Below are positions 1 through 64,000 of a stretch of DNA of 64,000 nt, piece by piece. The stretch lies in the NCBI GenBank assembly GCA_903825305.1, contig CAIKAC010000005.1, positions 1-64,000 on the forward strand. The letters are read 5' to 3'. Position 1 is the stretch's first letter. Every line of letters begins with the position of its first letter. The notes under the pieces are model-generated. The model was not told the DNA's origin. It saw nothing but the letters and a program-made list of their open reading frames with translations, and searched no databases. Position numbers and translations under genes: made by a program. This DNA comes from an uncultured Actinomycetes bacterium (GTDB taxonomy: Bacteria > Actinomycetota > Acidimicrobiia > Acidimicrobiales > RAAP-2).

Positions 1-1
1 C

Positions 2-64
2 AACATTTATCCAACACTCGAGGACGACAGCGGTCGTTCGCACAAGTATGGACGCCGCCTTTGA
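2..64 (+). CDS. 3' end of an unidentified gene (possible integrase tail)
   Basis: The frame starting at base 2 is open from the window edge to a TGA at 62-64. It encodes about 20 residues, beginning NIYPTLEDDSGR and ending YGRRL. The stop lies about 50 bp before a tRNA 3' fragment. An integrase gene often sits beside the attachment site, and the string Y-P-x-L-E-D resembles the extreme C-terminus of some tyrosine recombinases. That is only a suggestion: 20 residues cannot identify a family, and the frame could be open by chance. Confidence 0.25.
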   Translation, partial: NIYPTLEDDSGRSHKYGRRL

Positions 65-112
65 CCAGGGAATATCGTCCGCCACCGTTCGTCCATATGC
101 GACGGAAACGAA

Positions 113-157
113 TTTGCAAGCAGGGGGTCGTGGGTTCGAGTCCCATCTCCTCCACCA
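113..157 (+). other. 3' fragment of tRNA-Ala(TGC), likely attachment site
   Basis: These 45 bases read as the 3' half of a tRNA. They start at the anticodon loop (TTTGCAA, anticodon TGC), then anticodon stem GCAGG, variable loop, T-stem GTGGG with TTCGAGT loop and CCCAT, the acceptor strand CTCCTCC, discriminator A and encoded CCA. The matching 5' half (acceptor GGAGGAG, D-arm) is absent from the bases upstream. Partial tRNA 3' ends of about this size are the usual direct repeat left by tRNA-targeted integrases. The intact tRNA-Ala and the element would lie left of the window. Confidence 0.72.
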
Positions 158-191
158 ATAGTTGTCACAACTACGACAGTCCGTTCATTCC

Positions 192-584
192 TTAGGGCTC
201 GATTCTCGCGACCGTGGATATTCGACTGATGGCTTTGTCGAAGGAAGCCACCCTGCCGATCCCGGTAGTTTCCGCGCAAGCAACGAGGTAGGCATCGGCA
301 AAATCAAGCTGTTCGTCTTCGTACAGGGCAACCGTTCGCAGGAGTAGCGGAACATCAATGACGCGGACGGACTCCATCGCGAGCAAGGATCGAATCGCTC
401 CACAGATGCGCGAACGGTCAATTTCGTAGAACGATTCGAGTACGTACACCGTTTCAGCAACGATGAGATCAGCGAGATAGAGATTCTTTTCGCTTCCTAG
501 AAATGCGGTGGCTCGCCCCGCCATGTCGGGCGGATCACCAACCAAATGACGAGCGAGAACGTTGGTATCGACAAACGAACTCAC
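192..584 (-). CDS. vapC: VapC-type PIN-domain ribonuclease toxin
   Basis: This 130-residue protein is a full-length PIN domain. The first acidic residue sits in FVDTNVL (about residues 4-10), a conserved acidic/Glu site lies in IVAETVYVLE, and the C-terminal part carries the DAYLVACAE and SFDKAI motifs, with the aspartates that bind the catalytic metal. VapC proteins cleave RNA, often tRNA, and are held inactive by a co-encoded antitoxin. The start overlaps the antitoxin stop by 4 bp (ATGA), the standard antitoxin-toxin arrangement. All acidic residues expected of an active nuclease appear to be present, although the partner upstream looks damaged. Confidence 0.85.
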   Translation of the reverse strand: MSSFVDTNVLARHLVGDPPDMAGRATAFLGSEKNLYLADLIVAETVYVLESFYEIDRSRICGAIRSLLAMESVRVIDVPLLLRTVALYEDEQLDFADAYLVACAETTGIGRVASFDKAISRISTVARIEP

Positions 585-796
585 TGAAACTTCTTGGCCC
601 TACTTGCACGTGAGGTCTGGAGGACTCGGTCCCAGCTGGCGCTCTTCTTTGTTGCTGGCGCGGCGAGGGTTCCCGCCAACTCGAGAAAATCTGGCGTCCG
701 CTGAAGAGTCGCCAGGTTGCCTTCAATGCGAAAAAGGACGGTGTCGCCTTCTTCTACGCCGAGGGCTTGAGGAGATGATGCGTCGAGTCGAGCCAT
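581..796 (-). CDS. vapB: AbrB-like VapB antitoxin, N-terminus degraded
   Basis: The 71-residue product contains LGVEEGDTVLFRIEG at about residues 11-26. This is the second half of the AbrB/SpoVT swapped-hairpin DNA-binding domain, and a toxin-binding tail follows it. The usual first half (a G-x-x-x-IP-x-x-x-R type segment) is missing. It may be hidden in another frame: an ATG ten bases upstream (around 806) encodes MITVDGSTRR before running out of frame, so a small indel may have disrupted the N-terminus. A TGA lies in frame just upstream of the chosen ATG; a TTG at 799 is an alternative start. The gene is translationally coupled to vapC. Confidence 0.6.
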   Translation of the reverse strand: MARLDASSPQALGVEEGDTVLFRIEGNLATLQRTPDFLELAGTLAAPATKKSASWDRVLQTSRASRAKKFQ

Positions 797-950
797 CAAC
801 AGTGATCATCCATGGCCCCAAGCCAGCCTCCATCTTTCACGTCATAGAGGATCGCGTAGATATCAAACACTTCCCCTCAGCCATCTCCACTGCCCACAGG
901 AGGAAAAACATGGGGGCGGTAGCGGAGGTGAGGCCAAGACATCCGGCTAC

Positions 951-1316
951 TTGGAGCGACGGTTTGACGAAAACCTTAGAAAGGCCGCAGACAGTTTTCC
1001 TATAGCCGGAGGTTATTGTGGCGTGCAGTCCGGAAGCGGTAGTTCAAAGGAGGCCCAATCGACTCGACACATAGTCTCAGACGATCCTGTTGGAACAAGC
1101 AGGGCACTAGTTGAGATACTTTCACGGCACGGCGAGAAGACCACTGCGCGAGGAGGGAGTGTTGAGATGTGGGTTTTTGGAAACTCTCGAGTCACCTACC
1201 GAGAATCGCTAGGCAGCGACGGGACTCCCGTGGTTCAGCTCACAATTTCGTCAAGTGCCACCGTTATCCGGTCAGGACAGAAGATTCACTTCATCAAAGA
1301 GGGGACGCAGAGATGA
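951..1316 (+). CDS. Unknown protein, possibly an orphan C-terminal toxin module
   Basis: This is a 121-residue product read from a TTG; I recognise no family. The part from about residue 43 on looks folded: ALVEILSRHGEK, then β-strand-like MWVFGNSRVTYRE, VVQLTIS and a closing QKIHFI. The frame stays open for more than 100 bp upstream without a better start, so the gene looks like the 3' end of something longer. It ends in a 4-bp ATGA overlap with the next gene. A short basic domain with no secretion part, coupled to a larger acidic protein, resembles a displaced polymorphic-toxin tip with its immunity gene. That role is inferred only from layout. Confidence 0.45.
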   Translation: MERRFDENLRKAADSFPIAGGYCGVQSGSGSSKEAQSTRHIVSDDPVGTSRALVEILSRHGEKTTARGGSVEMWVFGNSRVTYRESLGSDGTPVVQLTISSSATVIRSGQKIHFIKEGTQR

Positions 1317-1897
1317 TCGTTGAAATCAAATTTGACACCGAGGAGTTACAGATCCTTGGGGGTTTCATAGGTTCCAAGTGGGAGTGCATCGCTTCAGCAT
1401 CTTTCAATTCGGCCGGTTCTATAGCGCTGATGGACGTGATCTTGAGGTCGGACGAGCATAAGGCGACGCTTTCCACTGATGATTGGCAGCCAGAGGGAAC
1501 CGAGGGGGCATACTCGCGCCTAACGCTCTCATCCTCCGTCGACCTCTACGGAGCGGCGCAGAGATCTGGGGGTTTGTACTTCCAATATCGGGGTGAGCCC
1601 GTCGAAGATGTCTTGATCGTCATCGACACTGTGAACGCCATGAGCCCGACAACCGAGGCCTTCTCACTGCGCATGGATCAAGGTGTTGTCTTCAAATTCA
1701 ACTCGGGATACCTATCGCTGGTGAAGGGGGGGGTCGCGGGGCTGGACATCAACATTGCTCGAGCAGCGGAGTTCCAAGACCTCAAGATGTATGACTCTTC
1801 CTTCGAGTGGCCGAGCACACTTGAGCAGCAGTATGTCTGTCAACGATCTGTGGTCAGCATCAGCGAAATGGAGAGTTGGGATTCCCGTCCCCAATAA
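1313..1897 (+). CDS. Unknown acidic protein, possible immunity protein
   Basis: The 194-residue product has no family I recognise. The start is the ATG overlapping the previous stop (ATGA). It is soluble, with no signal peptide or membrane segment, and is rich in Asp, Glu and Ser. Alternating β-like stretches include IVEIKFD, GGLYFQYRG, EDVLIVIDTV and VVFKFNSGYLSLV. Size, charge and tight coupling to the short gene upstream fit an immunity protein, but nothing in the sequence proves this. The following 228 bases up to the relE remnant hold no feature I can support. Confidence 0.55.
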   Translation: MIVEIKFDTEELQILGGFIGSKWECIASASFNSAGSIALMDVILRSDEHKATLSTDDWQPEGTEGAYSRLTLSSSVDLYGAAQRSGGLYFQYRGEPVEDVLIVIDTVNAMSPTTEAFSLRMDQGVVFKFNSGYLSLVKGGVAGLDINIARAAEFQDLKMYDSSFEWPSTLEQQYVCQRSVVSISEMESWDSRPQ

Positions 1898-2125
1898 AAC
1901 AAACCTGGATGCCTGAAAGTAGCCTTTGCGAAGCCTGGTGAGAGTCACCTTGACTCTTGGGCTCGGAGCTTGAGTTCGCGCGACATCTGACTTCGAAGTG
2001 ATCAAGTTTCTGATTCACACCATCCCATTGAAAGTAGCAAGGTCACATTCCACTAAGACTCCTCCGGAAGCACGAGGCTCCCGCCCTTTTTGCAATGAAC
2101 GAGGGCTGACTACAAGAGCCTGCTC

Positions 2126-2421
2126 CTAGCGGTAGGCATCACCTCGGTGTGCCACCGCAGTGACCGTAACTGAGCGTGCATCTTCGTCAATGAGATAGAG
2201 CACTCTGAAGCTGCCCCTTCGTGCCGCGTACGCTGGCTCGAGCGGCGGCCGTAGAGGCTTTCCGACCTTCCGGGGACTGTTCAAGAGGGGCCAGTCATGA
2301 ACTCAACAACTGCGGCAGCAAGCTTTTCGGGCAGTTGCTCAGCGATGCTCAAGGCCGCAGATCTCGCTACCTTCAATTGGTAGCGAGCATCAGCCTCGGC
2401 CACGGAATTGGCCAGTCTCAT
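2126..2421 (-). pseudogene. relE: RelE-type toxin, frameshifted
   Basis: Translation from the ATG at 2419-2421 gives a normal RelE N-terminus (RYQLKVARSAALSIAEQLPE, then EFMTGP) and hits a TGA after about 45 codons. Moving by one base restores the family's second half: NSPRKVGKPL, AYAARRGSFRVLYLIDED and HRGDAYR, up to a TAG at 2126-2128. A one-base loss in the run of G (plus strand 2287-2290) explains the break. RelE toxins cleave mRNA on the ribosome. The conserved R-R-G-x-F-R-V-L-Y core is intact, so the loss is recent or the run is a sequencing or phase-variable site. The start overlaps the upstream phd remnant. Confidence 0.8.
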
Positions 2422-2648
2422 TGAGGAGCATCACCAGCGCATCAGCATCAAGCACATCTCCGGCTTCGATCTCCTCGAGGCCACGAAGATGTGCGGCCAA
2501 AAGATCACTGTCCGACAGCACGACGATGGTCTCCATCATCGAGTCGTAATCGTTGGCCCCAAGTAGGACTGCCGCTCGTTGGCCATTCTTCGTAATTTCC
2601 ACTCGCTCATGTGCTGCCTCGCGCCCCGCCGCCCTCACCAATAGTCAT
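2390..2648 (-). pseudogene. Phd/YefM-type antitoxin with broken N-terminus
   Basis: The body is a clear Phd-family antitoxin: HERVEITKNGQRAAVLLGA followed by NDYDSMMETIVVLSD and a Leu/Asp-rich toxin-binding tail. The expected N-terminal 10-15 residues that start the DNA-binding fold are not in frame. Upstream of REAAHERVEI there is an in-frame TGA. An ATG at 2646-2648 reads MTIGEGG in a different frame, so a frameshift plus a short loss is likely. A TTG at 2641 could still start a shortened product. It sits directly upstream of, and overlaps, the frameshifted relE, so both halves of this pair are damaged. Confidence 0.6.
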
Positions 2649-2773
2649 GAATGTGTAGCCCTTTACCCGGTGACGTGTATTTCCAGGTGCTCATGTCGTC
2701 CAGAAGGAATTCTCATGAGATCCCATGGCAATCGATGACGAGCCGGCTCAGTAATTCCGAATCGTAGAGACCC

Positions 2774-3145
2774 TCAGGCTGGGCGCAATCGCAGTCGCTC
2801 CGCAATCTCTGAAAGCTCTAACTGAGTGCTCGATACCTCGATCATGAAATCGTAGGCTTCGTCGTTGGTCAATCCAGGTTCACAACCATTGAGGTCACAG
2901 AACACCGCTGTACACAACCATGCTGTCCGCTTGTTGCCATCGACCAAAGCATGGTGCTTCGCCAATGAATGAAGGAGCGCTGCCGCCTTCAATTCAAATG
3001 TTGGATAAGCATCTTCGCCGAACGCACTCGCACGCGGTCGGCTAACCGCAGAATCGAGCAGACCAACGTCACGCACCGGACCGACTCCGAGCATCCGCAC
3101 GATGTCGATGACGTCATCAAGTTCAAGATATTCAACCGAGCTCAC
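2774..3145 (-). CDS. doc: Doc-type Fic-fold toxin
   Basis: This is a 123-residue death-on-curing protein. The Fic motif is H-H-A-L-V-D-G-N-K-R-T-A-W (about residues 68-80), preceded by the helix KAAALLHSLAKHH. Doc proteins phosphorylate EF-Tu and stop translation. The GTG start at 3143-3145 overlaps the antitoxin stop by 4 bp (GTGA). Unlike classical phd-doc, the partner is a ribbon-helix-helix protein, not Phd. The active-site motif looks complete: the H, the D (in place of F/Y-x-D/E) and the G-N-K-R loop are all present. It appears to be the one intact toxin-antitoxin pair in this region. Confidence 0.85.
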   Translation of the reverse strand: MSSVEYLELDDVIDIVRMLGVGPVRDVGLLDSAVSRPRASAFGEDAYPTFELKAAALLHSLAKHHALVDGNKRTAWLCTAVFCDLNGCEPGLTNDEAYDFMIEVSSTQLELSEIAERLRLRPA

Positions 3146-3348
3146 GTGGTGCGGAGGCGCTCCAAGACATCGCCCCACCGTTGTTGCATTTTTTCGCTGG
3201 AACTGGCAACACGAGCACCGTGACCCGATCGTTCGTAGCGCTCAAGCACAGCTCTGCGAATGATCTCCTGCCGAGACGTACCCTCGCTCACTGCTAGAGC
3301 CGTCAGTGCCGTTTCCAATTGGTCATCAGTTCGAACCGTAAGTGCCAT
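3142..3348 (-). CDS. Ribbon-helix-helix (CopG/Arc) antitoxin
   Basis: The 68-residue product starts MALTVRTDDQLETALTALAV, then GTSRQEIIRRAVLERY: a β-strand followed by two helices, typical of RHH DNA-binding antitoxins. The C-terminal 20 residues (QQRWGDVLERLR) would bind the toxin. The ATG at 3346-3348 lies 7 bases from a perfect palindrome, leaving no room for a Shine-Dalgarno site, so the message may be leaderless. It is coupled to doc by a 4-bp overlap and probably represses its own promoter. Confidence 0.8.
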   Translation of the reverse strand: MALTVRTDDQLETALTALAVSEGTSRQEIIRRAVLERYERSGHGARVASSSEKMQQRWGDVLERLRTT

Positions 3349-3355
3349 CGTGAAA

Positions 3356-3374
3356 TGATACCACTTTGGTATCA
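3356..3374. promoter_or_regulatory. Palindromic operator of the RHH-doc pair
   Basis: TGATACCA-CTT-TGGTATCA: two perfect 8-bp arms around a 3-base spacer, immediately upstream of the antitoxin start. RHH antitoxins bind such short inverted repeats cooperatively, so autorepression is the natural reading. No -35/-10 pair is obvious around it. Confidence 0.65.
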
Positions 3375-3498
3375 AGGTGCATTATGGTCTACCAACTGCT
3401 TTGGCCGACAATCTCAGGCACCTCTCCTTCGGGTATGCCCGACTACGAGTTTCTCCATCTGACTGTCAAACCACATGGCTTACGTTCTGTTCCTTTCT

Positions 3499-3849
3499 TC
3501 AGGAGATCTCGCGCTCGTCCTCATGGTGGCAGCGACAGGCGAACTCTCGGTGTCGGGCTTCCCATAGACCAATCCAGCGAACCTCATCATCGATAGCGAG
3601 TGAAGTCACGGTTGGCCCAATGGCATCAATCCCGCTCACCACGGTGGTCGCCATGGAAATAGCTTGGCGCTGAAGCGACGGCGGTAAATCAGAAATTTCA
3701 GATTGATCAATGACCGACCACCACCCATCCGCATTTCGTTGCACGACAACATGACGAGGATGCTTGGACGAAGGTGCCGTCGGAATTCCAATAGCCTCGA
3801 CGTCACTTGCCATCACGAGTGATTGTCCTTTACACCGATGCTTAGGCAT
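3499..3849 (-). CDS. Unknown third gene of the dab operon
   Basis: The 116-residue product is not recognised. The ATG at 3847-3849 has a good Shine-Dalgarno (GGAGG, inside the last codons of dabA) and overlaps the dabA stop by 8 bp (ATGCCTAA), so it is translationally coupled. Visible features are a short basic Cys-containing start (MPKHRCKGQSL), a VVVQRNADGWWSVID strand pair, a central helix (SLQRQAISMATTVVSGIDAIG), and a His/Cys-rich end (HREFACRCHHEDER) that could bind a metal. It has no membrane segment. Its position suggests an accessory or regulatory role for the DabAB bicarbonate pump; this is inference. Confidence 0.6.
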   Translation of the reverse strand: MPKHRCKGQSLVMASDVEAIGIPTAPSSKHPRHVVVQRNADGWWSVIDQSEISDLPPSLQRQAISMATTVVSGIDAIGPTVTSLAIDDEVRWIGLWEARHREFACRCHHEDEREIS

Positions 3850-6037
3850 CTTGACCTCCAAATCCAACACCAGGAATCCAAACTCGCCACTCATCAAGCG
3901 CATTGTTTCTGCCGATAAGCCGAACCCATTCACCCTCAATGAGATGTTGTGGCATCTGTGACGCGTGCACCGCTGTCGTGATGCGATCAAGAGGAGCCTC
4001 GACCGCTACCAGCAGCCGTACTGGCAGATGCACAAGACGCCTACCCGTCGAGAGCGACTGGCGAGGCAACCCAAGGCAGAGATCAGGGTCGTCGCCTCGC
4101 ACGACAGCAAAGTCACCAACCGGATTGTGCAGGGTCTTATCGCCCGCTCCGAGCACATCGGGAGCAACTGACGAGAAGAAGTACGCCGCATTGATCCAAT
4201 GGGCAACCACCATGGGGGCAGCCAAGATGGAAGCCAAAATCGATCCGTCACCGTCCGCATCAGGATCGTAGGAGTGAAGAAACGATCTCCCCTGGAGATC
4301 AATACCTCGGATCGATGCCCGTGGGGCCACGACAAATGCTGCGTGGTCAGCAAGGCCCCATTCTGGTCTCACTTCTGACCAGTCTCGAGCACGTCGATTG
4401 AGGATTCGGCGCGCTGACGACACCGAGTGGTGGGACGCATCAACGCGCTGTAACGCGACGCGGTTACTTGCACGCTCAAGCAAGCTCACCAGCTCAGCCG
4501 AGCTTGCTTGGTCCACTTCCACCCTCTCTCTCGTGGTGTCATGCTCGCCAGACAAAAACCGCGTCGAATCAGGGATGGATATGCCGACTTTGCGTAAACC
4601 TGCTCGAACTTCTTCATCATTCAAGAGTTCTGCTAACGCAGCCGCATTGGGTCGGCCAGCATGGCCCGCGCACGCACCGCACTCAAGGGCGGCGAAATGC
4701 GGGTTATTGGCGGTGGTGGAACGATGGCCAAGGAACACCACCTCTTGGGCAAATCGCTGGGTCATCCCCATGGCGCGCAATGCCCCTTCAGCGATCTTGA
4801 TTTGATCAGGAGCGTTCAGGTGCCACGTGCCTGGTAGCGGCATTGAGGCTAGCTGTGCTCTAGGGAAGAAACTTCTCGCTAGCAACCACGGTGTGGCGAG
4901 AAAACCGCCAGATTCAGCCAGAGCGAACATCGTCGCCGGTTCATGAGTCAGTTCAGCCAATGTGGCACCTGCCGCCACCATTTCGCTCTTGGATACCGTT
5001 GGTGTAGGTCCACCCTCAATGAGTGCCGAGGGTGGGACTAAGACGGGAAGTGATTCGTAAGCTTCGTGATCACTTGATGGCTGAACCATTGCGGGCACGC
5101 CAAAGAATCCGGCAAAGCCAAAGGTTTCAACCTCTGCATCCTCTTCAAGCGCTCGACGAAGTGGTTCCGATCGAACATCAATACAGGTCACGATCTGGAA
5201 TCGCGGATGAGGAGCCTCAACTCCTGGACGGGGGGCGAGCCATTTGATGAATTCCCCGTGGACAGCCAGCTCGAGCATCTCGAGACGTTCGCGTCCACCT
5301 TGCCATCGTGTGGAAACAGTCGGATATGGTGCAGCAGGGATAGAGGCACCAGCTGTCTCAAGTACCGCCAGATCAACGGCCAGTGACACCGTGAGAAATT
5401 CACGCCTGCTCAGCCCTGCATGGTGAGCACGTCGAGCCCAACAATCATTCCACTTCGCCCACGCAGACCAACCCGGCAAGCGCGCGAAGTGTCGAGCCAT
5501 TTCTTCTTCCATCTCCGCCTCACTCCATGACGAACATGATCCGAGCAGCTGCTCCAATTCATTCGACTTGAGCAAAGCAACGAGCGCCATCTTTTGTTGT
5601 CGGGAGATTTGGATCCAGCTCGATGAAGACTCAACGACTCCACATACTCGCTGCGCAAAATCTTCAGGTCGCGCATCGTCAGCGAGTGCCGTTTGGAGCA
5701 AGATCTGCCCGACGATGCTTCTGAGATCAATCCGACGTTGTCCCCCATCAACAACTCGCTCAGCCATGGTGGGGGGACGGTGAGCGGTGGTTGAGTCTGT
5801 CAAGGTCGGCTCGGTCACGTTGAGTCCGCGCCGCCGGGCTTCTTCGAGGTGGACGCGGCTCGGCCATGGATCGATACCAAGGCGCATACCGATCTGGCTC
5901 ACTGCTTCCGAGAAATCGTGACCTATGAGATCAAGAAGGGGATTCACCGCGACCGCTCTATCGAGTGGCCAGAGCACCCCAACCTCTTGCGACGCGTGAT
6001 CAATCATCGTCTCGACATCCGTCGTGGTAACACCCAT
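3842..6037 (-). CDS. dabA: DabA, zinc-binding subunit of the inorganic carbon transporter
   Basis: This is a 731-residue protein of the DUF2309/DabA family, which hydrates CO2 vectorially at the inner membrane when paired with DabB. The family start WPLDRAVAVNPL lies at about 23-34. The β-carbonic-anhydrase-like site is visible as TCIDVRSEP (Cys285, Asp287, Arg289), followed by ETFGFAGFFGV, and later FLGHRSTTANNPH (His438) and ALECGACAGH (Cys453), matching the Cys-Asp-His-Cys set that binds zinc in characterised DabA. The C-terminal ASILAAPMVVAHWINAAYF segment is also typical. The start overlaps the dabB stop by one base (TGATG). The protein suggests CO2 fixation or a need for concentrated bicarbonate. 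Confidence 0.93.
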   Translation of the reverse strand: MGVTTTDVETMIDHASQEVGVLWPLDRAVAVNPLLDLIGHDFSEAVSQIGMRLGIDPWPSRVHLEEARRRGLNVTEPTLTDSTTAHRPPTMAERVVDGGQRRIDLRSIVGQILLQTALADDARPEDFAQRVCGVVESSSSWIQISRQQKMALVALLKSNELEQLLGSCSSWSEAEMEEEMARHFARLPGWSAWAKWNDCWARRAHHAGLSRREFLTVSLAVDLAVLETAGASIPAAPYPTVSTRWQGGRERLEMLELAVHGEFIKWLAPRPGVEAPHPRFQIVTCIDVRSEPLRRALEEDAEVETFGFAGFFGVPAMVQPSSDHEAYESLPVLVPPSALIEGGPTPTVSKSEMVAAGATLAELTHEPATMFALAESGGFLATPWLLARSFFPRAQLASMPLPGTWHLNAPDQIKIAEGALRAMGMTQRFAQEVVFLGHRSTTANNPHFAALECGACAGHAGRPNAAALAELLNDEEVRAGLRKVGISIPDSTRFLSGEHDTTRERVEVDQASSAELVSLLERASNRVALQRVDASHHSVSSARRILNRRARDWSEVRPEWGLADHAAFVVAPRASIRGIDLQGRSFLHSYDPDADGDGSILASILAAPMVVAHWINAAYFFSSVAPDVLGAGDKTLHNPVGDFAVVRGDDPDLCLGLPRQSLSTGRRLVHLPVRLLVAVEAPLDRITTAVHASQMPQHLIEGEWVRLIGRNNALDEWRVWIPGVGFGGQDA

Positions 6038-7458
6038 CACGCTGCCTCCCCTACAGGAATGTGATCTATGAATGGAGCATGGGGCACCCCTACCGCCACG
6101 GGGCTGCTTGCGCGGTGGCCCCATCGAGTGGTAACCGTTGACACGATTGCGACCAACACGCCAAGTAACCACCAGGGCGCGTGCCACAGGGTTGTTGGCA
6201 GCGATGAACCAAGCAAGCGTTCACAACCAACGAGCAGACATCCATAGACCGAGAGCCCAAGGACGAGAACAATCCAGGTTGCCAAGGGCCGAATAGTTGG
6301 TTGTTTCGTGCGCGTAAGCCACAAAACCACGGCACCGGGACCAAAGACCCCCATGGCGGCCAGTACTCCTCCACCTTGTGTCACACCAAAGGTGGTGGCA
6401 ATGAGCACGATCCCCACGCAGCCAAGCACCTTCATTGCACTGCTGATGTGCTTACCTTGTGGCGCTTGCCTGCGTTGGCGCGACCGCGATTCGAGTGCTC
6501 CACCAGCTGCCATAAAGCGACCTGCCTTATAGAGGCCATGTCCGATGAGGTGCGTGATGGCTAAGACTGGCCATCCGAGAGCGAGTGTCAGGAACATGAA
6601 CGCCATCTGCGCAACGGTTGATACTGCAAGTTGACCTTTGAGATCGACTCGCGCATGGATCCGAGGAGCGAGCACCACGAGCACGCTCAAACTCAGAGCA
6701 ATGAGGACGATCTCTACTCCCCAGATCGAACCGGTGAGTCCTTCGATTCTGATGAGCAAGAGTGCGCCTGCGTTCACCACGCCAGCGTGCAAGAGTGCCG
6801 AGAGTGACGTGGGCGTAGCAATCGTTCCGACTACCCATGAGGAGCGCGTCGTCAGACCCGCTCGACCCATTGCCGCGACAGCTGCTGCGGCGAGGAGTAT
6901 GACGGCACCCGCGCCACCTCGTGGGAGGTGCGCGCCAAATGATGTCGTCATGGCATGCCTTCCCACCACCCACCATCCCAACAACGAACCAGCCACCAGG
7001 CATGTGTCAGTGAGGACAAAGGTCTTCGCAGCGTGGGCTGTAATTGACCTACTCCAGTTCCCCGATCCCGCCCATAGCAGCAAGATGACGCTGATCGACG
7101 TTGCGACCCAAGAGACAACGAGCGCTGCTGGATTCGCGGCTAGGTCAGATGCGAGCACCGTGGCAATGACCACAAAGGACGAGGCGATGATGCCATCGGC
7201 GCGTCGCTCGCCATGGAACTGGCGATTCGCATAATGAAGGGCACAGCCGCCGATGACGAGTGCCGCGATCCCGATAGGTACTCCGAGACGATCCACTCGC
7301 CACCACCCTGAGCCGTGCTGACTGATGCCCACAATGAGCAGCACCGCTGCAGCCGGGATCAACCAAAGGCATGCGGCCTTGAGTCGTGGGCCACCCACAT
7401 AGGAGAGAAGAGCTCCAGTAAGAAGCAGGGCGAGTGAGTATTCAGCGGCATTGGTCAT
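6037..7458 (-). CDS. dabB: DabB, membrane subunit of the inorganic carbon transporter
   Basis: The 473-residue polytopic membrane protein is related to the NuoL/MrpA proton-channel family. About a dozen hydrophobic helices are visible, with internal conserved parts such as TTRSSWVVGTIATPTSLSAL, HAGVVNAGALLLIR and ATSISVILLLWAG. In DabAB systems this subunit is thought to couple ion movement to CO2 hydration by DabA. The gene order dabB-dabA with a one-base overlap is the usual one. The ATG at 7458 sits only 8 bases from a good -10 box, so the transcript is probably leaderless. Confidence 0.9.
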   Translation of the reverse strand: MTNAAEYSLALLLTGALLSYVGGPRLKAACLWLIPAAAVLLIVGISQHGSGWWRVDRLGVPIGIAALVIGGCALHYANRQFHGERRADGIIASSFVVIATVLASDLAANPAALVVSWVATSISVILLLWAGSGNWSRSITAHAAKTFVLTDTCLVAGSLLGWWVVGRHAMTTSFGAHLPRGGAGAVILLAAAAVAAMGRAGLTTRSSWVVGTIATPTSLSALLHAGVVNAGALLLIRIEGLTGSIWGVEIVLIALSLSVLVVLAPRIHARVDLKGQLAVSTVAQMAFMFLTLALGWPVLAITHLIGHGLYKAGRFMAAGGALESRSRQRRQAPQGKHISSAMKVLGCVGIVLIATTFGVTQGGGVLAAMGVFGPGAVVLWLTRTKQPTIRPLATWIVLVLGLSVYGCLLVGCERLLGSSLPTTLWHAPWWLLGVLVAIVSTVTTRWGHRASSPVAVGVPHAPFIDHIPVGEAA

Positions 7459-7466
7459 GCCCTCAC

Positions 7467-7494
7467 TTTATACGAAAATAAATTCGTGTGTCAA
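7467..7494 (-). promoter_or_regulatory. Sigma-70-like promoter of dabBA
   Basis: Read on the minus strand, TTGACA (7489-7494) and TATAAA (7467-7472) are separated by 16 bp, close to the vegetative consensus. Transcription would begin within a few bases of the dabB ATG at 7458, i.e. a leaderless mRNA. The spacer carries an inverted repeat (ACGAA...TTCGT, plus strand 7472-7487), a plausible operator for the winged-helix protein encoded just upstream. Confidence 0.65.
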
Positions 7495-7525
7495 ATATCG
7501 TGAATTAGATATACTGAAAATAATG

Positions 7526-7861
7526 TCAGGTATCACTCACAGCACTAAATTTCGTTGGCGTTTCAAGCATGGCCAACAAGTCTCCCACCGCATGGTTGGC
7601 CTCGATCGGGTGACGGAAGGGCACGGCAGCTACCACGGTGTAGGTATTTCTCCGCCCGGTTCGCTCCCGAATCAAATAGCCAGCGGCTACCAGGTCAGCG
7701 ATGATGGCCTGCGTTGCTCGCTCGGTAATGCCCACTTCTGTCGCAATCTCTCGAGTTCGAATAGTCGGATTTCGATGAATGCAAATCAGCACGTGCGAGT
7801 GATTGCTCAAGAAGGTCCATTCCTTCTTTCGCTGTTGGGGAGCATGCGGTGGCTGTTCCAT
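7526..7861 (-). CDS. Winged-helix transcriptional regulator beside dabBA
   Basis: The 111-residue protein has a MarR-like winged-helix core: WTFLSNHSHVLICIHRNPT, TREIATEVGITERATQAIIADL (recognition helix) and a wing, AAGYLIRERTGRRNTYTVV. The C-terminus (HPIEANHAVGDLLAML) may form a dimer helix. It lies upstream of dabB in the same direction with 67 bp between them, and that gap carries the dabB promoter and an inverted repeat. Control of dabBA is therefore likely. DabAB loci in other bacteria are often linked to LysR regulators; a small MarR-like protein is a different solution. Confidence 0.75.
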   Translation of the reverse strand: MEQPPHAPQQRKKEWTFLSNHSHVLICIHRNPTIRTREIATEVGITERATQAIIADLVAAGYLIRERTGRRNTYTVVAAVPFRHPIEANHAVGDLLAMLETPTKFSAVSDT

Positions 7862-7908
7862 ACCTCGTCAGTTTTGCACGATTGGCGAGAAGTTGTTCGA
7901 GATCCTCA

Positions 7909-8724
7909 GTGACGTCGGGTCTTTTGGCAACCAAGCACCGCAAGATCACGATGGTTGCACCAGCACTCGAAGCCATCGGGTGGACGGTGAGCGACGTCGA
8001 GGTAGATACCGATGTGCTGGGAACCTTCGCCGGTGACGTTCCTCGTCTCGGGTCGGCGCTCGACACCGCTCGCAAGAAGGCGCTGTTAGGACGCAGATAC
8101 AGCGATGATCCCTGGCTCCTTGCATCCGAGGGTTCCATTAATCAATGGCTTCCCGGTATCCATCGAGATGTTGAGATCGTGGTCGCACTACATCGCTCTC
8201 ACGAGGTCATGGTGGTCGGCATGGCGGATAGCTTCGATATTTTCTGCACTCGGTTCGTTGTTGATCACAACACATCAGAAGAAGAAATTCACCTCATGTG
8301 CGCGGGAGCTGACTTGTCACGGCATCATCTTGTGATCTCAGCCTCTGATCATTCCTTCTCACCAATTGGCGGATTGAGTAGTACCGAAGTTGTTCTCGAT
8401 GCCATTAAAGAACGACGAGCACGCACTCGGCGATTGGTCATTCAGACTGATCTTCGAGCACACCTCTGTCCATCTCGCCAAGCGACGATTGTTGCGGCAT
8501 CTCGAGACCTTGCTCTTCGCTTGAATCACCCGTGCCCACGCTGTTACCAACCCGGATATGGAGAAGAACAAGCAATTACGGGCTTAGCGTGTCGTGATTG
8601 TCGTATGCCGACTCAAGAAATCGCAGCGAGGCAATACCTCTGTCCGTGGTGCCATCATCGTGAGACCCAAGACGTGACAGGTTCTCTTGCAGATCCGAGT
8701 AACTGCTCTCTGTGTAATCCCTGA
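7909..8724 (+). CDS. DUF6671-like protein with C-terminal zinc ribbon
   Basis: The protein of about 271 residues begins LLATKHRKITMVAPALE and contains DTDVLGTFAGDVPRLGSALDTARKKALLG and LASEGSI. These features match my recollection of the DUF6671 family; the function is unknown. The spacing of K-H-R-K near the N-terminus, G-S-A-L-D-T-A-R-K-K-A and L-A-S-E-G-S recalls the ITPase/YjjX fold. The C-terminal 60 residues carry four CxxC or CPxC pairs (CPRCYQ, CRDC, CPWC, CSLC), i.e. one or two zinc ribbons. I chose the GTG at 7909; the ATG at 7849 would overlap the divergent regulator's start. It is divergent from the dab operon, so a shared control region is possible. Confidence 0.65.
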   Translation: MTSGLLATKHRKITMVAPALEAIGWTVSDVEVDTDVLGTFAGDVPRLGSALDTARKKALLGRRYSDDPWLLASEGSINQWLPGIHRDVEIVVALHRSHEVMVVGMADSFDIFCTRFVVDHNTSEEEIHLMCAGADLSRHHLVISASDHSFSPIGGLSSTEVVLDAIKERRARTRRLVIQTDLRAHLCPSRQATIVAASRDLALRLNHPCPRCYQPGYGEEQAITGLACRDCRMPTQEIAARQYLCPWCHHRETQDVTGSLADPSNCSLCNP

Positions 8725-8768
8725 CCAGGTTTCGCATGAGCGTTCTCTCGGTTCAAGACTCATTGGTC

Positions 8769-9137
8769 CTACACGACGTTGACGATGGCTTCGTGGTACC
8801 GCTTCAGGTGAGTCTGTGACCAGGTGGCAAGTTGTTCGAGCACCGGCCGAAGAGCTGCTCCGCTCCTTGTCAGCCGGAAGGCATTGTTGCGGGCCACTCC
8901 ATCTGGATCAACCCGCTCAATGATGCCGAAGGTGGTAAGTACGCGCAATCTCGCCGCCAAAATATTGGTTGAAATATGTTCAGGCGAAGAAAGAAGCTCG
9001 GAATACGTTCGGGTTTCGTGCGTGATGAGGTCACGAATTATCACCAGTGACCATTTGTCCCCAAGAAGGTCAAGGCCCGAGCTAATGGGGCAGACTGATC
9101 GCCACTCGATCATTTCGACATCAGGTTGCGTGTCCAC
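8769..9137 (-). CDS. HxlR-family transcriptional regulator
   Basis: This 122-residue winged-helix protein has the HxlR signature CPISSGLDLLGDKWSLVIIRDL, then TYSELLSSPEHISTNILAARL and a GIIERVDPDG wing. HxlR proteins often sense electrophiles or aldehydes through the N-terminal cysteine, which is present here. The GTG start at 9137 has an SD (GGAGGAA) 2-3 bases upstream. It follows the reductase gene by 8 bp in the same direction, so the two form an operon. A perfect inverted repeat upstream of the reductase is the likely operator. Confidence 0.85.
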   Translation of the reverse strand: MDTQPDVEMIEWRSVCPISSGLDLLGDKWSLVIIRDLITHETRTYSELLSSPEHISTNILAARLRVLTTFGIIERVDPDGVARNNAFRLTRSGAALRPVLEQLATWSQTHLKRYHEAIVNVV

Positions 9138-9145
9138 GCTTCCTC

Positions 9146-10132
9146 CTACTGTGAGATCGAAGCCGCCATCTCCCGAATCGACTGATCGATGGGCGTTGGG
9201 TTCCATTTAAGTACTTCGATTGTGGCCTCATTGTTAAATGATGGTTTGGTCCCAAGATAAGGAAGCATGCCTTTAGCTTGACGATCCACAACACTCATTG
9301 CCTTGATCATAAAATCCGGGGCTTTACGCTTGGGGACCTTCCGATAACCGGCATCTCTGAGCACGTGGGCAAAGTGAGCCATCGCAACGGGCTCTGCACT
9401 CGCTGCAATGAATCGTTGACCGGCAGCGTTGGCAGTGGTCATGGCTGCTACGTGGAGGCGAGCAACGTCACGCACGTCAACCATGCCCAAGGCGATGTCA
9501 GGGATCATCGGCATCTTGCCACCAATCATGTCGCGCATCAGCGACACACTCTGGCCGTCAAGTTCAGCGCCTAGCGAAGGACCGTACACTGCTCCTGGGT
9601 TAATCACCACGAGCTCCATCTCACTCTTTCCGACCAGTTCCCAAGCGGCTCGTTCAGCGAGAGTCTTGCTTTTGGCGTAGGCACCGATATTGGCATTGGT
9701 GTCAGACCAGGCATCGGTGCCGTAGCGACCACTCGGCTTCCCAGCAACCATGGCAACCGTTGATGAGGTCAAGACCGTTCTGCGGACCCCAACCTTTTGG
9801 GCTGCCAACAGCACTCGGCGGGTGCCTTCGACTGCAGGGGTGATGAGATCATCTTCATTCTTTGGCTCAGCAAGAACAAAGGGTGAGGCCACATGCATGA
9901 CGTATGCGCAACCACTCATCGCCTCGTCCCAGCCCGTGTCGCTAAGGAGGTCAGCCTCAGCGAAGGTAAGCCGATCTGTAGGAGCAACTGCTGCGATCGC
10001 GTTGCGTGTGTCGTTGACTTTGGAGAGCGAGCGCACCGTGCCCACAACGTCAAAACCTTGGTTCAGCAATTCAGCTGCACAGTGCTGTCCGATGTATCCA
10101 CTAATTCCAGTGACGAGTACTTGTTCGCTCAT
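9146..10132 (-). CDS. NAD(P)-dependent extended-SDR reductase (dihydroflavonol reductase-like)
   Basis: The protein is 328 residues. The Rossmann start is VLVTGISGYIGQHCAAELL (TGxxGxIG), the V-M-H-V-A-S-P-F motif resembles the dihydroflavonol-4-reductase/cinnamoyl-CoA reductase group, and the active-site YAKSK follows an SST triplet (VLTSSTVAMV). Such enzymes reduce aldehydes or ketones with NADPH. The substrate is unknown. It is co-transcribed with an HxlR regulator, which suggests induction by a reactive carbonyl. The intergenic region 10133-10335 carries a clear palindrome. Confidence 0.85.
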   Translation of the reverse strand: MSEQVLVTGISGYIGQHCAAELLNQGFDVVGTVRSLSKVNDTRNAIAAVAPTDRLTFAEADLLSDTGWDEAMSGCAYVMHVASPFVLAEPKNEDDLITPAVEGTRRVLLAAQKVGVRRTVLTSSTVAMVAGKPSGRYGTDAWSDTNANIGAYAKSKTLAERAAWELVGKSEMELVVINPGAVYGPSLGAELDGQSVSLMRDMIGGKMPMIPDIALGMVDVRDVARLHVAAMTTANAAGQRFIAASAEPVAMAHFAHVLRDAGYRKVPKRKAPDFMIKAMSVVDRQAKGMLPYLGTKPSFNNEATIEVLKWNPTPIDQSIREMAASISQ

Positions 10133-10187
10133 TGCTACAGCTCCCTTGACATCTCACCGTTACCGAGCCAGTTCGATAACGGAAGTT

Positions 10188-10208
10188 TAACTTGTATAAC
10201 GCAAGTTA
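10188..10208. promoter_or_regulatory. Inverted repeat, likely HxlR operator
   Basis: TAACTTG-N7-CAAGTTA: two perfect 7-bp arms 55 bp upstream of the reductase start. The spacer, read on the minus strand, contains GTTATAC, which could be a -10 box, so a bound dimer would block transcription. It is in the 203-bp gap between the reductase and the divergent DUF5684 gene, and may serve either. Confidence 0.6.
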
Positions 10209-10335
10209 GCGAATTGAATTGCAATTTGCAAGTCAATCTTTGTACTTTCGCATGCCAACCGTTGAAGCACGACGACTCATCCACCAAGGATTCCTGGCAT
10301 CGCCTTAGCCTTAGGCAAACAACAAGGGAGTTCCC

Positions 10336-10704
10336 ATGTCACCTGATCTCATTGCGTCAAGCGGTGCCGGAGGGATAGTCATTCTCTACCTTGCCGTCGT
10401 CGTGCTGTCGATCGCTGGGATGTGGACGTCGTTTGCAAAAGCAAAGTTGCCAGGTTGGGGAGCCATCATTCCCTTCTACAACGCCTACCTGTTCTGCAAA
10501 CTCGGAAAACGGCCAGGCTGGTGGCTCATTCTGCTGTGCATTCCTTTGGTCAACATCGTTATCTTGGCAATTGTCAGTTTTGATGTCGCCAAAAACTTCG
10601 GCAAGGGAACAGGCTTTGGTTTTGGCCTCTGGTTGCTCCCGATCATTTTCTGGCCGATCTTGGGATTCGGTTCCGCTACCTACGCTGAGGTTCCGGCCGC
10701 CTAA
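10336..10704 (+). CDS. Small DUF5684-like integral membrane protein
   Basis: The protein of 122 residues is mostly hydrophobic with three membrane helices (about 12-32, 58-78 and 92-112). The stretch KAKLPGWGAIIPFYNAYLF and GKRPGWWLILLCIPLVN is characteristic of a common small family often labelled DUF5684 or signal peptidase-I-like. No catalytic residues are visible and the function is unknown. The ATG follows AGGGAG by a few bases. Confidence 0.75.
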   Translation: MSPDLIASSGAGGIVILYLAVVVLSIAGMWTSFAKAKLPGWGAIIPFYNAYLFCKLGKRPGWWLILLCIPLVNIVILAIVSFDVAKNFGKGTGFGFGLWLLPIIFWPILGFGSATYAEVPAA

Positions 10705-10710
10705 TGCGCG

Positions 10711-10728
10711 GCTTCCTTTAACGGAAGC
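10711..10728. terminator. Short hairpin between convergent genes
   Basis: GCTTCC-TTTAAC-GGAAGC lies between two gene ends (10704 and 10735). The 6-bp stem could serve as a bidirectional terminator, but the stem is short and no T-run follows. Confidence 0.35.
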
Positions 10729-10734
10729 TCCCTG

Positions 10735-11154
10735 CTATTCAGGCAAGATGCCATTGGCGGAACTCGCGCGAAAGACGCCAAGTAGTCGAGCTTCGTCAAC
10801 CATCGCCTGGCGATATTCGTCCCAGTCAGGATGTTCTCCATAACTGCGTCGGTAGTAATCAACGAGTTGGTCGACAATGGCATCGTTGGGATCTTTGGCG
10901 ACGTCGCTGAGGGTGACCACGCCATCGAGGGTTACCCACTGAAAGACGTCATCGCTTGGGATAAAGAGTGCGGCTCGGGGATCACGACGCAGGTTGCGAA
11001 CTTTGGCCCGATCATCGGTCAATGAAATGGTGAATTCATCACCATTGGCGACATAGAAAATCATTGATTGCTGCACTCGACCGTCCTTGCGGAGGGTCGT
11101 GAGGAGTGCATTTCGCTTATCGGCAGCAAAGACAAGGGCACGAGAAAGATCCAT
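10735..11154 (-). CDS. PPOX-class F420/FMN-dependent oxidoreductase
   Basis: The 139-residue split-β-barrel protein contains LTTLRKDGRVQQSMIFYV near the N-terminus and KVRNLRRDPRAALFIPSDD, YRRSYGEHPDWDEYRQAMVDE, typical of the TIGR03618-like PPOX group in actinobacteria. Members bind F420 or FMN and reduce diverse substrates. The substrate is not known. It is a single gene, convergent with the DUF5684 gene. Confidence 0.85.
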   Translation of the reverse strand: MDLSRALVFAADKRNALLTTLRKDGRVQQSMIFYVANGDEFTISLTDDRAKVRNLRRDPRAALFIPSDDVFQWVTLDGVVTLSDVAKDPNDAIVDQLVDYYRRSYGEHPDWDEYRQAMVDEARLLGVFRASSANGILPE

Positions 11155-11223
11155 ACCCCCACGTTATGGGCAGAGCCCCTCTTGGCAGCCTGAATCAAAA
11201 GATGCCGACCATAGGCTCAGAAC

Positions 11224-11643
11224 GTGGCCCCTACTCCCGTCAGTCCTCTCGAGGTCATCTTCGATGGCGATTGCGGATTTTGTCGAGCTTGTGTTCGATG
11301 GATCGAACGCCATGATCGGAGCGGACGGATCACCGCTACGCCTTCAACTCACTGCACGTGGCCTGATAGCGATGACATGCCGTTCGCCACAACGGTGGTG
11401 GCCAGAGATGAAAGTGGCCACACGTACTTCGCATCATCCGCCGTTGCCGCCATCCTTGTGCGGCTGCCTAGCAACTGGGCAACTCTTGGACGATTGGTGC
11501 TTCGTGTAAACCAGATTGGGTTCTTCGCCCGCATCAACGATGGGGTCTACTACTTCGTTGCTAACCATCGCGGAGGAGTCTCACGATTTTTGCGATTCCT
11601 TGGCGTGCTCCGCGATGACCGTGGGTCTTCAGATCATCAGTGA
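11224..11643 (+). CDS. DCC-family thiol-disulfide protein (DUF393)
   Basis: The protein is 139 residues. The family signature FDGDCGFC lies at residues 13-20 and RACVRWIERHD follows. The C-terminal part has FLRFLGVLRDD. DCC proteins are thioredoxin-fold redox proteins of unknown substrate. The start is GTG at 11224. Confidence 0.85.
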   Translation: MAPTPVSPLEVIFDGDCGFCRACVRWIERHDRSGRITATPSTHCTWPDSDDMPFATTVVARDESGHTYFASSAVAAILVRLPSNWATLGRLVLRVNQIGFFARINDGVYYFVANHRGGVSRFLRFLGVLRDDRGSSDHQ

Positions 11644-11658
11644 AGGAAACGAAGGTTC

Positions 11659-11907
11659 TTACTGATCCAAACTCTTGCCGTGGATGAGTCCCTCCCAGGC
11701 AATATGGGGTGCGTGCTTCCAGCCGCTTCGTTTGACCGCTTTAGAAAATTCAGTACCAGCCAACCAAATACCTAAGAGCCCAAGGCCAATTTCAAAGATC
11801 CAGCTACAGATATAGAGCCAGCGAGGTAAGCCAAATATGGCATCAAGGATGAGCCCATAGGGAATCCAAGACAAGAGCCACAGCACCACGCCGACTCTTA
11901 GTTTCAT
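11659..11907 (-). CDS. Small two-helix membrane protein
   Basis: The 82-residue product has hydrophobic segments at about 4-24 and 28-50 (VGVVLWLLSWIPYGLIL; WLYICSWIFEIGLGLLGIWL), followed by a basic tail. I recognise no family. It lies 15 bp from the convergent DCC gene and downstream of the SDR gene by 44 bp. Confidence 0.6.
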   Translation of the reverse strand: MKLRVGVVLWLLSWIPYGLILDAIFGLPRWLYICSWIFEIGLGLLGIWLAGTEFSKAVKRSGWKHAPHIAWEGLIHGKSLDQ

Positions 11908-11951
11908 CTACGCAACGTTGCTTTCGAGCTGGGCAGCATTCGTGTCATTGC

Positions 11952-12674
11952 CTACTGCTGGGCCGTAGGCCGAAGCATCAGTTCATTGATCGTCATGCGC
12001 TTGGGGCGACTGAGCATGAATGCAATCGTCTCACCGACGTCTTGAGCCGGAATGGCCAAGCTGTCATAAGCGGTTTGGATCATTGCCTTCACGTCGGGAT
12101 CCGTGGTGTGTTCTCGCAACTCAGAGTCAATGATTCCTGGCTCCACGGTCATCACTCGCACGTCTGGCAAGAGTTCTTGGCGCAGCGCTTCACTCCAGCC
12201 GTTCATGCCCCACTTCGTTGCAGCGTAACCACTATTGCCCGCGCGAGCTGTTCTCCCCGCAACCGAAGAAATATTGACAATGTCACCACCCGAAGCTTCG
12301 AGGTGCTCGAGGAATGCTTCGGTTGCATTCATGGCTCCCAGAAGATTCACCTCAACCATTCGGCGGCGTTCCTCATGCTGATCACTAGTGAATGGACCTA
12401 GCAACATCACGCCTGCGTTGTTGATCAACGCATCCACTCTTCCCCAGTGGGCGACCACCTGCTCAGCCGCAGCTTGAAGCGATGGGTAGTCAGTGACATC
12501 AGCCTGTACGGCGAGTGCTTGATCTCCAAGTTCAGAAGCAAGAGCGCTCAGTCGGTCACCCCGACGGGCTAACAGTGCGACGCGGTGACCTTCAGCCACC
12601 AAGACTCTGGCGGTGGCTTCGCCAATTCCAGAAGATGCTCCGGTGATCACCATCACTCGACTGTCACTGCTCAT
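11952..12674 (-). CDS. Short-chain dehydrogenase/reductase
   Basis: The 240-residue classical SDR has the NADP-binding TGASSGIG at about 11-18, NNAG at about 86-89, the catalytic Ser in NISSVAGR, and Y-A-A-T-K (Tyr and Lys). The arginine-rich LLARRGDRL after β2 suggests NADP(H). It resembles the YdfG-like group of broad-range 3-hydroxy or serine dehydrogenases. The substrate is undetermined. Confidence 0.88.
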   Translation of the reverse strand: MSSDSRVMVITGASSGIGEATARVLVAEGHRVALLARRGDRLSALASELGDQALAVQADVTDYPSLQAAAEQVVAHWGRVDALINNAGVMLLGPFTSDQHEERRRMVEVNLLGAMNATEAFLEHLEASGGDIVNISSVAGRTARAGNSGYAATKWGMNGWSEALRQELLPDVRVMTVEPGIIDSELREHTTDPDVKAMIQTAYDSLAIPAQDVGETIAFMLSRPKRMTINELMLRPTAQQ

Positions 12675-12736
12675 GATTCATCCCTCATCTTCTTGGTGGT
12701 TGTGTTGTTGCGTTGCGATTGCCCTCTCGAGGCTCG

Positions 12737-13141
12737 CTATTTCTTTTTTGGCTTGGCGGTGGAAAGGTTGTGCGCCACTGCGGCCTTAATCAGTGCTTTA
12801 AACGGCGCCACCTTGATCTTGTCACCTTCGTAGAAATCAAGACCACGACGCACCTTCCCATCCAAACTTGAAGTGAAGAGGCCTGCTGGATCAGGCAACG
12901 AGGCACCTTTAGCGAAGGTCAGCTTCACGTGGGCCTTATAGACCTCTCCCGTACAAATGATCCCGCCATGGCTCCAAACTGGGATATTCCATTTCCACTC
13001 TTCTTCGACCGCAGGGTCGGCTTGATGGATAAGGTCACGAACTCGGGCCAAAATTTCGCCTCGCCAACCACCGGTTTCAGCAATTCGAGCGTCAATACGC
13101 TCGTGAACGGGCAGCGATAGGTCAGTAAGGCTGTGATCCAT
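12737..13141 (-). CDS. DUF1801 protein
   Basis: The 134-residue product has the DUF1801/YdhG pattern: LARVRDLIHQADPAVEEEWKW, IPVWSHGGIICTGEVYKAHVKLTF and the C-terminal ALIKAAVAHN. Family members are small α/β proteins of unknown function. The C-terminus is Lys-rich (KPKKK). Confidence 0.8.
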   Translation of the reverse strand: MDHSLTDLSLPVHERIDARIAETGGWRGEILARVRDLIHQADPAVEEEWKWNIPVWSHGGIICTGEVYKAHVKLTFAKGASLPDPAGLFTSSLDGKVRRGLDFYEGDKIKVAPFKALIKAAVAHNLSTAKPKKK

Positions 13142-14330
13142 GCTTCTTGGCTATCACACGAGGGGCAAACCCTGACCCATGGACTGTCGCACAACCGATT
13201 TTCACAGCCGCCATTGGCCAAAATTCACCGATGCCTTAGTTTGCCTCTCGGGCGGCTATTGCCCGTAACCGCGTGGGGTGCCATTGAGCCTCGATTTCCG
13301 TAATCCCCAGCACGGCCCGCACCCCGACGTGGACGAAGGCCAAAAATTTTGCCTTATATAAGGACAGGTCAAAGGCTGTTTCTGTGAAATATTTTTAGGC
13401 CAAGCCACCCAATGCACCCGAAATTGCCCCTTCACCCATCGATGCCTTACTTAGCCTCAAAGGAGCCTGGGATGGGGCTTCCGCTCCTTCCATCGGTCAA
13501 GCAAAAAGCACTCAGAACAGCAAATTTCCACCTGGCCTCTCCAGCTTTACAAGCCGTCGGACACCGAGCGGGTCATCAATTCATTCTTGGTGACGAACAG
13601 GCGTTCGGCTCAGATCTGCTGGATTACAGGGCTTTGGGCCGTTGTCTCCGTGGGGTGTCCCCATAAAGAGCGTCTCCATTGGATCTTCTCGAACGTACCC
13701 TTTTGTAATTATTAGTCCGTTGCTATTGACTTCATTATTTAAAAATCATTGATGTAATTCATTAATTTATTCCCCATTTATTTCAAGCAGAGTTTTCCAC
13801 AATTCAGTGAATTCTGCTAAATAATCTTCATTCGATTCTCCTGAGACTTGATCGACCCCTCTAAACAGCTGCTTCCTGAGAACGAGTAGCTATGGCAATA
13901 AATAGTGTTTGACCTGTAATTTTAGTTCGCCTTGACCACTGCTTCTCCTGGCGAATGACCAGCGGTGCGCCCCATTGACTCAGGTTCCTACTAGCGTTTT
14001 CATTTGTACTTCGACAGGGATTGTCGCCTCTGAAGAAGGATTGCTTTTGTAAATGAAAGCGCTAATTGTTCGCGGCACGTAGAGAAGTAGTGAGGTACAT
14101 CAGCTCCATACGGTTTGAGAGGATTCGGGATTTGTAGGCCCCCCTCGACTGACCACGGGTTCATCCGGCCAACCACGCTTGCCATGGGAACAACAACTCC
14201 CCGGTGGTGTCACATCACCAGCAAGGTCACTGGAACAACAGCCGAGTACCCGATAACCGACCAACTGAACGATTCCCGGGCTTGGACCTTCCTTGTCCCG
14301 TCGAACCCAAAGAAGGGAGGGCGTGGAGCT
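13142..14330. other. 1.2-kb gap without a convincing gene
   Basis: The stretch has no frame that looks coding. An 84-codon frame (13412-13666, plus) has no recognisable pattern. Bases 13690-13830 are strongly AT-rich compared with the surroundings. Two imperfect copies of GATGCCTTA(G/C)TTxGCCTC occur near 13230 and 13440. The promoter of the Rpf-like gene must lie near its end. I could not fit a known riboswitch. Confidence 0.45.
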
Positions 14331-14846
14331 ATGCGCCGACGTCAATTCATTACCAAGGTGGCAACCATTGTGGTTCCCCTGGTCATTTCTACAAGTGCAA
14401 TCGCAGGAGCTGCTGCTACCTCAAGTGCAGCAAGCAGTAATTCAGCAAGCAGCGGAACCGCTCAGGCGGACCTCAACGTCATGATTGCGCGTGACTTTTC
14501 AGCACGCCTCGACCAAAAAGTGGCAAACCTGATGCCTGAAGGGGCAGCGGCCTTGGACTTGGCTCCAGGGGTAGCCATTCAGATGGCGCAGCCCAAGGTC
14601 ACCAATGATGCAATGTTTGCCTGTATCCGCAACGCCGAAAGCTCAGACCGCTGGGGCATTACCTCAGGGGCCTATGGGATCTTGATTAGCTCTTGGTGGG
14701 CCTTCCACTGGGTCTGGGCCCCCTATGGCAACTTCGAAGTTCCCGGTCAAGCACCAGCAGCCGTTCAGAACCTCGTGGCCTACGAGCTCTACATAGCCGG
14801 TGGCCAGGGCTATGGCGGTTGGCACGACTACTGCACAGGCGAGTAG
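14331..14846 (+). CDS. Secreted Rpf/transglycosylase-like peptidoglycan hydrolase
   Basis: The 171-residue product starts MRRRQFITKVATIVVPLVIS, a signal peptide with an alanine-rich cleavage zone (AGAAATSSAA). The mature part ends in a lysozyme-like domain: FACIRNAESSDRW (candidate catalytic Glu), SGAYGILISSWW, and a closing YIAGGQGYGGWHDYCTG, like the QGWGAWPVC end of resuscitation-promoting factors. Such proteins cleave peptidoglycan glycan strands and promote regrowth. The paired cysteines could form a disulfide. The ATG is preceded by GTGGAG. It is a single-gene unit with a long leader region. Confidence 0.8.
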   Translation: MRRRQFITKVATIVVPLVISTSAIAGAAATSSAASSNSASSGTAQADLNVMIARDFSARLDQKVANLMPEGAAALDLAPGVAIQMAQPKVTNDAMFACIRNAESSDRWGITSGAYGILISSWWAFHWVWAPYGNFEVPGQAPAAVQNLVAYELYIAGGQGYGGWHDYCTGE

Positions 14847-14863
14847 CCCAAGCGCTTAGCTAA

Positions 14864-16504
14864 CTAATTGGCCCAATCTCGACGGGCCGCGCGGTAGCGA
14901 GCTATCGCCCGGCCTGTCGAGGGGTCATGATCGCCAATAGGCATTTGTTCTTGCACTTCGGCCGTAATTTGGGATGCAAGATCCTTGCCGAGCTCAACAC
15001 CCCACTGATCAAACGAATCAATTCCTAAGACGGCACCTTGGACGAACACCTCGTGTTCGTAGAGTCCAATGAGGGCACCGAAACTCCGAGGATTGAGTCG
15101 CTCACCCAGAATCAGGGTGGAGGGTCGGTTCCCCGGTACCACACGGTGGGGAATCAGCCACTCGGGAGTACCAGAAGCACTGAGCTGTTCTGCACTGCGA
15201 CCAAAGGCCAGTGCCTGTGATTGGGCAAAGAGATTGGCCATGAGCTGATCGTGACTTTCGCGATGGCTACTCAAGGGGTGGAGATAGCCAATCAAATCAA
15301 TCGGGGCGAGGTGGGTTCCTTGGTGAAGCAGCTGGAAGAACGAATGCTGTCCGTCAGTACCGGGAGCACCCCACACGATGGGTCCCGACGGAGTAGTCAG
15401 AACCCGCCCATCACGCGTCACGCGCTTGCCATTGGATTCCATCACCAGCTGTTGCAAGTAGCCCGGTAGCGATCGCAAATCAGCGGCATAGGGCATGACA
15501 CCAAGGCTCTGGGCACCAAGGAAACATGCATACCAAATCCGCAAGAGTCCAAGCAGTACGGGAACGTTCTCATGGAGCGACGCCTGGGTGAAATGTTCGT
15601 CTATGTCTCGAAAGCCTGAGAGCATCTCGAGAAAGGCGTCACGGCCAATTAGCAACATGGTCGACAAGCCAATGGCTGAACCTAATGAGAATCGGCCGCC
15701 AACAAAGTCCCACATCGCAAAGGTGTTGTCTGGATCGATACCGAAGCTCGCTACCGCTGATCGATCACCAGAGACCGCGACGAAGTGCTTCGCCACTGAA
15801 TCAGGCCCTAAGGCTCTCACAATCCATGCCTTAGCCAAAGATGCATTCATCATGGTCTCAGCGGTAGTGAATGATTTTGAAGAAACCACGAACAGCGTGG
15901 TCTCAGGGTTCAGGGAGGCCGTTTCTGCGTCAAAGTCGGCACCATCAATGTTGGCAATGAAGTGGACCGTCAGGGGTGCGGATACCGTACGACGAAGGGC
16001 CTCGCCAGCAAGCAGAGGCCCGAGGTGAGATCCACCAATACCAATGTTGACAACGTCAGTAATGACCTTGCCCGTGGCGCCTCGCCAAAATCCGCTTCGT
16101 ACTTCGTCGACAAAGCGACCCATCTGATCCAATACGGCGTGTACGTCCGCCACGATGTCAACGCCATCAATGACGAGTGCACTCGTCCTCGGCGCCCGAA
16201 GGGCCGTGTGAAGCACCCGACGATGCTCAGAAGTATTGACGATGGCGCCTGCAAACATGGCGTCTCGAAGCTCGGCAACACCAACTTCTTGAGCAAGCTC
16301 GATGAGTTCGCCGATGACCTGTTCATCAATCAGATTCTTTGACAGATCAATGCCGTATCCCGCTGCTTCAAAACTCAAGGTCTCGCTACGGCTCGGATCC
16401 CCAGCAAAGAGTTCGCTCAGTGTGGTGGCTTTGATTCGCTCGGCTGATTGCTCAAGCGACGCCCATGCCCTGGTCGTCGTCGGATCGACGACGATCTCAT
16501 TCAT
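14864..16504 (-). CDS. pgi: Glucose-6-phosphate isomerase
   Basis: The enzyme of 546 residues interconverts glucose-6-P and fructose-6-P. Family signatures seen are VVNIGIGGSHLGPLL, SKSFTTAETMMNA, the GGRFSLGSAIGL block and GTDGQHSFFQLLHQG (catalytic Glu/His region). The ATG at 16504 overlaps the tal stop by 4 bp (ATGA), so pgi is translated with transaldolase; this links glycolysis to the pentose phosphate pathway. The length is normal for the 550-residue class. Confidence 0.95.
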   Translation of the reverse strand: MNEIVVDPTTTRAWASLEQSAERIKATTLSELFAGDPSRSETLSFEAAGYGIDLSKNLIDEQVIGELIELAQEVGVAELRDAMFAGAIVNTSEHRRVLHTALRAPRTSALVIDGVDIVADVHAVLDQMGRFVDEVRSGFWRGATGKVITDVVNIGIGGSHLGPLLAGEALRRTVSAPLTVHFIANIDGADFDAETASLNPETTLFVVSSKSFTTAETMMNASLAKAWIVRALGPDSVAKHFVAVSGDRSAVASFGIDPDNTFAMWDFVGGRFSLGSAIGLSTMLLIGRDAFLEMLSGFRDIDEHFTQASLHENVPVLLGLLRIWYACFLGAQSLGVMPYAADLRSLPGYLQQLVMESNGKRVTRDGRVLTTPSGPIVWGAPGTDGQHSFFQLLHQGTHLAPIDLIGYLHPLSSHRESHDQLMANLFAQSQALAFGRSAEQLSASGTPEWLIPHRVVPGNRPSTLILGERLNPRSFGALIGLYEHEVFVQGAVLGIDSFDQWGVELGKDLASQITAEVQEQMPIGDHDPSTGRAIARYRAARRDWAN

Positions 16505-17574
16505 GACTGAGCGTCCACCTTCGTGCTCACCGTGGTCAGCAGCGACTCCCACGATGCGATGAAGGAACGTTTGCCATCTTGCAAGAGTCGTTCAGCCAAG
16601 GCCGGCAGATCAACATGCTCAGCTATGCGCGCAAGCGTTTCAGCGGCTTCAGATTGATGAGGGCTCAAACCGACTTCGATTTCACCATGATCCACGAAGG
16701 CGGCCAAGGTGTTGTCAGGCATGGTGTTCACCGTGTCGCGCGCAGCCAAAGCTTCCACGTACAAGGTGTCCCGAGCGTGAGGATCCTTCATACCCGTCGA
16801 AGCAAAAAGCAAGCGTTGCACGGGAGCACCTTGGGCGATGAGTCCAGATACCCAGTCACTATTGATCAGTTCTTGGAAGGCTGCATAGCTGGTCGCGCCG
16901 ATGGCGATACCCAAGACGTTATGAAGATCGGCGGGAACTTGATCGTTAACGGCCACATCCCATCGACTGATGAAGAGCGATGCCACCGAGTGAACCGCGG
17001 GATCGAGACCTTCGGTAATGCGACGCTCAATACCTCGGTAGTAGGCCTTAGCTGCCTCTACATATTGCTGCGTTGAAAACAACAGGGTCACGTTGACGGG
17101 AACACCAGCGGCAATAGCTTCTTCAATGGCCCTGAGACCCGCTGGAGTACCGGGAATCTTGATGTAGAGGTTGCTCCGTTGCGCTTGGGCGAATAGGGCA
17201 ACCGCAGCAGCAATGGTGTCCTCAACGTTGTCTGCGAGCAGTGGGGAAACCTCAAGCGAAACCCAGCCATCGATGCCATTGGTTGCCTCGAAAATAGGTT
17301 GAAAGAGATCAGCCGCTCGGCGCAAATCATCGATGGCAGCTTCGAAAAAGGCAGCCTCAACCGACGCACCATTGGCCACTGATGCCCCAAGCGCCGCGTC
17401 ATAGGCCGATGACTTCGCTACCGCCTTTTCAAAGATGGAGGGGTTCGAGGTAAGGCCCGTAACGCCCCACTCAGCGATGTAGCGACCAATGGTTCCGTCG
17501 TCGAGTAGATCTCGAGTGATGTTGTCGATCCAAATACTCTGGCCGACCTTGTGCAGCTGCTCGATGCTCGACAT
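16501..17574 (-). CDS. tal: Transaldolase
   Basis: This 357-residue enzyme moves a dihydroxyacetone unit between sugar phosphates. WIDNITRDLL and GVTGLTSNPSIFEKA mark the actinobacterial TalB-like type, and NLYIKIPGT carries the Schiff-base lysine. Then come PVNVTLLFS and the SLFISRWD block. I start at the ATG at 17574; a TTG at 17586 would add four residues and overlap the upstream stop. Order tal-pgi on one transcript. Confidence 0.93.
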   Translation of the reverse strand: MSSIEQLHKVGQSIWIDNITRDLLDDGTIGRYIAEWGVTGLTSNPSIFEKAVAKSSAYDAALGASVANGASVEAAFFEAAIDDLRRAADLFQPIFEATNGIDGWVSLEVSPLLADNVEDTIAAAVALFAQAQRSNLYIKIPGTPAGLRAIEEAIAAGVPVNVTLLFSTQQYVEAAKAYYRGIERRITEGLDPAVHSVASLFISRWDVAVNDQVPADLHNVLGIAIGATSYAAFQELINSDWVSGLIAQGAPVQRLLFASTGMKDPHARDTLYVEALAARDTVNTMPDNTLAAFVDHGEIEVGLSPHQSEAAETLARIAEHVDLPALAERLLQDGKRSFIASWESLLTTVSTKVDAQS

Positions 17575-17582
17575 CAGATCAC

Positions 17583-18308
17583 TCAACGAGCTGGCGGACG
17601 AGTAGCGAGGTCGAGTTGTGCAATCGAAGCATCGAGCTCAGCGGCACGGCGACGACGAGCAATGTCAGCCGAGGCCAACTGTTCCGCGGTAGGAGCCGTG
17701 GGGCCACTTCGCAAGAGGTGTTCCGCTTCGAGTGAGAACAACACACCGCGCAAACCTTCGGCAGTTGAAGATGCCGCTTGGCGCAAGATGTCATCGGGAG
17801 CATTCTGAGCCACTCGGTCCAATGCTCGTGCGGCGTCTTCTCCTTGGGCGCGCACTTGAGCCAATTGACTGTCGCCGCCGGTGGGCTGACTAACCAACAT
17901 GGAGCGAGCCAAGCTGGCGGTTTCAAGCGCCGCACGAGCCGACGGCACCCACGTGGCTTGGGCTTGTTCGCGCTTGGTCTTGCCAAGATACGCCGCAACA
18001 CCGGCGGCAATGAGGGCCAACACAGCCACGGCACCCAAGATCCAGGCCCAAATGAGGCTTACTGAGCCCGTTGAGATGGGCTTTGCGGTCGTGGTTGTAG
18101 CCGGAACAGTCGTTGTGGTGGTGGGTGCGACTGTGGTGGTCGTTGTCGGAGCAACTGTCGTGGTGGTCGGTGCCACGGTCGTGGTCGTCACTTCCGAAGA
18201 AGTGGTCGTCGTCGATTCGGCGTAGGCCGCCACCGAAGGAATCAGCGCCGCAACGCTTAGGGCACCAAGTACCACTATGTGACGTAGACGCAATGAAGAT
18301 GACATCAT
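17583..18308 (-). CDS. Membrane protein with Thr-rich extracellular stalk
   Basis: The 241-residue protein has a signal peptide (LRLRHIVVLGALSVAALIPSV), then a low-complexity stalk of TTTTVAPTTTT repeats (about 33-70), one membrane helix (LIWAWILGAVAVLALIAAGV), and a cytoplasmic α-helical Ala/Arg-rich domain likely forming a coiled coil. No family is recognised. An AGGAG lies 8 bases before the ATG. It is directly upstream of tal with 8 bp between, so it is co-transcribed with pgi and tal; the functional reason is unclear. Confidence 0.7.
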   Translation of the reverse strand: MMSSSLRLRHIVVLGALSVAALIPSVAAYAESTTTTSSEVTTTTVAPTTTTVAPTTTTTVAPTTTTTVPATTTTAKPISTGSVSLIWAWILGAVAVLALIAAGVAAYLGKTKREQAQATWVPSARAALETASLARSMLVSQPTGGDSQLAQVRAQGEDAARALDRVAQNAPDDILRQAASSTAEGLRGVLFSLEAEHLLRSGPTAPTAEQLASADIARRRRAAELDASIAQLDLATRPPAR

Positions 18309-18375
18309 GTATTGAGCTCCTAAAGGGTCGCCAAAACTAGCGAGATCAAGCGCTTCTGATGCTACCGGAGCCTGC

Positions 18376-19815
18376 TCAGGTCGCGGGTGAAGAAACCGTG
18401 CCCTCAGGCGATCTCGGCAGTCGACCACTGTCGATGGCTTCCATGAACTTCTTGTAATCATCGCGATTGCGCTCTACCGCACTCAGCGCCCACGCCACCA
18501 TGGCTCGATCGAAGCTGTCAGATGATCCGAGATATGCCGCAATGGCCGCCCGATTACCGCTTCGAGCATGGGCTCGGGCCAAGGTGAGAGCACAAAGTTC
18601 GGCGTAGCGCCGTACGGGCCGTTCATCGACATCGATGTCAAAGGCGGGTGATGCTTTGCCGTCATGGAGCTGACGCATGTAGAAGTCATAGACCTCGCCA
18701 GGATTGAATTCCATTTGATAATGACCAAGGAAAATGTCCGGCGTCGCCTGCATCAAACGTTGGCCGGCCACTACTCGGGCGCCTGACGTGGGGTACTGAC
18801 TTGGTCCAAGATGAGCCTCTAACACCGAAGGCACCGCTTCTTTGGCCTGGAGGATGAGTGGTTCACCTATGTAATTACCTTCAAGCAGCACAACGTAGCA
18901 ACGGGTACCGACCGATCCAACGCCGACAACCTTGCGGGCAATATCGGTAGCCGTCATGGTGTTAAGGAAAAAGCGACGATCAGTCTCGAGCCCGTCTGAA
19001 TAGTTCGCCATCACCCTACGGATCGCTTGTGGGAGCGTCCACGATGCATAGGGCTCTTGGAGCAATTTAGTCAGAGGCACAATGACTGGCGGCTCGTTGC
19101 GGAAGCGACGAATACCAGCGTCGTCGAATTCGGTCAGTTTTGATGCTGCTCGCTTCGAGTTCTTCTTCTCGGCTTTGGCGATGAGATCATCGACGGGGGT
19201 CTTGCCGCCTCGATTGAACATAAGACGGAGATCATCGATGTGTTCTTTAACGTCGTAGCGCTCGTACCACATGTCGAGATTCGGCATCCCGGCAAATCGG
19301 GCCATCGCAGTCCGGTACTGACTCGCTGCAGCAAGGACAATCTTCTCAATATCGAATTGACTGAAATTCCAGACCTGACCAGCCACGGCACATGACGCCA
19401 CAAGTCTTTTGACGTCCCATTCGAAGGGCCCAGGAAGCGTCTCATCAAAGTCATTGACATCAAAGACCAAGTGTCGCTCAGGTGACAGGTACATACCGAA
19501 ATTCATGAAGTGGGCGTCACCGCACAGCTGCACCGTCAATCCGGTTGTTGGCGCCGACCCCAAATCATGGGCCATGGTGGCTGCTGCGCCACGCAGGAAC
19601 GTGAACTCACTTTGGGCCATCCGGTCATAGCGAAGGGGAACCAAGGATTGGATTCGAGCCGCTGATTGGCGCTCCAAGGTTGCAACCGGGTCATAGTCCG
19701 CCATGCGTGGTGCGAGTTCGCCGAGCAATCGCCGTGGTACCGCAACACGGCGTTGCTTGCCCTCGTCGATGCTCGCTTGCGCCGCGGCAGTTGGGATTGG
19801 CGTGGGTTCAACCAT
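18376..19815 (-). CDS. DUF2252 protein
   Basis: This is a 479-residue member of DUF2252, a family related in fold to small-molecule kinases. Visible are YDRMAQSEFTFLRGAA, QLCGDAHFMNFGMY (GDAHxxNFG), FDVNDFDETLPGPFEWDVKR (the D-x-N-D-F-D-E metal site) and ARAHARSGN near the C-terminus. The GDAH and DVNDFDE motifs imply phosphotransfer, but no substrate is known. The ATG overlaps the upstream gene by 8 bp and uses a strong AGGAGGAA site inside it. Confidence 0.88.
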   Translation of the reverse strand: MVEPTPIPTAAAQASIDEGKQRRVAVPRRLLGELAPRMADYDPVATLERQSAARIQSLVPLRYDRMAQSEFTFLRGAAATMAHDLGSAPTTGLTVQLCGDAHFMNFGMYLSPERHLVFDVNDFDETLPGPFEWDVKRLVASCAVAGQVWNFSQFDIEKIVLAAASQYRTAMARFAGMPNLDMWYERYDVKEHIDDLRLMFNRGGKTPVDDLIAKAEKKNSKRAASKLTEFDDAGIRRFRNEPPVIVPLTKLLQEPYASWTLPQAIRRVMANYSDGLETDRRFFLNTMTATDIARKVVGVGSVGTRCYVVLLEGNYIGEPLILQAKEAVPSVLEAHLGPSQYPTSGARVVAGQRLMQATPDIFLGHYQMEFNPGEVYDFYMRQLHDGKASPAFDIDVDERPVRRYAELCALTLARAHARSGNRAAIAAYLGSSDSFDRAMVAWALSAVERNRDDYKKFMEAIDSGRLPRSPEGTVSSPAT

Positions 19816-20461
19816 GGGATTCCTCCTCGTGAATGGACGGCAACACATGTTCCACGTCATGGAGTGGCGTCAGGTAGGTGCCGCGAATGCGCGGTCCGAG
19901 TTTGGTCGTAATCAACACGACGAGCACCGTATTGAACAGCACGACTTGAAGGGGGAAAGCAAATTCAGCCGTCGTCCACTTCGTGACCGTGGCCAAGGTG
20001 AGGGCTCCATTAATGATGCCACCGAGATAGGTGCTCGGCCGTTCCGTTTCTGGCTCCACGTAGGCCTTGACGAGGGTAGGAAGGCCCGCCAAACCGTCGG
20101 CCACCATGAACGACACCAAGCCGATCGTGGCGTTCGAGGTCACAGCCCACACGATGATGCCCGCCACGGACATCACACCGCAGGCGATATCAAAGGGACC
20201 GAGCTTCCAACTCGCCGAATGACTAATAAAGGACGCCACCAGCACGCATATCGGTCCCACCCCGAGGGTGAGGGTCATGATGCTTTGGAGGCCTACCCCT
20301 TGGTTGATTTCAGCAGCGAAGGCCAAAATGGGTGCAATAGACCACAGTGTCCAAGTCACGCGATTTGGCTGGGCTAAGCCCTTCAGGGTTTGCCAGCTAT
20401 AGGTCAGGGTGCCAACCAGGCTGGCAAAGGCTCCCAGAAAGACAATGTGGGGATCGAGCAC
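19808..20461 (-). CDS. Seven-helix membrane protein paired with DUF2252
   Basis: The 217-residue protein has about seven hydrophobic helices and the segment QPNRVTWTLWSIAPILAF, reminiscent of the PQ-loop helix start (P-N-R/Q). The C-terminus is charged and His-rich. I chose the GTG at 20461, preceded by GGGAG; a TTG at 20482 would extend it. Possibly a small-molecule carrier; this is inferred only from topology. Coupled to the DUF2252 gene. Confidence 0.65.
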   Translation of the reverse strand: MLDPHIVFLGAFASLVGTLTYSWQTLKGLAQPNRVTWTLWSIAPILAFAAEINQGVGLQSIMTLTLGVGPICVLVASFISHSASWKLGPFDIACGVMSVAGIIVWAVTSNATIGLVSFMVADGLAGLPTLVKAYVEPETERPSTYLGGIINGALTLATVTKWTTAEFAFPLQVVLFNTVLVVLITTKLGPRIRGTYLTPLHDVEHVLPSIHEEESHG

Positions 20462-20509
20462 CGGTTGATTCTCCCACAGCAACCGCCATTCACGCCTTCT
20501 GGGGCTGAC

Positions 20510-20538
20510 TTGGAACAGGGGGCCGTTGGTGGTGTAAC
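20510..20538 (+). promoter_or_regulatory. Probable promoter of tRNA-Ile
   Basis: TTGGAA (20510-20515), 17-bp spacer, TGTAAC (20533-20538), placing the transcript start about 7 bases before the tRNA. Both boxes match four of six consensus bases. Confidence 0.4.
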
Positions 20539-20552
20539 TTTGAAGATCCCTA

Positions 20553-20629
20553 GGGGCTATAGCTCAGTCGGTTAGAGCGCAGCACTGATAATGCTGAGGC
20601 CGTAAGTTCGATTCTTACTAGCCCCACCA
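20553..20629 (+). tRNA. tRNA-Ile(GAT)
   Basis: Full cloverleaf: acceptor GGGGCTA / TAGCCCC, D-arm GCTC...GAGC, anticodon stem around loop CTGATAA (anticodon GAT), T-arm GTAAG-TTCGATT-CTTAC, discriminator A and encoded CCA (20627-20629). The anticodon reads ATC and ATT. It stands alone, not in an rRNA operon. Confidence 0.97.
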
Positions 20630-20650
20630 ACACGGTTGGTATCTAGGGTC

Positions 20651-20666
20651 TTGGCCTTCGGGCCAG
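20651..20666 (+). terminator. TTCG-loop hairpin after tRNA-Ile
   Basis: TTGGCC-TTCG-GGCCAG forms a six-pair stem (including one G-T pair) with a stable TTCG tetraloop 22 bases after the tRNA. No T-run follows, so termination is only likely if the host uses T-less hairpins. Confidence 0.35.
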
Positions 20667-20692
20667 CACCCGGTACTCACTAGGCTGATCCC

Positions 20693-21721
20693 ATGGAGCC
20701 TTCCTCACCCCTCGCTTCACGCTACGAGGCGATGACGTATCGCCGAAGTGGAAACAGCGGCCTTGATCTTCCTGCAATCTCATTGGGCCTGTGGCACAAC
20801 TTCGGGGGATCAGAAGCTACGGACACACAACGATCAATCATTCGGCGTGCCTTTGATCGCGGCGTCACTCACTTCGACCTCGCTAACAACTATGGACCGC
20901 CAGCGGGAAGTGCTGAGTCCAACTTCGGATCGATTCTGGCTACCGATTTGGCTGGCTACCGAGACGAACTCATCATTTCAACGAAGGCTGGCTGGGATAT
21001 GTGGCCCGGACCATATGGCAACTTAGGCTCACGCAAATATCTGATCGCAAGTCTCGATCAGAGCTTGGCTCGTATGGGTCTCGATTACGTGGACATCTTT
21101 TACCATCACCACTTTGATGACTCGACTCCCTTGGAAGAAACCATGGGTGCACTCGATCACATCGTTCGACAAGGCAAGGCGCTGTACGTCGGGATTTCTT
21201 CGTATTCCCCCCAGCGAACCCTCGAAGCCCACGCCATCCTCAAGCAACTTGGCACGCCCCTGTTGATTCATCAGCCCTCATATTCACTCTTTAACCGATG
21301 GATCGAAGATGGACTCCTCGACGTCCTCGGCGCTGAGGGCATCGGATGTATCGCGTTTTCACCACTGGCCCAAGGTCTGCTCACCGATCGCTACCTCTCA
21401 GGCATTCCTGAAGGATCTCGGGCGAGCCAAGACAGCTCACTCTTTCCCTCCATGCTCAGCGAAGAAAATCTCGAGCACGTCCGGGCGCTCAATGCCATAG
21501 CGCAAGAGCGAGGCCAGTCTCTGGCGCAAATGGCTATCGCTTGGGTGCTGCGCGACCCACGGGTCACCTCGGCGCTCATTGGAGCAAGCAGTGTTGCGCA
21601 ACTAGATGCCAACCTCGATGCCCTCAACGGTCTGGATTTCTCAGCTGACGAGCTCGCGCTCATTGATCACCATGCGGTAGAAGCCGGTATTGATCTGTGG
21701 CGCGACGTTGCCACTCGCTAA
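20693..21721 (+). CDS. YghZ-type aldo-keto reductase
   Basis: The 342-residue enzyme belongs to the AKR14-like group (E. coli YghZ/Gpr, L-glyceraldehyde-3-phosphate reductase). Signatures are SLGLWHNFGG, HFDLANNYGPPAGSAE (active-site Asp and Tyr), IISTKAGWDMWPGPYG, the Lys in TKAG, VDIFYHHHFD (His) and a C-terminal IGASSVAQLD NADP-binding site. The ATG at 20693 gives the same short leader before Y-R-R-S-G as in E. coli YghZ. Likely detoxifies aldehydes such as methylglyoxal. Confidence 0.9.
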   Translation: MEPSSPLASRYEAMTYRRSGNSGLDLPAISLGLWHNFGGSEATDTQRSIIRRAFDRGVTHFDLANNYGPPAGSAESNFGSILATDLAGYRDELIISTKAGWDMWPGPYGNLGSRKYLIASLDQSLARMGLDYVDIFYHHHFDDSTPLEETMGALDHIVRQGKALYVGISSYSPQRTLEAHAILKQLGTPLLIHQPSYSLFNRWIEDGLLDVLGAEGIGCIAFSPLAQGLLTDRYLSGIPEGSRASQDSSLFPSMLSEENLEHVRALNAIAQERGQSLAQMAIAWVLRDPRVTSALIGASSVAQLDANLDALNGLDFSADELALIDHHAVEAGIDLWRDVATR

Positions 21722-21813
21722 ACAGCTCCCATTTCATCGGCCACTAATTCTTGGCCTACGGTCAATATCGAGAACAACCAGCAGTTGACCACAACGTGAA
21801 TATGGAGGGGACT

Positions 21814-22941
21814 ATGGATGCGACAACGGTACGAGGTTTGGTCCAATGGGAGCCAACGCAACCATGGGAACTCACCGATATCGAACTCGATGAACCAGGT
21901 CCCGGAGAGGTCCGCGTAGCGATCAAAGCAGCGGGCCTGTGCCACAGCGATCACCTGTTGCTTGGTGGCGGTTATGCGGGGATGAGTCGGCCGGTGGTTC
22001 CCGGTCATGAAGGAGCCGGAATCGTCGAAGCGGTAGGACCAGGGGTCACCTCGCTCGTTCCTGGCGATCACGTATTACTGCTCGTGCCCGTACCTGCTTG
22101 TGGCGTCTGCCATGCCTGCATCAGCGGGATGACCTATTTCTGCGAAGACGGCCAATACACCGGGGGTGGAAGACAAATTACCGACCACACTGCTCGCCAC
22201 CACGCCAAGGGTCAAGACCTCGGCATCTTTGTTTTCCTCGGAACCTTTGCCGAGGCAAGCATTGTCAACGAGCGTTCTTGTCTCAAGCTCGACCCCTCCA
22301 TCGCCTTCAAAGATGCCTGCACCATTGGCTGTGCTGGGGTCACCGGCTGGGGAGCGGTACAGAACACTGGTCGGCTAGAGACTGGTGATTCCGTCGTAGT
22401 AGTGGGCGTTGGCGGCGTGGGGGCGAATGCCATCATGTCCGCACGCTTTGGCGGTGCGAAAGATGTCGTAGCCGTAGATCCCCTCGCCTCAAAGCGCGAG
22501 GCTGCGTTGAGCTTTGGAGCTGACCACGCCTTTGCCACCTTTGATGAGGCTCGTGATCATCTGCGCGACGTTACGTGGGGCAAAATGGCCAATCTGGCCG
22601 TCATGACGATGGGAGAAGGCAATGGACAGTTGCTCGATGAGGCCCTGAGTCTGACGGGCAAACGGGGTCGCTGCGTCATCGTCAACGTCCACCCCGATAA
22701 CGAACATGACGCCAAGCTCTCGCTTCGGGCACTGCAGTCCTCAGAGAAGCAAATTCTTGGATGTCTCTCAGGCTCGTGGCACGGCCGAGAGGGTGCCAGC
22801 TTTCTTCTCGATCTTTATCGTCGAGGTCTGTACGATCCCAGCAAAATTGTGACCAAGACCTTCACGCTCGATGAGATCGACAAGGGCTATGCCACCCAAA
22901 GCGCAGGTGAGTGCGTTCGTGCTGTTGTGGTCGTTGACTGA
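21814..22941 (+). CDS. NDMA-dependent alcohol dehydrogenase
   Basis: The enzyme of 375 residues is a zinc medium-chain dehydrogenase of the class with tightly bound NAD (nicotinoprotein). Seen are GLCHSDHLL (catalytic zinc Cys), GHEGAGIVEAVGPGV, structural-zinc cysteines in CGVCHACISGMTYFC, and the Rossmann VVGVGGVGANAI. In actinobacteria this group often depends on mycofactocin or another electron acceptor. The ATG at 21814 has GGAGGGG 3 bases upstream. It is 92 bp after the aldo-keto reductase, same direction; both handle alcohol or aldehyde redox. Confidence 0.9.
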   Translation: MDATTVRGLVQWEPTQPWELTDIELDEPGPGEVRVAIKAAGLCHSDHLLLGGGYAGMSRPVVPGHEGAGIVEAVGPGVTSLVPGDHVLLLVPVPACGVCHACISGMTYFCEDGQYTGGGRQITDHTARHHAKGQDLGIFVFLGTFAEASIVNERSCLKLDPSIAFKDACTIGCAGVTGWGAVQNTGRLETGDSVVVVGVGGVGANAIMSARFGGAKDVVAVDPLASKREAALSFGADHAFATFDEARDHLRDVTWGKMANLAVMTMGEGNGQLLDEALSLTGKRGRCVIVNVHPDNEHDAKLSLRALQSSEKQILGCLSGSWHGREGASFLLDLYRRGLYDPSKIVTKTFTLDEIDKGYATQSAGECVRAVVVVD

Positions 22942-22947
22942 GTCGAG

Positions 22948-23706
22948 TTAGACCGTCAGGCCGGTGATCGTACCCAAGAGCGATTCCACCGTGAAGTCAG
23001 ACGTCGGTGCATCTTTGACCACTTCACCAAGGCGAAGCACGATGATGCGGTCGGTGACTTCCAACACGTGAGGCAGAGTGTGTGAAATGAACAGCACACA
23101 CAGGCCCTGCTCGCGAGCAGCCTTGATGACATTGAGCACTTCTTGCGATTGACGCGCGCCCAGGTGGTTGGTGGGCTCGTCCAAGATGATCACGTGCTTG
23201 GCCCAGGCAACCGCCCGGCCAATCGCTACTGCTTGGCGCTGGCCACCCGAAAGTTCTGACACCGTTCGCTTGGTGGCAGGCACCGTAATGCCCACATTCT
23301 CCAAGTGCTTGATGGCACCGGCCTCCATGGCCTTTTGGTTCAAGAAACCGAGCTTGCCCAAGAGGCCCTTGCGCTCGATTTCGCGACCCAAGTAGATGTT
23401 CGAGCCAATAGTGAGATCAGGAGCCAAACCAGACTCTTGGTAGAGCGTCTCAATACCGGCATTCATGGCGTCGTGAGGAGACTTCCAGTGGCGCTCTTGA
23501 CCATCGACGATGAGGCGACCTTCATCTTGAGGGTGGGCTCCAGAAATGACCTTGATAAGGGTTGACTTACCGGCACCGTTGTCACCAACGAGTCCGATGA
23601 CCTCTCCGGCATAGGCCTTGAAGCTGACGTCCGTGAGCGCTTGAACAGAACCATAGGACTTTGAGATGTTCTGAAGTTCTAGAACTGGCTTTGCTTCACT
23701 ACTCAC
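22948..23706 (-). CDS. Sugar ABC transporter ATPase (single-domain, FrcA-like)
   Basis: The 252-residue ATPase has Walker A GDNGAGKST, the Q-loop ETLYQESGLA, signature LSGGQRQAVAIGRAV, Walker B HVIILDEPT and H-loop FISHTL. The Y-Q-E-S Q-loop and the T-N-H-L-G after Walker B mark the carbohydrate (CUT2) group. Unlike RbsA or XylG, there is only one nucleotide-binding domain, as in FrcA, so it works as a homodimer. GTG start at 23706 with GAGGAGG upstream and a 4-bp GTGA overlap with the permease. Confidence 0.88.
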   Translation of the reverse strand: MSSEAKPVLELQNISKSYGSVQALTDVSFKAYAGEVIGLVGDNGAGKSTLIKVISGAHPQDEGRLIVDGQERHWKSPHDAMNAGIETLYQESGLAPDLTIGSNIYLGREIERKGLLGKLGFLNQKAMEAGAIKHLENVGITVPATKRTVSELSGGQRQAVAIGRAVAWAKHVIILDEPTNHLGARQSQEVLNVIKAAREQGLCVLFISHTLPHVLEVTDRIIVLRLGEVVKDAPTSDFTVESLLGTITGLTV

Positions 23707-24734
23707 GTCGTCCTCCTCTGTCCACGGCGCAACGTTTGGATAACGGCTGCCAGCGCAATCAGTCCGGCAATGACGACCTGAATCCAAGTTGGTGGCACGT
23801 TAATGAAGATCAATCCGTCACTCACCACCGTCAAGATCGCGGCGCCCAAAATCACACCACTCAGTCGACCAACACCACCCACCAGACTGACGCCACCGAT
23901 GACGACGGCGGCAATCGCCTCAAGGTTGGCTGAGTTCGTTACACCGGCAATCGGTGAGCCCGAACCGGCGCGGATGTAGAGGAACATACCGGTGAGACCA
24001 GCGAGGACCCCGGAGAGGACATAGACCGACGAAACGTGGCGACGCACATTGATACCAGCAACGCGAGCTGCGAACTGGTTCGAGCCAATGGCAAAGTTGT
24101 AGCGGCCGTATCGGGTGAGGTGAAGGACGAGTCCTAAAATCGCCACAAGGCCAATCACGATCATCACCGGCCATGAGAAGATCCAGATGCCGGTAGTACT
24201 CCAGGTCGAAGCTTCAGGGTTGAAGCCAACAGGAGCGCCTCCCGAGAACACCAGAGCCAAACCAGCGCCAGCCGAATAGGTCACCAAGGTGGCGACAAAG
24301 GGCACCAGATTAAAGACGGTGATCAGGAGCGCCGCCACTGCGCCAACGATGGCGCCTACCAACATCGCCACGAGCGTTCCAAACAACAAGATCAGGGCTT
24401 GGTTGTTGTGACTCGTAACCATTGGCTGCATCATGTGTGCGGCCACCACTCCAGCGAGGGCGCCCGTGGTACCAACCGCCAAGTCAATACCGCCCGTAGT
24501 AATGACGAAGGTTTCCGCAATAGCGATCAAGATCAGTGCTGAGAAGTCAATGAGCAGACTCTGGAACTCTGCGACGGCGAAGAATTGTGAGTTCTTCAGC
24601 GAGAAGAACACCACCAATGCGACGAGCAGAATGAAGAGCACAAACCTCTGGTTCTTCAGTATGGAACTTGGCTTCGGGACTCCTCCCATAAAGGAAGGCA
24701 TCACCTCCCCCTGCAGCCCTTCTTGCGTTGACAT
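23703..24734 (-). CDS. Sugar ABC transporter permease (CUT2)
   Basis: The 343-residue permease of the RbsC/FrcC type has about ten membrane helices. Conserved parts are ETFVITTGGIDLAVGTTGALAG, YGRYNFAIGSNQFAARVAGINV (the cytoplasmic coupling loop) and AVVIGGVSLVGGVGRLSGVILGA. It sits between the binding protein and ATPase genes. The start is the ATG at 24734 with GGGGAGC upstream. Confidence 0.9.
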   Translation of the reverse strand: MSTQEGLQGEVMPSFMGGVPKPSSILKNQRFVLFILLVALVVFFSLKNSQFFAVAEFQSLLIDFSALILIAIAETFVITTGGIDLAVGTTGALAGVVAAHMMQPMVTSHNNQALILLFGTLVAMLVGAIVGAVAALLITVFNLVPFVATLVTYSAGAGLALVFSGGAPVGFNPEASTWSTTGIWIFSWPVMIVIGLVAILGLVLHLTRYGRYNFAIGSNQFAARVAGINVRRHVSSVYVLSGVLAGLTGMFLYIRAGSGSPIAGVTNSANLEAIAAVVIGGVSLVGGVGRLSGVILGAAILTVVSDGLIFINVPPTWIQVVIAGLIALAAVIQTLRRGQRRTT

Positions 24735-24784
24735 CGATGTTGCTCCCCAAACAGTTGTCAATGAGTTCTGTACACAATAAACCA

Positions 24785-24823
24785 AAGACCCCCGGGCGTG
24801 CGAGGTGCACACCCGGGGGTCTT
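24785..24823 (-). terminator. Strong hairpin between binding protein and permease genes
   Basis: A perfect 12-bp stem, AAGACCCCCGGG (24785-24796) paired with CCCGGGGGTCTT (24812-24823), with an inner GTGC/GCAC pair. On the minus strand it lies 24 bp after the binding-protein stop and is followed by TTTGGTTTATT. It is a partial terminator or 3' stabiliser, which would give much more binding protein than permease or ATPase. Confidence 0.75.
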
Positions 24824-24846
24824 GAGAACCTTTCGGTAGCTATGAA

Positions 24847-25845
24847 CTAGCCGATGAGGTACTGGTACTTGCTGATCGTCGAGAATGGGCTCGACGGGGT
24901 CAGAACCTCGTTAGCAAGAGTCTGAAGGTGAGGAACCTTGTGACCCTGAAGCGCTGCGACCGCGTACTTGATAGCCAACTGGCCCTCAAGGTAAGGCTGC
25001 TGCGAAACGATGGCGGCAACCTTGCCCGCGATCATCTGAGCAACGTTGGTCGAGTAAGCGTCGTAACCAACAACGGGGAGCTTCTTGCCACCCTCAGCTG
25101 ACAATGCACCCTGAAGGTCGGTACCGTCGATGGCGAAGATGCCAAGGTGGTGACCGTTGTTCGAGTTGATTGCCTGGGTGAAGTTCTGCTCAGCAACGCT
25201 GGGCTGTGAGTTCGACACGAGTGCGTTCAGAACGTGGATCTTGGGGTACTTAGCCTTGATCTCGTTCTTGAAGCCCTTGAGACGAGCAGCGTCAGTTGAG
25301 GTCGAGATCGAGCTCACACCAATCGCCACGTAGCACTTGCCTGAACCACAAGCGGTGCTGTAGTGCATCGCCTTAGCGAGCGCGTCAGCTGCCACGGTAC
25401 CGCCGTTGACGTTGTTGCCAGTCACCCAAGAGGTGATGTTGCTCTGGTTAGCGTCACCGGAGTCGACGTTCAGAACCTTGATGCCACTGTTTACCGCTGA
25501 AGCGATAGTGGTCTCTAGGGCCTGAGTGTCGGTCGGCGCAACGACAATTGCGTTGGGGTGCTGGTTGATCTGCGTCTGCAGGATCGGCAGCTGGGTGGTC
25601 GGTGAGTAGTCGGTTGGGTTACCGTTCCAGTTCAAGGTGACGCCCAACTTGTGAGCCTCAGCCTTTGCACCGGCTTCCATGGTGAGGAAGAACGGGTCGG
25701 AAGCAGCTCCGACGTTGTAGTCAATGGTGTAGTGCGTGGAAGCACCTGCAATGCTTGCACCGGTAGCACCGAATGCAACCAATGAGCTAGCCACCGTGGT
25801 GGCTGCAGCCGCACCAGCGATAAGACGCTTGATACGTGAATTCAT
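24847..25845 (-). CDS. Sugar-binding lipoprotein-like periplasmic protein (FrcB/RbsB type)
   Basis: The 332-residue protein has an N-terminal signal (RLIAGAAAATTVASSLVAFG). The mature part is a peripla-BP-4 type I fold: YNVGAASDPFFLTMEAGAKAE, PNAIVVAPTDTQALE, VLNVDSGDAN, AIDGTDLQGALSA and VGYDAY. There is no lipobox cysteine, so anchoring is uncertain. It is the first gene of a binding protein-permease-ATPase operon, with AAGGAA upstream of the ATG. A divergent sugar kinase suggests a hexose substrate, probably fructose. Confidence 0.88.
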   Translation of the reverse strand: MNSRIKRLIAGAAAATTVASSLVAFGATGASIAGASTHYTIDYNVGAASDPFFLTMEAGAKAEAHKLGVTLNWNGNPTDYSPTTQLPILQTQINQHPNAIVVAPTDTQALETTIASAVNSGIKVLNVDSGDANQSNITSWVTGNNVNGGTVAADALAKAMHYSTACGSGKCYVAIGVSSISTSTDAARLKGFKNEIKAKYPKIHVLNALVSNSQPSVAEQNFTQAINSNNGHHLGIFAIDGTDLQGALSAEGGKKLPVVGYDAYSTNVAQMIAGKVAAIVSQQPYLEGQLAIKYAVAALQGHKVPHLQTLANEVLTPSSPFSTISKYQYLIG

Positions 25846-26149
25846 TCTTGTTCCTTTCCCCCTTCTCTCCCAGCCAGGTCGGTCCTGCCCGTTAGAAAGA
25901 AAGCAAGAGGAGAGTAATCGGGGAACGGTCATCGGTGCTTCGTTTTCCTGAGTGAATTCTGAAGAATTTGTTCACATAGCGTCCGTCGCGACTCAATTCG
26001 TGCCTAGCGCTATCCAAATCCCTCGTATTCATTGCAAGCGTTTGATCAACATTTTTTGCGCTCATGGCATCGCACGCTCCCAATATTTGACCGAGGCGAT
26101 GCGCACGGTAACTTAAATCGCGACCAACAAGCAGATAGCAGGACCCTCC
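25846..26149. promoter_or_regulatory. Divergent control region, sugar ABC / sugar kinase
   Basis: The 304-bp gap between two divergent genes must contain both promoters. It includes a C-T-rich leader before the ABC operon and AT-rich stretches (near 25950-25970 and 26050). AAGCGTTT at 26036-26043 resembles the core of LacI-family operators, but flanking symmetry is poor. I found no convincing operator. Confidence 0.35.
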
Positions 26150-27124
26150 ATGGCACGAGCGAGCAAGACCATTGGCGTGATCGGCGAGAACCTCGTCGAC
26201 CTCTTCGTCGACGCCGCAGGTTCCGTTCGCGCAATTGTGGGAGGTGGACCGTTCAACGTGGCTCGCAGTGTTGCTCGCCTCGGTTTTGACGCAACCTTCA
26301 TCAGCGGTATCTCGGATGACGCATTTGGGCGCATTATTAGTGCGACCCTCCACAACGAAGGCGTTCGCACGATTCCCGCATCCGCCTCGACGCGACCAAC
26401 CGCCATGGCCCTCGTTGAACTCGAGCGAGGCATTCCTCGCTACGGCTTTCACCTCACTGATGCTGCGGCCTTTGACCTCGACAAGCACATCATCATCAAG
26501 GAGCTCACCTCAGGCGGCCACGCACCTGATTACCTCTATTTCGGAACACTTGGTCTCCTCATTGAGCCCATGGCCAGCATTGGCGAAGAGCTCATTATGT
26601 CTTCGCTTGATGATGTCGTGGTTGTCATTGACCCCAACTGTCGACCAGGGGCCGTGCCCGATGAGGCGCAGTTTCGCGTACGCCTTAACCGACTCTTTAC
26701 TCGTGCAGACATCGTCAAGGTGAGCACTGAAGATCTTGACTACCTCGCGAGCGATTCATCTCATGAGGCCAGCATCGCCGCAATGCTCGACTCAGGTACC
26801 ACCTGTGTCATCGTCACCAACGGCCCACACAACGTTGATGTGCACACAGCAACTGACACCCAGAGCATCGATGTTCCGTGGGCGCCAGTCGTCGACACAG
26901 TTGGAGCGGGTGACGCCCTCGTTGGTGGACTACTTGCTTGGTGGTCAGGCCATGGATTTGGCCGAGGCGAAGTTGGCACCATTACCCACGTCGTCGATGC
27001 CGTCCAAGCCGCAATTTCGGTATCAGTGAGTACCTGCACTCGCAGTGGAGCCGAGCCACCATGGCAAGACGAGATGCTGGCCGCACCCGGTTGGGAATGG
27101 CTCAGCGATTACGCCAAGGGCTAG
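26150..27124 (+). CDS. PfkB-family sugar kinase (fructokinase-like)
   Basis: The 324-residue ribokinase-fold enzyme starts KTIGVIGENLVDLFV, and GGGPFNVARSVARLG binds sugar. VVIDPNCRPG, DTVGAGDALVGG (anion hole and catalytic Asp, about residue 262) and the C-terminal tail are typical of fructokinases. It should phosphorylate the sugar imported by the divergent ABC system. It ends in a 4-bp overlap with the convergent fruK. Confidence 0.85.
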   Translation: MARASKTIGVIGENLVDLFVDAAGSVRAIVGGGPFNVARSVARLGFDATFISGISDDAFGRIISATLHNEGVRTIPASASTRPTAMALVELERGIPRYGFHLTDAAAFDLDKHIIIKELTSGGHAPDYLYFGTLGLLIEPMASIGEELIMSSLDDVVVVIDPNCRPGAVPDEAQFRVRLNRLFTRADIVKVSTEDLDYLASDSSHEASIAAMLDSGTTCVIVTNGPHNVDVHTATDTQSIDVPWAPVVDTVGAGDALVGGLLAWWSGHGFGRGEVGTITHVVDAVQAAISVSVSTCTRSGAEPPWQDEMLAAPGWEWLSDYAKG

Positions 27125-28059
27125 CGAGTCAAGACCATTGCCAGATCAGGATGCTCATCAACGGCAATGTGAATGTTCGCAACATCATCTGGTGTCGGAA
27201 TCTGACTCCCTGGCAAGCTCACCGCGGCTGAGCCCCAACGAACAGCGCGCTCAAGCGATGCAACCGGCCCATCGTTAACAGCAATGAATCCGGCGAGTGT
27301 TGAGTCTCCTGCTCCAACAACACTTCGCACCGTCACTTGTGCGGCCCGGGCAAAAATTTTGGTGTTGGCGTCGTAGTAGAGCGCCCCGACCGGACCCAAA
27401 CTCGCGAGCACCCCTTTTACTCCTCGCGCCACGAGTGCTGCAGCCGCGTCAAAGGCTTCGCCCAGTGTTGTGACCGGTGCACCAATGGCGATTTCCAATT
27501 CCTTCAAGTTGGGCTTGATGAGATCCGGACCCATGGCAAGCGCTGCTTCTAGAGCGGGACCTGAGGTGTCGAGCGCAACTTTGACCCCTATGGCGTGGAG
27601 TTTTTCGATTAACCCGGCATAGAGATCCACACTCACGCCCGGGGGAAGGCTGCCTGACAACACTGCCCAATCAGAACCGGCCGCTGCACCAAGCACCACG
27701 GCGGAAAGTGCGGCGACTTCCACCTTGGTCAACTCTGGGCCGCGTTCATTAATTTCGGTAGCCGTACCATCAGGTTCAATCAAAATCACATTGGCTCGCA
27801 CTGGCCGCTTAATAGGCACGGTGATCAGTTCGATGTCGCTTTCAGAGAGCAAACGAATGACTTCTGCGCCTTCGACACCCCCGACGGGAAACACCGCTCG
27901 CACTTCAATGCCAGCGTGTGAAAGCGCACGGGCAACGTTGATGCCTTTGCCTGCCGGATCCAAAATGGCTGACGACGAGCGAACGACCGCACCTCGCTCA
28001 AAGGCAGCAATTTCAAGTGTGCGGTCCAAACTGGGGTTAGGGGTAAAGGTAGTAATCAT
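27121..28059 (-). CDS. fruK: 1-phosphofructokinase
   Basis: The 312-residue PfkB enzyme of the LacC/FruK branch opens ITTFTPNPSLDRTLEI, followed by DPAGKGINVARALSHAG (substrate binding), LSGSLPPGVS and VVGAGDSTLAGF with the catalytic Asp. It phosphorylates fructose-1-phosphate (or tagatose-6-P). No PTS gene is seen beside it, so its substrate may come from a kinase or another locus. Head-to-tail with the PfkB kinase (4-bp convergent overlap), so two sugar kinases face each other. Confidence 0.88.
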   Translation of the reverse strand: MITTFTPNPSLDRTLEIAAFERGAVVRSSSAILDPAGKGINVARALSHAGIEVRAVFPVGGVEGAEVIRLLSESDIELITVPIKRPVRANVILIEPDGTATEINERGPELTKVEVAALSAVVLGAAAGSDWAVLSGSLPPGVSVDLYAGLIEKLHAIGVKVALDTSGPALEAALAMGPDLIKPNLKELEIAIGAPVTTLGEAFDAAAALVARGVKGVLASLGPVGALYYDANTKIFARAAQVTVRSVVGAGDSTLAGFIAVNDGPVASLERAVRWGSAAVSLPGSQIPTPDDVANIHIAVDEHPDLAMVLTR

Positions 28060-28101
28060 GGGAAGTACTGCCTATCTTAGTGACAGCACCATCAAACTTT
28101 C

Positions 28102-28569
28102 CTAGCCATCTCCACGCATGATTTCGATCACGTGTTGCAACACTGGTATGGCTGCAGCCAACGTGGTGTGCTCTTCGCCAGAGAGGTGCTCAAGTGCTTC
28201 GCGCATCAGTCGGGTGAGTCGTTCACGAACGTCGCGCAGGAGTGCTTGCCCCCCCTCGTCGAGCTGTATCAAATTGGCGCGGCCATCGGTAGGGTCCGGG
28301 ATTCGCTCTATGAGACCCTCGTCACACAAGAGGTCAACCACCTTGGACATCGTCGGCGCGGCGATACCCTCGCGTTCAGCCAGCGTGGTGAGTCTGAGTG
28401 GACCCTCTTCTTCGATGCGAACTAAGGCCGACACCTGTGAGGCGGTGAGCTTTGCCGCGCTCTTGGCCCGCAAAATGCGATAGAGCCTGGTTACGACGAC
28501 CCTAAGCTCAACAGCCTCTCGAAGTTCGATCTCGTTGTGTTGCTCTGACACGCTATGACTGACCCCCAC
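28102..28569 (-). CDS. MarR-family regulator
   Basis: The protein of 155 residues has the MarR winged helix: SAAKLTASQVSALVRIEEEG, TTLAEREGIAAPTMSKVVDLL, then the wing EGLIERIPDPTDGRANLIQL. It diverges from an MFS efflux gene, with a palindrome in the gap, and so likely represses the transporter until a ligand binds. The GTG start at 28569 is used. Confidence 0.88.
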   Translation of the reverse strand: MGVSHSVSEQHNEIELREAVELRVVVTRLYRILRAKSAAKLTASQVSALVRIEEEGPLRLTTLAEREGIAAPTMSKVVDLLCDEGLIERIPDPTDGRANLIQLDEGGQALLRDVRERLTRLMREALEHLSGEEHTTLAAAIPVLQHVIEIMRGDG

Positions 28570-28584
28570 GGTGACCTTGGTATG

Positions 28585-28600
28585 GTTAGGTATTCCTAAC
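28585..28600. promoter_or_regulatory. Palindromic MarR operator
   Basis: GTTAGG-TATT-CCTAAC: perfect 6-bp arms with a 4-bp spacer, between the MarR gene (start 28569) and the MFS gene. Its size and T-T-A-G-G core match common MarR sites, and it would cover both promoters. Confidence 0.7.
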
Positions 28601-28625
28601 TAATTCGATGCGACCAAGGCGATGT

Positions 28626-30422
28626 ATGAAGCCTAAAACCAATTCACTACCTTCGGGTAACGACCGGTATCGCTGGGTTGCCTTATCGAATACCACCTTG
28701 GGTCTCTTGATTTCGACGATCAACAGTTCAATTCTCCTGATTTCAATTCCCGACATTTTCCGAGGGATTCACCTCGATCCCTTGGCTCCTGGCAACACGG
28801 CTTATTTTTTGTGGACCTTGATGGGCTTCATGTTGGTGACCTCGGTCTTGGTCGTCAGCTTTGGTCGCATCGGCGACATGTACGGCCGGGTGCGGATGTA
28901 CACCATGGGCTTCGCCATCTTTACGGTCTTCTCCATTTTGTTGGCGGCCACCTGGTTGACGGGCCCAGCCGGTGCGATCTGGATCATCGTGATGCGCTTG
29001 GGTCAAGGAGTTGGTGGGGCATTCCTCTTTGCCAACTCCTCAGCCATTTTGACCGACGCCTTCCCAGCCGAACAGCGAGGCTTTGCACTCGGTATTAACT
29101 CAGTGGCCGCCATTGGTGGCAGTTTCCTGGGCCTTATCATCGGCGGCTTCTTGTCGCCCATTGAATGGCGACTCGTCTTCTTAGTCTCCGTCCCCATTGG
29201 CGTCTTTGGTACGGCATGGGCCTATCTTCGTCTTCGCGATAATGGCCGACGGGTTCGAGCCAAAGTGGACTGGATCGGCAACGTGTCATTTGCTCTGTCC
29301 TTGGTATTGATTCTCACGGGCATTGTCTATGGGCTGCAGCCCTATGGCCACCAGGCAATGGGCTGGTCGAATCCCAAGGTGATCCTCGCCATTGCTGGGG
29401 GCATTGCCATCTTGATTGCGTTCATCATCTATGAGCTGCGCATCGACGAGCCCATGTTTCACATGGACTTGTTTAAGAATCGAGCCTTTGCCATGGGTAA
29501 CGCCTCTGCACTGCTGCTTGGACTCGCTCGTGGCGGCTTGCAGTTCATGCTCATTGTCTGGCTACAGGGAATTTGGCTTCCCCTCCATGGCTACAGCTTT
29601 AGTCAAACCCCCCTGTGGGCGGGTATCTATCTCGTACCGCTCACCATTGGCTTCATCGCATCGGGCCCCCTTGCAGGGCGACTCGCCGACCGATACGGAG
29701 CTCGGCCGTTTGCCACCATGGGACTCGTCCTAACCGGACTGTCGCTCATCGGCTTGCAGATGATCCCCATCAACTTCAACTACTGGCTCTTCGCCTTCAT
29801 TCTCTTTATCTCTGGTGTGGGTGTTGGTCTGTTCCCGGCTGCGAATACCTCTTCGGTGATGAACACCCTGCCCGTTGATCAGCGAGGTGCCGGTGGGGGC
29901 ATGCTCAACACCTTGCAGAACTCCGCCATGGTGTTGTCCATTGGCTTGTTCTTTACCTTCATCACCATTGGCCTGGCCTCATCACTGCCAAGCACGCTCT
30001 ATCGCGGTCTCACCGCCGAAGGCGTCCCCCGGATGATCGCGCTGCACATCAGTCACCTCTCGCCCTTAGGGAGTTTGTTCGCCGCGTTCCTCGGCATTAA
30101 TCCCATGACACAGTTACTTGGACCCCACGTCCTCGCCTTGCCTGGTGTTAACGCCAGCGTGCTTACCTCGAACACCTTCTTTCCCCAGCTCATCTCCCAA
30201 CCATTTGCCGCGGGGCTGCGTTTCGCCTTCATTCTCGCGGCCCTCATCTGTTTCATCGCCGCCATCTGTTCCTGGCTCCGGGGCCCCACGCCTCGACGTG
30301 GAGCCCTGCGTTCTATGGCCAATGATCTTGAAGCGGGCCTTGGTGGAGCGGCCGAAGCCGATATGGCTGGTCTTGGCAGCGCTATTCCAGCCGATCTCTT
30401 AGAGCCACCAAGCGATTCCTAA
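28626..30422 (+). CDS. MFS multidrug efflux transporter (DHA2/EmrB-like)
   Basis: The 598-residue transporter has 14 predicted helices. It shows SFGRIGDMYGRVRMYTMGF (motif A), a GINSVAAIGGSFLGLIIGG motif C equivalent, and the second-half motif GRLADRYGARPFATMG. The C-terminal tail is cytoplasmic. DHA2 members export drugs by proton antiport. I use the ATG at 28626; another ATG at 28608 would add six residues. The MarR gene is divergent. Confidence 0.9.
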   Translation: MKPKTNSLPSGNDRYRWVALSNTTLGLLISTINSSILLISIPDIFRGIHLDPLAPGNTAYFLWTLMGFMLVTSVLVVSFGRIGDMYGRVRMYTMGFAIFTVFSILLAATWLTGPAGAIWIIVMRLGQGVGGAFLFANSSAILTDAFPAEQRGFALGINSVAAIGGSFLGLIIGGFLSPIEWRLVFLVSVPIGVFGTAWAYLRLRDNGRRVRAKVDWIGNVSFALSLVLILTGIVYGLQPYGHQAMGWSNPKVILAIAGGIAILIAFIIYELRIDEPMFHMDLFKNRAFAMGNASALLLGLARGGLQFMLIVWLQGIWLPLHGYSFSQTPLWAGIYLVPLTIGFIASGPLAGRLADRYGARPFATMGLVLTGLSLIGLQMIPINFNYWLFAFILFISGVGVGLFPAANTSSVMNTLPVDQRGAGGGMLNTLQNSAMVLSIGLFFTFITIGLASSLPSTLYRGLTAEGVPRMIALHISHLSPLGSLFAAFLGINPMTQLLGPHVLALPGVNASVLTSNTFFPQLISQPFAAGLRFAFILAALICFIAAICSWLRGPTPRRGALRSMANDLEAGLGGAAEADMAGLGSAIPADLLEPPSDS

Positions 30423-30480
30423 TCAACCCGGGGCCATTGAATTGGCAACAACCTCGCTTGCCTCCTAGCCTCTGAGAGCC

Positions 30481-31917
30481 ATGCTCCGCTCGCCACACAC
30501 CGTTGACCACCACGAATCACTCTTACTACCCGGCATCATGGGCACGGTGGGCTTTGCCGCGATGGCGTGGTTTGGTACCAACGAAGGAGCCATTCCCCTT
30601 CCCGAAACCGTGCGCTGGCCCCTCGCGCTCCCTCATGCCCTTGATGGCGTTGCGTGGTTGGGTTTTTGGATCGGTGCTCTCATTGCACTCTTCGCGTGGC
30701 TCAGCATCGGCCGACAAGCACGCGAAGGAGGGTTTCGTCTCCGAGCGGCTCTCGGAGTCTTGGGTGCCTGGAGCCTGCCCCTCTTACTCGGTCCACCCCT
30801 CTTTAGTCGCGACCCCTATAGCTACGTGGCCCAAGGTTTACTCTCGCGAATGGGGGCGAACCCTTACGTCGCCACGCCACGGTCGCTCCACGATCCACAC
30901 TTGCTGGCGTCCATTGCGGCTCCGTGGCGCGCAACCCCTTCGCCCTATGGACCCTTGACCGTCCTAGTGAGTCACGCTGTTGCCCCCTTGGCCGGCAACA
31001 CCTTGATCCGACAAGTCATCGTGTTTCGAATTCCAGGTCTCCTTGGACTTATCGCCATTGCCTTGGCTATTGCTCATCTGGCGAGCCTCACCAAGACCTC
31101 TTCGTCGAGAGCACTGTGGCTGACCGTGCTCAGTCCCCTCTTTCTCTTGAGTTTTGTCTCAACCGGCCACAACGACGCAATCATGATTGCCCTTGTGCTC
31201 GTTGCCATCATCGCAATGCTCGCTAATCGCTACCTCATCGCCATTGCGCTCGCAGGCTTCAGCGCTGCTTGTAAGTTGCCAGCACTCGCCGCCACCGTGG
31301 TCTTCGGCTCGGTTGAATTTCAATCAGTACGATCTCGGCGCTGGCTGCGGCTCATCGTCACGCTGCTCGTCACCGCTGGCGTCATCGCACTCACCACGCT
31401 GCTTGCTGGCAATGGCTGGGGATGGGCATCGCCGAGTGCGCTCAAAATCCCCACCGAACTTCGTACCCTCATTACGCCGTCGGTTTGTTTGGGCTATTTC
31501 GTGGCTTCGGTGCTGCACCTCTTGCAACTGCCGGTATCAACCCACGTCGTCATCAGCTTGGCGCAGGACATGTTTGAACTCGGCATCATTGCCGCGACCT
31601 TGATCTTGACCTGGCGCGCGACGAGAGAGACCTTCGTTGCTCACCTTGGCATGATCTTGTTGCTCTTGGCGATCTTGGGTCCCGTCATTTGGCCCTGGTA
31701 CCTCACCTGGGGCATTGCCCTCTTAGCGGTGACAACACTTCAACATCTGCGGATACTCGCGGTGTTGGGTGGGCTCGCCATGTTCAGCGTTACGGCCAAC
31801 GGCACCCCCATTCTCTACGGAAGAAGTTTCCTCATCACCGGACCCCTCGTCATCATCGGTCTCGTGTGGTTCCTTCGCTCTTCAACCTGGATGGCTATGG
31901 TTCGAGGCGATGCCTGA
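30481..31917 (+). CDS. MptB-like polyprenol-phosphate mannosyltransferase
   Basis: The 478-residue membrane protein has about 12 helices. The extracytoplasmic loop SRDPYSYVAQG...GANPY...PYGPLT is the acidic GT-C donor-binding signature of the MptB/MptA family of α-1,6-mannosyltransferases (lipomannan core synthesis). STGHNDAIMIALVLVAI also fits. It overlaps the next GT-C gene by 8 bp. Confidence 0.82.
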   Translation: MLRSPHTVDHHESLLLPGIMGTVGFAAMAWFGTNEGAIPLPETVRWPLALPHALDGVAWLGFWIGALIALFAWLSIGRQAREGGFRLRAALGVLGAWSLPLLLGPPLFSRDPYSYVAQGLLSRMGANPYVATPRSLHDPHLLASIAAPWRATPSPYGPLTVLVSHAVAPLAGNTLIRQVIVFRIPGLLGLIAIALAIAHLASLTKTSSSRALWLTVLSPLFLLSFVSTGHNDAIMIALVLVAIIAMLANRYLIAIALAGFSAACKLPALAATVVFGSVEFQSVRSRRWLRLIVTLLVTAGVIALTTLLAGNGWGWASPSALKIPTELRTLITPSVCLGYFVASVLHLLQLPVSTHVVISLAQDMFELGIIAATLILTWRATRETFVAHLGMILLLLAILGPVIWPWYLTWGIALLAVTTLQHLRILAVLGGLAMFSVTANGTPILYGRSFLITGPLVIIGLVWFLRSSTWMAMVRGDA

Positions 31918-33022
31918 GTTGTCACGCCGCACCATTCCTCGCTGGCTCTTCATACCCGGGGCCACGTATCTCGTCGCGCGCTTCACAACCCTCTTGGTGC
32001 TCGGCATCGTCGATGCCATCGGTGGCGAAAGTCTTCATGGCCAACTCATGCGCTGGGATACCAAGTGGTATCTCAAGGCCGCGGTCGATGGCTGGCCCCG
32101 TCACCTGATCTACGTCCACGGTCACGTACAAAGTTCCACCCTGGCGTTCTTTCCGACCTTGCCCTTAGCTATGCGATGGTCAGCTCATCTCACTGGTCTC
32201 TCGGCATTTCAAACCGGACTCATCATTAGTTTTGTGACGGGTCTCAGTGCCACATTGGCTGTTTCCTTGTTAGTCAGAAGTTTCACCAACGACACCGAGG
32301 CTGCCAAAGCCGGAGTGGTCTTTGCAGTATTTCCGGCAACGTATATTTTCAATCTGGTCTACGCCGAAGGCATCATGCTCACGGCGGTGGCCTTAGGCCT
32401 CTACTTCTTGATCAAACGTCAGTGGGTGTGGGCCGGACTCCTTGGAGCGCTTGCGACCTTCACGGGACCCATTGCCTTGGCCTTTGTCGTGCCCTGTGTC
32501 TACGCAGCCGTCCGCGAACTCCACCTCCAGAGAACCTGGCGCTCGCTATGGGCACCGTTGCTTGCACCCTTGGGCTTCCTAGGCTTTATGGCCTGGGCAT
32601 GGCGCCACACGGGTGTGCTCAACGCCTGGCGCCTCACCGAACGCGGTGGCTGGAAGGGCTATCCCAGCCTTTGGTACACCCCGCACCTCTTCATCGAAAT
32701 TGTGCGTGACCCCATTGCCCCCGTCATCACCACCTGGATCGTGGCAGTTGGCACGGTGGTGGCCTTGGTTGGCCTTTACCTCGGTTGGCGTCGACGCCAG
32801 CCCTTGGTCGTATGGCTCTATGGCGCCGCTAGTACCTTCTTGGCCTTCATCTCAGCACCCGTTGGTCTCAGGCCCCGCTTCGTCTTGATTGCTTTTCCGG
32901 TACTCATCGCTTACTCAACCACCTTGAAAGGCAAGCGATGGTGGCTTCTTGTCGTGGTCTGCGTCATCTTGCTCGTTGCCACCACAGCCCAAGAGCTCTT
33001 TAACTGGGAAGTGTTTCCCTAG
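31910..33022 (+). CDS. PIG-V-like GT-C mannosyltransferase
   Basis: The 370-residue polytopic protein carries MRWDTKWYLKAAVDGWP (the W-D-x-x-W-Y element of PIG-V-like enzymes) and Y-A-E-G-I-M-L-T after a FPATYIFNL helix. Such proteins add mannose from dolichyl- or polyprenyl-phosphate mannose to an outer-surface lipid. Its coupling (ATGCCTGA overlap) to an MptB-like gene suggests two steps of one mannolipid pathway. Confidence 0.8.
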   Translation: MPELSRRTIPRWLFIPGATYLVARFTTLLVLGIVDAIGGESLHGQLMRWDTKWYLKAAVDGWPRHLIYVHGHVQSSTLAFFPTLPLAMRWSAHLTGLSAFQTGLIISFVTGLSATLAVSLLVRSFTNDTEAAKAGVVFAVFPATYIFNLVYAEGIMLTAVALGLYFLIKRQWVWAGLLGALATFTGPIALAFVVPCVYAAVRELHLQRTWRSLWAPLLAPLGFLGFMAWAWRHTGVLNAWRLTERGGWKGYPSLWYTPHLFIEIVRDPIAPVITTWIVAVGTVVALVGLYLGWRRRQPLVVWLYGAASTFLAFISAPVGLRPRFVLIAFPVLIAYSTTLKGKRWWLLVVVCVILLVATTAQELFNWEVFP

Positions 33023-33054
33023 AACTGAAGCTCAATTGCTGACAGAATGGCACG

Positions 33055-34401
33055 ATGCAGCCACTTAACGACTCCCAGCAAAAAGCTCAGGTGATGAATG
33101 ATGACCGGGGCCACGTCTTTCACTCCTGGTCAGCGCAAGCGTTGATTTCGCCCATGGCGATTTCGGGAGCTCAAGGCTCCTATGTCTTTGACTACGACGG
33201 GAACACCTTTCTCGATTTCTCGTCGCAGCTCGTTAACACCAACATTGGCCACCAGCACCCTCGCGTGGTCGCGGCCATCAAGGACCAAGCGGATCGACTC
33301 TGCACCATTGCCCCCCAGCACGCCAACGACGTGCGTGGTGAAGCAGCTCGGCTCATCAGCAGTCATGCACCTGATGGATTTGACTACGTGTTTTTCACCA
33401 ATGGTGGAACCGAAGCCGTAGAGCACGCGGTGCGTATGGCGCGGCTTCACACTGGCCGACCCAAGGTGCTCAGTCGCTACCGCTCCTATCACGGTGGTAC
33501 CCACGTTTCTGTGAATTTGACTGGCGACCCACGCCGCTGGCCGTCAGATCAGGGAACGGCCGGCGTAGTCCACTTCTTCGGCCCTTTCCTCTACCGCTCA
33601 GAGTTCCATGCCGAAACTGAAGAACAAGAGTGCGAGCGCGCCCTTGAACACCTTGAGCACACCATTCGCATGGAGGGCCCGAACACCATTGCTGCCATCA
33701 TCTTGGAAACCATTCCTGGCACCGCCGGCATCATGGTTCCGCCTGCTGGATACCTCAAGGGTGTTCGAGAAATTTGTGACCGCTACGGCATCGTGTGGAT
33801 TGCCGATGAAGTGATGGCTGGGTTTGGCCGCACCGGCGCATGGTTCGCCCTCGATCACTTTGGGGCGACCCCTGACCTCATCACCTTCGCCAAGGGCGTG
33901 AACTCTGGGTACCTGCCATTGGGCGGCGTCATTATCTCGCAGCCTATTTACGAAACTTTTGCTGAGCGCGTCTACCCCGGTGGCCTCACCTACTCAGGCC
34001 ACCCCTTGGCCTGTGCCGCAGCCGTTGCCACCATCAAGCTCATGGAAGACGAGAAGATCGTCGAACATGCTGCCCACATCGGCAATGACATCTTGCGTCC
34101 TGGTTTGCTTGAGCTCCAAGAGCGTCACCCCGTGATCGGCGAGGTTCGGGGAGCAGGGGTGTTCTTTGCCCTTGATCTGGTCAAGAACCGCGAAACCAAG
34201 GAAGAGCTGGCGCCCTATGGCGGAACCTCTGAAGCCATGGGTGTGTTGGTAGCGGCCCTCAAGGCTGAAGGCATTTTGCCCTTCACCAACTACCACCGCC
34301 TGCACGTCGTGCCTCCTTGCACGATCTCAGACGATGAAGCTCGTGATGGTCTCGCTCGCATTGATCGTGCACTCGGGGCTCTTGCTCCCTTCGTTGACTA
34401 G
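33055..34401 (+). CDS. Class III aminotransferase
   Basis: The 448-residue PLP enzyme begins RGHVFHSWSAQALISPMAIS. Later come TNGGTEAVEHAVRMAR, ADEVMAGFGRTGAWF, ITFAKGVNSGYLPLGG (Schiff-base Lys in FAKG) and YSGHPLACAAAVA. The HVFHSWSAQ opening is typical of the taurine:pyruvate/β-alanine-like group. Substrate not assignable from sequence. A thioesterase follows in 3 bp. Confidence 0.87.
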   Translation: MQPLNDSQQKAQVMNDDRGHVFHSWSAQALISPMAISGAQGSYVFDYDGNTFLDFSSQLVNTNIGHQHPRVVAAIKDQADRLCTIAPQHANDVRGEAARLISSHAPDGFDYVFFTNGGTEAVEHAVRMARLHTGRPKVLSRYRSYHGGTHVSVNLTGDPRRWPSDQGTAGVVHFFGPFLYRSEFHAETEEQECERALEHLEHTIRMEGPNTIAAIILETIPGTAGIMVPPAGYLKGVREICDRYGIVWIADEVMAGFGRTGAWFALDHFGATPDLITFAKGVNSGYLPLGGVIISQPIYETFAERVYPGGLTYSGHPLACAAAVATIKLMEDEKIVEHAAHIGNDILRPGLLELQERHPVIGEVRGAGVFFALDLVKNRETKEELAPYGGTSEAMGVLVAALKAEGILPFTNYHRLHVVPPCTISDDEARDGLARIDRALGALAPFVD

Positions 34402-34404
34402 GAC

Positions 34405-35046
34405 GTGACGACCGACCACACGAAGCGTCGCCGGGCCCTCGCGGCTGCCATTCGCCAGTTGTCCAATGTCTTTGTGACATCAGATATGGCCGATGCCGAC
34501 CTCGATGCCGCCACGAAAAGCCTTGGTGATCTTGCACGACAATTCGTTGCCGATGACGTGGTTGATCGTCGCAAGCGTCGGGGCCGCAGTTTCTTTAATG
34601 TGCCACGGGTAGATGATGATCCTCAAGAGCAGTCGCTCTTTGAAGACTCTGGCTTTTCGGGACGCTCCAATCCCATGGCCACCAATGCCCGATTCTGGGT
34701 CGACAATGACGTGGCCCACATGGTGGTGATCTTCGATGCCGTCACCGAAGGAGCACATGATCGGGTGCATGGCGGCGTCGTGGCGGGACTCTTTGATGAG
34801 TTGGTTGGCGCCATGATCTCTTCACTTCGTGAACCCGCGTTCACCGTGCAGCTCAATGTCAGATTTCGCGAAGGTACCCCCTTGGGAGTACCCGTCGAAG
34901 GTACGGCTCGGATAACCGGTCGAGACGGACGCCGTATTTCGTTGACCGCTGAAATGCACAGTGGAGAGCATGTGGTCGCCGAAGCCGAAGCCCTCTTTTT
35001 GACGGTGAATCCCGAGCAGTTCGGTGGGCCGGGTCGCCACCTCTGA
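34405..35046 (+). CDS. PaaI-like hotdog thioesterase
   Basis: The 213-residue protein has a C-terminal hotdog fold: VHGGVVAGLFDELVGAMIS (HGG and the catalytic Asp/Glu helix), VQLNVRFREGTPLGVPVEG and a final EAEALFLTVN. The N-terminal 70 residues are a less conserved helical extension. It hydrolyses an acyl-CoA or acyl-ACP. It starts with GTG, 3 bp after the aminotransferase, hence co-transcribed. Confidence 0.83.
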   Translation: MTTDHTKRRRALAAAIRQLSNVFVTSDMADADLDAATKSLGDLARQFVADDVVDRRKRRGRSFFNVPRVDDDPQEQSLFEDSGFSGRSNPMATNARFWVDNDVAHMVVIFDAVTEGAHDRVHGGVVAGLFDELVGAMISSLREPAFTVQLNVRFREGTPLGVPVEGTARITGRDGRRISLTAEMHSGEHVVAEAEALFLTVNPEQFGGPGRHL

Positions 35047-35077
35047 CCTTTAGGCTGGAAGACGAAGAGGAGGCCCC

Positions 35078-36037
35078 ATGCCAGCCGTAACTGTTGAAGA
35101 CATTTTGGTTCTTGAGCCAATCCCTAGCCCCGATCCTTCCACCACGACCCCTCGTCCCGTGCTTGGCCGCACCACGGCCCCCAAGGGTTTTGAGGGGGAA
35201 GGCTTCCCGGTACGTCGAGCCTTTGCCGGCGTATCAACAGCGGCACTCGATCCCTTCATCCACATGGACCAAATGGGTGAAGTCGAATATGGCCCCGGCG
35301 AGCCCAAGGGAACGCCCTGGCACCCGCATCGTGGCTTTGAAACGGTCACTTACATCATCGATGGCATCTTTGAACACGCCGACTCCATTGGTGGTGGCGG
35401 TGTCATTCAAGATGGTGCCACGCAATGGATGACCGCTGGTGCCGGCATCTTGCACATCGAGCGACCCCCCGAGCACCTCGTGGTCTCAGGTGGTCTCTTT
35501 CACGGCTTCCAGTTGTGGGTGAATCTCCCCTCGTCACTCAAAATGACCGCTCCGCGCTATCAAGACATCACCGCTCAGGAAGTGACCTTGCTTCGCAGTA
35601 GCGATGGCGGTGCATTGCTTCGCGTTATTGCCGGTGACTTAGGGGGGTTTTCGGGACCAGGGATCACTCACACGCCCATCACCATGGTGCACGCCACCTT
35701 GCAACCAGGCGCTTCGGTCACCATTCCGTGGAACCCCACGTTCAACGCGCTGGCTTATGGCATCTCGGGTGCTGGTTCGGCCGGTGAGGAACTCGTTCCG
35801 CTCGACATGGGGCAGTTGGCCGTTTTTGGAGCCGGCGACTCAATTACCTTGCGTGCCAATGCCACCCAGGATTCTCGAACCAACAGCTTCGATGTCCTCT
35901 TGCTAGGTGGAGCGCCTATTGGTGAGCCCGTGGCTCACTATGGCCCCTTTGTGATGAACACCGAGGCCGAATTGCGCCAGGCCTTCGCTGACTTTGAAGC
36001 AGGGCGCTTGGGAACCATCCCCGCCGATCACATCTAG
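35078..36037 (+). CDS. Pirin-family protein
   Basis: The 319-residue double-cupin protein has the pirin metal site PWHPHRGFETVTYIIDG, HADSIGGGGVIQDGATQWMTAGAGILHIE (His and Glu ligands) and GFQLWVNLP. Pirins are metal-binding cupins; some have quercetinase-like activity. The long N-terminal segment (PSPDPSTTTPRPVL) before the core is unusual but not disordered enough to be a signal. Confidence 0.88.
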   Translation: MPAVTVEDILVLEPIPSPDPSTTTPRPVLGRTTAPKGFEGEGFPVRRAFAGVSTAALDPFIHMDQMGEVEYGPGEPKGTPWHPHRGFETVTYIIDGIFEHADSIGGGGVIQDGATQWMTAGAGILHIERPPEHLVVSGGLFHGFQLWVNLPSSLKMTAPRYQDITAQEVTLLRSSDGGALLRVIAGDLGGFSGPGITHTPITMVHATLQPGASVTIPWNPTFNALAYGISGAGSAGEELVPLDMGQLAVFGAGDSITLRANATQDSRTNSFDVLLLGGAPIGEPVAHYGPFVMNTEAELRQAFADFEAGRLGTIPADHI

Positions 36038-36140
36038 CGACTGTGCTGCTGGCTATGGCGGCAAGCAGGGTATCAATCAAGGGCTAGCCTCGGAATAAGC
36101 AGGTCAGCCCTCTCTGTGCCTGCTCGAAAAGGAGTAGGTC

Positions 36141-37319
36141 ATGAATGACGCCGTGATTGTTGATGCAGTACGAACTGCTGGTGGAAAGCGCAACGGCATG
36201 TTGCGCAACTGGCACCCTGTTGACTTGGCCTCCGAGATGCTGATTGCCCTCGCCGAGCGCAACAATCTCGATCCTGCGCTCGTTGACGATGTCATCGGTG
36301 GCTGTGTGACCCAAAGCTCTGAGCAGTCGATCAACATTGCTCGTAACGCAGTACTCGCAGCCGGCTGGCCAGAATCAGTACCTGGCACGACCTTGGACCG
36401 CCAATGCGGAAGTTCCCAGCAGGCCCAGAACTTCGGCGCTCAAGGCGTCATGGCCGGGGCCTATGACGTGGTGGTGGCTTTGGGCGTTGAATCCATGACC
36501 CGTGCACCCATGGGCTCGAACGTCAACACCGAGTTTGGCTACCCCTACGGCAAGCGCGTCTTGGCCCGCTACCCAGAGGTGCGAGGTTTCTTCAATCAAG
36601 GTATCGGTGCTGAAATGATCGCCGACAACTGGGGCTTGAGCCGCGAAGACCTCGAAGCCTTCGCCGTTGAGTCGCACCGTCGCGCTCAGGCCGCTACCGA
36701 GGCTGGCTACTTCGACAATGAGATCATCCCCTTGCCCATCATTGGTGACGACGGCGCAGAAACTGGTGAGCTTGCCGTGCGCGACGAAGGTATTCGTCCT
36801 GGCACCACCATGGAGACCTTGGCCAACTTGAAGCCTGCATTCAAAGAAGACGGCAAGATCACCGCTGGCACCTCATCACAGATCACCGACGGAGCCTCGG
36901 CTGTCCTCATCATGAGCGAAGCCAAGGCCAAGGCACTCGGCATGACGCCACGGGCCCGCTTCCACACCTTCGCCCTCGCTGGCGTTGACCCGGTGACCAT
37001 GTTGACCGGTCCCATTCCAGCCACCACCAAAGTCCTAGAGCGAAGCGGTCTCAATCTTGATCAGATTGACGCCATTGAGATCAACGAAGCTTTTGCCTCG
37101 GTTGTACTGGCGTGGGAGAAAGAGCACCACCCCGACATGACCAAGGTAAACCCCAATGGTGGCGCTATCGCCCTTGGTCACCCATTGGGAGCCTCTGGCG
37201 CCAAGCTCACCGCAACCTTGTTGAACCAGCTCGAGCGCACCGGTGGTCGCTACGGCCTGCTCACCATGTGCGAAGGCGGCGGCATGGCTAATGCCACCAT
37301 CATCGAGCGCTTGGGCTAA
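36141..37319 (+). CDS. Acetyl-CoA acyltransferase (thiolase)
   Basis: The 392-residue thiolase has DRQCGSSQQAQNF (nucleophilic Cys), GGAIALGHPLGASGAK (His) and MCEGGGMAN (second Cys). EINEAFASV is also conserved. It cleaves 3-ketoacyl-CoA or condenses acyl-CoAs; the L-D-R-Q-C-G variant and N-H overall resemble FadA-type degradative thiolases. Standing downstream of pirin and thioesterase genes, it may belong to a fatty-acid or steroid catabolic set, but no other β-oxidation genes are here. Confidence 0.9.
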   Translation: MNDAVIVDAVRTAGGKRNGMLRNWHPVDLASEMLIALAERNNLDPALVDDVIGGCVTQSSEQSINIARNAVLAAGWPESVPGTTLDRQCGSSQQAQNFGAQGVMAGAYDVVVALGVESMTRAPMGSNVNTEFGYPYGKRVLARYPEVRGFFNQGIGAEMIADNWGLSREDLEAFAVESHRRAQAATEAGYFDNEIIPLPIIGDDGAETGELAVRDEGIRPGTTMETLANLKPAFKEDGKITAGTSSQITDGASAVLIMSEAKAKALGMTPRARFHTFALAGVDPVTMLTGPIPATTKVLERSGLNLDQIDAIEINEAFASVVLAWEKEHHPDMTKVNPNGGAIALGHPLGASGAKLTATLLNQLERTGGRYGLLTMCEGGGMANATIIERLG

Positions 37320-37348
37320 AGCAATTCTGCCCAGCGAACTTGAGCGAG

Positions 37349-38347
37349 CTAGCGGAGTCCTTCGTAGCGAAGTTCGCGAACGGCGTTTCTGCCACCGACG
37401 GCTATCCAAATGTTGTTAGACGAGTCAACGGCCAACGCTGAGGCATAGGAATTCGCACCGAGCACGACCGTGGGGCGCATTGTTTTGCTCCCTGCGGGTA
37501 GCTCCTGAACGCCATTGATGAGCGTTACCCACAGGTCTCCCCGCCGGTCAAATGTCAAACCGTAGGGAGAACTCTTGCGGTTTCTGCCTACCTTGATAAC
37601 TACCTTGGTTCCAACTTCTTGGATGGTTCCCGATTGAGTGTTGGCCACCCAAACGTGGCCCTTCGCATCAATCGCAATACCCGACGGTTCGCCACCAACC
37701 GCGATTGGCGCACTGGCCGTTGATTGGCCGGCCTTGATTTCAGAGACTGAATTGGATTTGCCATTCGTGACCCAGACATTGCCAGCCTTGTCGGTAGCAA
37801 TAAACGATGGTCCCGTCCCAACCGCGATTGGCGCACTGGCCGTTGATTGGCCGGCCTTGATTTCAGAGACGGTATTCGCCCAGAAATTCGCCACCCATTC
37901 ATTGCCAAACTTGTCAAAGGCAATGCCATAGGGTCCTGATCCAACCATCACAGGCGCCTGAGGCGTGACGCTTCCATGCGGCAATTCCACCACGCTGTTA
38001 TTCATGCCACTTGCCTGGGGAACCCAGAGATTTCCCTGGGCTGAAATAGCAAGGGCATCAGGGTGTTCTGAGATCGGTATCGGCGTGGCCGCAACTTTGG
38101 CGTTGCGGGGAATCTCTTGAATCGTGCCTTGACCAAAAGCACCGACGCCTTCGTTTGCAACCCACACGTTGCCCTGTCGATCCACGACAATTCCTGAAGG
38201 ATTCGCGCCCACAGCAATTGGAGCTTGTAATTTCCACGTCGCTTGTTGGCTCGACGCTGCGCCAGCCATGGGGATGACCGTGGCTGCACCAAGTGCCGTG
38301 ACTCCCACTGCAAGGCCGAGGCGAGTCAACAAAGTTGGGGTATGCAT
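37349..38347 (-). CDS. Secreted NHL/Vgb-like β-propeller protein
   Basis: The 332-residue protein has a signal peptide (LTRLGLAVGVTALGAATVI, PMAGAAS) and about six blades of the NHL type: PSGIVVDRQGNVWVANE, DALAISAQGNLWVP, YGIAFDKFGNEWVAN and so on. Two adjacent blades share a 53-bp identical DNA segment. Homologous virginiamycin-B-lyase-like proteins have a catalytic His/Glu pair, which I do not see, so binding is more likely than catalysis. Start at the ATG 38347; no clear SD. Confidence 0.72.
   Translation of the reverse strand: MHTPTLLTRLGLAVGVTALGAATVIPMAGAASSQQATWKLQAPIAVGANPSGIVVDRQGNVWVANEGVGAFGQGTIQEIPRNAKVAATPIPISEHPDALAISAQGNLWVPQASGMNNSVVELPHGSVTPQAPVMVGSGPYGIAFDKFGNEWVANFWANTVSEIKAGQSTASAPIAVGTGPSFIATDKAGNVWVTNGKSNSVSEIKAGQSTASAPIAVGGEPSGIAIDAKGHVWVANTQSGTIQEVGTKVVIKVGRNRKSSPYGLTFDRRGDLWVTLINGVQELPAGSKTMRPTVVLGANSYASALAVDSSNNIWIAVGGRNAVRELRYEGLR
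37695..37870. repeat. Two identical 53-bp repeats, 123 bp apart
   Basis: Bases 37695-37747 recur exactly at 37818-37870 (CCAACCGCGATTGG...TTCAGAGAC). The offset of 123 bp is 41 codons, one propeller blade, and the encoded segment (VSEIKAGQSTASAPIAV) is identical. This points to a recent duplication or gene-conversion event within the gene. Confidence 0.9.
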
Positions 38348-38437
38348 TGGCGTTGCTGCTTTCTCTCCAAAAGGTCTCATGCAAACAATACCCATGCGGA
38401 AATCACGAGCACCTTCAGCACGGAACTTCTTTATCAA

Positions 38438-38707
38438 TCATCTATAGCGAGTGGCAAAGCCAAAGCCCGTGGCAATGAAGAGCAAACCAATGAGCAGGCC
38501 CCATCCCGTGGCAGAACCAAAGACACTGAGGTAGTTACACAAAATCACCACCACACCAATGAGGAAGAGTGCCAAGATGACCGGTCCGTACCACTTGGGA
38601 GACACTTTGGTGGAGTTGGGAGTAGCCGGCGTGTAGCGCCCCGGCGAGGCCTTCTTCGTGACTCGGCCCTCATGTTGCTCAACTGCGCGTTTCGTGTTCT
38701 TGCTCAC
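38438..38707 (-). CDS. crgA: CrgA-like cell division protein
   Basis: The 89-residue protein has two membrane helices (about 42-61 and 68-86), a positive N-terminus and SPKWYGPVILALFLIGVVVILCN then TGFGFATRYR, matching CrgA of actinobacteria, which helps FtsZ-ring assembly and recruits PBPs. GTG at 38707 gives the usual length; an ATG at 38734 is an alternative. It diverges from trpG, as in Mycobacterium. Confidence 0.82.
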   Translation of the reverse strand: MSKNTKRAVEQHEGRVTKKASPGRYTPATPNSTKVSPKWYGPVILALFLIGVVVILCNYLSVFGSATGWGLLIGLLFIATGFGFATRYR

Positions 38708-38761
38708 GGAAGCGATGCTACCCGGCGAGGGCATGGCTGAGGGCCCGGTAGCCTCATAGTC

Positions 38762-39340
38762 ATGGCACCACGCCTTCTCGTCATCGATAACTACGACTCC
38801 TTCACCTACAACCTGGTCCAAGAACTCGGTGAACTTGGGGCTGAACTGGTGGTCCATCGCAATGACGCCATTGATCTGAGCGACATCGGAGCAATTGCTC
38901 CCGATGGCATCTTGATTTCTCCCGGTCCCGGCCGGCCAGAAGATGCTGGAATTTCTGAATCAGTGATTCGTAACCTCGGAGCCATCTATCCGCTCCTTGG
39001 CGTTTGCCTTGGCCACCAGGCCATTGGTCAGGTTTTCGGTGCAAGCATCATCAATGCACCAAGCCTGATGCATGGCAAAGTTTCCGATGTCCACCACGAT
39101 GGGACAGGCCTTTTCGAGGGATTACTGAACCCCTTTGTGGCTACTCGCTACCACTCACTGACGATTGACCCAACCACGGTTCCCGAAGAGCTCATCGTGA
39201 CGGCACAAACGGCTGATGGCGTGATTATGGGGGTGCGACACCGCAATCTCAATATCCACGGGGTGCAATTCCACCCAGAATCAATTCTCACTCCGAGCGG
39301 CCCGGCGCTGCTCGAGAACTTTCTTCGACTCTGTCGCTAA
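38762..39340 (+). CDS. trpG: Anthranilate/PABA synthase glutamine amidotransferase
   Basis: The 192-residue class I amidotransferase begins LLVIDNYDSFTYNL, with LLGVCLGHQAIGQ (nucleophile Cys82) and VQFHPESILTP (His, Glu). It supplies ammonia to TrpE or PabB, which are not in the window, so it may serve both folate and tryptophan. Its place between crgA and pknB is the conserved actinobacterial order. It overlaps the pknB stop by 4 bp. Confidence 0.92.
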   Translation: MAPRLLVIDNYDSFTYNLVQELGELGAELVVHRNDAIDLSDIGAIAPDGILISPGPGRPEDAGISESVIRNLGAIYPLLGVCLGHQAIGQVFGASIINAPSLMHGKVSDVHHDGTGLFEGLLNPFVATRYHSLTIDPTTVPEELIVTAQTADGVIMGVRHRNLNIHGVQFHPESILTPSGPALLENFLRLCR

Positions 39341-41238
39341 CCCGTGGTGCCGGTCGTGTTCGGACACACGGCAATGGTCACCGATGCCCCGCCATTGACT
39401 GTTGATCCACCAACAGGCGACTGGCTCAGGACCGACCCGTTAGGAACGCCCTGGGCGGTGCAGGCACTTTGCAGGGCGGCAGTAGCTACCACTTGCAGAC
39501 CTTGAGCTTGGAGAGCTGACGTGGCGCCACCTTGGGTCATCCCTACGACGTTTTGCACGATTACCGTGCAGCGACCAGTTGAAACATTGAGCGTGATCGA
39601 CGTACCGGTCTGGACCGATGTACCAGCAGCTGGCGTAGATGAAACGACATTGCCCGTGCTCACCGTATTCGAGCACACGCTGGTTTGTTGACCGGCCGTG
39701 AGGTTCACGTTTTGAAGCGCTTGGGTAGCTTGGGTAACGCTCTGGCCAACAAGTGAAGGAACTTGAACCGTGACCGCGGGAACGGTCAAGGTCACTTGTG
39801 TTCCTTGAGGCACCGTGGAGCCAGCCGCCACTGATTGTGCTTGAACGATCGCGGTCGTTGGTGAACCAGCAGACGAGGGAATACCCGTAAGACCAGCCTC
39901 GGTGAGCTGCGCTTCGGCGGTCCCAAGCGTCTGACCGATCACCGAGGGAACTTGAACTTGCCCCGCGAGGGCTCCATTCGAGACCGTGAGATTGACGTGC
40001 ACGCCCTTGGCGATAGGCAGCCCAGCGGTGGGTGTGGTGGACACGACTTGGTTCGCTGGTTTTGCCGAGGCAACGGTGCTTACCGTACCGAGAATAAGTC
40101 CGTCTTTTTGGATTTGTTCAACTGCTTTCACCTGCGTCAGACCAACCAAGTTGGGCATGGTCAGCTGCTTGGACTTTGAACCATTGATAAATAACAATCC
40201 GGCAATCACGACCGCCACAATGGCAACCGCGACCAGCCCCCATACCAAGGGTTGCCGCGATAAAGGCTTGCCGGCCTTTTTCACTTGCAAGGGTTCCGAG
40301 CGAGGGCCAGTGAAAATCGGAATTGCCATGGTTTGATTCACTGCTGACACCATGGCGGTATCGCTCATTGCCAAGGCCAACGTGGGGTCTTCAGCGAGCA
40401 CCGGCTTTCCATCGACAAAACGCATGAGATCAGCACGCATATCTTCGGCGTCTTGATAGCGAAGCGCCGGGTCCTTCGCCAAAGCTTTCATCGTGATGGC
40501 TTCAATGGCCTCGGGAATCCCAACCATGAGATCGCGAGGAAGCGGCACCGAATTGCGAACATGCATCGAGGCCACTGCAACGGGTGAATCACCTTGGAAG
40601 GGGGGCCGACCAAGCAACATTTCAAATAGCACCACGCCGAGTGAGTAGATATCGCTTCGGCCGTCTACTGCTTTACCCTCCGCTTGTTCAGGAGAGAAAT
40701 AGGTAGCAGTTCCCATGACAGAGCCGGCTTGGGTGAGATCATCTTCGGTGTTGACCGCTCGCGCGATACCAAAGTCCGTTACTCGGACTGAACCGTCATC
40801 GGTGATGAGTACATTGCCGGGCTTGACGTCACGGTGGACCATGCCACGGCGATGAGCATAAGCCAAACCAGCGGCAACATTCGCGGCAATCACCGCAGCC
40901 CGCTTCGGAGGCACGGTGCCAAGATCCTTAATTACTTGACTCAAGGGTCGACCATCGACGTACTCCATCACAATGAAGTACGTACCGTGATCTTCACCCC
41001 AGTCAAAGACGGGAACGATGTTGGGATGACTCAGGCGTGCGGCACTTTGGGCCTCTCGGCGGAATCGCTCTACGAAGGTTTGATCAACACTCAGCTCAGG
41101 AAAGAGGACTTTGAGTGCTACCTCACGGTCCAACAAGTTGTCGTGGGCGCGGTACACCTGGGCCATGCCGCCACGCGCAATGAGGTGCGTGATCTCGTAG
41201 CGTCCCGAGAAAATGCGTGACTGTGAAACCGGCTCCAT
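39337..41238 (-). CDS. pknB: PknB-type Ser/Thr kinase with four PASTA domains
   Basis: The 633-residue kinase has G-loop IARGGMAQVYRAH (about 19-32), Lys43, HRDVKPGN (135-142), DFG (155-157) and the activation loop ending GTATYFSPEQ. A membrane helix (LVWGLVAVAIVAVVIAGLLF) lies at about 330-350. Outside are four PASTA repeats (TMPNLVGL, QVPSVIGQ, QVPSLVGQ, IVQNVVGM). The last two carry extra cysteines (SVCSN, GRCTV, SACTA, AVCPN), probably disulfides. It senses peptidoglycan fragments and phosphorylates division proteins. Confidence 0.95.
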   Translation of the reverse strand: MEPVSQSRIFSGRYEITHLIARGGMAQVYRAHDNLLDREVALKVLFPELSVDQTFVERFRREAQSAARLSHPNIVPVFDWGEDHGTYFIVMEYVDGRPLSQVIKDLGTVPPKRAAVIAANVAAGLAYAHRRGMVHRDVKPGNVLITDDGSVRVTDFGIARAVNTEDDLTQAGSVMGTATYFSPEQAEGKAVDGRSDIYSLGVVLFEMLLGRPPFQGDSPVAVASMHVRNSVPLPRDLMVGIPEAIEAITMKALAKDPALRYQDAEDMRADLMRFVDGKPVLAEDPTLALAMSDTAMVSAVNQTMAIPIFTGPRSEPLQVKKAGKPLSRQPLVWGLVAVAIVAVVIAGLLFINGSKSKQLTMPNLVGLTQVKAVEQIQKDGLILGTVSTVASAKPANQVVSTTPTAGLPIAKGVHVNLTVSNGALAGQVQVPSVIGQTLGTAEAQLTEAGLTGIPSSAGSPTTAIVQAQSVAAGSTVPQGTQVTLTVPAVTVQVPSLVGQSVTQATQALQNVNLTAGQQTSVCSNTVSTGNVVSSTPAAGTSVQTGTSITLNVSTGRCTVIVQNVVGMTQGGATSALQAQGLQVVATAALQSACTAQGVPNGSVLSQSPVGGSTVNGGASVTIAVCPNTTGTTG

Positions 41239-41281
41239 TAGGCGCTAAGCCTACGGCAGGAAGCACCACGATGTATTCGCA

Positions 41282-42790
41282 TTATGGGCATGTCGATGAG
41301 GTTCCTTGAGCAGGTTGACCGCTTGTGACCGCCCAGGCGCCGAGCACCATGCAGCGCATCACCGGGCCGGCAATCTCAGCACCAGTTCCCGAGAGTGCCT
41401 GGTTCGGCAAAATTACGGCGATGGCGAAGCGCGGGGCGTTGGCCGGAGCAAAGGTGATCATCCAGTCGTCAGTCTGGAGGTTCACATTCGTAGCGGAAGT
41501 CTGAGCGGTACCGGTCTTGGCTGCTACGTCATAATTCTGGGGAAACAGCCCAGCGGCGGTGCCGTAAAGGGCGACGTTCTGCATCATTTGCGACACCGAC
41601 GCTGCGGTCTTGGACGTCGTTGCCGTCTTCCACGCTTTAGGTACGTAGGTCTTGATGAGTCCACCTGCAGCATTACGAATGGCTCTCATGAAGTGAGGCG
41701 TCATGACGACGCCCTTATTAGCAATCCCGGCCGCAACCAGGGCATTTTGAAGCGCTGTTGCTCGCACGTCTCCTTGACCAATAGCTGAATAGGCCACGAA
41801 GGGGAGTCGGCCTACCTGTTGTGCGGGTGTAGGGAAGTTGGAAACTGCAACCGAACCATAGGGAAGGTCAACGGGGATGTAGTTGTCGTAGCCAAATGCC
41901 GTTGCCTGTTGGTACAGCAAGGTCGAACCCATATCGAGACCCACTTCAGCGAACCCGGTGTCACACGAGGGAGGAAGCATTTGTGCAATGGTCCCCCCAC
42001 AGGTTGCCCCGCCAAAGTTTGACAGCGTCTTGTTGGTATCAGGCAAAGAAATGGTGGAAGCTTGGGCGTAACTCTTGTTGGCCAAAGATGGCTTGAGGTC
42101 ATAGACGCCCGCCGACGTCACCACCTTGAACGTCGATCCAGGTGGAAAGGCTTGTTGATAGGCCATAGCGGTCAAGGGGGGATAGCCATTGGCATCTTTG
42201 GTGATGGCTGCTTTCCATGCCGCTTCTTCACTCGTAACGCTGGCCGAAACCAAACCATTGGGGTCGTACGTTGGATTCGAATACATAGCCAAGATGCCAC
42301 CGGTACTCGGATTAATCACTACCACTGCCCCATCTCGACCCGCTAATTGCGACTGGGCCAACTTTTGAAGTGACGGCACCAAGGTCAAGGTCAGTGAATC
42401 TGGCTCTTTCACTGGACTAAACAATTGCGCCAGGGACTGAGCGGGCTGTGAATGCACGGTCAGGTAAGAGTTGTAACTCGCTTCAAGGCCATAGGCACCA
42501 TAAACCGGCGAGTTGAATCCCACTTCTTGGCTGTACAGACTCTGTTGTGGATAGACCCGCTGGTACTTGAAGATGCTCGAGGTAGAGGGAATTGACTGAG
42601 CCAAGATTGTTCCATCAGCGGCAAGAATTTCGCCCCGAGGTTGGTTCCGCAAGGCGTTTGCAATGCGAGGGTTCCCAGAACTATTGGAAAGCGCTGAACT
42701 TTTAAAGAACTGAATGTTGAGGGCCTGAAGTAACACGATGCCAAAGAGCCCAACCATGAACAGGGCCAGGATGCGAATCCGCTTCTGCAC
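41282..42790 (-). CDS. pbpA: Class B penicillin-binding protein
   Basis: The 502-residue transpeptidase is anchored by an N-terminal helix (ILALFMVGLFGIVLLQAL). The catalytic motifs are FPPGSTFK (Ser219-Lys222), SCD at 275-277 in place of the usual S-x-N, and AAKTGTAQ (Lys425). It resembles PbpA of mycobacteria (septal or polar peptidoglycan crosslinking). The GTG at 42790 lies one base past the pstP stop, so the normal rodA between them is absent. Confidence 0.92.
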   Translation of the reverse strand: MQKRIRILALFMVGLFGIVLLQALNIQFFKSSALSNSSGNPRIANALRNQPRGEILAADGTILAQSIPSTSSIFKYQRVYPQQSLYSQEVGFNSPVYGAYGLEASYNSYLTVHSQPAQSLAQLFSPVKEPDSLTLTLVPSLQKLAQSQLAGRDGAVVVINPSTGGILAMYSNPTYDPNGLVSASVTSEEAAWKAAITKDANGYPPLTAMAYQQAFPPGSTFKVVTSAGVYDLKPSLANKSYAQASTISLPDTNKTLSNFGGATCGGTIAQMLPPSCDTGFAEVGLDMGSTLLYQQATAFGYDNYIPVDLPYGSVAVSNFPTPAQQVGRLPFVAYSAIGQGDVRATALQNALVAAGIANKGVVMTPHFMRAIRNAAGGLIKTYVPKAWKTATTSKTAASVSQMMQNVALYGTAAGLFPQNYDVAAKTGTAQTSATNVNLQTDDWMITFAPANAPRFAIAVILPNQALSGTGAEIAGPVMRCMVLGAWAVTSGQPAQGTSSTCP

Positions 42791-42791
42791 G

Positions 42792-44063
42792 TCAGCCTGC
42801 CTGCTGCGTGGTCGACGTCGTGGAAACCCCGGGAGTAGTGGTCGTTGTCGTAGTGGGATTCAGCGAGGCCGCGGCTTTATGTTCTTGCACCAAATTGTTG
42901 ATGTAAGCATTGGCCGCTTGCTTACTTGGTTCAATCACCCCAGCTTCGAGTTGCGCTAACCGTATGGCCAACACATCCTTCGTGGTGGTCGTGGTGACCT
43001 CGTTGAGTGACGGGTGGAACCAGAGCAGGCCACCAGGACGTCCTTGATAGATCACTAAGGAGTCACCCTTCGTCGTGACGTAGTACGAACTCTGCTCGTA
43101 CCACCACACAAAGCCGATCGCGCCCACTAATACCAGTGCAATAGCGCCGACCAATAAGCCCGTTCGCAAGGTAATCGCTCGTCGCATTCCGAGGCGGCGA
43201 CGACGCGCCAGCCATCCTTCGTCTCTCTTGCTTGTGACGTCATCAACCTCGGTGGGACGAGGAACCACCACTTTGGCAGCCGGCGCGGATTCAGCCATGA
43301 CCGGCGCCGAAGGCAATGGCTCAGGAATCGCTGCTGGACCCCGACCAGTTTGGCTGATGTCAACAATGACCACGCTGATGTTGTCTTGACCACCATTGGC
43401 ATTTGCTCGACGCACTAAATCGGCTGCAGCGGCATTCGGGTCTTCGATATTTCCAAGCACCAGGGCAATTTCTTCGTCGGAAACTTCATTACTCAGACCA
43501 TCTGAGCAGAGCAGTATGCGATCGCCGTCAAAGAGTTCAAGATCAAAGAGATCGACCTCGAAATCATTCATTCCCAACACCCGGGTAATAACGTGTCGTT
43601 GCCCGTGGTGCGCAGCTTCTTCAGCGGTGATTTCTCCAGCTCGCATTAACTCTGCGGATACTGAGTGATCGTTCGTTACTTGCCGGAGCCCAGCGCCTTG
43701 GTAGTGATAGGCCCGCGAGTCACCCACATTGGCAATGACCATGTGATCGCCAAGAACGTCGCGTACCAACATCGCTGCAACGACGGTGGTACCCATTCCC
43801 CCTAGTTCCGGGTCTTCCAACGATCGGCGAATGACTTCTTCATTGGCCCGTTTGATTCCAACAACCATGGCGTCGGCATCAGCCGCGACCAGAGCTTCCA
43901 TGCGAAGGGTGTCAACACAGGCCTTCGAGGCCACTTCTCCACCCGCATGGCCACCCATGCCGTCAGCAACACAAAACAGGGTGTCGGTAATCAGAACCGA
44001 ATCTTGGTTGACTGCTCGAACCCGTCCTGGATCGGTAGCCGAGCCAGCCCGAAGGACCGTCAC
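42792..44063 (-). CDS. pstP: PP2C-type Ser/Thr phosphatase
   Basis: The 423-residue phosphatase has an N-terminal PP2C domain: NQDSVLI, CVADGMGGHAGGEVAS, VIANVGDSRAYHYQ, LLCSDGLSNEVSDEEI, all with metal-binding aspartates. Then comes a membrane helix (LRTGLLVGAIALVLVGAIGFVWWY) near 300, an extracellular part, and a Thr-rich tail TTTTTTPGVSTTSTTQQ. It reverses PknB. Its start overlaps fhaB by 4 bp. Confidence 0.93.
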   Translation of the reverse strand: MTVLRAGSATDPGRVRAVNQDSVLITDTLFCVADGMGGHAGGEVASKACVDTLRMEALVAADADAMVVGIKRANEEVIRRSLEDPELGGMGTTVVAAMLVRDVLGDHMVIANVGDSRAYHYQGAGLRQVTNDHSVSAELMRAGEITAEEAAHHGQRHVITRVLGMNDFEVDLFDLELFDGDRILLCSDGLSNEVSDEEIALVLGNIEDPNAAAADLVRRANANGGQDNISVVIVDISQTGRGPAAIPEPLPSAPVMAESAPAAKVVVPRPTEVDDVTSKRDEGWLARRRRLGMRRAITLRTGLLVGAIALVLVGAIGFVWWYEQSSYYVTTKGDSLVIYQGRPGGLLWFHPSLNEVTTTTTKDVLAIRLAQLEAGVIEPSKQAANAYINNLVQEHKAAASLNPTTTTTTTPGVSTTSTTQQAG

Positions 44064-44527
44064 CGAGTGACCTCAAGAATGGTCGCACCCACCTGAACCA
44101 GATCCCCCCTGGTGAGTCGAGTGGGTCGAACAATACGTTCAGCATTGACGTAGGTGCCGTTGGTCGATCCCAGATCTTCTGCCATCAAGTGACTTCCAGC
44201 TCGGAAAATTTTGGCGTGCTGCGTTGAGGCGTAGACATCATCGTCAATAGAAAGACTGCAAGCCGACGAACGCCCAATGGTGAAATCCTTATCAGGCAGA
44301 ATCGAAAAACGTTTACCCGCCAGTGAGGATGGCTCAACCACTTCCACATTGAAGCCACGGGTGCGTTGCTTGAGTTCTTTTTCGCGACGCCTGCCGCCAG
44401 GAGCCGTCTCTACGAATACGGCACGCACGACCCGAGCAAAAAAGATGAAGATCAAGATGACGACAAACCATTGCAGCGGTCGAACGATCGCTTGATAGTT
44501 CTGGGCGGCGAGAAGGAGCGAACTCAC
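44060..44527 (-). CDS. fhaB: FHA-domain protein (FhaB-like)
   Basis: The 155-residue protein has an N-terminal helix (PLQWFVVILIFIFFARVVRAV), then an FHA domain: FTIGRSSACSLSIDDD, YASTQHAKIF, DLGSTNGTYVN. FHA binds phosphothreonine on PknB or its targets; the homologue FhaB/FipA works in septal peptidoglycan synthesis. GTG start at 44527 overlaps the fhaA stop (GTGA). Confidence 0.92.
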   Translation of the reverse strand: MSSLLLAAQNYQAIVRPLQWFVVILIFIFFARVVRAVFVETAPGGRRREKELKQRTRGFNVEVVEPSSLAGKRFSILPDKDFTIGRSSACSLSIDDDVYASTQHAKIFRAGSHLMAEDLGSTNGTYVNAERIVRPTRLTRGDLVQVGATILEVTR

Positions 44528-45177
44528 TGGATCTCGATGGTCATCCTCGCGGTGCCAACACCAATCTCGTCGCCGTTGGCCACCACGGCTCGCTGCACTT
44601 TGGTTCCATTTACGGTGGTGCCGTTCGTTGACCCCAGATCCATCACGCTGACCTCGTCTCCGTGGCGACTGATTTGGGCGTGGCGGCGAGAAATAGACGC
44701 GTCCGTTACCGTGATTTCGCATTCGGGAAGTCGCCCAATCACGAAGGTTTGTCCATCTCCCAAGGTCAAGCGGGAGCCATCAGGTGTCGTAATAATGACC
44801 GGCAGTTCACCTTCTCGCACAAGTGCGGTGATTTCTAGATCACCTGTCTTGAGTCGCGGGTTCTCGAAAATGTCAACTTCGACGGGGCCCAGGAGGTGAT
44901 ACTGCTCAACCATTGCGTGTTCGCGAGCGGCTTCGGCTAATTCGCGAACCAAAGCATCGACATAGTCTTCAAAGCGATCTACGTCTTCCGGAGACAGGCG
45001 AACTTCAAAGATGTTTGGCGCTACTACCCGATTACGAGTGCCCACACGACGTGCCATATCCATCTCGCGAGTCAAGCGACGGCCAATCTCAACTGGTTGA
45101 AGCTGACTCTTGAACGGTCGGGTCAATGAACCCTCCACAAACCGCTCGAGTTTGGCCTCAAATCGCTTTAGCCCCAT
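44524..45177 (-). CDS. fhaA: DUF3662-FHA protein (FhaA-like)
   Basis: The 217-residue protein starts GLKRFEAKLERFVEGSLTRPF (DUF3662) and ends in an FHA domain: VIGRLPECEITVTDASISRRHAQIS, DLGSTNGTTVN. It lacks the long low-complexity linker of mycobacterial FhaA. It interacts with MviN-type lipid II flippase in mycobacteria. First gene of the fhaA-fhaB-pstP-pbpA-pknB operon; SD GGAGG precedes the ATG. Confidence 0.93.
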   Translation of the reverse strand: MGLKRFEAKLERFVEGSLTRPFKSQLQPVEIGRRLTREMDMARRVGTRNRVVAPNIFEVRLSPEDVDRFEDYVDALVRELAEAAREHAMVEQYHLLGPVEVDIFENPRLKTGDLEITALVREGELPVIITTPDGSRLTLGDGQTFVIGRLPECEITVTDASISRRHAQISRHGDEVSVMDLGSTNGTTVNGTKVQRAVVANGDEIGVGTARMTIEIQ

Positions 45178-45267
45178 AGTGCCTCCATGCTACCGGCGAA
45201 GGGCGCCGAGAATCGGCCAGCCGTGGAATTAACCCAAGTCCGTCATGTAGGATTTCTACTCCATCAC

Positions 45268-45352
<85 letters not shown>

Positions 45353-45580
45353 GACGCAGCGCAGAGAACACTCGGCAATTTGCGATCGCCAAAGTTCGAC
45401 TTAACCAAGACGAGGACAAATCTGCGATTCTCCCCTTGGTGCCGGCGTTGCCGCCATCGAAGCCCTCCCTTTGGCTCGGTGCGCACACGATCGAAACCCC
45501 AAGGATGGTGTTCCTTCCGCATGTTGAACGCCGGCTGGAGACTTCCGAGATCACACCCTTCGAGGAGTGGATCCCTGGTT

Positions 45581-47332
45581 TTACTTACCTACCGTCCGTG
45601 ACTTCCTGCGGCGGGATAAGGCGAGGATTAGTCCGCCCAGTGCGAAGCACCCTCCAGCGATGGCCCGCTGAAGCTCAAAATTGCCACCTGTTGTGGCGAG
45701 CGCTACCTGCTGGCCCAGCGTGGTGCTCGGTGTGGTGCCCATCGAGGTTGGTGGTGTCGAGGTTGGCGGTGTCGAGGTTGGCGGTGTCGAGGTTGGTGGT
45801 GTCGAGGTTGGTGGTGTCGAGGTTGGCGGTGTTGAGGTTGGCGGTGTTGAGGTTGGCGGTGTTGAGGTTGGCGGTGTCGAGGTTGGTGGTGTCGAGGTTG
45901 GTGGTGTCGAGGTTGGTGGTGTCGAGGTTGGCGGTGTCGGCGTCAATGCATCCACAACGAAAGCTTGCTCTTGGCTTCCACCATCGGTGAAGACTCCACC
46001 GGCGCCGCAGATCCCAGCCGACGGACATGAGATCGCACTAATTTGACCGCTGCCCCCGGCATTGAGGGTGCCGAAGTTGGATACCTCTTGGGCTTGACCC
46101 CATGTTCCGTTGCTCTGATCAACGACGAATGCTTGACCCTGTCGTGAACCATCTCCGTAGAACCCACCGGCGCTGCAGTTGCCCGCTGTAGGGCAAGAGA
46201 TGGAATCGACCATTGAGTTCGAGAAATTGAGCGTCGCGATGTTCGGCACCTCTTGGGCTTGGCCCCACGTGCCATTTATCTCGTCGATGACGAGGGCCTG
46301 CTGATTGCCCACGTTGTCTGAGTACATTCCACCCGCGCTGCAGTTACCCGGAGACGCACACGAGACGGTAGTGATTTGGGCCATCCCCCCGGTGTTGAGG
46401 GTGGCCGTATTCGGTGCCTCTTGGGCTTGGCCCCACGTGCCATTTGTCTCGTCGTCGACAAACGCTTGGGTGCGATAGCGGGAGCTGCTGTAGTAGCCGC
46501 CCGCGCTACAGTTCCCCGGCGATCCACACGAGATAGACAGCACCTCGGAATTGGCGACATTGTTGGGCGCGATGTTTGGGACCGATTGAGCTTGGCCCCA
46601 GGTGCCGTTTGTCTCGTCGACAACGATCGGTTGGTTGTACGAGCCGTCGAAGGTGTAGCCACCGGCGCTGCAGTTTCCTGCTGTGGGGCAAGAGATCGAG
46701 AGCAGGTTTCCGTAACTAGTTCCAACGATGCCCTGAACCGAACCCCAAACTCCACCCACTTCATCGATGGCGAACGCTTGAGCGAAGATGTTGTTGGTAA
46801 AGAAACCACCGGCGCTGCAGTTCCCGGGCGACGTGCAGGAGATCGACTCGAGTTGTGCGTTGCCGCGAGTGGACTCGGCACCCGCCACCTCTTGGGCTTG
46901 ACCCCAGGTTCCGTTGCTTTGATCGACGACGAACGCCTTTGAATTCCCGCTGCTGTCGAGATATGCCCCTACGGCGCTGCAGTTTCCGGCTGTAGGGCAA
47001 GAGATCGAATTGACCTGTGCACCTCCACGGACGCTAAGCGATCCGGCCATCTGCTGCGCATTACCCCAGACGCCGTTGGTCTCGTCTGCGACGAAGGCGT
47101 ACTGGACCTGCGCGGCATCGGTGTAAAAACCACCGGCACTGCAGTTGCCCGAGGAGGTGCATGAAATGGACAGAACGTTGGCGGACCCGCCGGCGTTGAG
47201 TACCCCGATGTTAGGGACCGCTTGGGCCTGACCCCAGGTGGCGATGGCCGTGGCGGTACCCACGCCAAAGAACCCGACACCACCGAGGGTAAGGAAAAAG
47301 CCCGCAATCACTGTCGAAATCTTTAGTTTCAT
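45581..47332 (-). CDS. Sortase-anchored surface protein with eight Cys-pair repeats and a (PPTST)n stalk
   Basis: The 583-residue protein has a signal peptide (VIAGFFLTLGGVGFFGVGTA). Eight imperfect ~50-residue repeats follow, each with S-I-S-C-x5-C-x-A-G-G, then QAFVVDETNGTWGQAQEVPN-like strands, suggesting a β-propeller whose blades are each stapled by a disulfide. Next is a stalk of about 13 PPTST units, then LATTGG, a hydrophobic helix and RRRKSR: a sortase-type sorting signal with LATTG for LPxTG. The start at 47332 has an AGGA site. Likely an outer-surface ligand-binding protein; no enzyme motif is seen. Confidence 0.8.
   Translation of the reverse strand: MKLKISTVIAGFFLTLGGVGFFGVGTATAIATWGQAQAVPNIGVLNAGGSANVLSISCTSSGNCSAGGFYTDAAQVQYAFVADETNGVWGNAQQMAGSLSVRGGAQVNSISCPTAGNCSAVGAYLDSSGNSKAFVVDQSNGTWGQAQEVAGAESTRGNAQLESISCTSPGNCSAGGFFTNNIFAQAFAIDEVGGVWGSVQGIVGTSYGNLLSISCPTAGNCSAGGYTFDGSYNQPIVVDETNGTWGQAQSVPNIAPNNVANSEVLSISCGSPGNCSAGGYYSSSRYRTQAFVDDETNGTWGQAQEAPNTATLNTGGMAQITTVSCASPGNCSAGGMYSDNVGNQQALVIDEINGTWGQAQEVPNIATLNFSNSMVDSISCPTAGNCSAGGFYGDGSRQGQAFVVDQSNGTWGQAQEVSNFGTLNAGGSGQISAISCPSAGICGAGGVFTDGGSQEQAFVVDALTPTPPTSTPPTSTPPTSTPPTSTPPTSTPPTSTPPTSTPPTSTPPTSTPPTSTPPTSTPPTSTPPTSMGTTPSTTLGQQVALATTGGNFELQRAIAGGCFALGGLILALSRRRKSRTVGK
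45742..45939 (-). repeat. 15-bp minisatellite encoding the PPTST stalk
   Basis: About 13 tandem copies of GGTGTCGAGGTTGGC or close variants (plus strand). Differences are almost all at third codon positions (GGC/GGT and GTC/GTT), so the protein repeat is perfect while the DNA is slightly diverged. Each unit is 15 bp, so gain or loss keeps the reading frame and changes stalk length. Confidence 0.95.
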
Positions 47333-47371
47333 CTCTTCGGTTCCTTTCAGGCTGCCGCGGAGTCCTTCAGA

Positions 47372-47400
47372 ACCATACTGTATGTCTCCATTGGAGACAA
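47372..47400 (-). promoter_or_regulatory. Promoter of the surface-protein gene, with TetR-type palindrome
   Basis: Minus-strand -35 TTGTCT (47395-47400), 17-bp spacer, -10 TATGGT (47372-47377). Between them TGTCTCCA-T-TGGAGACA (47383-47399), perfect 8-bp arms with a 1-base spacer, overlaps the -35 box. A TetR gene diverges 160 bp away. A bound dimer would block RNA polymerase. Confidence 0.68.
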
Positions 47401-47560
47401 ACCGCGAGGATCGGGCTTTTTGGGCACCATGATCACAAGGGGCGTGGACAGTTGGCGATGCGTAATCCGCAGATTTGCCCAGCCTCATACGTCCCCTTCC
47501 ATTGCGACGTGCGACGGGTCTGGTGGTTGCCGTTGTGCTCCCTGACTTAGAGTGAGGCCC

Positions 47561-48163
47561 ATGGCAGCAGCACCCAAGCCTCGGGTCAAAAGCGAAGACG
47601 CTAAGGCGCGCCTCATCGAGGCCACCATTCAACTGCTGCAGGAATCGTCCGTATTCGAGATCTCGACGCGAGCGATCGGCGAACGAGCGGATCTCGACCG
47701 ACGAGCCATCACTCGGCAATTCGGTGGGGAAACCGAGCTATTCATCGCCACGCTCGAGGAGCTCGCGCTTCGGACCATTCGAAGTGCAGAAGCACTACCA
47801 GAACATACGTCTGACTACCGGATTCCCGAATGGATCATTCGCACCAATCTGTGGGCATTTCTGATTCTCTCCGGAGTGGACCCGGAAAGACTCAAAGCAA
47901 TCCAAGCAATCCCCAAAGGTGAAGCTCTGGCGTTACAGATCATCGGCCTTACCGAAGATGCACCACGCGTGATTCAAGAGGCTTTCCTTACCCTGCTTCA
48001 GGCGATCTCAGTTTCAGGAACCTTCTTTGGACCGTCATCCCCCCGTGACACTCCGCAAAATAGACAAGTCATCTATCTCATGCTTCGCTACCTTGCGTCG
48101 CTCGGGACAGATTTGCCTCAGCTCATTGGTCTTGAAAGCGTTCCTCCCCAAACTCCGCAATAG
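47561..48163 (+). CDS. TetR-family regulator
   Basis: The 200-residue protein opens KSEDAKARLIEATIQLLQES, ISTRAIGERADLDRRAITRQFGGETELF: the TetR helix-turn-helix, although the canonical Y-x-H-F is replaced by I-T-R-Q-F. The C-terminus is an all-helical ligand domain. It is divergent from the surface-protein gene, so the palindrome in that promoter is its probable operator. The ATG at 47561 is preferred to a GTG nine bases earlier. Confidence 0.82.
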   Translation: MAAAPKPRVKSEDAKARLIEATIQLLQESSVFEISTRAIGERADLDRRAITRQFGGETELFIATLEELALRTIRSAEALPEHTSDYRIPEWIIRTNLWAFLILSGVDPERLKAIQAIPKGEALALQIIGLTEDAPRVIQEAFLTLLQAISVSGTFFGPSSPRDTPQNRQVIYLMLRYLASLGTDLPQLIGLESVPPQTPQ

Positions 48164-48299
48164 CCCTTGTCTGGCCAATATCAAGAAGGAACTCGCCCCA
48201 CACCACACATGAATAGTGAAGGTCAGTGACCGCATATTTCGCGGCGCCAAAGCCAAGCACACTCCTCGCCATCTCTCGATGTCAACTCATGGGTCGTCA

Positions 48300-48683
48300 T
48301 TAGTTCCCCTTGTGAGTCTCGAAGGTGGTGGCGCGGTTTCGTAGCATCTCGTCGGTCTCAGGATCGTCCATGAGTTCCCACACTTCTTGACTACAGCGAC
48401 ATGCTGCGGCCGTCTTTGCTGCCCACTTCAGTGCTTCTTCACGAGTTAGAACGTCAACCACACAGAAGCCACCAAGCGATTCGGGATGGCCCCCGACACT
48501 CACTTCTCCATCGGTGCCCACAACATTCGAGATTTGATCCTGGATGCCCGCACCAAAGACCCACACCCCTGCATCAATCGCCTCTTGGACGACTCGGTGG
48601 GCGTCGCGTCCCACTTCGGGGAATTCCTCAGGACGAATGTCATCCATGGCATGAGCATCAAATGCAATGAGGTATCGAGTCAT
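48300..48683 (-). CDS. YCII-related protein
   Basis: The 127-residue protein begins TRYLIAFDAHAMDDI and has VWVFGAGIQDQISNV and GGFCVVDVLTREEALKWAAKTAAA, the ferredoxin-like YCII/DGPF fold. Such proteins are often linked to sigma factors in actinobacteria but function is unknown. The SD AAGGAG precedes the ATG at 48683. Confidence 0.75.
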   Translation of the reverse strand: MTRYLIAFDAHAMDDIRPEEFPEVGRDAHRVVQEAIDAGVWVFGAGIQDQISNVVGTDGEVSVGGHPESLGGFCVVDVLTREEALKWAAKTAAACRCSQEVWELMDDPETDEMLRNRATTFETHKGN

Positions 48684-48769
48684 CGGGCTCCTTCTCGCCA
48701 ACGGGCACCCTAGTCTCGACCCTCTCACCCAATCAGATTCCCGCCGTCGAGGCGAGAGATTCCGCGCCC

Positions 48770-49366
48770 TTAATGGCCGAAGAAATAACCACCGTTATGG
48801 GCATAGGGCGCAATGAGCATTGCTGCGACCACTCCGAGGACAAGCGAGCTCAGTGTGACCCACACCCGACTCGAAGCTCCGGCAACTTGACGGCGTGTCC
48901 GGCTCATCAGATCTCGTGGGCCGTATTGGATGGTTTCTTTCAAGTGAGCCAGCACGTGAATCGCCATGGTGAAGAACCAAAGCACGAAGGATGCTCGGTG
49001 TAAGAACCAGAGCTGTTGATACATCGACTTCGGGGCCCAAACGACCAGTCCCACCCCAGAGAACAACAACACCACGGTCAACACCACCAGGACGGGGCCA
49101 AATAATCGCAGAATTATGAACGGCGGCCCCTTCTTCACATATTCAGGATCGCCCGTGTAGTAGCGAACCATTCTCCAAGATGTACTGCCAACTTTGTAGA
49201 GAACCGGGGGAATGACCAAGGTGCCGAGCAGAATATGAAGGCGCGTGTTGCTTTGCGCCAGGGGCACCGTCAGACCAACCACGAACAAGGTCAGCAGCAA
49301 CACGATGGCGAGAAGCGCGGTGAGGCGTTCGTTGCCTTCGACGCTTGATCGTGGGTTTTTTGCCAT
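48770..49366 (-). CDS. Cytochrome b561-like membrane protein
   Basis: The 198-residue protein has five hydrophobic helices, with candidate heme histidines in RLHILLGTLVIPP, WFLHRASFVLWF and MAIHVLAHLKE, as in DUF4405 or b561-type cytochromes that shuttle electrons across the membrane. No partner gene is next to it. The ATG at 49366 gives the Lys/Pro-rich start AKNPRSSVEG. Divergent from a TetR gene. Confidence 0.68.
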   Translation of the reverse strand: MAKNPRSSVEGNERLTALLAIVLLLTLFVVGLTVPLAQSNTRLHILLGTLVIPPVLYKVGSTSWRMVRYYTGDPEYVKKGPPFIILRLFGPVLVVLTVVLLFSGVGLVVWAPKSMYQQLWFLHRASFVLWFFTMAIHVLAHLKETIQYGPRDLMSRTRRQVAGASSRVWVTLSSLVLGVVAAMLIAPYAHNGGYFFGH

Positions 49367-49493
49367 AGTTCCATACAAAATAGAACCTTCCGCGTATGAG
49401 ATCACCTTCGTTAATCAACTTCTTATCAGGGTGTTCTTGTCCGGTAGATAGCGCTGTAGCGTCAAAATTCCCGAGGCGCAGTAGATTTGCCCG

Positions 49494-50129
49494 GTGGCTA
49501 AACGACGTCTCGACGCTGTGATTGAAGTCGACAGCAAGACACGCTTCCTCGATGCCGCAATCACGATGCTTGATGCTGGGGGCGAGGCCGCACTGCGTAT
49601 CGACGAGCTAGCCAAGCAAGTTGGTGTTGCCAAGACGTCGCTGTATCACCACTTTGGCGACAGAGAAGGTTTGATCGTTGCCGCTCAAGCTGAGCGATAC
49701 CGAAGGTCCATACTCGTCGGGATTGACAACATCCTCGCCGCCGTCGAATCCTGCGAAACCAAGGAGGAATTCCTCGGTATTTTCCCGGCCCTCGTTGATG
49801 CATGGTCGGGCGAGGACGGAAAGGCTCGTCGGCGTATGCGCGTCGAAGTCTTGGGGTCCTCGGTGTCGCGTGAACGTCTGCGATCAGCCATTGTTGAAGC
49901 CACCCATGCCGTGGCCGAGGACGTGGCCGTTGTGATTCGCGCAGGGCAGCGTCAAGAATGGATTGCGCCTGAACACGACGCGTACCTTTTTTCTTCCTGG
50001 CTCATTGGCCATATGAACACCCGCTACTTAGCCGAAATTACTGGTGACGAGACGAGGATGCAATCTTGGAACGACTACACCAAGGTCATGTTCCACGCCA
50101 TGCTCACCAGTCAGCCTTTGCGGCCCTGA
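49494..50129 (+). CDS. TetR-family regulator
   Basis: The 211-residue protein has the standard TetR N-terminus: SKTRFLDAAITMLDAGGEAALRI (ending the first helix), DELAKQVGVAKTSLYHHFGDREGLI. The C-terminal helices form a ligand domain. GTG start at 49494. It diverges from the cytochrome-like gene at 49366, its most likely target. Confidence 0.88.
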   Translation: MAKRRLDAVIEVDSKTRFLDAAITMLDAGGEAALRIDELAKQVGVAKTSLYHHFGDREGLIVAAQAERYRRSILVGIDNILAAVESCETKEEFLGIFPALVDAWSGEDGKARRRMRVEVLGSSVSRERLRSAIVEATHAVAEDVAVVIRAGQRQEWIAPEHDAYLFSSWLIGHMNTRYLAEITGDETRMQSWNDYTKVMFHAMLTSQPLRP

Positions 50130-50174
50130 TTCTGCACATTGATTCATGCCACGCTGACGAAGCGGTTTTCGCGT

Positions 50175-50435
50175 TCAGCCGAAATGCGCCCAGTGGGTCG
50201 CGATAATTAGCAAGATGCCAGCAATGCTCAGGGCCGCCCCCGCAACCACGGTTCTGAATCGTGCCCACTTCAGCGCTGGCAATTGTGAAGCGACGAGCCA
50301 AATTCCCGAAATCACCATCAACAAGAAGGCATACTCAACAAGCAGTACCCCAGTTTGGTGGCTGAGTGCGATCACCTCCTGATCGTAGTGAGCGCCGTAG
50401 GTACCTGCTCTGCATGCACCGAATTGAAACTTCAT
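50175..50435 (-). CDS. Small two-helix membrane protein
   Basis: The product has at most 86 residues and two membrane helices (VLLVEYAFLLMVISGIWLVAS and VVAGAALSIAGILLIIA). Start uncertain: the ATG at 50435 has no SD, while a perfect AGGAGGTGATC lies inside the frame near 50385 without a fitting start codon after it. Family unknown. Confidence 0.5.
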   Translation of the reverse strand: MKFQFGACRAGTYGAHYDQEVIALSHQTGVLLVEYAFLLMVISGIWLVASQLPALKWARFRTVVAGAALSIAGILLIIATHWAHFG

Positions 50436-50469
50436 TCAGGCAGAATGCACACAAAGAAAGGCCGGTGGC

Positions 50470-51111
50470 GTGTTAGTTCGATCGTGGGATGCAGCAAGAA
50501 GCGAAGAGGAATGGCAGATCTGGATGGATCAAGGCCACGACTTTGGCGTTTTGTCAGCCAATGGTCTCGATGGGGAAGCTCCCGTTGTGGTTCCAACCCA
50601 CTTTCTCCTCGACAACGCGATTATTTGGTTGCACCTCGCCCAGGACAACCCAATCTTCGAACGGATACTCGAAAACTCAGCTGTGTCGTTCTCGGTGATC
50701 GACGACTACACCTTCATTCCTGGCAATTGGCGTGCGGCGCCAGGAGTCAACCCGAGTGACGGAGTTCCAACGAGCTATTACGCAGCCGTGGTGTTCCAAG
50801 GCACGGCAAGCATCATCGATGACGATGAAGCCAAGGCTGAGATTTTGCGTCGACAACTCGCCCATTTTCAACCCGAAGGCAACTACGCCCCCATGGAGGT
50901 AGGTGTCAAACCCTACGGACCGATGCTCAAAGGCATCCGTGGTCTTCGTATCGACATCACGAGCGTCAAGGCCAAATTCAAAAATGATGACCACAAGCCA
51001 GAAGATCTCGCTGACACTGTCGCCACGGGTCTTCGAACTCGCAACGGCGCCCGAGATGCCGGAGCGCTCGCGCAACTGCTTCGGCGTCGAGCAGAAAAGT
51101 CTGCTGAGTAA
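50470..51111 (+). CDS. PaiB-like FMN-binding protein
   Basis: The 213-residue split-barrel protein has PVVVPTHFLLDNAIIWLHLAQDNPIF and FIPGNWRAAPGVNPSDGVPTSYYAAVVFQG, then YGPMLKGIRGLRIDITSVKAKFK; the P-T-x-Y-Y motif and the final KAKFK are PaiB traits. PaiB members bind FMN and were first named as transcriptional repressors. Starts with GTG at 50470. Confidence 0.82.
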   Translation: MLVRSWDAARSEEEWQIWMDQGHDFGVLSANGLDGEAPVVVPTHFLLDNAIIWLHLAQDNPIFERILENSAVSFSVIDDYTFIPGNWRAAPGVNPSDGVPTSYYAAVVFQGTASIIDDDEAKAEILRRQLAHFQPEGNYAPMEVGVKPYGPMLKGIRGLRIDITSVKAKFKNDDHKPEDLADTVATGLRTRNGARDAGALAQLLRRRAEKSAE

Positions 51112-51114
51112 GCG

Positions 51115-52068
51115 TTAAATCATCAGCGCTGGCTCGTGGCGCACCGATACCGTGACGGCATCGCCCACTGACAAGCTAAGGGTCTCAGCTTCCCTCGTAC
51201 TGAGTTGCACCCAGCAACTTGTGTCGTGCTCGGTGCGAAGATCGACTCGGACTTCAAAACCGAAGTTCTGAATTGCCGTGACTACCGCGTGTTCTCCCGG
51301 CGCGTTTGCTCCACGGATTTCCAAATCATGGGGACGAACGGGAACTCCTCCGAAATTCGTGATGGGACCCAAAAACCCCTGCACAAATTCATTGGAAGGC
51401 GAAGCGTAGATATGACGAGGATCTCCCGTTTGTTGAATGGCGCCCTCAGCCATGATGATCAACTGGTCAGCAACTTCCATTGCCTCTTGTTGGTCGTGAG
51501 TGACCATGATGGTGGTCACTGGAATGCGATGGTGAAAATCTCGCAGCCAGCTGCGCAACTCAACGCGAACTTGGGCATCTAGGGCTCCAAAGGGTTCATC
51601 AAGCAAGAGGACTCGAGGTTCAATAGCCAAGGCGCGCGCTAAGGCCATACGTTGCCGTTCTCCACCGGAAAGCTGTGATGGGTAGCGATTCGCCTTATCG
51701 GAAAGACGCACGATCTCAAGCAGTTCGCCAACACGTCGATCAATGTCTGCGCGAGATTGTTTACGGACTTTGAGTCCGAAGCCCACGTTCTTTGCCACGG
51801 TCATGTGGCGGAAGGGCGCATAGTGCTGAAAACAGAAGCCAATGTTTCGATCGCGCACGTCTTGAAAGGTGACGTCTTGGCCATCGATTGCCACTGTTCC
51901 TGAATCGAGCGTCTCGAGCCCTGCAATCAAGCGAAGCAAGGTGGACTTGCCCGACCCCGATGGACCCAAAATGACCGTTAGGGAACCGTCATCAATAGAA
52001 GTGGTCACGTCATCAACAACTCGGCGTGATCCATATGACTTCGTAACGCGATTAAGCAAGATCGCCAC
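51115..52068 (-). CDS. cysA: Sulfate/thiosulfate ABC ATPase
   Basis: The 317-residue ATPase has Walker A GPSGSGKST, signature LSGGERQRMALARAL, Walker B VLLLDEPFGAL and H-loop MVTHDQQEA, and a C-terminal TOBE-like part with FLGPITNFGGVPVRPHDLEI, typical of CysA. GTG start at 52068, overlapping cysW by 17 bp. Last gene of a sulfate uptake operon. Confidence 0.92.
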   Translation of the reverse strand: MAILLNRVTKSYGSRRVVDDVTTSIDDGSLTVILGPSGSGKSTLLRLIAGLETLDSGTVAIDGQDVTFQDVRDRNIGFCFQHYAPFRHMTVAKNVGFGLKVRKQSRADIDRRVGELLEIVRLSDKANRYPSQLSGGERQRMALARALAIEPRVLLLDEPFGALDAQVRVELRSWLRDFHHRIPVTTIMVTHDQQEAMEVADQLIIMAEGAIQQTGDPRHIYASPSNEFVQGFLGPITNFGGVPVRPHDLEIRGANAPGEHAVVTAIQNFGFEVRVDLRTEHDTSCWVQLSTREAETLSLSVGDAVTVSVRHEPALMI

Positions 52069-52864
52069 GATGATTCCTTTCTTTAGAACGCAAGATGCCA
52101 AGCACGACCAAGGCAACAACCGCGATCGCTGCCAAAATCAGGGCGTTGTCGAATGAAGCTTGCGCGTTGTAGTTCTGATCCCAACTGTCGTAAATGTAAA
52201 TCGGCAAGGTCTGGGTCAAGCCCGAAATGTTCCCTGACACCACCACCACAGCGCCAAATTCTCCAAGGGTGCGGGCAAGGGTCAACACGACGCCATAGAG
52301 CACACCCCAGCGAATAACCGGGAGTGTGATGTACCAAAAAGTGCGAAGGGGACCCGAACCAAGCGTGCGTGCAGCTTCTTCCTGGTCCGTTCCCGATTCC
52401 AACAGCACCGGCAGCGTTGATCGAAGTACGTAGGGAAGCGAAACCGCAGTGGTGGCCAACACAATGCCCGTCACTGAAAACAGCACGGAGATTCCTTGGG
52501 TGGCCAGCCAACTCCCCCACCAGCCAATCTTCGAATACGCCAGTACCAAGGCAACGCCGATGATGACCGGGGATACCGCGACGGGGATATCGAAACACAA
52601 ATCAAGAACACGGTGGCCCCAGAAGCGATGCCTTGCAAACAACAGAGCAGCTCCCACGCCAACAATGGTGTTTAAGGGCACCGCGATGGCAGCAACCTCA
52701 AGGGAGAGGACGAGTGCGTGAACAGCACCTGGCTGAGTCACTTGGCTCATGAATGAAGAGAAACCCTTGGAAAATGCGCGGTAGATGAGGTAGCCAACGG
52801 GTAGCGCGACGATGACGCCTAGGTAGGCCAAGACCACTACGCGAAGTCCCGTGGGTCGCTTCAT
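52052..52864 (-). CDS. cysW: Sulfate ABC permease CysW
   Basis: The 270-residue permease has six helices. The coupling EAA loop reads DQEEAARTLGSGPLRTFWYITLPVI, and VVVSGNISGLTQTLPIYIYD follows, as in CysW. Overlaps cysT by 4 bp (ATGA). Confidence 0.92.
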   Translation of the reverse strand: MKRPTGLRVVVLAYLGVIVALPVGYLIYRAFSKGFSSFMSQVTQPGAVHALVLSLEVAAIAVPLNTIVGVGAALLFARHRFWGHRVLDLCFDIPVAVSPVIIGVALVLAYSKIGWWGSWLATQGISVLFSVTGIVLATTAVSLPYVLRSTLPVLLESGTDQEEAARTLGSGPLRTFWYITLPVIRWGVLYGVVLTLARTLGEFGAVVVVSGNISGLTQTLPIYIYDSWDQNYNAQASFDNALILAAIAVVALVVLGILRSKERNHRGDLA

Positions 52865-53775
52865 GATCCCAACCGTTTCGAAATGCGCCGGGACGCGACA
52901 CTTGACGTGATGAGTACGACCAAGCTCAGCAACAACAGTGCTGTCGAGACCGCAGCGGCTTGAGCCCACTGAAAGGATCCCGTCAACATAAAGACGTACG
53001 CCGAACCGGGCGTCGTCCGAGCAACCCCACCAGAGATAAGGGCGATGGAACCAAACTCACCGATAGCCCGAGCAAAGGCCAAGCCAAATCCAGCAAGAGC
53101 GGCTGGAGCGAGACTGGGCAACACCACCGTCAGATACCGACGAACTGGTCCCGCCCCGAGGGTCAACGCTGCTTCTTCATCGGCACGATCAAGATGTTCG
53201 AGTACTGGTTGCACGGCTCGAACCGAAAAGGGAATGGTGACAAACAACAGCGCCACCATGAGACCGATCCACGTTTCAAACAAGTCAACGTGCAGCGGAC
53301 TCGCTGGGCCGTAGAGAAATACAAACACCACACCGGCCACAATCGTCGGCAGCGCAAATGGCAAATCAATAAATCCATCCAAGATGCGCTTTCCGGGGAA
53401 TTCATCTCGAACGAGTACCCATGCAATCGCCAAACCCATGACGCAGTTAATGAATGCCACCAGCAATGAGAGCCATAGCGAGAGCCCGATGGCGTGAACC
53501 GCTCCTGGCAATTGGAGGGCATGAATGAACACCATTGGCGAGAGGTGCCAGCTCCAGCGCCACAGCGCCGGTCCCGCACCGTTGGTCGAGATTCCAAAGC
53601 CAATACCGTGCAGCACTAAGGCAGTGACGGGAATCACCACGATGATGGACAGGTAGGTAGCAATGAGGGAAATTCCCCCAATTCGACCAATCTTGGATAC
53701 GACGAAACGCCGCCGCCTCGAAGGCGGCGGCGTAATCGTCACAATTGACGAATGGTCGCTAAGCGCTAAAGCCAT
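52861..53775 (-). CDS. cysT: Sulfate ABC permease CysT
   Basis: The 304-residue permease has an extended basic N-terminus (PPPSRRRRFVVSK), six helices, the EAA-like loop ADEEAALTLGAGPVRRYLTVVLPS and GSIALISGGVARTTPGSAYV, a CysT/U feature. The ATG at 53775 overlaps the binding-protein stop by 17 bp; an alternative GTG lies at 53742. Confidence 0.9.
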   Translation of the reverse strand: MALALSDHSSIVTITPPPSRRRRFVVSKIGRIGGISLIATYLSIIVVIPVTALVLHGIGFGISTNGAGPALWRWSWHLSPMVFIHALQLPGAVHAIGLSLWLSLLVAFINCVMGLAIAWVLVRDEFPGKRILDGFIDLPFALPTIVAGVVFVFLYGPASPLHVDLFETWIGLMVALLFVTIPFSVRAVQPVLEHLDRADEEAALTLGAGPVRRYLTVVLPSLAPAALAGFGLAFARAIGEFGSIALISGGVARTTPGSAYVFMLTGSFQWAQAAAVSTALLLLSLVVLITSSVASRRISKRLGS

Positions 53776-54796
53776 TCGCTGCTTCGAGTTTGGTGATTGC
53801 CCCATTGGTTCCAAACAATGTGGTGTTCACCGTGTACCAACCCTTGAGTTGGGAAATCGTGGTCAAACTCGACGGCTTGTAAAACTGGCTCGCGGTGGCT
53901 TTGGCTACAGCGGGAACCGTAGGACGGAATCCTTGCGTGGCGAAAATGTTTTGGCCTTGGCGAGAGAACAAGAAGTTGAAGAATGCGGTCGCCGCAGGCT
54001 TCGCCTTTCCGGTGTTGGTCAACGCAGCGGGCGTCTGAATCAAGAACGTACGGCTGGGGTAGACGATAGAGATGGCATCGCCAGCTCCAACCGCATGCTT
54101 GGCATCAGCCTCATAGGCCAGCAACACATTTCCGGTGCCGGCCAGGAAGGCCGTCAGGGCAGTTGACCCGCTCGAGGGTTCGGCAACAACGTGCTGAAGC
54201 AAAGAGTTGACGTAGGCAGTTGCTTGCTTCTTGGTCTTGCCTTGACTGGTTTGAGAGGCATAGGCCGCCAGCAAGTTCCATCGTGCTGAACCCGAGGTGC
54301 TGGGATTGGGCGTTACGACCTTCACGCCGGCGTGGGTCAAGCTGCTCCAGCCTGAAATTCCCAGCGGGTTTCCGGCGCGAACCACCATGACGACCGTAGA
54401 GTCAGCAACGAAGCCGTGTTCGGCGCTTGCCACTCCCGAGGTCGCCCAGTTGGCGCTGACGAGACCAGCTGCTTTGACGAGGTCAAGGTCGGGGCCGGTT
54501 GAGAAGTTCACGATGTCCGCTGACTGTCCTGCCACCACGTTCTCTGCTTCGGTGGTTGAAGCACCAAAGGCGTTGTGGAACGTAACGCCTTGACCGGCTG
54601 GGGTGTGTTGAAACGCTGCTTCGAGTTGGTTGTACACCGGGCTCGCAATGGAGTAACCAACAACGTTCACGGTGGCGGGGCTTGCGCTCGCTGGGCCAGT
54701 AGCCCACGCAACACCAGCTGCGGTTACCGCAAGTGCGCTCAGGGCTGCAGCGGTTCGGATGGAGGGGCGGATGGAGGGGCGGATGGAGGGGCGCAT
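53759..54796 (-). CDS. Sulfate-binding protein
   Basis: The 345-residue Sbp-type protein has VNVVGYSIASPVYNQLEAAF, GASTTEAENVVAGQSADIVNFST, PNPSTSGSARWNLLAAY, GNVLLAYEADAK and VYPSRTFLIQTPAA, the core of bacterial sulfate-binding proteins. The signal peptide is preceded by three tandem copies of RPSI, made by a 12-bp repeat at its very start. Operon: sbp-cysT-cysW-cysA. Confidence 0.92.
   Translation of the reverse strand: MRPSIRPSIRPSIRTAAALSALAVTAAGVAWATGPASASPATVNVVGYSIASPVYNQLEAAFQHTPAGQGVTFHNAFGASTTEAENVVAGQSADIVNFSTGPDLDLVKAAGLVSANWATSGVASAEHGFVADSTVVMVVRAGNPLGISGWSSLTHAGVKVVTPNPSTSGSARWNLLAAYASQTSQGKTKKQATAYVNSLLQHVVAEPSSGSTALTAFLAGTGNVLLAYEADAKHAVGAGDAISIVYPSRTFLIQTPAALTNTGKAKPAATAFFNFLFSRQGQNIFATQGFRPTVPAVAKATASQFYKPSSLTTISQLKGWYTVNTTLFGTNGAITKLEAANGFSA
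54758..54796. repeat. 12-bp tandem repeat at the start of the sulfate-binding gene
   Basis: GCGGATGGAGGG occurs three times and begins inside the start codon (plus-strand view). It encodes R-P-S-I three times. The first copy differs by the ATG. Because each unit holds ATG-like and GGAGG-like bases, an extra copy could move or duplicate signals for initiation. Confidence 0.85.
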
Positions 54797-54927
54797 GGAG
54801 GTCCTTTCGGGATCTACTTAATTATGATGTATTCGATCAGGAATATGAGATTAAGTGATTGAATCGTAATTTGCAAGCCAATGACGAAAATGTCATGAAC
54901 GGATCGGATCTGCCCTAGGTTTTGCCT

Positions 54928-55563
54928 ATGCGCATTGATATCTGGAGTGATGTGGCCTGTCCCTGGTGTTACCTCGGCAATCGCTACTTAGAGATTGCCG
55001 CCGAGGAACTCGGGGTGGAACTTGATGTTCATTTCCGAGCGTTCGAACTCAGCCCTGATTCTCCGGTGACCAGTTCCAAAACCATGCCGGAGATCTTGGC
55101 GAGCAAATACGCCATGTCGCTCGAACAAGTCACCACCATGGAAGCGCAGATGACTGAGCGAGCTGCTGCGGTGGGTCTTGAGTATCACTTGCTTAGTGTT
55201 CAGCCAACCAATACCTTCGACGCACACCGCGTAGCGCAACTCGCCGAAACTTTGGGGCTCGGCATCGAAATGGCCAAGGCCCTCTTCGACGCGTACTTCA
55301 CCAAAAATGAGCTCCTGGGTGATCACGAGACCTTGGTCACACTCGCCACATCAGTGGGAATCGATGAACAGCGAGTGCGTTCAGTCCTTAACTCCGATGA
55401 GTTCGCCGATGACGTTCGAGCCGACGAGCTCGAAGCTCAAGAAGCAGGTTTTACCGGGGTGCCGACCATGGTCGTTGACGGTCGCTTTGCCATTCCTGGC
55501 GCGCAACCTCCCGACGTACTGGTACGGCTCTTGAGCCGCGTTATGGAAAACGATCGGGCCTAG
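54928..55563 (+). CDS. FrnE-type DsbA-family oxidoreductase
   Basis: The 211-residue protein is a DsbA thioredoxin fold with DVACPWCYLGNRYLE (CPWC at about 11-14), FRAFELSPDSP, NTFDAHRVAQLAE and the cis-Pro loop GFTGVPTMVVDG, features of FrnE. These cytoplasmic proteins act in disulfide exchange under stress. I use the ATG at 54928; a TTG at 54922 would add two residues. Confidence 0.9.
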   Translation: MRIDIWSDVACPWCYLGNRYLEIAAEELGVELDVHFRAFELSPDSPVTSSKTMPEILASKYAMSLEQVTTMEAQMTERAAAVGLEYHLLSVQPTNTFDAHRVAQLAETLGLGIEMAKALFDAYFTKNELLGDHETLVTLATSVGIDEQRVRSVLNSDEFADDVRADELEAQEAGFTGVPTMVVDGRFAIPGAQPPDVLVRLLSRVMENDRA

Positions 55564-58043
55564 TCGCCCGGTTCTTCGTCCGCCACGCGAGCAACCGCTG
55601 CGACCGCTTGGCCCTCTTCAAGGTTCATAACCCGAACGCCGGTGGCGTCGCGGTTCTGAGAAGAGATCTCACGAACTGCGGTACGAATCACGATGCCGCC
55701 AGAGGACACGAGCAAAATTTCCTCTTCCAAGCTGACCATGAAGGCGGCTACGACTCGGCCGCGCGACTCTGAGAGACGAATGCCTCGGACACCTTGACCA
55801 CCGCGTGCTTGGCGGTTAAAGCGATCCAACTTGGTGCGCTTACCAAAGCCAGCGTCCGTGACGATGAGAATGTCGGCCTCGTCACGAGCCACGTCGAGTG
55901 ACTTCACGCTATCGTCGGCCCGCAACTTGATGCCTCGGACACCAGCAGCGGCTCGGCCCATCTCGCGGACGTCTTCTTCGCTGAAGCGAATCGTCATACC
56001 CTTTTCGGTGACGATGAAGCAGTCTTCGCCCGCATGAGTTTCGACGACGCGAATTAACTCATCGCCATCTCGTAGGTTGATGGCGATAAAGCCGTCGCGG
56101 CGAGTCTTGTCATATTCAGCAAAAGCAGTCTTCTTGACTTGGCCTTGCTTGGTGACGAACATCAACCACGCATCCGCTGGGAAGTCACGCGTCGAGATAA
56201 TGGCCTCAATTCGCTCATCAGGTGCAAGGTTGAGCAAGTTAACAACTGCGGTGCCCTTGGCGGTGCGTTCCTTCATAGGAATTTCATGGCCGCGCAGGCG
56301 ATACACCTTGCCTCGGTTGGAGAACAACAGCAAGAAGGCGTGGCTCGAAGACGTGATGACTTGGTTCACCAAATCTTCGTCTTTGAGCTTTGCACCAGCA
56401 ACGCCTCGACCACCGCGGCCTTGCGTGCGGAACGAAGCGGCAGATACCGACTTGATGTATCCACCCGTGGTCATGGTGACCACAATCTCTTCATCGTCAA
56501 TCAAGTCCTCTACCCCGAGCTCACCTGGGTCGTGAGTGATGACGCTACGACGCTCATTGGCAAAGCTGTCGCGAACCTGGGTGATTTCATCGGCAATGAC
56601 CTTGCGCAACACCACATCGTCGTTGAGGATCAAGAGCAAGCCCTTGATTTCTTCTCGCAACTTGGCCATCTCATCTTCAAGGTCAGTTCGGCCAAGTCGA
56701 GTCAGGCGACCCAAGGTCATATCCAAGATGTGTTTGGTTTGCTCTTCCGAGAAGCTGAACGGTTCGGCCATTAGCGAAACGGTTGCCGAGGGACGGTCAT
56801 CGGAGTTACGAATGGTGGCAATCACCGCATCGAGCATGTCGATAGCTCGGAGGAGGCCTTCGACAATGTGGGCCCGCCGCTCCGCCTTGTCGAGGCGGAA
56901 TTGGGTGCGCCGAGTGATGACTTCCACTTGGTGGGCGATGTAGTGGGTCAGCACTTGGGCCAAGTTCAAGGTGCGAGGCACACCATCGACCAGCGCCAAC
57001 ATGTTCACGCCAAAACTCGTCTGAAGTGCAGTGTGCTTGAACAGTTTGTTCAACACAACATTGGCATTCGCGTCACGCTTTAACCGAATGACGAGACGGG
57101 GCTTTCGTCCAGCGGAGTCATTTTGCAGCGCCGAGATGCCATCAATTTCCCCGGTTTTAACGAGGTCAGTGATCTTTTCTTCAATAACTTCGACGCTGAC
57201 TTGGTAGGGAAATTCGGAGACAACAATTCGGGTACCGCTCTTGTCTTCTTCAATTTCTGCAACCGCGCGCATCTTGATGGAACCGCGACCGGTGCGATAC
57301 GCATCCAAGATGCCCTGGCGACCAAGAATTTGTGCGCCCGTTGGAAAGTCCGGCCCTTTCACAAAGGCCATCAGGTCATCTGGTGTTGCCTCTGGGTTCG
57401 CGAGCAAGTGCAAGGTGGCATCAATCACTTCACCCAAGTTGTGAGGCGGGATGTTGGTAGCCATACCAACAGCAATGCCTTGTGATCCGTTAACGAGCAG
57501 GTTCGGGTATTTAGCTGGCAATACCGTGGGCTCTTCGTCGGTGTTGTCATAGTTCGGCGTGAAGTCAACCGTGTCTTCATCAATGCCGGCCATGAGTTCG
57601 AGCGCCAAGGGTGCAAGCCGAGATTCGGTGTACCGCATTGCCGCAGCACCTTCGTCGGGGCCAGTACCACCAAAGTTGCCGTGCCCATCAATGAGGGGGT
57701 GACGCATGGAGAAGTCTTGAACCATGCGGACCAAGGCGTCATAGATCGCCGAGTCACCGTGGGGGTGATACGTACCCATGACTTCACCGACGACCTTGGC
57801 GCACTTCGTATGCGGACGATCAGGACGAAGTCCTTGGTCGAACATGGAATACAAGATGCGACGGTGTACCGGTTTCAGACCATCTCGAACGTCAGGTAGC
57901 GCTCGGGAAACAATGACGGACATGGAGTACTCAAGGAAGGAGCGCTCCATCTCCTCTTGAATCTGAACCGGCTCAATCGAGGCTTCGACCTCCATTGGAT
58001 TTTCGTCTGGCGTTTCGTTGCTTGGTTTGCGTGGTGGTGTCAT
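55560..58043 (-). CDS. gyrA: DNA gyrase subunit A
   Basis: The 827-residue subunit cleaves and rejoins DNA in negative supercoiling. The active-site Tyr138 lies in AAAMRYTE, and the quinolone region [15 protein letters not shown] holds Ser98 and Asp102, the sensitive residues. C-terminal β-pinwheel repeats with the GyrA-box-like QGRGGRGV are present. The frame ends 4 bp inside the convergent frnE. Follows gyrB by 18 bp. Confidence 0.97.
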
Positions 58044-58061
58044 CGTTCTCTCTCGTTCGCT

Positions 58062-60080
<2,019 letters not shown>

Positions 60081-60094
60081 TCAGTTGGAGGTTC

Positions 60095-60403
60095 TCAACC
60101 GTCTCGTCGAACTACTTTTAGCTTGCTTGGCGCTTGTCCGCCTAGAGCCGAAAGAGCGCTCAATATTTTTGGGCTTGCGAGTTTGACTGCGGAGAGCCAT
60201 GGACCAGCGTCCACGCCAATGGTGAGTTCGCCTTCGTGAATCGCTAGTGCTTCACAATGGTCGCGCAATGGTGCATCGCAAATGGCATCCCATTGGGAAC
60301 GAATCGATGCCAACTCCACGATGTCGTTCTTGGGAATGGCTCGCGCCGCCTTGGCGACTAGTTCAGACATGGGCAGCGGCCCATCAAAAGAAGATCCGCT
60401 CAT
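60095..60403 (-). CDS. DciA-like DUF721 protein
   Basis: The 102-residue protein belongs to DUF721: SELVAKAARAIP, IVELASIRSQWDAICDAPLRDHCEAL, VGVDAGPWLSAVK-like pattern (IGVDAGPWLSAVKL). DciA recruits the replicative helicase to oriC in bacteria without DnaC. Position between recF and gyrB is conserved in actinobacteria; overlaps recF by 4 bp. Confidence 0.85.
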   Translation of the reverse strand: MSGSSFDGPLPMSELVAKAARAIPKNDIVELASIRSQWDAICDAPLRDHCEALAIHEGELTIGVDAGPWLSAVKLASPKILSALSALGGQAPSKLKVVRRDG

Positions 60404-61476
60404 GAGAGGAGTTCCGCGACGTCAATGATGAGACTGGGCTTGATGTCGGGTGGCAACACTGACGCGGTTGACAGCAGAGCTTGGCCAGGAGGCAACTCAG
60501 TTAGGAGACGGCGAGACCGATCTGGATCGAGTTCGGAAAAGACGTCATCGAGGAGCAAGGTGGGCATAATGCCAAGGGTTTTGCCTGCCGCCACATGGAT
60601 GGCGAGGCGTAAGGAAAGTGCCAGAGTTCGCTGTTCTCCTTGGGAGGCTTGGCTTCGAGCATCGCTGCCATTGAGAAAAAAGGCGACATCATCACGGTGG
60701 GGACCAACCGAGGTAGACGCTCGCCGCACGTCATCGCGGCGAGCGTCAGTAAGGGCGTCGAGGAGAGGACCGTTGGCAGTCGCTTCGTAGGAAGTTTCGA
60801 TAACGGTCTCTGCAATTTCACCACTGAGCGACCGGTAGCTGTTGTTGATCTCTGGCGTCAACTGACTGAGCAGGGTCCGCCGACCTTCGACGATGGCGTC
60901 GCCAGCGCGAGCGAGACGCTGGTCCCACACCTCTAGCGTTACCTCGGTTTCGCTCGTGAGTCGTCCGTTGAGTTGCTTTAACAACGCATTGCGTTGTCGC
61001 AGTGCTCGGGCATACTCGTCGAGACTCGCACCAAGTCGAGGTTCGAGCAGGGCGAGCGCATCATCGAGCATGTCTCGTCGTCCCGAGGGCGAGCGCTGAA
61101 TAACGTCAAGATCACCGGGACAAAAGGTAGAGATAGGTGCGGCTTCTGATAACTCAGCCCGTGATCGGCTGATCTGCCGATTGATTTGAGTCCGCCCACG
61201 GCCAGAACGCGAAAAGGTTGTCTCGATCAGAACATTTCGCGTTTCGTGTTCGAACTCACCTCGAATAACGGCGGCGTCCTCACCATTTTTGATCATGGTG
61301 TCTTTGGTCGCCCCTCGAAACGAGCGCCCAATACCCAATAGGCCGACGGCTTCGAGCACCGAGGTCTTACCGGTGCCATTTGGGCCAACAAGCACAGTGA
61401 TGCCTTCTGTGGGAAAGGCAATAGTGGTGCGGCTAAATACCCGGAACCCAGAAATTTCTAGGTTGGTCAGCCCCAT
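60400..61476 (-). CDS. recF: Recombination protein RecF
   Basis: The 358-residue SMC-like ATPase has ISGFRVFSRTTIAF, Walker A VGPNGTGKTSVLEA, the RecF S-P-S-G-R-R-D-M-L-D motif, SQGEQRTLALSLRLA (signature) and PTLLLDDVFSELD (Walker B). It loads RecA at gaps. Ten bp after dnaN. Confidence 0.96.
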   Translation of the reverse strand: MGLTNLEISGFRVFSRTTIAFPTEGITVLVGPNGTGKTSVLEAVGLLGIGRSFRGATKDTMIKNGEDAAVIRGEFEHETRNVLIETTFSRSGRGRTQINRQISRSRAELSEAAPISTFCPGDLDVIQRSPSGRRDMLDDALALLEPRLGASLDEYARALRQRNALLKQLNGRLTSETEVTLEVWDQRLARAGDAIVEGRRTLLSQLTPEINNSYRSLSGEIAETVIETSYEATANGPLLDALTDARRDDVRRASTSVGPHRDDVAFFLNGSDARSQASQGEQRTLALSLRLAIHVAAGKTLGIMPTLLLDDVFSELDPDRSRRLLTELPPGQALLSTASVLPPDIKPSLIIDVAELLS

Positions 61477-61485
61477 AGTTGAAAA

Positions 61486-62586
61486 CTAGGAAACCCGAAC
61501 GGGCATCAACAAGTAGCGATACCCATCGGCTTCACCGGCTCGGATAGTCGCTGGGCGGGTTCCGTCTGAGGTTTCAATGATGACCTCATCACCCTTAACG
61601 GCCTCGATGCCATCAATTAGGTAAGAGGGATTAAAGGCAATGACCAGATCTTCGCCGGTGAAATCGCCATCGACTGACTCGGCACCTTCACCAACCTCTT
61701 GAGATACAACCTTCAAATCCACGCCACCTTGACGCATGGAGAGTCGAACCGGGGTGGTGTTGTCTTTGACAAGGAGGCGAACTCGGCGAAGAGCGCCGAC
61801 GAGCGTTTCCTTACCGAGGTGGAGGCGATTGGGGTAGCTCTCGGGAATCAACTGGCGATAGTCGGGATACGTACCTGAAATCAACCGGGTTGAAATCGAA
61901 ACATTGCCAACACTGAAGGTAATTTCAGACGCCGTGGCGGTTACTCCAACGACTTCATCTTCATCGCCGGTAATGGCGCGCTGAAGTTCCGTGAGCGCTC
62001 GGCTCGGTACCAAGATGTCTTCTTCACCCAACGCAGCAGCGGATCCATCAAGGTCGCGCAACGCCAAGCGGTAAGAGTCGGTAGCCACAAGGCGAAGTGC
62101 TCCGTTGTGGGTAGTCAACAACACGCCAGTCAACAATGGGCGGGCATCATCATTGGAAGAAGCACGCACCACTTGACGTAGGGCGTCCGCCAACGCCGCT
62201 GATGGGATGCTGAGTTGACGTTCTGAGGTGATTTGTACCTGAGGAAACTCAATAACCGGGAAAGTGCGAAGCGAGAAATTGGATCGCGCGGCGGAAATAG
62301 ATACTGATTCGTCGCTTGCCTCAATGGTGACAGCACCTGGCTCGAGAGAACGGGCAATGTCATTGGCCAACTTGGCAGGAATGACTGCCGAGCCGTTTTC
62401 CACGCCAATGACTTCAAGCTCCACCTTGATGGACAGGTCGCCGTCCGTTCCAGTGATCACTAAGTCGTTGTTGGTGACTGAGACCAACAAACCCGCCAAG
62501 ACAGGCATGGCGAGTCGAGAGGCGACGGCCCGACCGGCAGCGCCAAGAGCTTCAACGAGTGAGTCACGTTCCGCACGGAATTTCAT
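61486..62586 (-). CDS. dnaN: DNA polymerase III β clamp
   Basis: The 366-residue sliding clamp has three repeats; visible are MKFRAERDSLVEALGAAGRA, LSIPSAALADALRQVVRASS, ATDSYRLALRD and the C-terminal YRYLLMPVRVS that forms the hydrophobic groove. Follows dnaA across the oriC-like gap; SD GAAAGGAAG. Confidence 0.97.
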   Translation of the reverse strand: MKFRAERDSLVEALGAAGRAVASRLAMPVLAGLLVSVTNNDLVITGTDGDLSIKVELEVIGVENGSAVIPAKLANDIARSLEPGAVTIEASDESVSISAARSNFSLRTFPVIEFPQVQITSERQLSIPSAALADALRQVVRASSNDDARPLLTGVLLTTHNGALRLVATDSYRLALRDLDGSAAALGEEDILVPSRALTELQRAITGDEDEVVGVTATASEITFSVGNVSISTRLISGTYPDYRQLIPESYPNRLHLGKETLVGALRRVRLLVKDNTTPVRLSMRQGGVDLKVVSQEVGEGAESVDGDFTGEDLVIAFNPSYLIDGIEAVKGDEVIIETSDGTRPATIRAGEADGYRYLLMPVRVS

Positions 62587-62845
62587 GGTGACTTCCTTTC
62601 ACAGAACCCCAGGTCTTCTGGGGATGGTTGTACAAGAATGGGTATCAGTAGTAGGGCCTGGGGATTGGGGATCAAAACAAGAAATCCCTAGTCAGGACTC
62701 TTTTTGTTTTCCCCAACGGTTGTGTAACTAGTGGACAACTTTGGCTGATATTTCAAAACTCTGCAATTTCTGTGGAAAACCGCGATTGTTATCCACATCA
62801 AAGCCCCGAGTTTTGCTGACCAAAACCATTTTGTCCACAGGGTTA
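62587..62845. other. Probable chromosomal origin region (oriC) with DnaA boxes
   Basis: The 259-bp gap between dnaA and dnaN holds four DnaA-box-like 9-mers. They are TTATCCACA (62789-62797, plus, perfect), TTGTCCACA (62831-62839, plus), TTTTCCACA (62771-62779, minus) and TTGTCCACT (62730-62738, minus). A T-rich run (62698-62711) may be the unwinding element. Cluster density within 110 bp and the flanking genes support origin function; strand-skew data would be needed to prove it. Confidence 0.75.
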
Positions 62846-64000
62846 TCAATTCTCCTTAAGTAGGTGAATGAGTGAGTTGACGTTCTCATAAATCTGGCCA
62901 CGTTCAGCCATTTGGCTTTCAATCTTTTCAACGGCGCTAATGCATGTTGAGTGATCTCGACCACCAAAGAGCTTGCCAATGGACGGATATGAATAATCGG
63001 TGAGGTTGCGAATGAGATACATCGCCACGTGACGCGCAGTGACAAGTGGCCGTGCCCTTCGAGGACCAACTAACTCTTCGCGGTCTAAGCCGTAATGATT
63101 GGCAACGGCATCGAGAATCATCTCTGGCGTGATCATCTTGGGTTCGGCCGAGATATCAGAGAGCACTCGTTGGGCGAGATCAAGAGAGATGGGTTCACCA
63201 CTAAGCGAAGCAAACGCCACCACTCGGGTTAAGGCACCTTCGAGCTCACGAATATTGTCCTTGACATTGGTTGCAATGAAATGACCCACATCATCTGGCA
63301 ACTCAATGCGAGCACTCGAAGCTTTGGAGCGCAAGATAGCGAGACGGGTCTCGAGTTCAGGGGCATCAATTTCTGCCGAAAGGCCAGACAACAAGCGGCT
63401 TCTTAGCCGGTCTTCAAGGGTTTCGATGTTGCGAGGGGCACGGTCCGAGGTAATGACGATCTGCTTACCAGCGGCATGGAGGTCGTTATAGGTGTGGAAC
63501 AACTCTTCTTGCAACTGCTCTTTGTTCTGGATGAATTGAATGTCGTCAATCAAGAGAACGTCGCACTCGCGATACCTATTCTTGAACGACAAGTTGGACT
63601 TGGTTCTGATCGCTTCGACAAAGTCGTTCATGAAGGTTTCAGTGGTGACGTAGAGAACGCGGTAGGTCGGATAGTTCTGCGTGACCCAGTTGCCAATGGC
63701 GTGGAGCAAGTGAGTTTTCCCCAAGCCCGAGGGGCCATAGATGAAGAGCGGGTTGTAGCTACGACCTGGTGTTTCGGCCACCGTCAAGGCGGCTGCGTGA
63801 GCCAGGCGGTTGGAACTTGCTGGCACAAATGATTCAAAAGTTTTCGAAGGATTCAGTTTGACCGAATCACGATTTCGCTCGGCCGCTGCCATGTCGGCCA
63901 TGGAGGTAGCGGGGCTGTGGGTCGGCACCGAGGCCTGTTCTTCAACCGGGTCTTTGGGCTCAAGTTCTTCAATGACTTCTATGGTCAAGTGATAGTCACG
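62846..64000 (-). CDS. dnaA: Chromosomal replication initiator DnaA (5' end outside window)
   Basis: The frame stays open to the right window edge, so the gene's 5' end is missing. The 384 codons seen cover the linker, AAA+ domain and DNA-binding domain: NPLFIYGPSGLGKTHLLHAIGN (Walker A), CDVLLIDDIQFIQ (Walker B), SDRAPRNIETLEDRLRSRLL (arginine finger), and the domain IV signature GGRDHSTCISAVEKIE. Domain I lies beyond. It starts replication at oriC. Confidence 0.97.
   Translation of the reverse strand, partial: RDYHLTIEVIEELEPKDPVEEQASVPTHSPATSMADMAAAERNRDSVKLNPSKTFESFVPASSNRLAHAAALTVAETPGRSYNPLFIYGPSGLGKTHLLHAIGNWVTQNYPTYRVLYVTTETFMNDFVEAIRTKSNLSFKNRYRECDVLLIDDIQFIQNKEQLQEELFHTYNDLHAAGKQIVITSDRAPRNIETLEDRLRSRLLSGLSAEIDAPELETRLAILRSKASSARIELPDDVGHFIATNVKDNIRELEGALTRVVAFASLSGEPISLDLAQRVLSDISAEPKMITPEMILDAVANHYGLDREELVGPRRARPLVTARHVAMYLIRNLTDYSYPSIGKLFGGRDHSTCISAVEKIESQMAERGQIYENVNSLIHLLKEN

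Follow-up and report, generated by a model that had tools for sequence, protein, structure and literature searches.

A conserved gene coupled to dabA in an acidimicrobial genome, very probably a reduced descendant of purK

The window analysed here, a stretch of 64,000 nucleotides, contains a dab operon in which the 116-codon open reading frame that follows dabA is a selected, conserved gene. This third gene very probably descends from a purK gene of the dab operon. PurK, N5-carboxyaminoimidazole ribonucleotide synthetase, is a bicarbonate-consuming ATP-grasp enzyme of purine synthesis with a length of about 390-400 aa; the product of the third gene (116 aa), which we call mini-PurK, has under a third of that length and has almost certainly lost catalysis. 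The full explanation, in which a dab-linked purK was reduced to a subunit of the pump, has in our judgement an even chance of being correct.

The third gene of the dab operon and its conservation

The dab operon lies entirely on the minus strand. The dabB gene (6037..7458) encodes a NuoL/Mrp-like membrane subunit of 473 aa (Pfam Proton_antipo_M, E 4e-17), dabA (3842..6037) encodes 731 aa (Pfam DabA, E 3e-169), and the mini-PurK gene (3499..3849) encodes 116 aa followed by a TGA stop. The ATG of mini-PurK (3849-3847) stands five bases ahead of the dabA stop codon TAA (3844-3842), and the two genes share an 8-nt overlap (3842..3849) that includes the end and the stop of dabA. A Shine-Dalgarno sequence, GGAGGT, is located within the 3' end of dabA (3854..3859), with a spacing of 4 nt to the ATG. 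The original prediction had described a 116-residue protein at this position, starting inside the dabA stop behind a strong Shine-Dalgarno sequence and coupled to dabA, and the window sequence bears out each of these points.

Relatives were searched at several depths; the window genome is designated G000, other G numbers denote genomes of relatives and L numbers their loci. With DabA as bait, matches were obtained in 21 of 100 relatives, the closest proteins being those of G077, G064 and G069 (57-60% identity to the window DabA). It had been suggested to look for the same gene after dabA in close relatives, and it is there in two of these three, G069 and G077 (in the latter cut by the contig end), and not in G064. 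A profile search added five homologues in another genus, each directly after dabA. An eight-row profile model gave a confident homologue in 8 of 172 family genomes, the weakest at E 8.5e-17 and the next match at 0.001. All eight carriers belong to the 25 of these 172 genomes that have DabA according to Pfam, and in all of them mini-PurK directly follows dabA and overlaps its stop. The overlap is the four-base ATGA or GTGA, shared by the dabA stop and the likely mini-PurK start, in seven carriers, and is longer in the window. A strong Shine-Dalgarno sequence was seen by eye in G000 only, the GC-rich relatives keeping the overlap and not the Shine-Dalgarno sequence.

Homologues away from dab genes, which the original prediction named as an argument against a tie to the pump, did not turn up with confidence in the 172 family, 397 order or 395 class genomes; the order and class searches each gave two confident homologues, the same pair G000 and G184. 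The three genome sets overlap in part and each search scored 11-26 first-look candidates per genome, so that a distant homologue elsewhere may be missed. Searched as a single sequence against 61 relatives, mini-PurK matched the window genome alone, the seven other carriers lying outside those 61.

Several weaker matches were set aside. Those of G101 and G191 to the profile (E 1.5e-4 and 8e-4) were taken as chance: they contain internal stop codons, their genomes are not among the 25 with a Pfam DabA match, and they are gone from the listing of the eight-row model at E 0.05. Five of six weak matches of the order search were judged by eye to be chance (two frames of unclear nature, plus one histidine kinase, one oxidoreductase and one FHA protein), as was the weak class-search match in G050, which is one of the same five; the sixth is the dab-linked PurK of G461. 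The 24 rows at E 0.001-0.05 given by the eight-row model in the 172 family genomes were excluded from the homologue count. Three of them lie by coordinate inside PurK genes (G003, G021, G075), which speaks for the PurK relationship described below, and two are dab-linked, namely a degenerate PurK in G028 and a small ORF after dabA in G150.

The gene also bears a signature of selection. Between G000 and G069, codon positions 1, 2 and 3 are 54, 63 and 26% identical, fourfold sites are 24% identical against 27% expected at saturation (25 sites), and 39% of the residues are identical. Third positions are thus saturated and positions 1 and 2 are kept, indicating purifying selection on the protein sequence. 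The reading frame is intact in the seven full-length members, and five residues are invariant across the eight aligned rows. The claim that dabA is coupled to a genuine third gene is therefore sustained by its position after dabA in eight of eight carriers and by this codon-position signal.

Relationship to PurK and the operon series

In relatives, the slot after dabA holds a graded series of genes. The most complete loci have the order dabB-dabA-PII-purK-purE-fabI. At four loci (G075, G107, G015 and G461, the last from another family of the order) dabA is followed by an intact-looking PurK, with a P-II-like gene between the two in the first three and not in G461; purE comes next in G075, G107 and G461, and fabI is present in G075 and G461, the remaining examined stretches ending earlier. 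At the G075 locus, Pfam and NCBIfam confirmed P-II, PurK (TIGR01161, above cut-off) and PurE (TIGR01162, above cut-off); FabI is the best model for the enoyl-ACP reductase, just under its cut-off. At four other loci (G028, G205, G019 and G041) a degenerate PurK of 197-257 aa occupies the purK slot before fabI, with P-II present at the first three and absent from G041. In the DabA group of the window the slot is filled by the mini gene of about 110 aa, or the gene is lost. The seven mini-PurK loci that were checked gave no match to P-II or purE.

Profile comparisons with hhalign connect the three forms. The degenerate and full PurK profiles align over 210 columns (probability 96.4, E 1.4e-9), the mini and degenerate profiles match with probability 95.7 and E 1e-8, and the direct comparison of mini with full PurK places mini residues 37-111 onto PurK 215-296 (probability 67.4, E 5e-5). 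The scores are 70.4, 57.7 and 38.1, respectively, against maxima of 22.2, 18.6 and 18.6 among 100 column shuffles per profile pair, none of which reached the real score in any pair; reversed-profile controls gave a probability of 0.1. The full-PurK profile has five rows representing four distinct PurKs, since L039 and L139 represent one locus. BLASTP also matched mini-PurK to PurK at 1e-4, in a database of 10 proteins to which its E-values are relative.

Among family models, one gives a supporting match. The degenerate protein of G041 matches the NCBIfam PurK model at 3.7e-10 with 39 bits, below the cut-off of 327, and that of G019 has no NCBIfam match; none of the four degenerate proteins matches a Pfam model. 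A Pfam scan of eight mini proteins gave no PurK or ATP-grasp match, and an NCBIfam scan of the window protein gave nothing. The sole Pfam match among the eight members, OPT to one of them at E 0.017, was taken as chance. With PurK, a conserved protein missed by both Pfam and NCBIfam gains a very probable origin.

Compared with PurK (PF02222, PurK_C PF17769, TIGR01161), mini-PurK has a homologous core, the same operon slot and the same predicted sub-fold, whereas the mini rows of the merged alignment are without the N-terminal pre-ATP-grasp domain, the lid region and PurK_C. The NExALRPHNSGH motif is absent from all seven full-length mini rows, and the Glu of the AVExF motif is retained in two of them (G069 and G195); we take both motifs to be metal/ATP-binding residues of PurK. 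The window genome has a separate, intact PurK on another contig (TIGR01161, 6e-107, above cut-off), beside which a PurE-like frame was seen by eye. In a search of 26 genomes, a second full-length PurK was present elsewhere in all 12 genomes with a degenerate or mini form, and in none of the four with an intact dab-linked PurK, among which G107 and G075 are 81% and 64% complete, so that a second copy may be missed there. This distribution fits a dab-linked copy freed from metabolic duty.

In a quick, midpoint-rooted tree of DabA (34 rows, four of them under half filled), the eight carriers all fall in one 13-row group (SH-aLRT 100). The rest of the group comprises three rows without the gene and two, G150 and G155, with a shorter, probably related ORF that matches mini-PurK weakly (hmmsearch E 0.007 and 0.023). 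G064 and G011 have no mini-PurK, and fabI directly follows dabA. The tree neighbours of the group are the degenerate-PurK rows G028 and G205 (SH-aLRT 86), then G019 (59, weak); G041 is placed elsewhere, so reduction may have occurred more than once. The direction from PurK to mini-PurK is taken from homology and motif loss, not from the root of the tree.

Other forms of the operon were observed on the way. Loci L041 (6252-9140), L168, L039 and L134 have a dab operon with purK, plus purE within reach, and a P-II-like gene or fabI in some; the P-II match in L041 is to PF00543 at E 2e-15. At L059 (4031-7140) and L018 the order is dabA-P-II-fabI with no PurK-like match between, which is another reduced form. 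The short ORFs at the dabA end in G150 (L157, 987-1349) and G155 (L156, minus strand) have a GxW hairpin and helix motif similar to the one in mini-PurK and may represent the reduction going further. G001, the one same-genus genome in the family search listing, has no DabA match, and a loss or gain of the dab pump may have taken place inside the genus of the window.

Possible role at the bicarbonate pump

The loci of the relatives suggest that in these Acidimicrobiia-type bacteria bicarbonate is pumped for purine (PurK/PurE) and fatty-acid synthesis. With purK once in the dab operon, the pump would have stood alongside a purine enzyme that consumes bicarbonate and an enzyme of fatty-acid synthesis. 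In the lineage of the window the separate PurK would serve purine synthesis, and the dab-linked one probably first lost the nucleotide-binding lid and the metal-binding motif, as in the 197-257 aa forms, some of which have the N-terminal domain; loss of that domain would have come next, leading to the form of about 110 aa. The remaining ATP-grasp core is under purifying selection and produced by translational coupling to dabA. We infer, as a further step, that the mini protein may bind DabA and have been retained for this contact and not for catalysis; it may also replace the missing PII protein.

Linkage to dabA in eight of eight carriers, with overlapping genes, argues that what was kept is useful to the pump. 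From this genomic linkage we propose that mini-PurK could act on the DAB pump as a subunit without catalysis, either accessory or regulatory, which agrees with the regulator or extra subunit offered in the original prediction; we regard this role as evenly poised between right and wrong. Regulation of DAB-type pumps against futile cycling is called a key question in the DAB2 structure paper (accessible portion of PMC13144422). A more specific version, possible and rather doubtful, is that an enzyme consuming the product of the pump turned into a dedicated regulatory subunit of it, giving up catalysis and over two thirds of its residues. The PurK remnant would then be docked to the cytoplasmic DabA, where it would gate the vectorial hydration of CO2 by carboxylation or nucleotide demand in place of the absent P-II. 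The P-II-like proteins of same-family relatives are likewise small and encoded directly after dabA, but belong to a different family and are a separate gene there, and none of the eight mini members matches PF00543. Three of the four loci with full PurK have one, as do three of the four with degenerate PurK, versus none of the seven mini loci checked; yet P-II is also missing beside the full PurK of G461 and the degenerate one of G041, and the lack of P-II is hence no particular mark of the mini form. The mini gene itself is absent in 3 of 13 rows of the DabA group and short and weakly matched in two more, and must hence be dispensable somewhere.

A selected, non-catalytic PurK derivative could instead act on PurE, FabI or a carboxylase, or be a nucleotide or AIR sensor, and its tie to the pump would be co-expression only. 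We consider this a tentative option: fabI comes directly next in three of eight carriers (G069, G194 and G157), intact PurK has PurE as its partner, and the operon members of the relatives share bicarbonate-linked pathways. However, fabI was not found beside the gene in the examined flanks of G000, G195, G184 and G192 (G077 ends within the gene), the best FabI match and the PurE-like frame of the window genome are on other contigs, and the fixed neighbour is dabA in all eight confident cases. It is unlikely that mini-PurK is instead a vanishing remnant of PurK, left over from the reduction of the operon, without selected function and harmless to dabA. Such a decay would agree with the shortening across loci from PurK to degenerate, mini and no gene, with the loss in G064 and G011 and with the even shorter ORFs of G150 and G155, but the intact frames, the five invariant residues and a confident predicted fold speak against it, and the saturated synonymous sites with conserved first and second positions and residues largely refute it for the G000-G069 pair.

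DAB is described as a complex of DabA and DabB in the available parts of PMC8438413 and PMC12918739, and the premise of the original prediction that DabAB is normally two genes is roughly correct, with exceptions. One is DAB1 of Halothiobacillus neapolitanus, for which the accessible text of PMC13144422 gives a third protein, hneap_0908, a small hypothetical transmembrane protein; it resembles mini-PurK as a small extra protein encoded with DabA and DabB, and is set apart by its description as transmembrane, mini-PurK being very probably derived from an ATP-grasp enzyme. Another is the mpsABC operon of Staphylococcus aureus, where, according to the part of PMC6689103 that is available, MpsAB is reported not to need the downstream mpsC, which a weak terminator sets apart. 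This is likewise a third gene after pump genes, whereas mini-PurK overlaps dabA. The dispensability of mpsC counts against the subunit role proposed for mini-PurK. We found no literature on DUF2309 with purK, or on an operon of dabA and PurK, in a search whose coverage left out most subscription papers. Full PurK, degenerate PurK, mini-PurK and no gene beside the same pump form a graded series, which makes a non-catalytic contribution of a bicarbonate-using enzyme to a pump testable by swapping pieces.

Predicted fold, tail and neighbouring genes

An AlphaFold2 model of mini-PurK, built from the eight-row alignment, has a mean pLDDT of 84.8 and a pTM of 0.75, and the pLDDT is at least 90 for 83 of the 116 residues. 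The predicted order of elements is helix, strand, strand, long helix, strand, strand; residues 101-114 have a pLDDT below 50. Codons 32-97 (3559..3756, minus strand) form a beta-beta-alpha-beta-beta core which, by the AlphaFold2 secondary structure, hhalign and the merged alignment, maps onto a portion of the ATP-grasp domain of PurK. The Foldseek matches listed from the PDB (50 of 720 at E <=10) are all ATP-grasp-domain enzymes, among them pyruvate and other biotin-dependent carboxylases and PurK (1b6s, 9zoi, 10bm, 3r5h), with modest E-values of 5.5e-4 to 1e-2 among those listed. In VIA-align the top Z is 10.3 (1a9x, rmsd 8.2), followed closely by 1jdb (Z 10.2, rmsd 2.6 over 92 residues), and PurK 4izo reaches Z 8.8 (rmsd 4.3, 101 residues). 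As modelled, the mini protein holds an ATP-grasp core, which is part of the fold only.

Taken by itself, the fold indicates ATP-grasp; it is the sequence profiles, the intermediates and the operon position that point to PurK. Pyruvate carboxylases rank above PurK in Foldseek, and carbamoyl phosphate synthetase (CPSase) and D-Ala ligases come first in VIA-align, as would be expected if the protein were an ATP-grasp-like fragment of another enzyme (biotin carboxylase, D-Ala ligase) or a case of fold convergence. We nevertheless consider such an origin very unlikely, because the sequence profiles (in a comparison set of PurK profiles only), the shared operon slot and intermediates that align over most of PurK favour the dab-linked PurK. 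For the degenerate protein of G041, Foldseek ranks 1-7 are PurK crystal structures; the underlying AlphaFold2 model is of low confidence (pLDDT 54) and this result is supporting only.

The tail of the window protein (codons 101-116, 3502..3549, minus strand) bears His and Cys residues but is unconserved in the alignment. The His/Cys-rich tail of the original prediction thus exists in this one protein, as ACRCHH, and is not shared among relatives. A zinc chaperone or metal-binding regulator of DabA acting through the tail is extremely improbable: zinc is bound by DabA2 (accessible portion of PMC13144422) and scattered His/Cys occur in the tails of G069 (HH and two Cys), G184, G192 and G194, but none of the six full-length rows besides the window has CxCHH, G157 and G195 have no His or Cys in their tails, the rows share no aligned Cys/His cluster, residues 101-114 are predicted to be disordered and the core is an ATP-grasp fragment. 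CIDVR and H...C motifs in the window DabA resemble, in an unaligned match by eye, the zinc-site residues given for DabA2 in the same part of that source (C351, D353, R355, H524 and C539).

Upstream of dabB, a winged-helix regulator (MarR/HTH_24-like by profile match; 7526..7861, minus strand) adjoins dab in relatives too, and a DUF6671 gene (7849..8724, plus strand, exact start uncertain) lies divergent from the operon, as it does in relatives. DUF6671, with a Cys-rich C-terminus, is divergent from the winged-helix regulator preceding dabB in L112, L113, L123, L125-L127, L169, L170 and the window; in L041 both are there in a differing orientation. A link of this pair to bicarbonate control is possible. 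Downstream of mini-PurK, the window has toxin-antitoxin-like genes (192-584, 2390-2641 and 2774-3375), namely a PIN domain, a Phd/YefM antitoxin and Fic/Doc with a ribbon-helix-helix gene; the position after the third gene is thus taken by toxin-antitoxin-like genes in the window and by fabI in some relatives.
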